Below are positions 1-35,920 of a DNA stretch of 35,920 bases, in pieces. The position numbers were made by a program, and so were the translations under genes. Positions within the stretch are counted from its first letter, which is position 1, and every line of letters begins with the position of its first letter. The notes under the pieces were generated by a model, which had not been told where the DNA came from, made no database searches, and was given only the letters and a program-made list of their open reading frames with translations. The stretch covers positions 1 through 35,920 of the forward strand of contig VGIW01000027.1 in assembly GCA_016867715.1 (NCBI GenBank), in the 5' to 3' direction. Origin of the DNA: Candidatus Eisenbacteria bacterium. GTDB lineage: Bacteria > Orphanbacterota > Orphanbacteria > Orphanbacterales > Orphanbacteraceae.

Positions 1-408
1 TTATATCACGACGAAGATCGCCCCGTCAAGCGAAACCGCATGTCCTCGATGGCGCTTCCCGTCCCCTCCACAAGCATCGGCTCCTCGTTCTCCGCCTTCA
101 GGTTCGGGTGCCGTCCACGCCGTGGGCAGGAGACGGCCACGGCGTGGGCGCTGACGCCGGCCTCCCTTGCTGTCTCCGTCTCAACCGAACGAGACGGCGT
201 CTCATTGAGACGAGACAAATGGCGAACGGATTTTCGCTCAAGGAATTAGGCCCCACCGCCCGGTGAAGTGTCTCAATCGAGCGCTCCCGGCAAGAGGGAT
301 CTTCTGCGTCCCGGGGAGGGGATCGGACCGGGCTTCGTACCTCAGACCCCATTGAATTTGTGTGAGTTCCTGCACATTCGATCGGTTCCCTCCGATGCCG
401 CTCGATTT
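1..408. other. No supported gene
   Basis: All frames in this edge stretch were read. The open frames are short, Arg/Ser/Pro-rich and lack a ribosome binding site, which is how antisense or non-coding GC-rich DNA looks. One minus-strand frame ends at base 1 with a plausible hydrophobic tail (AVSLDGAIFVVI), but it is closed by stops after about 55 codons and has no start. No tRNA, terminator or repeat was recognised. Confidence 0.5.
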
Positions 409-423
409 TGGCACGTTTGGTGC
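409..423 (+). promoter_or_regulatory. Candidate sigma-54 (-24/-12) promoter
   Basis: The sequence TGGCACGTTTGGTGC fits the RpoN consensus TGGCACG-N4-TTGC in all but one conserved position, and it keeps the required GG-N10-GC spacing. Transcription would start near base 435 and run into the small membrane and exported proteins from 568 onward. No enhancer site or sigma-54 activator gene is visible in the window, so this rests on the match alone. Confidence 0.45.
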
Positions 424-567
424 GAGAGGCCGCTGCAGGAACATCCTAGCAGAGGAGAACGGCCGGTCCCACGAATCGCGGGGACCAAGGCCGCCTTCCG
501 GTAGGGTCTCGGAGCGATCGGGTGTCGTGAGCCCCCCTCCGGAAAGCGAGCCGAGGAGGTCGAGCGT

Positions 568-669
568 ATGACGGTTCGAGCGGTCCATCTCGCGACGGTT
601 CTCGTTTTTCTTCTCGTTCATCTCCTAGCGGCTTTGTGGTTCGCCGGCTTTGGGCCGGAAAGGGGGTAG
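568..669 (+). CDS. Small single-pass membrane peptide, 33 aa
   Basis: A 33-residue product starting MTVRAVHLATVLVFLLVHLL. It is one hydrophobic helix (about residues 5-27) followed by a short GFGPERG tail. An AGGAGG Shine-Dalgarno lies 9 bases before the ATG, which is the main reason to believe it. It could be a membrane microprotein or the signal anchor left from a longer gene, because the next reading frame (674-914) is broken. No family was recognised. It is the first gene after the sigma-54-like promoter. Confidence 0.4.
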   Translation: MTVRAVHLATVLVFLLVHLLAALWFAGFGPERG

Positions 670-673
670 GTCA

Positions 674-914
674 ATGATTCGGGTGCTCTTTTCGCTATGC
701 TCCTCTCGTTCTGTTTCGGTTGGGAGAGAAGGTCGTCGGTCCGATCACGGACAATGACTTCTCTCCGAACGAGGGAATGAAGTTCAATGTTCCCACCGTC
801 ACAATGACGTGGGGCGAGATCAAGTCGCTGTGGCAGGAAGGTCAAAACGGATGCGGCAACGGGGGGAACACGACCCCGCCGAGCAGCGGTGGAAGCAACC
901 CGCCCAATCCGTAG
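674..914 (+). pseudogene. Broken gene carrying a WGEIKSLWQ tail
   Basis: The coherent part is the last 64 codons (720-914), which read into TDNDFSPNEGMKF and then TMTWGEIKSLWQ, followed by a 25-residue Gly/Asn/Pro-rich tail with two cysteines. There is no Shine-Dalgarno or ATG for this frame; the only option is TTG at 720. Just upstream, ATG 674 (MIRVLFSL) and ATG 697 (MLLSFCFGW) offer pieces of a signal peptide in the other two frames. This looks like an exported protein gene reduced by deletion and frameshift. Its importance is the tail motif at 807-836, which recurs at 8644-8673 and 34852-34881. Confidence 0.45.
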
Positions 915-924
915 GAGGGGAATC

Positions 925-1488
925 ATGAGGATCGCGTTCTTGGTCTCGATGCTCGTTGCTTCGTGGGCGGGAGCGGTGGAGGTGGAGTGGGATTCGTTGG
1001 CGATTCGAACGCTACGGATGATGATAGGAGGAGCGTGTATGGTTGAGGTCGGTTCCGAATCGACCCAAGTCCGCGCCGACTCAGTCGAAAGAAATTGGGT
1101 GCCGTCATCCTGGATGTTCCGGGGAACCATCCGGACGAAACCGGATGAGCCTCCTGTTCAGCATGTTCATGTCCACGATCTCAACGGGGAATGTCTTACG
1201 AAGAGCTTCTACCCGATGATCGATTCCGGAGCAATCGAGGGAGGGTGGCGGCGTCAGCGAGTGTGGTTTGATATCAGCGAGAAGCTGCTGGCAGACCGGG
1301 ATCGCCTGGAGTTCCTCGTATCGATCTACGACGAGAACAAGCAGTGGGTCCACACGTTCCCGACGGTTGTGCTCGAACGGATCGCAGGCGGTGGGGATTC
1401 GTTTCGATGCAGACAGGACGAGTTCGTTTTGAGTCCCGACCGTTTGAAGCCCCCGGTCTTCTACGAACCGTTCCCGGTGAAGCCATGA
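925..1488 (+). CDS. Exported hypothetical protein, 187 aa
   Basis: Starts at ATG 925 with AGGAGGGG (913-920) 4 bases upstream. An earlier in-frame start at 889 has no such site and would spoil the signal peptide. Residues 1-19 (MRIAFLVSMLVASWAGAVE) form a typical signal peptide with an AxA-like cleavage site. The mature part contains no recognised domain. Its middle (HVHDLNGECL, RVWFDISEKL, LEFLVSIYDENKQWV) alternates hydrophobic and polar residues like a beta-sandwich. Its stop overlaps the start of the next gene (ATGA at 1485-1488), so the two are translationally coupled. Codon choice is less GC-biased than in the housekeeping genes further on. Confidence 0.6.
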   Translation: MRIAFLVSMLVASWAGAVEVEWDSLAIRTLRMMIGGACMVEVGSESTQVRADSVERNWVPSSWMFRGTIRTKPDEPPVQHVHVHDLNGECLTKSFYPMIDSGAIEGGWRRQRVWFDISEKLLADRDRLEFLVSIYDENKQWVHTFPTVVLERIAGGGDSFRCRQDEFVLSPDRLKPPVFYEPFPVKP

Positions 1489-1667
1489 GAGCGCTGTGTT
1501 TGATCCTGTGCTTTCCCGCAGCCGTTCTTGGTTCCCTGACGATGTACGATCAGACGGGGAGCATCGCGGTCTTCGTCTTCGGTGCCCGGCCACAGGGTTC
1601 CCGAATTCGGCAGTCCGACGCCGAAACGCAGGGGAATCGGCTCGGTCGGGTGGAATGGAAGTCGTGA
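1485..1667 (+). CDS. Small exported protein, 60 aa
   Basis: Begins in a 4-base ATGA overlap with the stop codon of the upstream exported protein, a standard sign of coupling. Residues 1-17 (MRALCLILCFPAAVLGS) are a signal peptide. The mature part of about 43 residues starts LTMYDQTGSIAVFVFGARPQ and ends polar (LGRVEWKS). No family was recognised. It could be a genuine small secreted partner of its neighbour or a truncated remnant; the signal peptide and overlap favour translation. Confidence 0.5.
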   Translation: MRALCLILCFPAAVLGSLTMYDQTGSIAVFVFGARPQGSRIRQSDAETQGNRLGRVEWKS

Positions 1668-1678
1668 GTGATTTGTCA

Positions 1679-1707
1679 TTGAAGTATTCCCCCCGTCTCG
1701 CTATCCT
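1679..1707 (+). promoter_or_regulatory. Sigma-70-like promoter for the TPR-TlpA gene
   Basis: TTGAAG (1679-1684) and TATCCT (1702-1707) are separated by exactly 17 bases. Transcription would start near 1714, leaving a leader of about 22 bases with GGAGG at 1726-1730 before ATG 1736. Confidence 0.5.
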
Positions 1708-1735
1708 GCGCGCAGATCTTTTCGTGGAGGTAGTC

Positions 1736-3700
1736 ATGTGGCTTCGAATCCTTGCCCTCGCGGTCGTCATGTCGACAGGGTGTTCACAGTCCCCGGAGCT
1801 GCCCGTCTTTTCCTATAAGCCGGTCGCGCCGGAAGCCGACAAGCCGCTCACGATCCACTACCGTCCGTTGATCAGCGGCTCGGCGCTCGCGCGCTCCGAC
1901 TCGGTGCGGCTCCGAATCACGCTCGTGGGGCCGCGAGGCGAGCTCTACGCCGACGCTCTGCCCATGGAGCGGGCGCGGGACGGTTGGCGTCTTCGCTTCA
2001 AACCGGGCGACTACCTCGCACCGGCCCCGGTGGTCATGGTCTGCGCGTTCGAGGATTCCGAAGACCCCGAGAACTGCGACGGCAATCAAGGCCGTCCCTG
2101 GATCTTGCTGTTCCACGACGACGGGGAGCTCGCTCGGGGAGCCGCGTACCAAACCTACCGGCTCTGCAAGTCACACGTGTGGCTCCCGGCGGATCTGGGA
2201 ATCCCGGATCATGAGAGGGGACGAGACGGGATCGAGTACGAGCTCCGGGCTCATCCGGATTTCGTTCCGGCGAGGCTCGAGCATTGGTCGATCGCGCTTG
2301 CGGAAGACAAGGAGGATTCTCTCGCGCTCGATTCGCTTCGACACGCGATCCGGACCGCACTCGATTCGATCCTCGAGGCGAACCTGCGCGCGCTCGATCC
2401 GGATACGATGATCGCTCGCGCCTTCGAGCTCTACGAGGTCCTCGGCGAGTCGAGCCGGGCGGAGTCCTTGCTGGCCGTCGTGCGCGACCGGTTTCCGCAG
2501 AGCCGCTTGGCTCTTCGATGCGAGTACGAATGGGCGTTCGCCCCGTGGGAACCCGAGCCGGTGATCGAGCGTTTCCAGAGGCTCCTGGAGGCGTATCCCG
2601 ACTCGCCCGAAGCGAAGAGAGGACGCGGCTTTCTTTTCGCGATCTACAACAACGTGTTGCAAATGCCCGAGCAAGCCGCCGAGATTGCGGCAAGCGGAAA
2701 GCCGATGGACCTCGGCTTTCTCCGTCTGTATGCGGAGGATCTCGCCGAGTCGGGAGAGCTCGAAGAGGCGGAGCTTGTCGCCCGTCGGTGCGTGCGGGAA
2801 GCGGAGAGCGAAACCTGGTCGGCGGGGAGCGGCCTCACACCGGCGGAGTGGACGAGGAGACAGGACCAAGAACTGCGAGACCACATCGTCCTTCTCGCCT
2901 CGATCCTCGGAGAGAAGAGAGAGTACGAGGAAGCGGTCGCGCTTCTCGAGGAGGTCGCACATACGAATCCTCGTGCCGCGGGGTCCGGCGCGCTCGAAGA
3001 GCTCGCTGAGTACCAGGCTTTCCTCGGGAGGAGGGAAGATGCGCTTCGCACGTACGACCTCCTCGGAGAGACGTTCCGTCCGTCGGACGAAGTCATTGAG
3101 GCCTGGCGGTCGTCGTACGTGGATGCGCGCGGGGAGGAATCCGGGTTCGATGAGCATCACGCGACCCTCGATGCGAAGCGACGGGCGAACGCGCACCAAC
3201 GTCTCGAGAGGCGCGTTCTCGATTGGCCTGCTCCCGAAGTGGTCCTCACCGACCTCGATGGGAATCGGCGTCCGCTTTCCGAGTTCCGCGGCAAGGTCGT
3301 GTTCATCGATTTCTGGGCCACATGGTGCGGTCCCTGCCTCTCCTCGATGTCGAAGTTCGAGGAGGCGTACCGCACTCTCGGAACGGGTCCGGATGTCGTC
3401 TTCATCGCATTGAACACGTGGGAAAAAGGAAACCTCGAAGAGAGACGGCGAAAGATCGAGGAGAAGTGGACGGAGATCGGTCTTTCTCTTCCTGTTCTCC
3501 TCGACATGGGATCGGAAGGCGAGGAGCCTTATCCGGCCGCGGACCTCTTCCGTGTGCGAGGGATTCCCACCTCGTTCCTCTTGGACCGAGACGGGCGGAT
3601 CCTGTTCCGAGCCGGCGGTCTCTTCTCTGAGAACGACGTTGAAAACCTCCGCCTGAAGATCGACTTCGCTCGAAACCGCCGGGGCGCCGAGGCCTCTTGA
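1736..3700 (+). CDS. TPR-repeat lipoprotein with C-terminal TlpA-like thioredoxin
   Basis: A 654-residue protein predicted to be a periplasm-facing lipoprotein: MWLRILALAVVMSTGC ends in an STGC lipobox with Cys16. ATG 1736 was chosen for its GGAGG site and signal peptide; the frame is open upstream to 1496 but reads as junk. Residues about 25-200 look like beta-rich domains. About 200-480 is alpha-helical with TPR-like repeats (AESLLAVVRDRFPQSRLALR). About 495-645 is a TlpA/AhpC-TSA thioredoxin fold with FWATWCGPC (Cys531, Cys534) and the cis-proline motif GIPTSFLLDRDG. TlpA-type domains reduce disulfides or serve cytochrome and redox maturation; the partner is unknown. The gene at 13773 has the same architecture. 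Confidence 0.85.
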   Translation: MWLRILALAVVMSTGCSQSPELPVFSYKPVAPEADKPLTIHYRPLISGSALARSDSVRLRITLVGPRGELYADALPMERARDGWRLRFKPGDYLAPAPVVMVCAFEDSEDPENCDGNQGRPWILLFHDDGELARGAAYQTYRLCKSHVWLPADLGIPDHERGRDGIEYELRAHPDFVPARLEHWSIALAEDKEDSLALDSLRHAIRTALDSILEANLRALDPDTMIARAFELYEVLGESSRAESLLAVVRDRFPQSRLALRCEYEWAFAPWEPEPVIERFQRLLEAYPDSPEAKRGRGFLFAIYNNVLQMPEQAAEIAASGKPMDLGFLRLYAEDLAESGELEEAELVARRCVREAESETWSAGSGLTPAEWTRRQDQELRDHIVLLASILGEKREYEEAVALLEEVAHTNPRAAGSGALEELAEYQAFLGRREDALRTYDLLGETFRPSDEVIEAWRSSYVDARGEESGFDEHHATLDAKRRANAHQRLERRVLDWPAPEVVLTDLDGNRRPLSEFRGKVVFIDFWATWCGPCLSSMSKFEEAYRTLGTGPDVVFIALNTWEKGNLEERRRKIEEKWTEIGLSLPVLLDMGSEGEEPYPAADLFRVRGIPTSFLLDRDGRILFRAGGLFSENDVENLRLKIDFARNRRGAEAS

Positions 3701-3946
3701 GCCTTCGGTTCGGGATTCTAGTTCTCAGTCAGGGTGTCCGGGTCGGATCCCGGGGCGACAACGAAGAGTCGCTTTCTCGTTTCTCGGCGCACTTCGCGAT
3801 CACTTTTTCGAATGGACGATTCAAAGCCGGCGCGAAGTTTTACCTTGGCTCTTTCGTCGAGTCGTTTTGAAATCGCAGGAACCCACCCGCACACAAGGTC
3901 TTCTTCGTCGGAGGGGGACTCGCAGCGAGCTCGATCTCCGCCTTCC

Positions 3947-5056
3947 CTACCAATAGGGCCTGAACTCCGCGACGAAGACGTGCGTGTCCCCGCTCTCCGG
4001 GGCGGCCCGGTTCGAGCAGAAGAGCAGGAATCGCCCGTCGTGCGAGAAGTGGGGAAACCCGTCGAAGCCGGGGGAATGCGTGACGCGCACGAGCTCGGTC
4101 CCGTCCGACTTCATCATGTACAGCTCGAAGTTTCTCGGGTCGTCCATGTTGGACGAAAAGACGATTCGCTCTCCGCTCGGATGAAAGCACGGCGCGAAAT
4201 TGACGGCGCCGTTGTTCGTGATCTGACGGTGGTTCGTTCCGTCGGCATCGCACACGTAGATCTCGAGGTTCTTGTAGTTGTCGGTGCGCGAGGCTCGGTA
4301 AACGATCCGGGTTTCGTCCGGGGAGAAGAACGCGCCGCCGTCGTAACCTTTCGCGTTCGTGATGCGGACGGGGACGCGCTCCTCTATGTCCATCTTGTAG
4401 ATCTCGAGATCCCCGTCTCGCGCCGAAGTCCAGAGGATTGTCTTGCCGCTCGGCGAGACGGTGCACTCGGCGTCGTAGCCTGGAGTATCCGTGAGCTGCT
4501 CGATGGTTTCTCCCCGGAAGTTCGCGAGGAAGAGATCGAACGCCTCGTCGAAATCCCACTCGTACTCGCTCTCCGCCGGCTTCGCGGGAATCTCCTCGCG
4601 AAGATGCGTGGACGCGTAGACGAACCTCTGCCCGTTCGGGAAGAAAGAAGAGCAAGTCGCTCGTCCCTTCCCCGTGCTCACCATGTATCTGTTCTCGCCG
4701 TCTCGGTCCATGACGTAGATCTGGTCGTGCTGCTCGCCGGGCATCGTCGCCTGGAAGATGATCCGCCCTCCCCGCGGGCCGAAGTTGGCCTCTCCGTTGT
4801 CCCCTTCGGACGCGAGCCGCTCGAGGCTCGCGAACATTTTTTCCTTCTCGCCGATCAGCTCGGGGGCGAGAGGTCCTCTCTTGCCCGCGGGAGTCATAAT
4901 GTCGCGAAGGTTGAAGTCGGCAGGGAGCTTTACTTCCGATTGAGTCTCCTTCTTCTCCGTCGCCTCTTGCGCGAGAACAAGCCCCGGAAAGACCAGCGCG
5001 GCGAAAACCGCGAGCGAAACGAGTCTCCATCGCGTCGGATGCGTCATGTGCTTCAT
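3947..5056 (-). CDS. Exported TolB-like PD40 beta-propeller protein
   Basis: A 369-residue protein with a signal peptide over residues 1-29 (cleavage after VLAQ). Five or more WD40-like PD40 repeats follow, visible as recurring blocks such as FSPDETRIVYRAS, VSPSGKTILWTSARDG and FHPSGERIVFSSN, each followed by EIYxMDxDGT-type turns. This fold is shared by TolB and the N-terminal part of DPP-IV-like peptidases, but no peptidase domain follows. It is probably a periplasmic binding or scaffold protein. Start 5056 has AAGGAA upstream. It lies 13 bases after the small gene at 5070-5393, so the two are likely one operon. The 246 bases beyond its stop (3701-3946) show no gene. Confidence 0.85.
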   Translation of the reverse strand: MKHMTHPTRWRLVSLAVFAALVFPGLVLAQEATEKKETQSEVKLPADFNLRDIMTPAGKRGPLAPELIGEKEKMFASLERLASEGDNGEANFGPRGGRIIFQATMPGEQHDQIYVMDRDGENRYMVSTGKGRATCSSFFPNGQRFVYASTHLREEIPAKPAESEYEWDFDEAFDLFLANFRGETIEQLTDTPGYDAECTVSPSGKTILWTSARDGDLEIYKMDIEERVPVRITNAKGYDGGAFFSPDETRIVYRASRTDNYKNLEIYVCDADGTNHRQITNNGAVNFAPCFHPSGERIVFSSNMDDPRNFELYMMKSDGTELVRVTHSPGFDGFPHFSHDGRFLLFCSNRAAPESGDTHVFVAEFRPYW

Positions 5057-5069
5057 GTTCGTTCCTTTT

Positions 5070-5393
5070 CTACTTCAGGTGAAGGCGAATGCCGTCCTCG
5101 AGGGCGGCGAGTTTCTTTCGCGTCTCGGCGAGGAGCGGTTCGATCGAGGCCCCGTTTTCCGCGTCGCGGAGAACGCCTTCCAGGATCTCAACGTAGCTGT
5201 CCAGATAGAGGTGATACTGGGGCTCGTCCGGAAACTCGGATCGCCGTCTCTCGGCATGGACGATCGCGGAGCGAAGCGCCGCGAAGAGCGTCTCCCGGTC
5301 GTTCGCGGGATCGGCCCCCCTTGCGTAGACGTGAGCGGCGTTGAAGAACTCGGACCGGAGAATCTCGAAGACCCAATTGAAACGGTTTTTCAT
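5070..5393 (-). CDS. Small helical protein of unknown function, 107 aa
   Basis: A soluble, charged, mostly helical protein beginning MKNRFNWVFEILRSEFF, with no signal peptide or membrane segment. A longer version from TTG 5450 is possible, but that stretch overlaps a good promoter (5422-5450), so ATG 5393 is preferred. The pattern of acidic and aromatic residues (EPQYHLYLDSYVEILEGVL) suggests a helical bundle. It is the first gene of a likely two-gene operon with the PD40 propeller. No family recognised. Confidence 0.6.
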   Translation of the reverse strand: MKNRFNWVFEILRSEFFNAAHVYARGADPANDRETLFAALRSAIVHAERRRSEFPDEPQYHLYLDSYVEILEGVLRDAENGASIEPLLAETRKKLAALEDGIRLHLK

Positions 5394-5421
5394 GCGTCCA
5401 TGCTCCGCCGGGGTTTTGTAA

Positions 5422-5450
5422 AGGATAGCAATCCTCTCGCTCGCGGGCAA
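5422..5450 (-). promoter_or_regulatory. Sigma-70-like promoter for the 5393/5056 operon
   Basis: On the minus strand TTGCCC (5450-5445) and TATCCT (5427-5422) stand 17 bases apart. The same TATCCT -10 occurs in the promoter at 1702-1707. The predicted start near 5415 leaves a leader of about 22 bases before ATG 5393. Confidence 0.45.
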
Positions 5451-5483
5451 GGCCGGCGTATCAAGAACGTCTTTCGGAGTCTC

Positions 5484-6566
5484 TTACCGGAACGGAAGTT
5501 CCGCGAGCCGCGCGGCGAGAACGCGGTCCCCGGCGCGCGCGAAGAGCGGGGGTCTATTCTCGACGATCGTCGTGCGGATCACCGCGAAGGCGATCACCCC
5601 TCCGGGATGGATTGATCGGACCGCGGAAGTGATCCGGCCGACCTCCGCGCCGTCCGCGAGCACGGCCGATCCGCGATCGGGCGGGCGGTCTCCTTCAATC
5701 GCGAGGCCGACCAGGCTCTTCGGAGGCTTTCCGCGATGATGTGTCTTCGCGAGAATCTCTTGTCCCGGAAAGCATCCTTTGCCGAAGGAGACGACCGACT
5801 CGAGTCCCGCTTCGAGCGGCCCGAGGTCGGGGCCGATGTCCGCGCCGAAGAGCGGGGTGCCGGCCTCCATACGGAGGATTTCGAACGCTTCATCGCCTAC
5901 GGGACGCGGCTTCGGCGCCTCGTGGAGGAGAAGAAGCCTCCACGCGTCGACGAGACGCTCTCTCTGAACAAGAAGATCGAAGCCGTCCTCTCCGGTGGGG
6001 CACTCTCTCACCGCGTGGACGGGCCCCGGTATCCCGGGAAGCGACAAGGGACGATGATGCCCCGGCGGCAAGTGCGGGAGGGGCGATCCCGAGAGAGACG
6101 CGAGGAGCCTCCCGCTTTCCGGTCCCGCGACGTGAACCGCGCCCCACTCGGCGCTCGTATCCTCAATCTCCGCCTCTTCGAGAATCAGGTACGGGTCGAG
6201 GCCGCGGCTCAGAGTCACCGCGTCTTCCCGATCGAGGAGCGCGAGGAACGACTCGGCGAAGGCGAGAAGGCGGAAGAGCGCGATGAACTTTCCGTTCGGC
6301 GCGAGAAGCGCGTTCCATCTCCCGGCTCCGGGCGCGAGATCCTTCACGTCGTTCGCGAGCATGTGCTCGAGAAAGGCCGCGCGATCCGCTCCCCGGATTC
6401 GCACGGCCCCGAGAGAGGATCGGTCGATGAGGCCGACCGAGCGGCGCACGGCGTCGTATTCCCATGCCGGATCGCCGAAGTGCGCCGCGAGCGGACGGCC
6501 GCGCCGCTCGTCCGTGTGCGCGCCGATCGTTTCGAGAAACGCGAAGAGACGCGAATCGGTTCCCAT
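5484..6566 (-). CDS. ygfZ: YgfZ/GcvT-family folate-binding protein
   Basis: A 360-residue cytosolic protein of the aminomethyltransferase superfamily. The N-terminal half has the family block EYDAVRRSVGLIDRS and LEHMLANDVKDLAPG. The C-terminal half has the diagnostic KGCFPGQE (Cys265), followed by KTHHRGKPPKSLVGL. The K-G-C-x-x-G-Q-E motif marks COG0354 (YgfZ/IbA57), which uses tetrahydrofolate in iron-sulfur cluster assembly and repair, rather than GcvT of the glycine cleavage system; no gcvH or gcvP is nearby. ATG 6566 has GGAGGAAG upstream. The same frame stays open to 7559, but that part is antisense to proline dehydrogenase and is not included. Divergently arranged with that gene. Confidence 0.85.
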   Translation of the reverse strand: MGTDSRLFAFLETIGAHTDERRGRPLAAHFGDPAWEYDAVRRSVGLIDRSSLGAVRIRGADRAAFLEHMLANDVKDLAPGAGRWNALLAPNGKFIALFRLLAFAESFLALLDREDAVTLSRGLDPYLILEEAEIEDTSAEWGAVHVAGPESGRLLASLSGSPLPHLPPGHHRPLSLPGIPGPVHAVRECPTGEDGFDLLVQRERLVDAWRLLLLHEAPKPRPVGDEAFEILRMEAGTPLFGADIGPDLGPLEAGLESVVSFGKGCFPGQEILAKTHHRGKPPKSLVGLAIEGDRPPDRGSAVLADGAEVGRITSAVRSIHPGGVIAFAVIRTTIVENRPPLFARAGDRVLAARLAELPFR

Positions 6567-6728
6567 CCGCTTCCTCCGTCTCCTATCGTAATACGGGCGC
6601 TCGCGCGCGAGGACGCTTTTTGCGGTTGTGCGGGCGGCCGCAGAAGGTCTACACTCCCTCCGGGCGAGGGACCGCTGTCCGATTCGGGCGGCGGCGTTTT
6701 TCGGCTCATCCGCCGCCCGCGCGGCGAG

Positions 6729-6738
6729 AGGAGGTGAT
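6729..6738 (+). promoter_or_regulatory. Strong Shine-Dalgarno that decides an ATC start
   Basis: AGGAGGTGAT is a full-length match to the 16S anti-Shine-Dalgarno. Nine bases after its AGGAGG core lies ATC 6744, the first codon after an in-frame stop (TGA 6735-6737). No ATG, GTG or TTG is available in this frame until GTG 6966. Confidence 0.7.
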
Positions 6739-6743
6739 CGGCC

Positions 6744-7643
6744 ATCGGCCTCCTGGATCGCGCTGTCGTTGCTTTTCTCCCGCTCGTTCCCAAACCGATC
6801 GTCGGGAAGTTCTCTTCCCGTTATATCGCCGGCGCCGATCTCGCGGACGCGATCCGTGAGATCCGCGCGCTGAACGATCGAGGAATCCTCGCGACCGTCG
6901 ACATCCTCGGCGAGAACGTCACGGAAATCGCCCAGGCCGAACGGTCGGCCCGGGAGTACATCGAGGTGCTCGATGCGATCCGCTCGAACGGGCTCGATTC
7001 GAACGTGTCGATCAAGCTGACGATGCTCGGGCTTCTGATCGACGAGGAATTCTGCTTTCAGCGGATGCGCGAGATCGTCGGCGAGGCGAAGAAGCGGGGG
7101 AACTTCATCCGAATCGACATCGAGGACTCGAGCGTCACCGACAAGACCTTCCGGATCTACCGCAGACTGCGCGAGGAGTTCGACAACGTCGGGGCCGCGA
7201 TCCAGGCGTACATGCGGCGCACGCAGGACGACGTCGGCGACTTCCTCGCGATGAACGCGAACCTCCGCCTCTGCAAGGGGATCTACGTCGAGCCGCGCCG
7301 GATCGCGTGGAAGGGACACCACACGATCAACGCGAACTTCACGCTCGCCCTCCGGAGGCTTCTCGAGGGGGGCTGCTACGTCGGCATCGCGACGCACGAC
7401 GAGCATCTGATCTGGGAAGCGGAGCGGATCGTGAGGGAAACCGGGCTCGATCGGACGAAGTACGAGTTCCAGATGCTTCTCGGGGTGGACGAGGAGCTCC
7501 GAGACGTGATCCACGCCGCAGGCCATCGCCTGCGGATCTACGTCCCCTTCGGGAGGCACTGGTACGCCTACAGCATGAGGCGTCTCCGCGAGAACCCGAA
7601 GATCGCCGGCTACGCGGCGAAAGCCGCTTTAAGAATCAAGTAA
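6744..7643 (+). CDS. Proline dehydrogenase
   Basis: Monofunctional PRODH, an FAD enzyme oxidising proline to pyrroline-5-carboxylate. Family motifs in order: TVDILGENVTE, IDIEDSSVTDKTF, RLCKGIYVEPRRIAW, IATHDEHLIWEAE, YEFQMLLGV, and the C-terminal proline-binding signature YVPFGRHWYAYSMRRLRENP. Starting at ATC 6744 gives 299 residues, the usual length, and an N-terminus GLLDRAVVAFLPLVPKPIVG that fits the family. Starting at the first normal codon, GTG 6966, would remove 74 residues including the first beta strand. Either ATC is used, as rare AUU/AUC starts are in bacteria, or the base is an assembly error for ATG. No P5C dehydrogenase gene is adjacent. Confidence 0.9.
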   Translation: MGLLDRAVVAFLPLVPKPIVGKFSSRYIAGADLADAIREIRALNDRGILATVDILGENVTEIAQAERSAREYIEVLDAIRSNGLDSNVSIKLTMLGLLIDEEFCFQRMREIVGEAKKRGNFIRIDIEDSSVTDKTFRIYRRLREEFDNVGAAIQAYMRRTQDDVGDFLAMNANLRLCKGIYVEPRRIAWKGHHTINANFTLALRRLLEGGCYVGIATHDEHLIWEAERIVRETGLDRTKYEFQMLLGVDEELRDVIHAAGHRLRIYVPFGRHWYAYSMRRLRENPKIAGYAAKAALRIK

Positions 7644-7727
7644 CTTCCGCCGGGGCGCGTCCGCTTCTCCGGCGCAACGGTCCGGTGCGCGGAAATCCGT
7701 GGGCCGGACGAGCGCCCGAGAAACCCG

Positions 7728-8417
7728 CTATCGAATCGCCGCGAGAAAGCGGTCGATGTCCGTGAGGTCGTCGAAGAGGAAGTCGGGGTCCATCGCGCGA
7801 AGGGTCTCGGCAGGCGTCGATCCGCTCGCGACGGCGATGACGCGGGCCCCAGCCTCGCGCGCGCAGCGGATGTCGTGGACCGTGTCGCCGATGAGAAGGA
7901 CGCCCCCCTCCGGAACCGATCCGCCGGCGAGGGCCCGCCCTCTCTCGATCCCGATCCGCGTGAGCGCGGACCGGTCGATCGAGTCGGAGCCCCATCCTCC
8001 GAATCGGAAGTAGCCGTCGAGGCCGCCGTGCGCGAGCTTCATCCTCCCCGTCGTCTCGAAGTTCCCCGTGGCGAGCCCGAGGAGAAGATCCTTCTCCCGT
8101 GCGAGACGATCGAGGAGCGCCTTCACTCCGGGAAGGACGCGGAAGCCCTCGGAGCGCGCGAGCTCATCCTTGAGGTAGAAAGCATAACGGTCGCGGATCG
8201 CGTCCGCATCCTCTTCTTCGAGCGCGCGGCCGAGCGTGCGCTCTCCCATCCGCCGAATGATGTCGTAGTCGGTGAGGCCGTCCGGATGGATCCCCTTCAT
8301 CGCCTCGGGCACGCCGAGCCGCTCGTGGAAGGCGCGGTCGAGCGCGCGCGCGCCCGCCCCCCCGGAAAGAAGAAGCGTTCCGTCGATGTCGAATACGAGA
8401 ATCCGCAAGATGCGCAT
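7728..8417 (-). CDS. HAD-superfamily hydrolase, phosphoglycolate-phosphatase-like
   Basis: A 229-residue cytosolic phosphatase. Motif I is FDIDGTLL with nucleophile Asp10 and acid Asp12. Motif II is LLGLATGN. Motif IV is LLIGDTVHDI. The helical cap between residues 15 and 85 (TDYDIIRRMGERTLGRAL) places it with the Gph/PgmB-like subfamily, so phosphoglycolate or a related small phosphoester is the likely substrate; this cannot be settled from sequence alone. ATG 8417 directly precedes RILRILVFDIDG and is preferred to the upstream open frame. It converges with proline dehydrogenase, 84 bases away. The 223 bases upstream (8418-8640) show no gene. Confidence 0.85.
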   Translation of the reverse strand: MRILRILVFDIDGTLLLSGGAGARALDRAFHERLGVPEAMKGIHPDGLTDYDIIRRMGERTLGRALEEEDADAIRDRYAFYLKDELARSEGFRVLPGVKALLDRLAREKDLLLGLATGNFETTGRMKLAHGGLDGYFRFGGWGSDSIDRSALTRIGIERGRALAGGSVPEGGVLLIGDTVHDIRCAREAGARVIAVASGSTPAETLRAMDPDFLFDDLTDIDRFLAAIR

Positions 8418-8640
8418 CCTTGGGTCGCGAACGTCGATCGAAGCTCCACATTCCCCGATCGGTGCGTATTCCGCGAATCGATCATCGCGGGAGCGCGTCC
8501 GCCGACGCTCCGATGCTAAACGCACGCCGCGGAGAGATCAAGAAGCCGAGCGGAAATCGTCCCCTCCGAGGGATCCGGATTGGATCTGCAATGTAGGTTC
8601 GACCAGAGGCGTGGGAGCTGCGGACAGAAGGAGTCGCCCT

Positions 8641-9912
8641 CTATTGCCACAGCCTCTTGACGGCGCCCCACGTCGCCCGCTCGACCGACGTAGGCCCCGC
8701 GCACCCCTCGCCGAACGCACCGATCAACCCGCAGTCGGATCCGTCTGGGTGCTGTCCCGGCAGACACGGCGAGTCGGCGCGAAGGGTGAAGTCGCCGACG
8801 TCCGCGTCGCAGAAGAGAGGGTCGGCGGAAAAGTTGCCGTTGATTCCATACTGGTCGGCGATGCAGGGAACCCAATCCCCGCCGCTGTTGCCGTAGATGT
8901 CGCAACAGCTCAAAGAGACGGGACAACCGAGGCAAGCCATCGACTTGGACAGATTGTCCGCGACGAGGACGTCTTCGAGCCAAGAATAGCCGCCGAAGCT
9001 CAAGACCCCCGCGTACCAGGCCGTGGAGTTCCTTGTGAAGGTGCACGATCGGATCCGGCATCTCCCTTCGGAGTAGAGAGCCCCCCCATCTCCCCCGTGA
9101 TTGTCCCAAAAGACTGAATTGCTCACTTCGACCAGCCCGTATGCTTGCCACAGGGCCGAGCCCAAGGCCTCGGCTGTGTTCTGAACGAACTGGCAGCTGT
9201 CCACGAGGATCTTGTGGTCCGGCCAAAGATAGAAGGCGAGTGCTCCCCCGAAGAGGCAGTCGTTTCTCGTGAAAGTGCATCGCTTGAAGATGCCCGATGC
9301 GTTTTCGACGCCCACCGCACTCCCCGAGGTCTCCTCGAATACACAGTCCACGACGGATAGTGAGACTCCGCTCGCGAGTACAGCGCCTGGCCCGGCTGCA
9401 TCTGCCACGCTGTTGCGTACGAACTTCGTTCCTTCGATCGATGCCTCGAGAGGAACCGAGGAATGATACGCGATAGCGCCTCCACCCTGCCATCCATATG
9501 CCCCATTCCACAGAAACGCACAGTTCTTGACACGAGGAATTGCATGGATGCAGAGAAGCCCGCCCCCCGTCGCGGCGTGACCTCCTCTTATCGTCAGACC
9601 CTCGATAGATGTCATGCCGTCGACGCTATCGGCCCGGAGCACCGATCCCATCTCTTGCCCATCCACCGTGACGCACTGTGGAGACCCCGTCTCGCTCCTT
9701 ACGCAGATTTCCGAAATCAGAGAAATCCCGTGCTCGTAGTATGTGCCGCAGGCGAGAAGCAGCGTGTCCCCCGCGGTCGCCGAATCCATTCCCGCCTGAA
9801 TCGTCGGCGCGTCGCCCGAGCCGTCCGGCAGGATGTACCAGGTACGTGCGGTTGCGAGATTCGAGACGCAGGCGGAGAGGATCGCGATGAGGAAAGCGGT
9901 CGCGAGACGCAC
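8641..9912 (-). CDS. Exported parallel beta-helix protein with WGAVKRLWQ tail
   Basis: A 423-residue secreted protein. The signal peptide is MRLATAFLIAILSACVSNLA; LSAC could be a lipobox (Cys15) or cleavage could follow ATA at residue 22. The mature start WYILPDGSGDAPTIQAGMDS is the common entry to right-handed beta-helix proteins, and the body has about 10-12 short coils with the expected pattern (IEGLTIRGGHAATGGG, VDCVFEETSGS, VDSCQFVQNTAEAL). The last ten residues are TWGAVKRLWQ, set off from the fold, and match tails at 807-836 and 34852-34881. Role may be surface polysaccharide binding or structure; no catalytic residues were identified. Base composition is less GC-rich than that of the neighbours. 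Confidence 0.8.
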   Translation of the reverse strand: MRLATAFLIAILSACVSNLATARTWYILPDGSGDAPTIQAGMDSATAGDTLLLACGTYYEHGISLISEICVRSETGSPQCVTVDGQEMGSVLRADSVDGMTSIEGLTIRGGHAATGGGLLCIHAIPRVKNCAFLWNGAYGWQGGGAIAYHSSVPLEASIEGTKFVRNSVADAAGPGAVLASGVSLSVVDCVFEETSGSAVGVENASGIFKRCTFTRNDCLFGGALAFYLWPDHKILVDSCQFVQNTAEALGSALWQAYGLVEVSNSVFWDNHGGDGGALYSEGRCRIRSCTFTRNSTAWYAGVLSFGGYSWLEDVLVADNLSKSMACLGCPVSLSCCDIYGNSGGDWVPCIADQYGINGNFSADPLFCDADVGDFTLRADSPCLPGQHPDGSDCGLIGAFGEGCAGPTSVERATWGAVKRLWQ

Positions 9913-10106
9913 GTCGAACCTCCAGGGGCCGAAGGCAAGGCGCGGATGCAGCCCGTCTTTCCGCCGGAAATCCTATCACATCGCGATAGCCGAGGTCCAC
10001 AGCAAACGCCGGAGCCATCCGACTCGACGCGCGTCGTTCCCCGGGCGAGAAAAAACCGGCGTTCTTCCGTCGAATCGAGGCGGAGCGGAGCCCATTCGCT
10101 TCGCCT

Positions 10107-10442
10107 CTACAAGTCCGCGATCGCCTCTCCGACGGATGCGTGGGTCTTCATGAGGCGGCCGATGCCGACGACCCCCAGAACCTCGCGGATGTTCTCCGAG
10201 ACGCATGCGAACCGAAGGGAAGTGCCGGCGTTGCTCGCGGCGGAGAGAACGGCCGCGATCACGCCGATCCCCGAGCTGTTGATCTTGTCGATTCCGCTGA
10301 GGTTGACGACAATCCTCTCCGAGCCCTCGGCGATCTTGCCGCGCACCGCCTCCAGAAACTCGTAGCTGTCGGCGTGGCCTGTGAGGAAACCCGAGAGCTC
10401 GAAGATCCACACACCGTTCTCTTCCCTGACGACGAAGGGCAC
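10107..10442 (-). CDS. STAS-domain anti-sigma-factor antagonist-like protein
   Basis: A single STAS domain of about 111 residues, related to SpoIIAA/RsbV. The core is IVVNLSGIDKINSSGIGVI, where NSSG holds the serine that cognate kinases phosphorylate in this family. GTG 10442 lies 6 bases after AAAGGAG; the alternative ATG 10448 directly abuts that site and would add two residues. Such proteins act in partner-switching with a serine kinase/anti-sigma factor and a PP2C phosphatase; neither is in this window. It follows the PEP-synthase/PPDK regulator gene by about 160 bases on the same strand. The 194 bases downstream (9913-10106) contain no gene. Confidence 0.8.
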   Translation of the reverse strand: MPFVVREENGVWIFELSGFLTGHADSYEFLEAVRGKIAEGSERIVVNLSGIDKINSSGIGVIAAVLSAASNAGTSLRFACVSENIREVLGVVGIGRLMKTHASVGEAIADL

Positions 10443-10603
10443 GCTCATCTCCTTTCCGAATCGGGGCCGCGCGGCAACGATTCCTCTTCGGGGATCGTAC
10501 CACAGCGTCCATTCGTCCGAAGGGCGCTCTTTGCGCGGCCGAGGAAGCACCTGACGTGCTTCTGTCGGATTGAGCGCGGTCCGAAGCTGCGCGGATCGGC
10601 GCT

Positions 10604-11413
10604 CTACAACACGTTCCGCACGATCCACTCGGAGGTCTCCTCGATGGATCGGTTGGTGACGTCGATCGTTCGGAGGCCGGGGATCTTCTTGTAGAGAGCC
10701 TCGCAGTACTCGATCTCTTCGAAGACGTTCGAACGTCCCTGGTATCCGCGAAGGGCCGCGATGGGAAGCTTGTCGACGCGCTGCGCGCGAAGCTCGAGAA
10801 GACGATCGAGATTCATGCGGAACCCGACCTTCGGGATCGGCAGGTCGTAGACCGAATCGGGGAGCGCGATGCCGTTCACGATCGGCATGTTCGCCACCTT
10901 CAGCTTTCGGCAGGAGAGAAAGATGCTCGTCGGCGTCTTCCCGGTCCTGGACGCGCCGAGGATGAGAAGGTCCGCCTCGTCGAGCGTGTCGAGCCCTTGC
11001 CCGTCGTCGTGCCGAAGCGTGTAGTGGATCGCCTCGGTGACCTTGTACATCTCTTCGCTTTCGTGGCGGAGCGCGCCGGGCTTCATGCTCGGAGCGTGGC
11101 GGAGCTTGTCGCGAAAGATATCGAGCAGCGGTCCGATCACGTCGATCGCGGGGATCCCCTTCTCGGCGCTTCGCGCGCGAAGAACGGAGGCGAGGTCCGG
11201 GGTCACGAGCGTGAAGACCACGATGCACTCGCCCGCGGGGGCGCTCGCGATGATCTCCTCGATCTGCTCCTCCGTCCGAACGAACGGAAATCGCCGCACG
11301 ACCGCCGGCGCGCGCCCGAACTGCACGAGCGCCGAGCGCGCGACCGCTTCGGCGGTCGTCCCCGTGGCGTCCGAAACGACATAGATGTCGAGCGGCGCTC
11401 TTTTTTCGGGCAT
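10604..11413 (-). CDS. ppsR: PPDK/PEP synthase regulatory protein (DUF299 family)
   Basis: A 269-residue member of the bifunctional kinase/pyrophosphorylase family that switches pyruvate phosphate dikinase or PEP synthase off by ADP-dependent threonine phosphorylation and on by Pi-dependent dephosphorylation. Diagnostic features are the N-terminal IYVVSDATGTTAEAVARSAL and the P-loop ILGASRTGKTPTSIFLS (residues 151-167), which in the family reads GVSRTSKTP. Then come VANMPIVNGIALP and GRSNVFEEIEYCE. The target enzyme gene is not in the window. It begins 40 bases after the sppA stop, consistent with an operon. The ribosome binding site is weak. Confidence 0.92.
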   Translation of the reverse strand: MPEKRAPLDIYVVSDATGTTAEAVARSALVQFGRAPAVVRRFPFVRTEEQIEEIIASAPAGECIVVFTLVTPDLASVLRARSAEKGIPAIDVIGPLLDIFRDKLRHAPSMKPGALRHESEEMYKVTEAIHYTLRHDDGQGLDTLDEADLLILGASRTGKTPTSIFLSCRKLKVANMPIVNGIALPDSVYDLPIPKVGFRMNLDRLLELRAQRVDKLPIAALRGYQGRSNVFEEIEYCEALYKKIPGLRTIDVTNRSIEETSEWIVRNVL

Positions 11414-11453
11414 CGGCTCTTCTCGCGCGTCCTCCCGCCGAAGGCCGGCGTGT

Positions 11454-13208
11454 CTACTCCCGAATTCGAAACGGAAGGTACGCCCAGAAGATCCCGTGCT
11501 CTTCCGCGTACGGCAGAAGATCGGTCGCGTCGATTTCGTAACGCGCGAGGAACCTTCTTACCTCGGCCCCGACGGATGCTCGAATCCCGAAATCCGCCTC
11601 GCGGATCTTCTCGAGGATCGACTGTTCCTTCGGAAAGACGCGGATCTTGATCTCTTCCTCCGCGGGGATGCCCGCGAGCGACTTGGCCGCGTCGATCGCG
11701 TCGAGAACGCCGCCGAGCCGATCGATCAGCTTGACGCGCGCCGCGTCCTCCCCGCTCCACACACGGCCGCTCGCGACCTTCTCAACCTCCTCGATCGGCA
11801 ATCCGCGTCCCGCGGCGACCTTCGCGAGGAAGAGATCGTAGATGTGGTCGATGCCCGCCTTCATCATGTTCCGATGCTCCTCGCTCCACGGTCTCGGGCT
11901 CGCGAAGATGTCCGCGTTCCGTCCGCGCTGCAGTTCCTCGCGGCCGATCCCGATCTTATCGAAGAAACGGTGAAACACGGGGCGAAGCGCGAAGACGCCG
12001 ATCGATCCGGTGACCGTGGTTGCGTCGGCGAAGACGAGGTTCGCCCCTGAGGAAACCCAGTATCCTCCGGAGGCCGCGACATCGCCCATCGACACGACCA
12101 CCGGCTTCTCCGTTTTGGCGGCTTCGAGCGCGGCGAGAATGTCGTCGGAAGCGGTGGCCGATCCGCCCGGGCTCGAGACCCGGACAACGATCGCCTCGAC
12201 CTCGTCGTCCTCGGCCGCTTCCTCGATCGCATCGGCGATCACGCCGGACGCGGCGACTTCCGGGCCGGCGAGCCCGTCGCGTTTCTCGCCGGGGACGATG
12301 TCGCCGACGACGTAGACGAGCGCGAGGGCGCGCTTGGCCTCCTTCTCGGAGAGAACGCCGGAATCCCGATAGTCCTCCATCGCGAGAAGGCGGGAACCGT
12401 CGTCCTTCTCCAAGCCGAGCGTCTCGTCGAAATCGTCGCGAAAACAGATCGTGTCGATAAGACCGGCCTCGAGAGCTATTTCCGGAACGAGATACGGTCC
12501 GCCATCGACCGCCCGCCGCGCTTCCTCGAGCGACATCGACCGTCCGTCCGCGATCGCCTCGAGCATCGCATCGAAACGATTGTCCAGGATCGCCTCGATC
12601 TGCTCGCGGAACGGCTCGGACATCGAGTCCCTCGTGAAGATCTCCGGAGCCGATTTGTAGTCGCCCACGTGGACCTCCTCGAACGAGATGTCCGCCTTCG
12701 CGAATAGGTTCTTGAAGAACAAAACATCGCCGTAGATCCCGTCGACGAGCAAGGCCCCGGTGAGGGGCATCGCGATCCGGTCGGCCGCCGCGGCGACCAT
12801 GTACGCGAGGTCGGTCGCGTAATCGATATAGACATGAACCGGTTTCCCCGACTTCCGGAACTCCAGGATCGCCTCGCGAAGCTCGCCGGCACCCGCCCAG
12901 CCGATGCCGCCGAGCATCCCGGCGCGGATGAACACGGCGTCGATTCGCGGGTCTTCAGAGGCCGCGCGGAGGAGCCGCACGGTCTCGAGGAGGCTTGCGG
13001 GCGACTTCCCCTGGAGCGATTCGAGGAGCGGGCGCTCGGTTGTTTCTTCGATCGTCTCGCGGAGATCGAGCGCGAGAACCGACCCGCTCTCCACTTTCGG
13101 CTTCGACTCGGAGAGAAGCCCGAAGACCGCGAGTCCGGCGAGCGCGGGGAGCAGGAAGAAGAACGAAACGAGCACCACGACGACAACGATAGTCTTCTTT
13201 CTGGCCAC
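11454..13208 (-). CDS. sppA: Signal peptide peptidase SppA, 67-kDa type
   Basis: A 584-residue membrane-anchored serine protease (family S49) that degrades cleaved signal peptides. GTG 13208 follows AAGGAGG; upstream codons in the same frame belong to the repeat region and are excluded. Residues 6-32 form one transmembrane helix. Two S49 domains follow, as in E. coli SppA. The general-base lysine is Lys185 in HVGDYKSAPEIF and the nucleophile is Ser380 in VAASGGYWVSSG. Thus the Ser/Lys dyad, split between the two halves, is intact. A matching promoter sits just upstream at 13239-13267. Likely first gene of an operon with ppsR and the STAS protein. Confidence 0.95.
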   Translation of the reverse strand: MARKKTIVVVVVLVSFFFLLPALAGLAVFGLLSESKPKVESGSVLALDLRETIEETTERPLLESLQGKSPASLLETVRLLRAASEDPRIDAVFIRAGMLGGIGWAGAGELREAILEFRKSGKPVHVYIDYATDLAYMVAAAADRIAMPLTGALLVDGIYGDVLFFKNLFAKADISFEEVHVGDYKSAPEIFTRDSMSEPFREQIEAILDNRFDAMLEAIADGRSMSLEEARRAVDGGPYLVPEIALEAGLIDTICFRDDFDETLGLEKDDGSRLLAMEDYRDSGVLSEKEAKRALALVYVVGDIVPGEKRDGLAGPEVAASGVIADAIEEAAEDDEVEAIVVRVSSPGGSATASDDILAALEAAKTEKPVVVSMGDVAASGGYWVSSGANLVFADATTVTGSIGVFALRPVFHRFFDKIGIGREELQRGRNADIFASPRPWSEEHRNMMKAGIDHIYDLFLAKVAAGRGLPIEEVEKVASGRVWSGEDAARVKLIDRLGGVLDAIDAAKSLAGIPAEEEIKIRVFPKEQSILEKIREADFGIRASVGAEVRRFLARYEIDATDLLPYAEEHGIFWAYLPFRIRE

Positions 13209-13238
13209 TGGATCCTCCTTGCGGCGTGTCTTCGCTCG

Positions 13239-13267
13239 AAAGTACGCCCAGGCGCGGCGGGGGTCAA
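13239..13267 (-). promoter_or_regulatory. Sigma-70-like promoter for sppA
   Basis: On the minus strand TTGACC (13267-13262) and TACTTT (13244-13239) are 17 bases apart. The start would fall near 13232, about 24 bases before GTG 13208. The -35 box lies 9 bases from the edge of the 169-bp tandem repeat. Confidence 0.5.
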
Positions 13268-13275
13268 GAACGGGC

Positions 13276-13613
13276 GGCGCGGACGGAGGCCGCCGCGCCG
13301 CCCGCCCGCGGATGGAGCCGCCCGGGCATTCGAATGTTGAGGGCTGGAGCGGTGCGCTGTCCGGCCGGCTCATCCGCGGGGCCGATGCGCTCCGGAGCGA
13401 AGGCGAGGGTGGAGGAGTCGGTTCGCGGGGCGTCGATGGGCCTCGGCGCGGACGGAGGCCGCCGCGCCGCCCGCCCGCGGATGGAGCCGCCCGGGCATTC
13501 GAATGTTGAGGGCTGGAGCGGTGCGCTGTCCGGCCGGCTCATCCGCGGGGCCGATGCGCTCCGGAGCGAAGGCGAGGGTGGAGGAGTTGGCTCGCCGGCG
13601 TTGAAGGGTTTCG
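13276..13613. repeat. Two tandem copies of a 169-bp palindrome-rich repeat
   Basis: Copy 1 is 13276-13444 and copy 2 is 13445-13613; the first 143 bases are identical and the last part differs at a few positions. A degraded third start (CGAGGACGGAGG) follows at 13614. Because 169 is not a multiple of three, the repeat is not a protein repeat. Each copy holds a palindrome CATTCGAATG (13327-13336 in copy 1), a palindrome CGCTCCGGAGCG (13388-13399), and inverted arms about 15 bases long (13305-13320 with 13366-13380, one bulged base). It fills the 564-base divergent gap between sppA and the TPR-TlpA gene, where no gene was found. A structured RNA, an array of protein binding sites or a duplicated mobile-type repeat are all possible. 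Confidence 0.9.
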
Positions 13614-13695
13614 GCGAGGACGGAGGTGTCTCGCGGAGCCTCTGGCCTCGGAACCGACGCCGCGCTAATGTAGTAAGAGAGACGAGCACCCCCTT

Positions 13696-13719
13696 GCGAA
13701 CCGTTCCCGACCGGTTCGC
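13696..13719. promoter_or_regulatory. Inverted repeat, possible operator
   Basis: GCGAACCG and CGGTTCGC are perfect 8-base inverted arms separated by 8 bases, lying 54 bases before the start of the TPR-TlpA gene. No T-run follows, so a repressor or activator site is more likely than a terminator. The regulator is unknown. Confidence 0.4.
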
Positions 13720-13772
13720 CCTCCCTGTTGCGTGTTCTGGGAGCGGAAAGGTCGGGAAGGAGCCGAGCGATC

Positions 13773-15551
13773 ATGCTTCGAACGATCTCATTCTTCGTGC
13801 TGTTCTTCTTCGCGGCGGCGCTTCCCGGTCCGGCGGAGGCGGATGATGCGGAACGAATCGCCTTCTACACGGCATGCGCCGAGCCGGACCCGGGCGCCCG
13901 CATCGTGAAGATGGCCGCGTACTTGGAGAACCACCCGAGCGCCGAACGGAGCGATCAGGTCCGCACGATGCTCTTCGGTGTCGTGGCGAGCGGCGCGTGG
14001 CGCGAAGGGGTCTCGCGCGTTGATCCGTCGCGCGTCGCCTCGATCGTCTCCCGCGAAGGAGACGCATATGTTCGCGCCGAGGATGGCGCGGACCGCATCC
14101 TCCTCCTCAGCGAGGCGTACCTCCGCGCCGGCATTCGAACGGCGGAAGCGAGGGATCTCGCCCTTCGCGGCGGCGCGCTCGCGGAGTCGATGGCGCGCCC
14201 CGACGAGATGCCGATCGCCTCGTGGGGACGCATGAAGAAGGAGCGGCTCGCCCGGTCGAACTATCTCGCTGCCCTCGCGCTCGCCGCAGAGGGAGATCAC
14301 GCCGCCGCGGCGCGGTCGTTCCGAAAGGCGGAGAGCGTGTTCAGCGGGGATCCGCGCTTTCGCGAGGAGTATGCGCGCTCGCTCGAAGCGTCGGGCGAGG
14401 GGAAGCCGGGCGAGTGGACGCCCGACGAGAGAAGCGCGGCGGCGGAGGCGATCGCCGAGCCGGACCGCGCGGCGAGAATCCGGGAATACGAGGGGTATCT
14501 CCGGAGCTTCCCAAGCGGCGCGCGCGCGGTGGAGATCGGGATCCGTCTCGTCGAGGACTACGCGAAGACATCGGGACGAGCGTCGGATGCCGCCGCGGCG
14601 GCCGATCGGACGGCGGCCGCGAGGCAGGACGATCCCGAGGTTCTCTCCGCTCTTGCGCTTCTTCTCGCGGACGCGGGGGTCGTTCCCGATCGCGCGGCCG
14701 GCTACGGGGAACGCGCCGTCCGGATCCTCGAGGAGATCGTGCGGAACCCGGCGACCGGAGCGGAGGATCTTCCCGGCTTGCACGCGAACCTTCTTCTCGC
14801 GCGCGACGCCTACGGGTGGGCTCTCCTGAAGGCAGGGCGGAACCGCGAGGCGCTCGAGCAGCTGAAGGAGGCCGCGAAGAGCGAGTTTCCCGAGGTGCAG
14901 CGCCACTACGGGGCCGCGCTTCTCGAATCGGGGAACTCCTTCGACGCGACCGATCCGCTCGTGAACGCCGCCTTCGGGGGCGCCGACGAGGCGTGGGCGG
15001 CCCTCGATCAAATCCGCGCCGAAAGCTCGGGCCTCCGCGCGCACGTCGACGATCTTGTCCTTCGCGCGGAGGAGAGCCTTCGCCGACGCAAGCTCGCCGA
15101 CGAGAAGGTTCGTCCGGCGCCAGACCTCTCCCTCGTCGCCGCGGACGGGAGCGTCGCGAACCTCTCCGAATGGAAGGGGAGGGTCGTCGTCCTCGTCTTC
15201 TGGGCGACCTGGTGTGAGCCGTGCACGGACGCGCTCGCGCGCATCGAGAGCGCGAGAAAGCGCTACGGGGGGAAGGATGTCCGCTTCCTCGCCGTCAACA
15301 CGGACCGGGATATCTGGCTCGTCCGTCCGTTCCTTGACGATCAAAAGATCGAGACGACAACCGTCTTCACCGCGGGAGAGAAGGACTGGGAGGAGAAGGC
15401 GAGGGCGTTCGAGATCGGAGCCCTGCCGGCGATTCTCGTCCTCGACCGGAGAGGGAACGTGCGCTACGCGGAGACCGAGTCGGAGACGAGCGGACGGATC
15501 CTCGAAAAGGTCCTCTCCTGGCGGATCGACAAGCTCCTCGCGGAGCGGTGA
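13773..15551 (+). CDS. Exported TPR protein with C-terminal TlpA-like thioredoxin
   Basis: A 592-residue protein with a signal peptide over residues 1-23 (MLRTISFFVLFFFAAALPGP, then AEA). Residues about 25-440 are helical with TPR-like units (YGWALLKAGRNREALEQLKE). Residues about 455-585 form a TlpA/AhpC-TSA domain with VFWATWCEPC (Cys481, Cys484) and the cis-proline segment IGALPAILVLDRRGNVRYA. It has no lipobox, unlike the similar protein at 1736-3700, and CEPC replaces CGPC, which should shift the redox potential. ATG 13773 follows AAGGAG. Probable role: periplasmic thiol-disulfide exchange with TPR-selected clients. A hairpin follows the gene, so it is probably not part of the Tad operon. 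Confidence 0.85.
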   Translation: MLRTISFFVLFFFAAALPGPAEADDAERIAFYTACAEPDPGARIVKMAAYLENHPSAERSDQVRTMLFGVVASGAWREGVSRVDPSRVASIVSREGDAYVRAEDGADRILLLSEAYLRAGIRTAEARDLALRGGALAESMARPDEMPIASWGRMKKERLARSNYLAALALAAEGDHAAAARSFRKAESVFSGDPRFREEYARSLEASGEGKPGEWTPDERSAAAEAIAEPDRAARIREYEGYLRSFPSGARAVEIGIRLVEDYAKTSGRASDAAAAADRTAAARQDDPEVLSALALLLADAGVVPDRAAGYGERAVRILEEIVRNPATGAEDLPGLHANLLLARDAYGWALLKAGRNREALEQLKEAAKSEFPEVQRHYGAALLESGNSFDATDPLVNAAFGGADEAWAALDQIRAESSGLRAHVDDLVLRAEESLRRRKLADEKVRPAPDLSLVAADGSVANLSEWKGRVVVLVFWATWCEPCTDALARIESARKRYGGKDVRFLAVNTDRDIWLVRPFLDDQKIETTTVFTAGEKDWEEKARAFEIGALPAILVLDRRGNVRYAETESETSGRILEKVLSWRIDKLLAER

Positions 15552-15641
15552 TCGGGAGCGCGTTCCGTTTCTCGTTGGAATCGACCGTCTGGGCGGATCC
15601 CGGACGGAGCCGTTCAATCAACGCCCCCGGAGGATCGCTAC

Positions 15642-15677
15642 GGACCGCCCGCACGTCGAGGCGGGTCGGTCCTTCTT
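15642..15677 (+). terminator. Probable intrinsic terminator
   Basis: GGACCGCCCGC pairs with GCGGG-T-CGGTCC (11 pairs, one bulge, 8-base loop at 15653-15660) and is followed by TTCTT. The T-run is short, so termination may be partial. It separates the TPR-TlpA gene from the Tad locus. Confidence 0.5.
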
Positions 15678-15742
15678 GGAAGCGCATCCGAGGACCGTTC
15701 CTTTCTTGATGGGCGAACTTGTTCGCTCCGGGGGGCGTGCCG

Positions 15743-16276
15743 ATGAGCCCGAAGCCGCTCGCCATCGCCCTCTCGCTCGGTCTCGTTCTCGCGGCCGCCT
15801 ACTTCGACATCCGCGCGCGAAGGATCCCGAACTCGCTGACGTATCCTTCCGCCCTTCTCGCTCTCGGGCTCGGAGCGGCGGGGGGCGCCCATGCGCTCCT
15901 CCTCGCGGCGGGCGGGCTTCTCGTCGGTTTCGGGCTTCTCTTGCCCGCGTATCTCATCAAGGCGATGGGCGCCGGGGACCTCAAGCTGCTGGCGGCGCTC
16001 GGCGGCTTTCTCGGCCCGCGCGCGATTCTGGACGTCTTCCTGCACTCGCTCATCGCGGGCGGGCTGATCGCGCTCATGTTCTTGGCGCTTCGGGGCGAAC
16101 TTCGGAAGGGGATCGTGAGCCTCGCGAGGCTCGTGGCCGGCCTCGCCGGCCGCAGGTTCGGTTTCCCCGCGCGTTCGGATTCCGAGGAGAGCCGGTGGGT
16201 TTCCATCGGGAAGATTCCCTACGGGGTCGCGATCGCCATCGGGACGGTATCGGCGCTCATCCCCGCGCTTACGTAG
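15743..16276 (+). CDS. cpaA: Prepilin peptidase CpaA/TadV (A24 family)
   Basis: A 177-residue polytopic membrane aspartyl protease that cleaves the leader of Flp-type pilins. The two catalytic aspartates are present: Asp29 in YFDIRARRIPN and the second in MGAGDLKLL (GxGD motif). It is the short TadV form, without the methyltransferase half of PilD. About five hydrophobic helices can be traced. ATG 15743 sits close to a G-rich stretch; an upstream GTG is possible but adds only a few residues. First gene of the Tad cluster. Confidence 0.92.
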   Translation: MSPKPLAIALSLGLVLAAAYFDIRARRIPNSLTYPSALLALGLGAAGGAHALLLAAGGLLVGFGLLLPAYLIKAMGAGDLKLLAALGGFLGPRAILDVFLHSLIAGGLIALMFLALRGELRKGIVSLARLVAGLAGRRFGFPARSDSEESRWVSIGKIPYGVAIAIGTVSALIPALT

Positions 16277-16333
16277 CGGCGGGCGCCGCGGAGTCGAGGG
16301 AGTGAGTCAGCCAGAGAACCGAGGAAACGTGGA

Positions 16334-17221
16334 ATGAGAAAGGGAGGCATCGTTCTGATCGTCGTGGCGTTCCTTCTCGCGGGGGGAGCGGCCTATCTCG
16401 TGCGCGACTATCTCGAAAGCAGCACGACGCGCGAGGTGCCGGCGTTCGACACGGCGCCGGTCGTCGTCGCGGCGGAGGATCTCTCGTACGGCATCAAGCT
16501 CGAGCCGCGCCACCTCAGGGTGGTCGACTATCCGACGGGGAGCCTGCCGTCCGGCGCGTACGGAGAGGCGGACAGCCTCATCGGGCAGGTCACGAAGGTT
16601 TTTCTCGTGACCAACGAGCCGATCATCGCCGCGAAGCTCTCGTCGAAGGGAGGCGGGCTTTCGCTCCGGATTCCGGAGAAGCTACGCGCGAGCAGCGTGA
16701 AGGTGGACGAGGTCTCCGGCGTGAGCGGCTTCGTTCTTCCGGGGGACCGCGTGGACGTCCTCGTCACGCTCTCGAAGGCGGGGATGACGAGCGATCCGGT
16801 GACGCAGATCGTCTTGCAGGACGTCGAGGTCATCGCCTCGGGGACCAAGACCGATACCGAAGGGAACAAGGCGATCAGCACGCAGCAGATCACGCTCCTC
16901 ACCACGCCGCAGGACGCGGAGAAGCTCGCGCTCGCGCAGCATCAAGGAAAGATCCTCCTCGCGCTCCGGAACCCGGCCGACCGGGACACGCTGACGACCT
17001 ACGCCGTCAAGATGGAGGACATCATCCGCGGACCGGAGAAGAAGGCGGAAGCCGCTCCGGTTCGCAGGGCTCCCCCGAAGGTCGAATCGCCGCAGGAGCC
17101 GGCGCTCCCGCCTCCTGGGAGAACGGTCATTCGAGGCGGAGAGGCGAAGGAAGAGGAGCCGGTGATGTTGCCGGACACGGCGAAGGCCAGGCGCGGAACG
17201 CCGAGCACGAGGCGTCGTTAG
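16334..17221 (+). CDS. cpaB: Flp pilus assembly protein CpaB/RcpC
   Basis: A 295-residue inner-membrane-anchored protein with one N-terminal transmembrane helix (residues 5-24). An SAF domain follows at about 40-110 (VVVAAEDLSYGIKLEPRHLRVVD), then the RcpC-type domain around 115-235 (VSGVSGFVLPGDRVDVLVTL, LLTTPQDAEKLALAQHQGKI). The last 60 residues are Pro/Glu/Lys-rich and unstructured. CpaB works with the CpaC secretin in the periplasm. It lies 19 bases before cpaC. Confidence 0.93.
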   Translation: MRKGGIVLIVVAFLLAGGAAYLVRDYLESSTTREVPAFDTAPVVVAAEDLSYGIKLEPRHLRVVDYPTGSLPSGAYGEADSLIGQVTKVFLVTNEPIIAAKLSSKGGGLSLRIPEKLRASSVKVDEVSGVSGFVLPGDRVDVLVTLSKAGMTSDPVTQIVLQDVEVIASGTKTDTEGNKAISTQQITLLTTPQDAEKLALAQHQGKILLALRNPADRDTLTTYAVKMEDIIRGPEKKAEAAPVRRAPPKVESPQEPALPPPGRTVIRGGEAKEEEPVMLPDTAKARRGTPSTRRR

Positions 17222-17240
17222 CTCTCATGGAGAGGAACCG

Positions 17241-18335
17241 ATGAGAAATGCAATGATCCGGACCGCGTTCGTGGTTCTCCTGATCGCAGGCTGGGCCGGC
17301 CATCCCGGGGCGGACACGCCGAAGCCGGGCGGCATCATCGAGGTCCTCGAGCGGCACTCGCGGGTCCTCGAGTTCGACTTCGACGTCGAGACGGTCTCGA
17401 TCACCGACCCGGAGATGGCGGACGTCCTTCTGGTCACGCCGCGCCAGCTTCTCCTGCACGGGAAGATCGTGGGGAGCACGTCTCTCATCGTGTGGGACAG
17501 AAGGCAGGCCCACTACGACTACACGCTCAAGATCGTGAGCGCCCGGACGAAGGAGCAGATCCAGCTTCGCGTGCGCGTCGTGGAGACGAACCGGGACGCG
17601 TTCAACGAGCTCGGGATCGATTGGCTCATCAAGGATCGGTCGGATCGCGTGGTCGAGGGGGACAAGACGATCGCCGGCTACGCGGGGAACGTCCAATCGC
17701 CGAGCGATCCTCTCCGCCTCGGCGTCGGGGTGAGCGGCCTCATCCAATACGTCGGCAAGGAGGAGGAGATCTCCGCGATCGTTCACGCGCTCGACGAGGA
17801 CGGCGGTCTTCGGCTTCTCGCGAAGCCGGATCTCATCTGTCTGAACGGCGAGAGGGCGAGCTTCCTCGTCGGCGGGGAGATCCCGATCCCTGTGTCGCAG
17901 ACGGTGACCGCCGGTTCGGCCTTCTTCACGATCGAGTGGAAGGAGTTCGGTGTCCGGCTTCGCTTCATGCCGACGGTCGTGGGGGAGAGCCTCGTTCGGC
18001 TCGAGGTGGAGCCGGAGGTGAGCAGCCTCGACTACGCGAACGCGATCACGCTCGCCGGCTTCAACATCCCGGCGATCCGAACCCGCAAAGCCTCGACGAC
18101 GGTGGAGCTACGGAACGACGAGACGTTCGTCATCGGCGGTCTTCTCACCGCGACGGAAACCGAGCTTGTTTCGAAGATCCCGCTTCTCGGAAGCATTCCG
18201 CTCCTCGGCGCGTTCTTCAGCAGCAGCACGAGCTCGAGAACCGAAACCGAACTGTTCATCCTGGTCTCGCCGAAGATCGTGGAGCCGCTCGCGCCGACCG
18301 AGATTCCCGAGCTTCCGTGGGCGGGAGAGGAATAG
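17241..18335 (+). CDS. cpaC: Tad pilus secretin CpaC/RcpA
   Basis: A 364-residue outer-membrane secretin with a signal peptide (about residues 1-24). An N-terminal pilus-secretin domain at 30-105 (VLEFDFDVETVSITDPEMADV, LIVWDRR) leads into a secretin domain at about 150-350. The secretin signature reads GGLLTATETELVSKIPLLGS and continues IPLLGAFFSS, then ELFILVSPKIVEPL. It is shorter than most CpaC proteins because it lacks an extended BON region. ATG 17241 follows GAGAGG. It forms the pilus exit channel. Confidence 0.93.
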   Translation: MRNAMIRTAFVVLLIAGWAGHPGADTPKPGGIIEVLERHSRVLEFDFDVETVSITDPEMADVLLVTPRQLLLHGKIVGSTSLIVWDRRQAHYDYTLKIVSARTKEQIQLRVRVVETNRDAFNELGIDWLIKDRSDRVVEGDKTIAGYAGNVQSPSDPLRLGVGVSGLIQYVGKEEEISAIVHALDEDGGLRLLAKPDLICLNGERASFLVGGEIPIPVSQTVTAGSAFFTIEWKEFGVRLRFMPTVVGESLVRLEVEPEVSSLDYANAITLAGFNIPAIRTRKASTTVELRNDETFVIGGLLTATETELVSKIPLLGSIPLLGAFFSSSTSSRTETELFILVSPKIVEPLAPTEIPELPWAGEE

Positions 18336-18358
18336 ACGGAGACGACGGAGCAGCACCT

Positions 18359-19564
18359 ATGAGCAATCTTCGAGTCATCGTGGTCGATTCCGACGAAGTG
18401 ACGAGACGGGCGATCCTCTCGCACCTTGCGGTCCTTCCCGGGGTCGATGTCATCGGGGACGCCGCGGATCCGGCGACCGGCCACCGGCTGATCCGCCAGA
18501 ACCGGCCGGATCTTGTCCTCGTCGAGGTGGGCGGGATGGACGACGCCGGCATGCGCCTCGCCGCGGACGTTCACGCGGAAATGCCGCGAACGGCGGTCTT
18601 CGTTTCATCTCCTCACAAGAACCCGGATCTCATCCTGAAGGCGATGGGCGCGGGGGCGAAGGAGTTTCTCCTCAGGCCGGTCGAGCTTCATGTCTTAACC
18701 AAATCGATCGAGAAGATCCTGAGAGATCCCTCGCGCCACGAGGGGGCGGGCGCGCGAAGGGGCCGGCTCATTACCTTCTTCAGCAACAAGGGGGGCGTGG
18801 GGACGACGACCCTCGCGACGAACACCGCCGCGGGCCTCGCGAAAGAAGGGCTCGGGCCGGTCGGGCTCGTCGATTTCGATCTCCAGCTCGGGAACGTGGC
18901 GAGCTTCCTCAACTTGAATCCGAACTACACCGTCTACGATCTCGTCACGCAGCTCGACAAGGTGACCCCCGACTCGGTCGACGGCTTTCTCGCGAAGCAC
19001 GATTCGGGCATCTCGGTGCTCGCCGAGCCGAAGACGCCGGCCGAGGCCGAGTCGATCACGCCGAGCCAGGCGACGAGGACGATCGAGCTCTTCCGGTCCG
19101 CGTACAGCTACGTCGTCGTGGACACGCCCAAGGGTTTCGACGAGCGGACGCTCGAGATCCTCGACTGCTCGGACGAGATCTTCGTCGTCTCCGAGCTCAG
19201 CCTTCCCGCTCTTCGAAACCTCAAGAAATGCCTCGACGTGTTTCGGGATCTGCAGTACAGCGAAGCGCGCGTTCGAATCGTCATGAATCGCTACGATCCG
19301 AGGGGGATCATCCGCCTCGAGGACGTCCAGGAGAGCCTTCGTTTCGAGGCGTTCTGGAAGTTCCCGAACGACTTTCTTCGCATCATGAACGGGATCAACA
19401 CCGGCACTCCGGTCGTCGTCGGCGCGGAGGAGAGCGAGATCGCGAAGAGCCTCGTTCAGTTCTGCCGCAAGGTCGCCGGGAAGAGCGCGGAGGAGGTCGT
19501 GACGAGCGCGAAGAGCCGAAGCGGCGTCCTTGGGCGTCTCTTCGGCAAGAGCCGGGAGGAGTGA
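18359..19564 (+). CDS. cpaE: Tad pilus localisation ATPase CpaE/TadZ
   Basis: A 401-residue cytoplasmic protein. Residues 1-125 form a receiver-like domain in which the phospho-acceptor position reads [12 protein letters not shown], with Glu56 in place of Asp, so it is an atypical receiver. Residues 135-385 form a ParA/MinD-type ATPase with the deviant P-loop [14 protein letters not shown] (Lys144) typical of CpaE, and [15 protein letters not shown] and VVVDTPKGF as the further nucleotide motifs. CpaE/TadZ places the pilus machine at the cell pole. Its stop is next to the cpaF start (one base between), indicating coupling. Confidence 0.93.
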
Positions 19565-19565
19565 C

Positions 19566-20963
19566 GTGGGTCTTCGAGAGAGGATGAAGATCGGGAAGAA
19601 GGGGCGAGAAGATTCGGAAGGCCCCGCGCAGCCTTCGGCGCGGGAAACGGCGGAGTCTCCCCCGAAGAGCCCGCTCTTCGCGCCGCGCAAGGACGAGCCT
19701 CGCGACGAGCTCCGCGAGCTCAAGGAGCACCTGCACCGGCAGCTCGTCGAGCGGATCGACTATTCCGTTTGGGAATCGCTCGAGGCGGGCGACCTCCGCG
19801 ATCAGGTGACGCGCGTCGTCGAGGCGCTTCTCGTGGAGCAGGGAGTCCAACTCACCGAATTCGACCGGCGAAGGCTGATCGAGGAGATCCGAAACGAGAC
19901 TCTCGGCCTCGGCCCGATCGAACAGTTTCTCCACGATCCGATGGTCTCGGACATTCTCGTCAACGGCCACGGCCAGGTGTATATCGAGCGCTACGGAAAG
20001 CTCGAGCTCACGAACGCGCGCTTCCGCGACGACTCGCACCTCATGCAGGTGATCGACCGAATCGTCTCGCGCGTCGGCCGGCGCGTCGACGAATCCTCGC
20101 CGATGGTGGACGCCCGTCTTCCCGACGGCTCGCGCGTGAACGCGATCATTCCGCCGCTCGCGATCGACGGGCCGGTTCTCTCGATCCGCCGCTTCGGCGT
20201 GCGCCAGCTCTTCATGAACGACCTGATCCGCCTGAACAGCATCACGGCGGAGATGGCGGAGCTCATCCGCGGGGCGGTGAAGGCGAAGCTCAACGTGCTC
20301 ATTTCCGGCGGAACGGGCTCCGGAAAGACGACGCTTCTCAACATTCTCTCGGGCTACATCCCGCCCGAAGAGCGGATCGTCACGATCGAGGACGCGGCGG
20401 AGCTCCAGCTCCAGCAGCCGCACGTGGTGCGCCTCGAAACGCGCCCTCCGAACATCGAGGGTTCGGGCGAGGTCACGCAGCGGGATCTGGTTAGGAACGC
20501 GCTCCGCATGCGCCCCGACCGGATCGTGGTGGGCGAGGTCCGCGGCGATGAAGTGATGGACATGTTCCAGGCGATGAACACCGGACACGAGGGGTCGCTC
20601 ACGACGATCCACGCGAACTCGCCGAGGGACGCGCTCGCTCGCCTCGAGACCCTGATGCTTCTCACCGGGTACTCGCTCCCCGAGAAGGGGATGCGCGAGA
20701 TGATGTCCTCTGCGCTCGACCTGATCGTCCAGGTCTCCCGTCTGAGCGACGGAACCAGGAAGATCGTGAGCCTTTCCGAGGTCACCGGGATGGAAGGCGA
20801 GGTCGTGTCCACGCAGGAGATCTTCGTCTTCGAGCGGACCGGCGTGAGCGAGAGCGGCGAGGTGCTCGGGCGTTTCCGGCCGACCGGCGTTTCGCCCAGC
20901 TTCTTGAACCGGCTGGTTCTCGCGGGAGTGAACCTTCCGCAGGGGATCTTCAGCTCGCTGTAA
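19566..20963 (+). CDS. cpaF: Tad pilus secretion ATPase CpaF/TadA
   Basis: A 465-residue hexameric ATPase powering pilus assembly and retraction. GTG 19566 follows GGAGG; ATG 19584 is the alternative but has poor spacing. The N-terminal domain includes [20 protein letters not shown], then the CpaF block [20 protein letters not shown]. Walker A is [14 protein letters not shown] with Lys254. Walker B and the His box read [20 protein letters not shown] and [15 protein letters not shown]. All catalytic motifs are intact. Confidence 0.96.
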
Positions 20964-20970
20964 CGGGTGG

Positions 20971-21936
20971 ATGATGCAATCCGGCGTGATCCTTCTAGTG
21001 TTCGTCTCGGTTCTCCTCGTCGCGCTCGGCGCGCTTCTTCTCGTCGAGTCCGGCCGCGGCGTGAAGAAGCTCCGCGAGCGCGTGAAGGAGATCGGCGGCG
21101 GGGCCGCCGCGGGACCGGGCGACCTCGATCTTATCCGTCTCCGGCGCTACAGCGAGATTCCTCCCCTCGAGAAGCTCCTCTCCGCCGGAAAGCTCGGATC
21201 GGCGATCAGTCTCTTTCTCGCGCAGGCCAATGTCTCTCTCAGCGTCGGGTCGTTCATCCTGCTCACGCTGACGCTCGCGTTCGGCGGCCTTCTTCTCGGC
21301 TCCCACTTGAGCCGTCTCTTCTTCGTGGGCCCCGTCCTCTTCGTGATCCTCGGGCTCCTCCCGTATCTCATCGTCGCCCAGAGAAGAAGAAAGAGGTTTC
21401 ATAAGTTCACCGAACAGTTCCCCGACGCGCTCGAGCTGATCGCGAACGCGCTTCGCGCCGGGATGGCGTTCTCGGGAGCGCTCCGAATCGTGGCGCACGA
21501 GATGCCCGATCCGGTCGGCGGCGAGTTTTGGGTTGTCACGGAAGAGCATAACCTCGGTCTCGACATCCGGGAGTCGCTTCACCGGATGAACCGGCGCGTG
21601 GACATCCCGGACGTCCGCTTCTTCGTCACGGCCGTCGTCCTCCAGCGGGAAACAGGAGGGAACCTCGCCGAGATCCTCGACAACACGACGTCGATCATCC
21701 GCGACCGGTTCCGAATCCTCTCGGAGGCGCGGGTGCTGTCGGCTCAGGGACGTCTCTCGGGAGCGGCGCTCGTTCTCCTTCCCTTCGTGATGACGATCAT
21801 CCTCTCGATCATCGCGCCGGGGTATCTCGCGATTCTGGTCTCCGATCCGATCGGCAAGTACATGCTCGTCGCGTGTCTCTTTCTAATGCTGATCGGTATC
21901 TTCACGATCCGAAAGATCGTGCGGATCAAGGTGTAG
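20971..21936 (+). CDS. tadB: Tad pilus inner-membrane platform protein TadB
   Basis: A 321-residue polytopic membrane protein with a T2SSF domain. Transmembrane helices lie near residues 5-25, 95-135 and 265-315. The cytoplasmic core between them carries family landmarks [20 protein letters not shown] and [19 protein letters not shown]. TadB and TadC together form the platform turned by CpaF. It starts 7 bases after cpaF and ends 2 bases before tadC. Confidence 0.93.
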
Positions 21937-21938
21937 CG

Positions 21939-22880
21939 ATGGGCCGGACCGTGCTTCTTGCGAGCGTTCTTCTCGTCTTCGCGGCGGTGTTCCTCGTCGT
22001 GGTGGCGATCTTTCTTCTCGGGCGCCGGCCGAAGACGGCTCTCGACGAGCGCCTGGAAAGCCTCTCGCGAAGAGAGATCCCGGGGCGCCGCCAGCCGGCG
22101 AGCCTGATCCGCGAGGGGGAGAAGCGCGGTTTCGGCCGCTTCCTCGGCGTCTTGTCCGGAGTATTCCCCGAGTCGTTCCTCGGAGAAGACGTTCGCCTCC
22201 GACTCGTGCGCGCCGGCCATTCGTGGCGGGAGACCCTCCCGATCCTCGTCGGCTTTCGGTTTCTCGGAGCGGTCGTCGTCGGAGCAACCGCGGTCGTTCT
22301 TGGGTTTCGCTACTTGGGCGCCGCGCCGCAGGTTCTTCTCATCGGGGCCGCCGCGCTGGTCGCCGGCTTTCTTCTTCCCGATTTCATTCTCTGGATCCGC
22401 ATCGGCAAACGCCAGGAGGAAATCGTTCTGGGTCTCCCCGATGCGCTCGATCTCATGGTGATCTGCGTCGAGGCCGGGCTTGGTCTCAACGCGGCCATCC
22501 ACCGGGTCGGAACCGAGATCGAGCATGTCTGTCCGCCGCTCAGCAAAGAGCTTCGCATGGTGAACCGCGAGATGCTAGCCGGCAGCTCGCGCAGCGACGC
22601 CCTCCAGAATCTCGCGCTCCGCACGGGCATCGAGGACATCAAGGCGCTCGTCGCGATTCTCATCCAAACCGAACGCTTGGGAACGAGCGTCGCGAAATCG
22701 CTTCGGATTCACGCGGACAACTTGAGGGTCCGCAGAAGACACCGGGCCGAGGAAAGAGCCCGGAAGGTTGCGGTGAAGCTGGTCTTTCCGCTGATCCTTT
22801 TCATCTTTCCGACGTTGCTTCTGGTGATCTTGGGTCCGGGAATGATCCAGCTGATCCGCGCGCTGTCCGAGGCCCAATAG
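21939..22880 (+). CDS. tadC: Tad pilus inner-membrane platform protein TadC
   Basis: A 313-residue T2SSF-domain protein paralogous to TadB. Helices are near residues 5-25, 105-150 and 280-310. Landmarks are LGLPDALDLMVICVEAGLGL and LAILIQTERLGTSVAKSLRI-type sequence, here read as VAILIQTERLGTSVAKSL. The frame is open upstream inside tadB, but ATG 21939, two bases after the tadB stop, is the natural start. It is the last recognisable core Tad gene; no tadD, tadE, tadF or flp follows. Confidence 0.93.
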   Translation: MGRTVLLASVLLVFAAVFLVVVAIFLLGRRPKTALDERLESLSRREIPGRRQPASLIREGEKRGFGRFLGVLSGVFPESFLGEDVRLRLVRAGHSWRETLPILVGFRFLGAVVVGATAVVLGFRYLGAAPQVLLIGAAALVAGFLLPDFILWIRIGKRQEEIVLGLPDALDLMVICVEAGLGLNAAIHRVGTEIEHVCPPLSKELRMVNREMLAGSSRSDALQNLALRTGIEDIKALVAILIQTERLGTSVAKSLRIHADNLRVRRRHRAEERARKVAVKLVFPLILFIFPTLLLVILGPGMIQLIRALSEAQ

Positions 22881-22907
22881 GGGGCTCTCGGGAGGAGGTT
22901 CGAGACA

Positions 22908-23015
22908 ATGAACATCTCTTGGAGCATTCTAATTCCGGCGCTGATCATCATCGGCATTCTGTACTTCGTGGTGCGCTCGAGGCGGAAGGGCCGGCAGGCG
23001 GCGAGCAAGAAGTAG
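22908..23015 (+). CDS. 35-residue membrane peptide after tadC
   Basis: MNISWSILIPALIIIGILYF forms one hydrophobic helix (residues 5-22), followed by a strongly basic tail (VVRSRRKGRQAASKK). A GGAGGAGG Shine-Dalgarno at 22891-22897 with good spacing makes translation likely. It lies 27 bases after tadC in the same direction. It lacks the G-XXXX-EY prepilin cleavage site of Flp pilins, so it is not an obvious pilin. A small accessory membrane subunit of the Tad machine is a reasonable guess from position only. Confidence 0.6.
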   Translation: MNISWSILIPALIIIGILYFVVRSRRKGRQAASKK

Positions 23016-23073
23016 CGGAAGCGCGGGAGGAGATCCCCCGCGCCCGGATTGGTTCATTTATCAAGGAGTTATT

Positions 23074-23505
23074 ATGGCCCGAACGATCGTTTCGGCCTTG
23101 CTTCTGCTCGCGCTCATCACCGGATCGGCGCTTTCGGAAAGCGCGGATTGGGTTCGCGTCACGACGTGGGAGGGCCAAGAGATCGCGCTGGCGAACTTCG
23201 GGTTCTTCCGATCTTCGAACTGGGATGCGATCGCCGACTTCCGCGTCGATCGATCGAGCGTGCTCGTGGTGTACGGGGGCGCCCGCACCCGTATCTCGCT
23301 GTCGGAGATCCGGAGCGTGACCCAGGACCGTCCCGAGTTCACGAGTGCTTTCCACGGCGTGGTGATCGAGATGAACGACGGTCTTCGCTTCCGATGCGAA
23401 ATGGTCCCCGAGACCAGCGGGGTCGCGGGGAGCGATCAGGTCGGCGAGGTCCGAATCCCCGGGCGCAAGATCAAGAGCATCGAGTTCGTCCGGGGCGCCT
23501 CATAG
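23074..23505 (+). CDS. Exported hypothetical protein, 143 aa
   Basis: The signal peptide covers residues 1-22 (MARTIVSALLLLALITGSAL). The mature part is beta-rich (VRVTTWEGQEIALANFGFF, VLVVYGGARTRISLSEIRSV, GEVRIPGRKIKSIEFV) and resembles small barrel domains, but no family was recognised. AAGGAG precedes ATG 23074. It follows the Tad genes in the same orientation and precedes the Ig-repeat lipoprotein, so a surface or pilus-related role is possible. Confidence 0.75.
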   Translation: MARTIVSALLLLALITGSALSESADWVRVTTWEGQEIALANFGFFRSSNWDAIADFRVDRSSVLVVYGGARTRISLSEIRSVTQDRPEFTSAFHGVVIEMNDGLRFRCEMVPETSGVAGSDQVGEVRIPGRKIKSIEFVRGAS

Positions 23506-23648
23506 GGCGAAGAAGCGGAAGGGGCGGCGCGGGGTTTCCAAGACGTCCGCGATTCGCTCACGAGCGGCCCGCTTCGAGTCCCGGGTTCCGAGAGGCGCGG
23601 CGCCGCGCGCTCCGGGCGCTCCGCTCAGGGCGGAGAAGGAGGATTTCC

Positions 23649-26363
23649 GTGGGTATGGGCATTCGATCCCGAACGGATCGGAGGACGATCGGTATCTGGT
23701 TCAGTCTGGGCCTCTTCGTTCTCTCCCTCGTGATCTTGCTTGCTTGCGAGGCGAAGGACGAGGGACCGACCGGCCCGGGCACTCTCCCGACGGACGATCC
23801 GGTTCTGGATCGAGGGGCCGGCACGTTGCTCGCGGATGGATCGGACGAGAAGCCGATCTATGTCTACATCTTCAGCGAGTGGGGAGCTCCGCTCGAGGGG
23901 ATCGCCGTTCGCTTCAGCGCTTCGGTCGGAGCGATCACCCCCTCCGCGGTCACGGATCAGGACGGCCGCGCGTCCGCGACGCTCCTAAGCGTGTACTCGA
24001 AGCAGGATCTCGTCTCGCGCGTCTGCGCGTCGATCTCCGAACGAGCCGACTCGACCGCGCTCCCGAAGGGGAAGACCGGGCCGCTCGCGCCGCAAGAACT
24101 GTTTGACGCGGCAAGAATCGTTCGGATCGGGACCGAGGGGGACGCGTTCGACTCGCCGGGAAAGAGCGGAGTCTCGGTGGAGGCCCTCGCGGCCGCCGCG
24201 CGATCCGCGTGCGCGGATCAGGCATTCCTCGGGGTCAGCGTCTCGCTCGGCGCGTCTCCCGCGAGGATTCCCGCGGACGGGGTAAGCGCCGCCTCGCTTG
24301 TCGCGGTTCTCACGGAAACGACTCGCGGCGTTCCGGTCGTGGGGTCGGTGCTCCGCTTCGCCGCGAGCGCGGGTTCGATCGAGGGAGAGAAGACGACCGA
24401 CGGAGAGGGGATCGCGGTCGCCCGCCTGACGAGCGGAACCTCCCCCGACACGGCCGGTGTCAAAGTTTATGTCGGAACATCTCTCGCCGCGGATACGGAG
24501 GTCCAGTTCGCGCCGATCACGATGCGCCTCGTGGCGGACCCTTCGATCGTGAACGCGGACGGAGAGAGCGCGAGCCAAATCGCGGCGACTCTTCTCTCCG
24601 AACAATCGACACCGCTCGCGGGGCTTTCGATCGAGTTCGAGACCGACCGCGGTGCGGTCTCCTCGCCGGTCACGACCGGAACGGACGGGAGGGCGGTCGC
24701 GACGCTGACGAGCGAATCCGAATCGGCCGTCGCGACGGTGAAGGCGCGCTTCGCGGGGGCGCTCGTCGAGTCGGTCGAGGTCCGCTTCGCGACGAGCTTC
24801 CGGCCCGCGAGCCTCGTCCTCACCGCAGGACCGTCCTTGATCGTCGCGGACGGCGTGAGCACGGCCTTGCTCCGCGCGGCCGTGTTCGACTCGACCGGGA
24901 TCGCGGTCCCCGACGGAACGCCGGTCCGCTTCGAGATGCTCTCGGGGGGCGGAACCGTGAGCGGGCTCGCGGCGACGGCGGGGGGCGCAGCGACGATGGT
25001 CCTCATGAGCGGGACGCGAAGCGGGGTCGCGACGATCCGCGCAGAGGCGGGCGGCGCGGCCGACACGATCGCGGTTCGCTACGTTCCCGGCGCGCCCTCG
25101 CGCATCGATCTCTCGGCGAACCCGAGCGCGCTTCTCGCGAACGGCGTGGAGAGGTCCGCGATCGCGGCCGCCGTCTTCGACGCGCACGAAAACCGCGCGG
25201 GCGCGGGGATCGAGGTGAGCTTCGCCGCGACGCGCGGCGCGATCGAGCCGCGCGCGACGACCGACAGCACGGGAAACGCGCGCGTCTTCTACACCGCGGC
25301 GTTCGGCGCGGGCGAGGCGCGGATCGACGCCTCGGCCGGCGGCGCTTCGGCGCAACTTAGGCTCTCGCTTCTTTCGGATGCGCCCTCGGCGATCCTCCTC
25401 GACTCGCTCTCCCGCGACGCGATCCGTGTTCAGGGAACCGGCGCTCCGGAAGCGGCCACGATGATCTTCCGCGTCTACGACAAGAACGGGATTCCGATCG
25501 GTCCGGACAGCCCGACGCGCGTCGTCTTCGAGCTGAAGGCGGCGACGGGAGGCGGGGAGTATCTCCATCCGACCGCCGATACGACCGACGCGATGGGACG
25601 CGTGCGCGCGACGCTCGTCAGCGGGACGCGGCCCGGCGTCACGGAGACCGTTGCCCGCATCTCTTCGGTCAGCCCGGCCGTCGAGTCGCAGGTGATCCCG
25701 ATCGCGATCCACGGGTTCCTCCCGCATCCGACGCATCTGGACGTAGCGGCGGACACGCTGAACATCCCAGGGATGATCTACGACAACTGGGAGAACCCTA
25801 TCCTCGCGCTCGTCTACGACCGCTTCTCGAACCCGGTACCCGAGGGGACGGTCGTCTACTTCTCGACGAACTACGGCGGCGTCACCGGTTCCGACACGAC
25901 CGACGCGTACGGGCGCGCGAAGGCGACGTTCGTCTCCAAGAACCCGCGCCCCGGCGACGGCCTGGTTACGGTGACGGCGCAGACGGCGGACTCTCTCGGC
26001 AACCCGATCACCGCGCAGACTTCCTTCCGGATGAGCGGCTCGACCGCGCCGATCGTCGTCGCCCCGACGACCTTCTCGATCGCGGACGGCGGCTCGCAGT
26101 ATTTCACGTATCAACTGCACGACGTCTACGGCAACCCGCTCACGCATCACACGAGCGTCGAGGTGACGACGACTTCCGGAACGCTCGCGGGAGACATCCA
26201 GTTCGAGTTGCCGGACGTGATCGGCGGGTACACATCCTTCTCGTTCTATCTCGCCGACGCGCTGCCGGGGGATCCCGATCCCCCGCTGGCCGTGTTCGTG
26301 ACGATTCAGGTGACGAGCCTGAACGGAAACGCGTCGATCACGATCCCGGGCACGATCGACTAG
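23649..26363 (+). CDS. Large lipoprotein with about eight invasin-like Ig (Big_1) domains
   Basis: A 904-residue protein. GTG 23649 lies 6 bases after AAGGAGG; ATG 23655 is two codons later. The signal peptide ends LFVLSLVILLAC, an LLAC lipobox. The rest is a string of about eight domains of 85-110 residues. Each opens with a phrase such as IPADGVSAASLVAVL, IVNADGESASQIAATL or LLANGVERSAIAAAV, continues xxVxFxxxxGxxxxxxTTDxxGxAxxxL, and ends with a strand. This is the Big_1/invasin fold used as stalks in adhesins. There is no enzymatic domain or LPXTG. Placed at the end of the Tad cluster, it may be a surface stalk or adhesin. A terminator follows. Confidence 0.88.
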   Translation: MGMGIRSRTDRRTIGIWFSLGLFVLSLVILLACEAKDEGPTGPGTLPTDDPVLDRGAGTLLADGSDEKPIYVYIFSEWGAPLEGIAVRFSASVGAITPSAVTDQDGRASATLLSVYSKQDLVSRVCASISERADSTALPKGKTGPLAPQELFDAARIVRIGTEGDAFDSPGKSGVSVEALAAAARSACADQAFLGVSVSLGASPARIPADGVSAASLVAVLTETTRGVPVVGSVLRFAASAGSIEGEKTTDGEGIAVARLTSGTSPDTAGVKVYVGTSLAADTEVQFAPITMRLVADPSIVNADGESASQIAATLLSEQSTPLAGLSIEFETDRGAVSSPVTTGTDGRAVATLTSESESAVATVKARFAGALVESVEVRFATSFRPASLVLTAGPSLIVADGVSTALLRAAVFDSTGIAVPDGTPVRFEMLSGGGTVSGLAATAGGAATMVLMSGTRSGVATIRAEAGGAADTIAVRYVPGAPSRIDLSANPSALLANGVERSAIAAAVFDAHENRAGAGIEVSFAATRGAIEPRATTDSTGNARVFYTAAFGAGEARIDASAGGASAQLRLSLLSDAPSAILLDSLSRDAIRVQGTGAPEAATMIFRVYDKNGIPIGPDSPTRVVFELKAATGGGEYLHPTADTTDAMGRVRATLVSGTRPGVTETVARISSVSPAVESQVIPIAIHGFLPHPTHLDVAADTLNIPGMIYDNWENPILALVYDRFSNPVPEGTVVYFSTNYGGVTGSDTTDAYGRAKATFVSKNPRPGDGLVTVTAQTADSLGNPITAQTSFRMSGSTAPIVVAPTTFSIADGGSQYFTYQLHDVYGNPLTHHTSVEVTTTSGTLAGDIQFELPDVIGGYTSFSFYLADALPGDPDPPLAVFVTIQVTSLNGNASITIPGTID

Positions 26364-26388
26364 GTAGGTCTCCTCATGCATCGCGAAG

Positions 26389-26417
26389 CGCCCTCTCCGA
26401 AAAGGGAGGGCGTTTCC
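26389..26417 (+). terminator. Intrinsic terminator after the Ig-repeat lipoprotein
   Basis: CGCCCTC (26389-26395) pairs with GAGGGCG (26406-26412) around a GA-rich loop that can extend the stem, and TTTCCCTTT follows. It lies 25 bases after the stop codon. Bases 26418-26603 beyond it contain nothing that could be identified. Confidence 0.65.
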
Positions 26418-26603
26418 CTTTGGTGTGCGGCCGGGGAGAAAGAAGACGGCCTTTGGGCGATCCCGGGAATCCCGCGGCCGACCCGGGCGGACGAGCGTCG
26501 GATCTCCCTGATTTTTCGGCGGTTTCCGGGCGTCGAACCGCGGGTTCTGCTCCGTTCGTCCTCCCCGACAGGCGCGCGCGTGGGGAATAGGAGGTACAAC
26601 CCG

Positions 26604-26711
26604 TTGATTTTCATAGCGAAACATGCTGAGGAACTCCTCCCGGGGGCCCGTGTGGGTCCGAGGGGGCTCCGGCGGGCGGTCCGCGAGGTAGCCCCACAAC
26701 TCGTTGCTTAA
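26604..26711 (+). CDS. Possible 35-aa ORF with strong Shine-Dalgarno
   Basis: AGGAGGT (26589-26595) is 8 bases before TTG 26604, which opens a frame reading (M)IFIAKHAEELLPGARVGPRG and ending EVAPQLVA. The site is excellent, but the start is TTG and the peptide has no recognised family. It ends 40 bases before the nrdJ promoter. It may be a leader peptide, a remnant or chance. Confidence 0.25.
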   Translation: MIFIAKHAEELLPGARVGPRGLRRAVREVAPQLVA

Positions 26712-26751
26712 AAACGCGATAGAGTTTTCTTTCGCGCACCGATGTTTTTGT

Positions 26752-26780
26752 TTGACAGGTTTTCGGGGCGCTCCTATAGT
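26752..26780 (+). promoter_or_regulatory. Near-consensus sigma-70 promoter for nrdJ
   Basis: TTGACA (26752-26757) and TATAGT (26775-26780) are separated by 17 bases, the best promoter match in the window. The transcript would begin near 26787 and carry a leader of about 355 bases to nrdJ. Confidence 0.8.
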
Positions 26781-26787
26781 GCGACGT

Positions 26788-26835
26788 GTCGCAGATATTG
26801 TGACTCGGGTGTCTCCGGATCGCTATATGTTGAAG
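26788..26835 (+). promoter_or_regulatory. Tandem NrdR-box candidates
   Basis: Compared with the NrdR consensus acaCwATATaTwGTGt, 26788-26803 matches at 9 of 16 positions (right half ATATTGTG perfect) and 26820-26835 at 10 of 16 (CTATATGTTG core). They are 32 bases apart, three helical turns, the spacing typical of paired NrdR boxes, and lie just downstream of the promoter where a bound repressor would block transcription. NrdR represses ribonucleotide reductase genes; its own gene is not in the window. Confidence 0.5.
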
Positions 26836-26915
26836 CGGATTCGGGTTCGATCGTGACTCCGCTTCGGAGCTTGCTGGGTTATCCTCTTGTGAAGTAGCTT
26901 CTTGTGAGCTCCGAA
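26832..26915 (+). other. Structured 5' leader of nrdJ
   Basis: Two stems occur in the leader. GAAGCGGA (26832-26839) pairs with TCCGCTTC (26858-26865). TTCGGAGCT (26863-26871) pairs perfectly with AGCTCCGAA (26907-26915), enclosing a small inner stem GAAG-TAG-CTTC (26891-26901). The two main stems share bases 26863-26865, so they compete at their junction, as in switching leaders. No B12 box or other known riboswitch core was found here. The remaining leader (26916-27141) contains no gene. Confidence 0.4.
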
Positions 26916-27141
26916 CGTGCTCGGGGTGCGGGAGTTCTTTCCTCTGAACCCTTCCTCGATCCGGAGAAGCATCCTCTCTTTCGCTTGACATTTGTATAGT
27001 AGGCCGGCACGATGTTCCGTATGGGCGTGTCGGTTCCAGGGCAGCCGATGCCCGCCTGTTTCGCCCGGGAGGCGTGCCTCCCGCATCGGGGATCGTGCCC
27101 CCATTCTCGGACGGCGAAGCGGCGGTTGGAGGCAAGGGTTG

Positions 27142-29907
<2,766 letters not shown>

Positions 29908-29996
29908 GCTAGGTGCCGGGTTCGCTCGGGTATCCGGTACCGATAGACAATACCGACCGAGAGGGGGCCCGCTTCCGCGTCGGCCCGCCTCGCGCC

Positions 29997-30024
29997 GGGC
30001 CCCGCGACTCGCCTTGCGGGGCCC
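29997..30024. terminator. GC-rich hairpin between nrdJ and the adenosyltransferase
   Basis: GGGCCCCGC and GCGGGGCCC form a perfect 9-base stem with a 10-base loop, about 90 bases after the nrdJ stop. There is no T-run on either strand, so it may be a weak or factor-dependent terminator or an mRNA-stabilising hairpin. Confidence 0.4.
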
Positions 30025-30090
30025 GCGACGTCTCCGCCGCGAAGGTCGAATCGGGCGCGGTTCTATCGGAAGGCCGACCGCGCGTTCTGC

Positions 30091-30119
30091 TTTACCGTGA
30101 GGCGGGTTCGGGCTATCTT
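30091..30119 (+). promoter_or_regulatory. Sigma-70-like promoter giving a near-leaderless transcript
   Basis: TTTACC (30091-30096) and TATCTT (30114-30119) are 17 bases apart. Only 9 bases separate the -10 box from ATG 30129, so transcription would begin at or within a few bases of the start codon. No Shine-Dalgarno precedes that ATG, in agreement. Confidence 0.45.
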
Positions 30120-30128
30120 GAGAACGCT

Positions 30129-30680
30129 ATGGCGAGGATCTACACACGGGGCGGCGACGAGGGGGAAACCTCGCTCTTCGGAGGCGAGAGGGTTCCGAAG
30201 AACCACCCGCGGGTCCGCGCATACGGAGAAGTCGACGAGCTCGGCTCCGCCGTCGGGGTCGCCCTCTCCGGTCTCGACCCGGGCTGGGACATCGCGCGCA
30301 CTCTTCGATCGATTCAACATCAACTGTTTCGAGTCGGAGGAGCGCTCGCCGATCCGGCCGGGAAGACGAAGGTCGTTCCGCCCGGCGCGGAAGAGACCGC
30401 TGCCCTCGAGCGCGCAATCGACCTTCTCGAAGAACAGCTTCCTGAATTGAAACGGTTCATTCTTCCGGGCGGGACGGCGGCCGGAGCGCACTTGCATCTC
30501 GCGCGAACGGTTTGCAGGCGAGCCGAGCGATCGGTCGTCGATCTTGTGGAACGCGGCGAAAGCGTGCCCGCGGGGATCATCGTCTACTTGAACCGCCTCT
30601 CCGACTATCTCTTCGTCGCCGCGCGGGCGGCGAACCGGCGGGCCGGCGTCGAGGAGGAACCATGGGATCCGGAGCGCTGA
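30129..30680 (+). CDS. pduO: Cob(I)alamin adenosyltransferase, PduO type
   Basis: A 183-residue ATP:cob(I)yrinic acid a,c-diamide/cobalamin adenosyltransferase (PduO/MMAB family), which transfers the adenosyl group of ATP to reduced cobalamin. The N-terminal ATP-binding signature is IYTRGGDEGETSLFGGERV, then RVRAYGEVDELGSAVGVALS. Later motifs are IQHQLFRVGGALADP, FILPGGTAAGAHLHLARTVC and the terminal YLNRLSDYLFVAAR, all typical. The usual TRTGD reads TRGGD here. Product AdoCbl is the cofactor of NrdJ encoded upstream. It seems to have its own promoter. Confidence 0.95.
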   Translation: MARIYTRGGDEGETSLFGGERVPKNHPRVRAYGEVDELGSAVGVALSGLDPGWDIARTLRSIQHQLFRVGGALADPAGKTKVVPPGAEETAALERAIDLLEEQLPELKRFILPGGTAAGAHLHLARTVCRRAERSVVDLVERGESVPAGIIVYLNRLSDYLFVAARAANRRAGVEEEPWDPER

Positions 30681-30708
30681 GCGCGGCCTTCGGGCGGAGG
30701 GCGCCGAA

Positions 30709-30858
30709 ATGACGCGCCGCCGCCCAATCCTTCTTGTCTCAATCGCCCTCCTTCTTCCTTCCGGATGTGGAACGGACCCCGACGGCGGCGAGAGCGCTCC
30801 TTCGCATCATCGCACAAGAAGAACTCGTCCTCTTCCCTCTCCTTCTGTCGCACGATAG
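30709..30858 (+). CDS. Short lipoprotein, 49 aa, probably a remnant
   Basis: ATG 30709 follows GGAGG by 8 bases. The product begins MTRRRPILLVSIALLLPSGC, a clear lipoprotein signal with lipobox PSGC (Cys20). After about 12 further residues (GTDPDGGESAPS) the sequence becomes Arg/Pro/Ser-rich, exactly where it runs antisense into the 3' end of the propeller gene (30807-30858). It therefore looks like the head of a lipoprotein gene whose body was lost. It lies 28 bases after the adenosyltransferase in the same direction. A functional tiny lipoprotein cannot be excluded. Confidence 0.4.
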   Translation: MTRRRPILLVSIALLLPSGCGTDPDGGESAPSHHRTRRTRPLPSPSVAR

Positions 30859-32234
30859 AAGTAGACTCCGGACGGCATCTCGCGCCCCGCGTCGTCCTTC
30901 CCGTCCCAATGGAATCGCGCGATTCCGGTCGGGCCTCTCTCCGCATCGTGAAGCACGCGCACGAGGCGCCCGCGAAGATCGAAGATGCTCGCTTCGAGCG
31001 CGCCCCCGTCCGCGCCGAGCGCCGCGAAGGAGAGAGCGGTAGGCTCGCGGAAGGGGTTGAAGGGGTTCGGCTCCGCCCATGCGGCTCGCCCCGAGCGGGC
31101 CGCCTCGCTCCCCGTGCTCGTGTCGATCGCCGCGATGACGGTTCGATAGACCGCGAGATCGGCGGGCGGAAGGCCGGTGTTCCGCGGAGCCATCGTGAGC
31201 CGCGTGCCCGTCGCCGCGTCGAAGAGATGAACCCCCGGCTGCGTGATCTTGCGATCGGCGAGAAAGACCTGCGCGGTCGCCGTGTCCCACTCGATGTCCG
31301 GAACGAAGCCGTCCGTGGTGTAGTGCGTTCCGTTGAGGGCTCCGTCGGATGTGCGGAAGGAGACGAGATTCGTCGTGTAGAACCAATCGCTCGAAACGGC
31401 GGCGTAGCCCTTGTCGCCCGAGAGGGTGAACACACCGAGATCGCCGCCGAGAGCGTTCTCGGTGACGACCCATCCCTCCGACGCGAGCGTGGCCGCGTCG
31501 ATCCTCTCGATTCCGCCGTCGAGGGCGAAATAGGCCCCGGTCTCGCCGAGGTAGATCTTTCCCGCGCCCTCGTCGAGGAGCATCGGCCCGTTCGGGTTCG
31601 ACGCGAGGAGAGCGATCCCCTGCGTACCGGGAACGGACGGGTTCGCGTCGACGAGGGTGTTCGTCTCCGTGTTCACGACGGCGAGGTAGGCGGGAAAGAG
31701 CGGGGTCCAGGTCGAGCGATCGATCCTTTGGATCTGAATGAAAAGGCGTTTCCCGAAGAGGACCATCCGGCTCATCTCCGGAAGCCCGTCCGCGTCGGCG
31801 AACACGGACAGATCGATTGAATCGACGATCGCGCCGGTCGATGGGTTCACCTCGTAGAGCCGGGTCGATTCGTAGCGGCTTACGTACGCCTTCGTCTCGC
31901 TTACGAAGGCGATGTCCTGCGGGTTGCTCCCCGCGCCGACGGAGAACTCGAGGATCGTTCCGAATCCCGATTCGGGATCGATCACCTGGATGTTGTCCGC
32001 ATAGAGACGGTTCACGACATAGATCCGGTTCCGCCAGACGCGGACGATCGGATCGGAGCTGACCGGCTCGAGATTCGTTTGAACCGGCCAAGGGTTCTCG
32101 AGGCCGATCGTGGCGCACTGTCCGCTTGTCTCGTAGTCGGTCGTCACCGCGAAGAGAAACTCCGCCGCGACGGAGGCCGCCGGAAAGACGAGAAGAGCGG
32201 CGAGCGCCGCCGCGAGAGGGATCGTTCGCCTCAT
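30807..32234 (-). CDS. Exported YncE-like beta-propeller, candidate BtuG-type B12 capture protein
   Basis: A 475-residue protein with a signal peptide at residues 1-24 (MRRTIPLAAALAALLVFPAA). About 25-385 is a YVTN/YncE-like propeller with repeated blades (NRIYVVNRLYADNIQVIDP, KAYVSRYESTRLYEVNPSTG, GYAAVSSDWFYTTNLVSFRT, QVFLADRKITQPGVHLFDAA). About 390-475 is a FlgD-like Ig domain (EPNPFNPFREPTALSF, IFDLRGRLVRVL, MPSGVYFYRA). ATG 32234 follows AAAGGAG and lies 2 bases after the btuB stop, so it is coupled to btuB and under the same B12 riboswitch. In Bacteroides, BtuG is a surface lipoprotein beta-propeller that binds B12 for BtuB. This protein has the fold and position, but no lipobox; its function is inferred. 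Confidence 0.75.
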   Translation of the reverse strand: MRRTIPLAAALAALLVFPAASVAAEFLFAVTTDYETSGQCATIGLENPWPVQTNLEPVSSDPIVRVWRNRIYVVNRLYADNIQVIDPESGFGTILEFSVGAGSNPQDIAFVSETKAYVSRYESTRLYEVNPSTGAIVDSIDLSVFADADGLPEMSRMVLFGKRLFIQIQRIDRSTWTPLFPAYLAVVNTETNTLVDANPSVPGTQGIALLASNPNGPMLLDEGAGKIYLGETGAYFALDGGIERIDAATLASEGWVVTENALGGDLGVFTLSGDKGYAAVSSDWFYTTNLVSFRTSDGALNGTHYTTDGFVPDIEWDTATAQVFLADRKITQPGVHLFDAATGTRLTMAPRNTGLPPADLAVYRTVIAAIDTSTGSEAARSGRAAWAEPNPFNPFREPTALSFAALGADGGALEASIFDLRGRLVRVLHDAERGPTGIARFHWDGKDDAGREMPSGVYFYRATEGEGRGRVLLVR

Positions 32235-32236
32235 GG

Positions 32237-34309
32237 TCACTCCTTTCGGGCGCGGCGTCCGCCGCCCGCTTCAACGGCCGCGGTCAAGTAAACGGTTCTT
32301 CCCGGCATCGGGTATCCGAAGGAATCCGCGCTCTTCTCGTCGCCGATGTTCTGCACGTCCAGATCGAAGAGGAACCGGTCCCCACGGAATCGGATCCGCG
32401 CTCCTACGTTGTGGATATTCCTCGCGGCCGCCCGATCCTCTTCGGTGTTCGCGCGGTCCCGGAAATACGGGTCAAGCCGGTTGTACTCATGCCTTAGCTC
32501 GATCCGCCCGAGGCGGAGCGAAAGCCGCGAGAAGAACTCGCGCGCCGAAACATACGGAACCCATTTGCTCTTCCAGTGAGGAACGGACCCGCGTTGGCGG
32601 ACGTCTTGCGAAGTGAACGAGCCGTCCGCGCGGAGCGCCCCCCCCTCGATCTTCCACTCGATCTCGACCCCCTCGGCATCGGCTTCCTCCAGGTTCACCG
32701 CCTTGAAGTTCCGCTGCGAGTTCTGGATGAAGACGATGAGAGAATCTCTTTTGGAGCGAAATACACTGATGTCAAGAAAGCCGTCGATCGGCCCATCCTC
32801 CGGCGCGCGAAGCCGAAAGCCGCCGTCCCATGTCGTGCCTTCCTCGGGAACGAGGAAGGGACTCGGGCGGACGTCGCCGTTCGTCCCGAAGAGCTCGAAG
32901 AGAGTGGGAAGCCGTCCGGCGCGCGCGCGGCTCGCTCGGAGAGAGAGGAAAGGAGCGAGATCGGCGTGCGCCCCGAGGGTTGCGGCTCGGAAACCGCTCG
33001 AATGTGCCGTTTGGAGAGGTTCCGGCGGAGGCCCGTAGGGGAGGACGCCGTGGAAGTTGTCCTTCGATTCGGTCCAGCGGAGCGCGCCGTAGAGCGAAAG
33101 GCGCTCGCGAAAAAGAAGGCACTCGTCCTCGAGAGAGAGGGACGAAACGCGCCTCTCCCTCGGAAACCCCTTGCCGACCGCCGGGTTTCCGTCTTCCGGC
33201 TCGAACGACTCGCGCCTCAAGTCCGCCCGCGCTCGTAGGGTTTGGCGCGCGCGAAGGAGGTGGGCGGTGACGAGAACATGTCCGCCATCCGCCTCGGACC
33301 GATGGATGAGATCGCTTAAGTGGAGCGTCGGTTCCTTGCCCGGATTGTAGTACCGGTCCCGGCGGTCGAGACGATAGGCGCCGAGATCGGCCCGAACCCG
33401 CTTCCTGAGGAGTCCGGGAGAGGCGGCCGCAAGGCTCGTTCGATGTCTTCGGTTGTCGAACGACGCCTCTTCGTAGATCAAGTTGCCGTGGCCGGGAAGA
33501 CCGCTTTCCTTGAGGTACCAATCATCGACCAGCTCGATCGTCCATCCGGCGAGCGGAGGAAGGCGGAGCTTGCCGAGGAGGGTGTGCTCGCGGAATGCGT
33601 TATTCGTCCGCGTGAGAACCGTGTCGTCCGCCACGTTGTGCGTGCGCGTCCCCCGGTCGTAGAGAAACTCGAAGTCGCCCCTCGTCTGAAGGTGCCTGTA
33701 GGAGAGGAGGTATGCGCCGCCTCCCGCGGTCCCCGAGCGGAGCGCGTAGGTTTTCCACGTGTCGTAGCTTCCTGCCGTGAGCGCGAACGAGGTGTGTCCG
33801 TCCCGCGCGGGATGCGTGACGAGGTTAACCGCCCCGCCGATGCCCGAGGCGCCGAGCGCGACGGGGGCGCCGCTCCGGAAGATCTCCGCGCGAACGAGGT
33901 TGTCGACGGGAAGCTCGGCGAGATTCACCGCTCCCCATTCCGCGGAGTTCAGCGGAATGCCGTCGAGGTAGATCTCGACCTGTCCGGGAGCGCTCCCGCG
34001 AATCGATGCGGTTGCGAAGGCGCCGAGCCCGCCGAAGCGCCGAACCCGCACACCGGCGGATTCCTCGAGGATGTCCGCGATCGTAAGAAGCCGGCCGGAC
34101 GATCCCGCGAGATCCTTCACGCTCGCGAAGAAGGGGAGACGGTCGAGATCGACCGGCTTGTCGGGGGCTTCCGCTTCGACCCGAATCGTGTCCGCGGGCC
34201 CGTAGAGGGGTCCCCCCTCGTCGGCCGACGAGAAGGTTGACACAAAAATCATTGCGAAGAGGACGAACGACGGGACCCACGCCGCCGAGCGCCGCGTGCA
34301 AACGCGCAT
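32237..34309 (-). CDS. btuB: TonB-dependent outer-membrane receptor, BtuB-like
   Basis: A 690-residue TonB-dependent transporter. The signal peptide runs to about residue 28 (VSTFSSADE). A TonB-box-like DTIRVEAEA follows. The plug domain covers about 60-165 (ILEESAGVRVRRFGGLGAFA, SIRGSAPGQVEIYLDGIPLN, APVALGASGIGGAVNLVT) and a 22-strand-type barrel the remainder (RASRARAGRLPTLFELFGTN; the end is DLDVQNIGDEKSADSFGYPM then a terminal strand). ATG 34309 was chosen because upstream codons of the open frame coincide with the riboswitch terminator. The cobalamin riboswitch in the leader is what identifies the substrate as cobalamin or a related corrinoid. Confidence 0.92.
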   Translation of the reverse strand: MRVCTRRSAAWVPSFVLFAMIFVSTFSSADEGGPLYGPADTIRVEAEAPDKPVDLDRLPFFASVKDLAGSSGRLLTIADILEESAGVRVRRFGGLGAFATASIRGSAPGQVEIYLDGIPLNSAEWGAVNLAELPVDNLVRAEIFRSGAPVALGASGIGGAVNLVTHPARDGHTSFALTAGSYDTWKTYALRSGTAGGGAYLLSYRHLQTRGDFEFLYDRGTRTHNVADDTVLTRTNNAFREHTLLGKLRLPPLAGWTIELVDDWYLKESGLPGHGNLIYEEASFDNRRHRTSLAAASPGLLRKRVRADLGAYRLDRRDRYYNPGKEPTLHLSDLIHRSEADGGHVLVTAHLLRARQTLRARADLRRESFEPEDGNPAVGKGFPRERRVSSLSLEDECLLFRERLSLYGALRWTESKDNFHGVLPYGPPPEPLQTAHSSGFRAATLGAHADLAPFLSLRASRARAGRLPTLFELFGTNGDVRPSPFLVPEEGTTWDGGFRLRAPEDGPIDGFLDISVFRSKRDSLIVFIQNSQRNFKAVNLEEADAEGVEIEWKIEGGALRADGSFTSQDVRQRGSVPHWKSKWVPYVSAREFFSRLSLRLGRIELRHEYNRLDPYFRDRANTEEDRAAARNIHNVGARIRFRGDRFLFDLDVQNIGDEKSADSFGYPMPGRTVYLTAAVEAGGGRRARKE

Positions 34310-34352
34310 CGCGCTTCCACCATGCGGTCGCCGGCGCGAGGAGGGCGCGGGG

Positions 34353-34383
34353 GAAACAGAAACCGAAGCGGCCGCCGCTTCGG
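34353..34383 (-). terminator. Intrinsic terminator, riboswitch expression platform
   Basis: On the minus strand CCGAAGCGG-CGG-CCGCTTCGG (34383-34363) is a perfect 9-base stem with a 3-base loop followed by TTTCTGTTT. It lies between the cobalamin aptamer and the btuB start, so B12 binding would end transcription before btuB. Confidence 0.75.
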
Positions 34384-34432
34384 GGAGAGCTCCCGCCCGT
34401 CGCGGCCAATCCTCGAGCCGACGGTTCGAGTG

Positions 34433-34459
34433 CCGGGCTCTCTCGCGCGAGAGGCCCGG
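34433..34459 (-). promoter_or_regulatory. Hairpin between aptamer and terminator
   Basis: CCGGGC and GCCCGG flank a self-complementary CTCTCGCGCGAGAG core, giving a long stem just after the B12 box. No T-run follows. It probably belongs to the expression platform, as a pause hairpin or anti-terminator component. Confidence 0.45.
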
Positions 34460-34469
34460 TTCGTTTTCC

Positions 34470-34645
34470 CCGGGGAGGTCTTCTGGCTTCCGGGTCTTCC
34501 TACCGCCCACGCCTTCCCGCGGCTCCCGGCCGCAGTGGCATCGTGTGGGTTTCGTCGCCGGTTACAGCGGCGGGCCCGCAACGGCTTCGCACCGTTTTCC
34601 CTTCTTCATTCCGCCCCGCGGACCCGGGGAAACCTTTTTGTCGGG
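34470..34645 (-). promoter_or_regulatory. Cobalamin (B12) riboswitch
   Basis: Read on the minus strand, the leader carries the conserved cobalamin aptamer elements in order: AAGGGAA, ACGGTGCGAAGCCGT, CCGCCGCTGTAACCGG, GATGCCACTG, GGGAAGGCG, and the B12 box GGAAGCCAGAAGACC near the 3' end. The outer helix GGTTTCC-type strand (GGTTTCCCC near 34633) can pair around the core. It lies downstream of a promoter (34650-34678) and upstream of an intrinsic terminator and btuB, so it should repress btuB and the coupled propeller gene when cobalamin is abundant. Confidence 0.95.
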
Positions 34646-34649
34646 AGAG

Positions 34650-34678
34650 AGGGTAGCAGGTGAAGAGCCGTCAGTCAA
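34650..34678 (-). promoter_or_regulatory. Promoter of the B12-riboswitch/btuB operon
   Basis: On the minus strand TTGACT (34678-34673) and TACCCT (34655-34650) are 17 bases apart. The start would lie near 34643, just ahead of the riboswitch 5' end. Confidence 0.6.
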
Positions 34679-34793
34679 CACAACTGATTTCTGCCCCTCG
34701 CCTGCCGAGGTGGCGTGGGCGGACGCGCGGGTCTCTCCTTCGCGCCGCATGCGCGAAGGAGCTTCCTCGCCACCCCGTCGCTTGGGCATGTAC

Positions 34794-34833
34794 TGACAGA
34801 CACCGTTCACCCAGTGAAAAGAGGTGTCTGTCA
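34794..34833. repeat. Nested palindromic element (REP-like)
   Basis: TGACAGACACC (34794-34804) and GGTGTCTGTCA (34823-34833) are perfect 11-base inverted arms. Inside lies a second stem, TTCAC-CCA-GTGAA. There is no T-run. The element lies 15 bases beyond the stop of the exported protein at 34849 (transcribed toward it), so it could act as a transcript-end hairpin. Its shape also resembles REP elements and ends of Y1-transposase (RAYT/IS200-type) units; a short open frame MPKRRGGEEAPSRM begins just beyond it on the minus strand, but no transposase motif is visible. Confidence 0.6.
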
Positions 34834-34848
34834 CAACTCGCAGGCTAT

Positions 34849-35424
34849 CTACTTGAACAGGCGTTTCAGCGATCCCCAGGAGGAGGATTCGGTTTCGGTG
34901 GAACCGATACGCACGTAGGCCTTCGAGGGCCACGCGGCGTAGTAGTAGGTCCAACTGGTGCAGGTCATCAACACCGAGCCGGCGACATCGGAAGCGAGCT
35001 CGGCGATCGATCCCTCCGCCGCGGCGCGAAAAGTGATCGTCGCGTGGCAAAACGGCCATTCGATGCAGCCGAACCAATTGATCGTGTAGGTCGCCAGGCT
35101 GACACAACCCGGCGAGGGGAAGTCGGGAGGATAGCTCTCCCAGTAGGCGGGCAGGTGGTACTCGGTTGCCACGTAAACCAATGCATCCCCCGGAGAACAC
35201 ACGGTCGATGCGGCGACCATGATCCTCGGGGAAGGGAGATCGCCTACCCACCAGAGGTCGAGCCTTACGTCCTCTCCGATGAAAGCTTCGATCGTGTCCG
35301 GTCCGTTCCCGAGAACCCCGTCGAGGTCGAGCTCGATTGCGGCGTTCGTTCGCGCAAGGACGAGCGGTGCCGCCAGGAGGCTCGCGACGAGAAAAGACGC
35401 CGTCCAATTCCGCTGACTCTTCAT
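34849..35424 (-). CDS. Exported protein, 191 aa, with SWGSLKRLFK tail
   Basis: GAGGAGG precedes ATG 35424. The signal peptide covers residues 1-29 (MKSQRNWTASFLVASLLAAP, then LVLARTNA). The mature part of about 150 residues is rich in Trp, Tyr and beta-type sequence with four to five cysteines (FGCIEWPFCHATITF, SVLMTCTSWTYYYAAWPS) and resembles a small disulfide-stabilised beta-sandwich; no family recognised. The last ten residues, SWGSLKRLFK, match the tails of the beta-helix protein at 8641 and the broken gene at 674-914. It follows the SPFH gene by 52 bases on the same strand. Codon use is less GC-biased than in the core genes. Confidence 0.75.
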   Translation of the reverse strand: MKSQRNWTASFLVASLLAAPLVLARTNAAIELDLDGVLGNGPDTIEAFIGEDVRLDLWWVGDLPSPRIMVAASTVCSPGDALVYVATEYHLPAYWESYPPDFPSPGCVSLATYTINWFGCIEWPFCHATITFRAAAEGSIAELASDVAGSVLMTCTSWTYYYAAWPSKAYVRIGSTETESSSWGSLKRLFK

Positions 35425-35476
35425 GTCCCGGACCTCCTCTCCCGGGGCCTAGGTTATCAGGTACCGGATCTTCCGT

Positions 35477-35920
35477 CTACTCGGTCCCGCGCCGGTAGCC
35501 GCGGCTCGGCTCGTCCCCGCCCGATCCCTCTCCGCCCCGCCGCCGGAGCGGAAGCACGCCGGCCATCTCTCCGATCACGTTGACGAGCTCGGCGTCGCCT
35601 GGAATCACGATCTTCGCGTTCTCGCGGAGCGCCCGCTCGACCGTCTCGAGCTGCCGGAGAAGCTGCGCGTTTCCGATGAAGTACTTGTTCGCCGCCTCGT
35701 TCACGAGACGGATCGCTTCCGCCTCTCCTTCCGCCTCGAGGATTCTCGCTTGCTTGACCCCTTCCGCCTTCTTGATCTCCGCCCGCTTCATTCCGTCCGC
35801 CTCGCGCTCCCGGGCGTTCGCGAAGTCGAGCGCGGCGATCTTCTCATTCTCCGCCTTCACGACCTTGTTCATCGTCTCCTGGACGTCCTTGGGCGGGTCG
35901 ATCTCCTTCAGCTCCGTGCG
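35477..35920 (-). CDS. SPFH/Band 7 (stomatin/prohibitin-like) protein, 3' part
   Basis: The C-terminal 147 residues of a stomatin-family membrane protein; the frame runs off the window edge, so the N-terminal hydrophobic segment and most of the SPFH domain are missing. What is visible is the family's helical segment REREADGMKRAEIKKAEGVK, then ARILEAEGEAEAIRLVNEAA, where SPFH proteins form their coiled coil. The end is typical too (IVIPGDAELVNVIGEMAGVL), followed by a Gly/Arg-rich tail. Such proteins oligomerise in the cytoplasmic membrane and often work with NfeD-type proteases; none is visible here. Confidence 0.88.
   Translation of the reverse strand, partial: RTELKEIDPPKDVQETMNKVVKAENEKIAALDFANAREREADGMKRAEIKKAEGVKQARILEAEGEAEAIRLVNEAANKYFIGNAQLLRQLETVERALRENAKIVIPGDAELVNVIGEMAGVLPLRRRGGEGSGGDEPSRGYRRGTE

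Follow-up and report, generated by a model that had tools for sequence, protein, structure and literature searches.

A cobalamin riboswitch operon of Candidatus Eisenbacteria pairs a BtuB-like receptor with a BtuG-like propeller apparently exported by the T9SS

In Bacteroides, the surface lipoproteins BtuG1, BtuG2 and BtuG3 (PDB 8blw, 8bmy and 8okv) are B12-binding propellers (PMC6143338, PMC10404256), of which BtuG2 carries a net charge of -18 (PMC10404256). Homologues of BtuG have been stated to occur only in Bacteroidetes (PMC6143338), and TonB transporters capped by lipoproteins seem to be exclusive to this group (PMC10404256); competition in the gut has been suggested as the driver. Another propeller that works as the partner of a TonB-dependent transporter (TBDT) is XusB, which pairs with XusA; it is also a lipoprotein, and its ligand is an iron siderophore (PMC13142918). 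More recently, a 2026 paper describes the DUF4465 proteins (BtuJ) as B12-binding scavengers beyond Bacteroidetes, whose genes often lie beside genes for TBDTs and PF16819 propellers across clades, and which, unlike the propellers, adopt a jelly-roll fold (PMC13398666). Finally, T9SS cargo with type A C-terminal domains, as found in Porphyromonas and Flavobacterium, ends in Ig-like domains that occur in many copies per genome together with PorU, SprA and PorV (PMC11285876).

The operon described here appears to be a variant of the BtuB-BtuG strategy in which the propeller is apparently exported by the T9SS. It lies in a window (the whole stretch of DNA that was analysed) of 35,920 nt from Candidatus Eisenbacteria bacterium, contig VGIW01000027.1 (GCA_016867715.1), positions 1-35,920, where the minus strand carries, in this order, a riboswitch, a hairpin, a gene for a BtuB-like receptor and the propeller gene (Table 1).

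Table 1. Features of the operon and of its convergent neighbours in the window.
Feature	Position	Strand	Basis
NrdJ, B12-dependent ribonucleotide reductase, convergent neighbour	26992..29907	+	NF005122 1429 bits, cut-off 859
PduO-type cobalamin adenosyltransferase, convergent neighbour	29913..30680	+	TIGR00636 185 bits, cut-off 108
Exported BtuG-like propeller protein (predicted), 475 aa	30807..32234	-	AlphaFold2, Foldseek
FlgD_ig / T9SS type A-like sorting domain (putative), about aa 391-475, ends ...GRVLLVR	30810..31064	-	PF13860, PorU likeness
Seven-bladed propeller domain (predicted), about aa 25-364, net charge -20	31143..32162	-	AlphaFold2
Sec signal peptide region (predicted), aa 1-24, without lipobox	32163..32234	-	Hydrophobicity and motif
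BtuB-like TonB-dependent receptor, 690 aa	32237..34309	-	PF07715 (Plug), PF00593 (TonB barrel)
Intrinsic-terminator-like hairpin, CCGAAGCGGCGGCCGCTTCGG + TTTCTGTTT	34363..34383	-	Between aptamer and btuB start
Cobalamin riboswitch aptamer RF00174	34456..34642	-	cmscan 100.2 bits, E 4e-24, 1-189/189

The complete cobalamin riboswitch of the original prediction is borne out by covariance analysis, since the match covers the full RF00174 model at more than three times its gathering score (31.5 bits), and this is the only RF00174 copy in the 3.5 Mb genome. The leader folds better than 200 of 200 shuffled sequences (z -4.5), and the hairpin that follows the aptamer would be a candidate expression platform, suggesting transcriptional control; that the operon responds to cobalamin we infer from the riboswitch class. 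As had also been predicted, a TonB receptor with both Plug and barrel domains is followed two bases later by an exported propeller, whose ATG at 32234 comes just past the receptor TGA (32239-32237) and has AAAGGAG immediately upstream. Because CbiC has no match in this genome, it probably lacks corrin ring synthesis, as judged from this one marker, and would rely on the uptake of B12, a need to which the NrdJ and adenosyltransferase genes next door also point. Two further genes of the window may be mentioned. Just upstream of the riboswitch, a 191-aa protein (34849-35424, minus strand), probably exported and without Pfam or NCBIfam match, is followed by the inverted repeat GACAGACAC...GTGTCTGTC, and 23049-26363 on the plus strand encodes a large protein in which bacterial Ig-like domains of the invasin/Big_1 type are repeated.

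In the case of the receptor, a BtuB-like open reading frame of 757 aa begins inside the aptamer at 34510, and the true start is probably the ATG at 34309, with a candidate TonB box (DTIRVEA, identified by eye) after the signal peptide. Profile searches against the PDB place BtuB1 of B. theta first (1.9e-46), followed by XusA (9gbc, 9e-45), BtuB3 and E. coli BtuB, whereas by fold the receptor model is nearest to XusA and then to E. coli BtuB, PqqU and BtuB2/3; PqqU is among the matches by profile and by fold. The relation of the receptor to BtuB is distant, as it scores far below the cut-off of the BtuB equivalog TIGR01779 (79 bits versus 600).

A single-sequence Pfam search of the propeller protein recognises FlgD_ig alone and no propeller. 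Structure prediction with AlphaFold2 from ten orthologues (mean pLDDT 82, rising to about 90 for the propeller and low for both signal peptide and linker) gives a strand pattern of seven blades, and a Foldseek search of this model against the PDB (1546 matches) puts an archaeal YVTN surface protein (1l0q) at rank 1 and the structures of BtuG1-3 at ranks 2-14, with TM values by target length of 0.74-0.81 and with XusB and YncE after this block; the plentiful BtuG entries in the PDB make it easier for them to fill the top ranks. The BtuG-like fold that had been proposed is therefore supported by the predicted structure. As with YncE and its receptor YncD/PqqU in E. coli, where the propeller is periplasmic, a YncE-type propeller adjoins a TBDT. 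YncE is PQQ-related and, to our knowledge, not under the control of a B12 riboswitch, and we know of no link between such riboswitches and XusB either. With BtuG, its closest solved fold next to the archaeal protein, the window protein shares seven blades, a strongly acidic propeller and a place beside btuB in a B12-riboswitch operon. It differs from BtuG in lacking a lipobox or lipoprotein export signal, in its extra C-terminal putative sorting domain, in a host that is not a Bacteroidete and in an identity of about 16%, and its binding of B12 is predicted, that of BtuG known and pico- to femtomolar.

Sequence profiles also detect a similarity to BtuG, one that does not rise far above that to other propellers. 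Single-sequence phmmer against BtuG in the PDB is not significant (E about 0.03), but profiles built from 10 homologues (A1) and from 50 homologues (A3) place BtuG first among the PDB propellers, at E 9e-5 and at E 2e-7 to 1e-5 respectively, and in a profile comparison 153 columns align with a stretch of BtuG3 at 27% identity. In the 50-row search, WD-repeat proteins come close behind BtuG, so common descent with BtuG is not proven by sequence alone. When more distant riboswitch-linked propellers are made into a profile (A5), BtuG1 is matched at 4e-26 and BtuG2/3 at about 1e-18 to 1e-17, but so are an archaeal YVTN protein (4e-43) and YncE (6e-18); these hits join a broad superfamily and do not settle the descent. 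Both common ancestry with BtuG and the separate recruitment of a YncE-type propeller are possible. The authors of the BtuG studies assign BtuG by a BlastP E below 1e-10 to BtuG1-3, a value reached neither by phmmer nor by the 50-homologue profile, and as the lipobox is also missing, the window protein is filed as BtuG-like and not as BtuG. Only 4 of 50 family members match PF16819. All propeller domains analysed are acidic (72/72, median net charge -28, as compared with the -20 of the window), and their conserved positions are overrepresented at the entrance of each blade's innermost strand (rank 4/340 shifts, corresponding to about p 0.02 if positions were random), which is faintly in keeping with a central pocket and may be general for propellers.

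The original prediction would have suffered if homologues lay mostly away from B12 genes, and they are found next to such genes nearly without exception. In a first sample of 98 genomes, the window's own included, homology extending beyond the C-terminal domain is present in nine other genomes, each time next to a TBDT and together with a match to RF00174; the Rfam model itself thus supports the riboswitch in the window and at nine other loci. Searching 84,980 species genomes for a single peptide motif, without regard to context, gives 69 loci, and after the removal of duplicates 75 distinct loci are available, most of them from this context-blind scan and mostly in metagenome-assembled genomes. 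A BtuB-like receptor lies directly upstream on the same strand in 74 of the 75, mostly within 60 bases, and the sole exception is cut by the start of its contig. With a covariance model trained on ten of these riboswitches, one is detected upstream in 65 of the 75, which means that ten of the loci scored had served for training and the remaining hits are independent; among the ten loci without it, six have little or no upstream contig sequence and four are divergent loci of Pseudomonadota or Myxococcota. A second survey, with matches in 86 of 386 genomes and 60 loci fetched, weak homologues included, shows riboswitches in 49 of the 60 and TBDTs in most. The named hosts, which place the family outside Bacteroidetes as had been proposed, belong to Eisenbacteria, Latescibacterota, Krumholzibacteriota, Handelsmanbacteria, Gemmatimonadota, Myxococcota, Pseudomonadota and Leptospiraceae, and three of the operons (L039, L038 and L072) also contain BtuF, BtuC and BtuD-like genes, identified partly by eye. 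Since the genome of the window encodes only 7 TBDT plugs, an adjacency of propeller and TBDT by chance would be rare, and chance adjacency of propeller and btuB was ruled out from this figure and from the linkage in 74 of 75 loci. The partnership with a riboswitch-controlled receptor that had been proposed is supported.

Several of these loci show particularities of their own. Some carry a tandem pair of propeller genes after btuB (L039:2984-5198, minus strand, and L181/L182). A second domain with the motif VVSLG..G.I.L.F...VFEN.F, for which neither Pfam nor the PDB gives a specific match, is fused to the propeller in L093 (8192-8863, plus strand) and encoded separately, next to the propeller genes, in L039 (1995-2966, minus strand), with 29% identity between the two copies. 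BtuG1 carries a fused BtuH domain, and by analogy this second domain could perhaps be another B12-binding accessory. In L080, a gene for a BtuF-like periplasmic binding protein lies between riboswitch and btuB (by eye). The propellers of L180 and L184, which come from one family, share the odd C-terminus GDPxFGGGGH, and Lp49 of Leptospira (PDB 3bws) matches the A5 profile of riboswitch-linked propellers at E 1e-15.

The C-terminal domain had been described as a FlgD-type Ig-like domain. This stands as far as the family is concerned, with a PF13860 match at aa 410-465 (28.1 bits, cut-off 27), and the reading as a loose Ig domain does not, as the module is best taken for a T9SS sorting domain. 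Its profile matches the C-terminus of PorU in the PDB (E 5e-6); TIGR04183 (Por_Secre_tail) gives 14.5 bits, below its cut-off of 23, and is a model built mainly for Bacteroidetes. Domains of the FlgD_ig type stand at the C-termini of dozens of proteins in this genome, and 20 of 20 sampled copies end within 15 residues of the protein end, with R or K as the last residue. The same genome encodes the PorU sortase (555 bits, cut-off 420), SprA (539 bits, cut-off 200) and several proteins of the PorV family, from which the presence of a T9SS follows. A flagellar part and a neutral Ig module were considered for the FlgD domain and rejected because of its many copies, its position at the terminus and the T9SS genes. 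Thus, the window protein looks like T9SS cargo in having a terminal Ig-like domain, a T9SS core in its genome and a Sec signal peptide without lipobox, with fixed rules used to assign start codons and lipoboxes, and hydrophobicity and motif to call signal peptides. The absence of a lipobox had been part of the original prediction and so had an anchoring different from that of BtuG, for which the sorting-type domain and the PorU, SprA and PorV genes now offer a plausible form.

Across the family the predicted anchor of the propeller varies. Among the homologues compared, 47 have the domain, 15 a lipobox (with 4 more by eye; for instance in L038, L039, L058 and L103), 10 a dockerin/EF-hand-like tail (with 1 more by eye) and one none, and no homologue combines the sorting domain with a lipobox; the dockerin-like tails end the Latescibacterota-type propellers (L076, L077, L080-L085, L097 and L100). 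SprA, counted by hand from a table with two marginal hits (<=27 bits) left out, is present in 30 of 30 genomes of the domain type (one fragmentary), in 5 of 5 with the dockerin-like tail and in 3 of 19 of the lipobox type (L058 clear, L074 fragmentary, L102 partial), counts that are not independent cases because the genomes are related. Placed on the tree, the anchor types require 4 changes, as against about 27 with shuffled labels. The T9SS is reported to be confined to the FCB group and missing from Bacteroides (PMC11285876), which fits the finding that the propeller is a lipoprotein where the T9SS is missing, that is, in Bacteroides, Myxococcota and Pseudomonadota. In the T9SS-bearing clades studied here, most of the propellers are predicted to be T9SS cargo. 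T9SS-like C-terminal domains are also present on more distant riboswitch-linked propellers (L196, L199, L201, L202, L206-L208 and L211), which possibly acquired them separately.

The most probable reading of the operon, in which we place reasonably good confidence, is that of a riboswitch-controlled BtuB working with a T9SS-exported surface propeller that captures corrinoids for it. When cobalamin is scarce, release of the riboswitch block would allow the btuB-propeller mRNA to be made, and with it both proteins together. BtuB would be inserted into the outer membrane, and the propeller would be exported by Sec through the inner membrane and by the T9SS through the outer one. Its C-terminal domain would direct this second step and would presumably be cut off by PorU, so that the propeller would end up on the surface (tethered to LPS) or close by. 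Corrinoids outside the cell would there be captured in its acidic central pocket and handed to BtuB, which would pass them inward with TonB energy. The export route and surface location are deduced from the sorting-type domain, and display, B12 binding and hand-over from the analogy with BtuG in Bacteroides (PMC6143338, PMC10404256).

A first alternative departs from this only after secretion, with the T9SS releasing the propeller as a 'cobalophore', a soluble scavenger of B12 that, like the haemophore HasA, would dock on BtuB only when loaded. The sorting domain predicts the crossing of the outer membrane, nothing observed points to retention, and the HasA-HasR pair is a known precedent for soluble delivery (PMC13142918), but the lipid-anchored homologues of lineages without T9SS suggest that attachment matters and the BtuG-BtuB complex is stable (PMC10404256), and release appears unlikely. 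Distinctly unlikely, in our opinion, is that the C-terminal domain would be a structural Ig-like module without secretion signal, in a protein exported by another route: FlgD_ig is also the domain of a flagellar hook cap and the TIGR04183 score falls short of its cut-off, but the sampled copies are all extreme C-terminal with a basic last residue, the likeness is to the PorU C-terminus, T9SS core genes are present and the domain co-occurs with SprA in every domain-type genome. A periplasmic propeller on the model of YncE, passing B12 for instance from BtuB to BtuF, would accord with the YncE-type fold and with the one homologue that has neither lipobox nor tail (L037), and the lipoboxes in Myxococcota or Pseudomonadota are no proof of surface exposure; a T9SS sorting domain would nevertheless make no sense in the periplasm, and it is found in the clade of the window and in other T9SS-bearing clades, which leaves this location very improbable. 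Most improbable of all is a propeller that shares the B12 regulon as a non-binding structural lid or as the binder of another corrinoid-related or metal ligand, as XusB, a related propeller that comes directly behind BtuG in the fold ranking, binds siderophores, once off the central pocket (PMC13142918), because riboswitch control is near-universal in the family and three of its operons hold the BtuF, BtuC and BtuD-like genes.

A last question is related to the meaning of the favoured reading, that of a surface propeller exported by the T9SS and serving BtuB. In the open-licence literature searched, no T9SS-exported capture partner of a TBDT is reported, nor are BtuG-like propellers outside Bacteroidetes as such, and earlier reports of either are possible. 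The general idea is made less surprising by the DUF4465 scavengers beyond Bacteroidetes and the propeller genes near them, already noted in the paper mentioned above (PMC13398666), and what is apparently new here is the anchor, that is, the apparent T9SS sorting domain on a BtuG-like propeller. Somewhat favoured by the data is the wider proposal that a nutrient-capture partner of a TBDT is delivered and anchored by the T9SS, not as a lipoprotein, and that the anchor (T9SS domain, lipid or dockerin-like tail) has been exchanged several times, the B12-capturing propeller and BtuB being kept together across phyla. If this is true, the conserved trait would be surface display itself and not the lipid, and the lid on a TonB transporter need not be a lipoprotein. 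Moreover, a T9SS cargo with a defined role in nutrient uptake would be predicted, with dozens of proteins at hand for testing it, and propeller-assisted capture of B12 would be far older and wider than the gut Bacteroidetes, extending to environmental lineages of several phyla.
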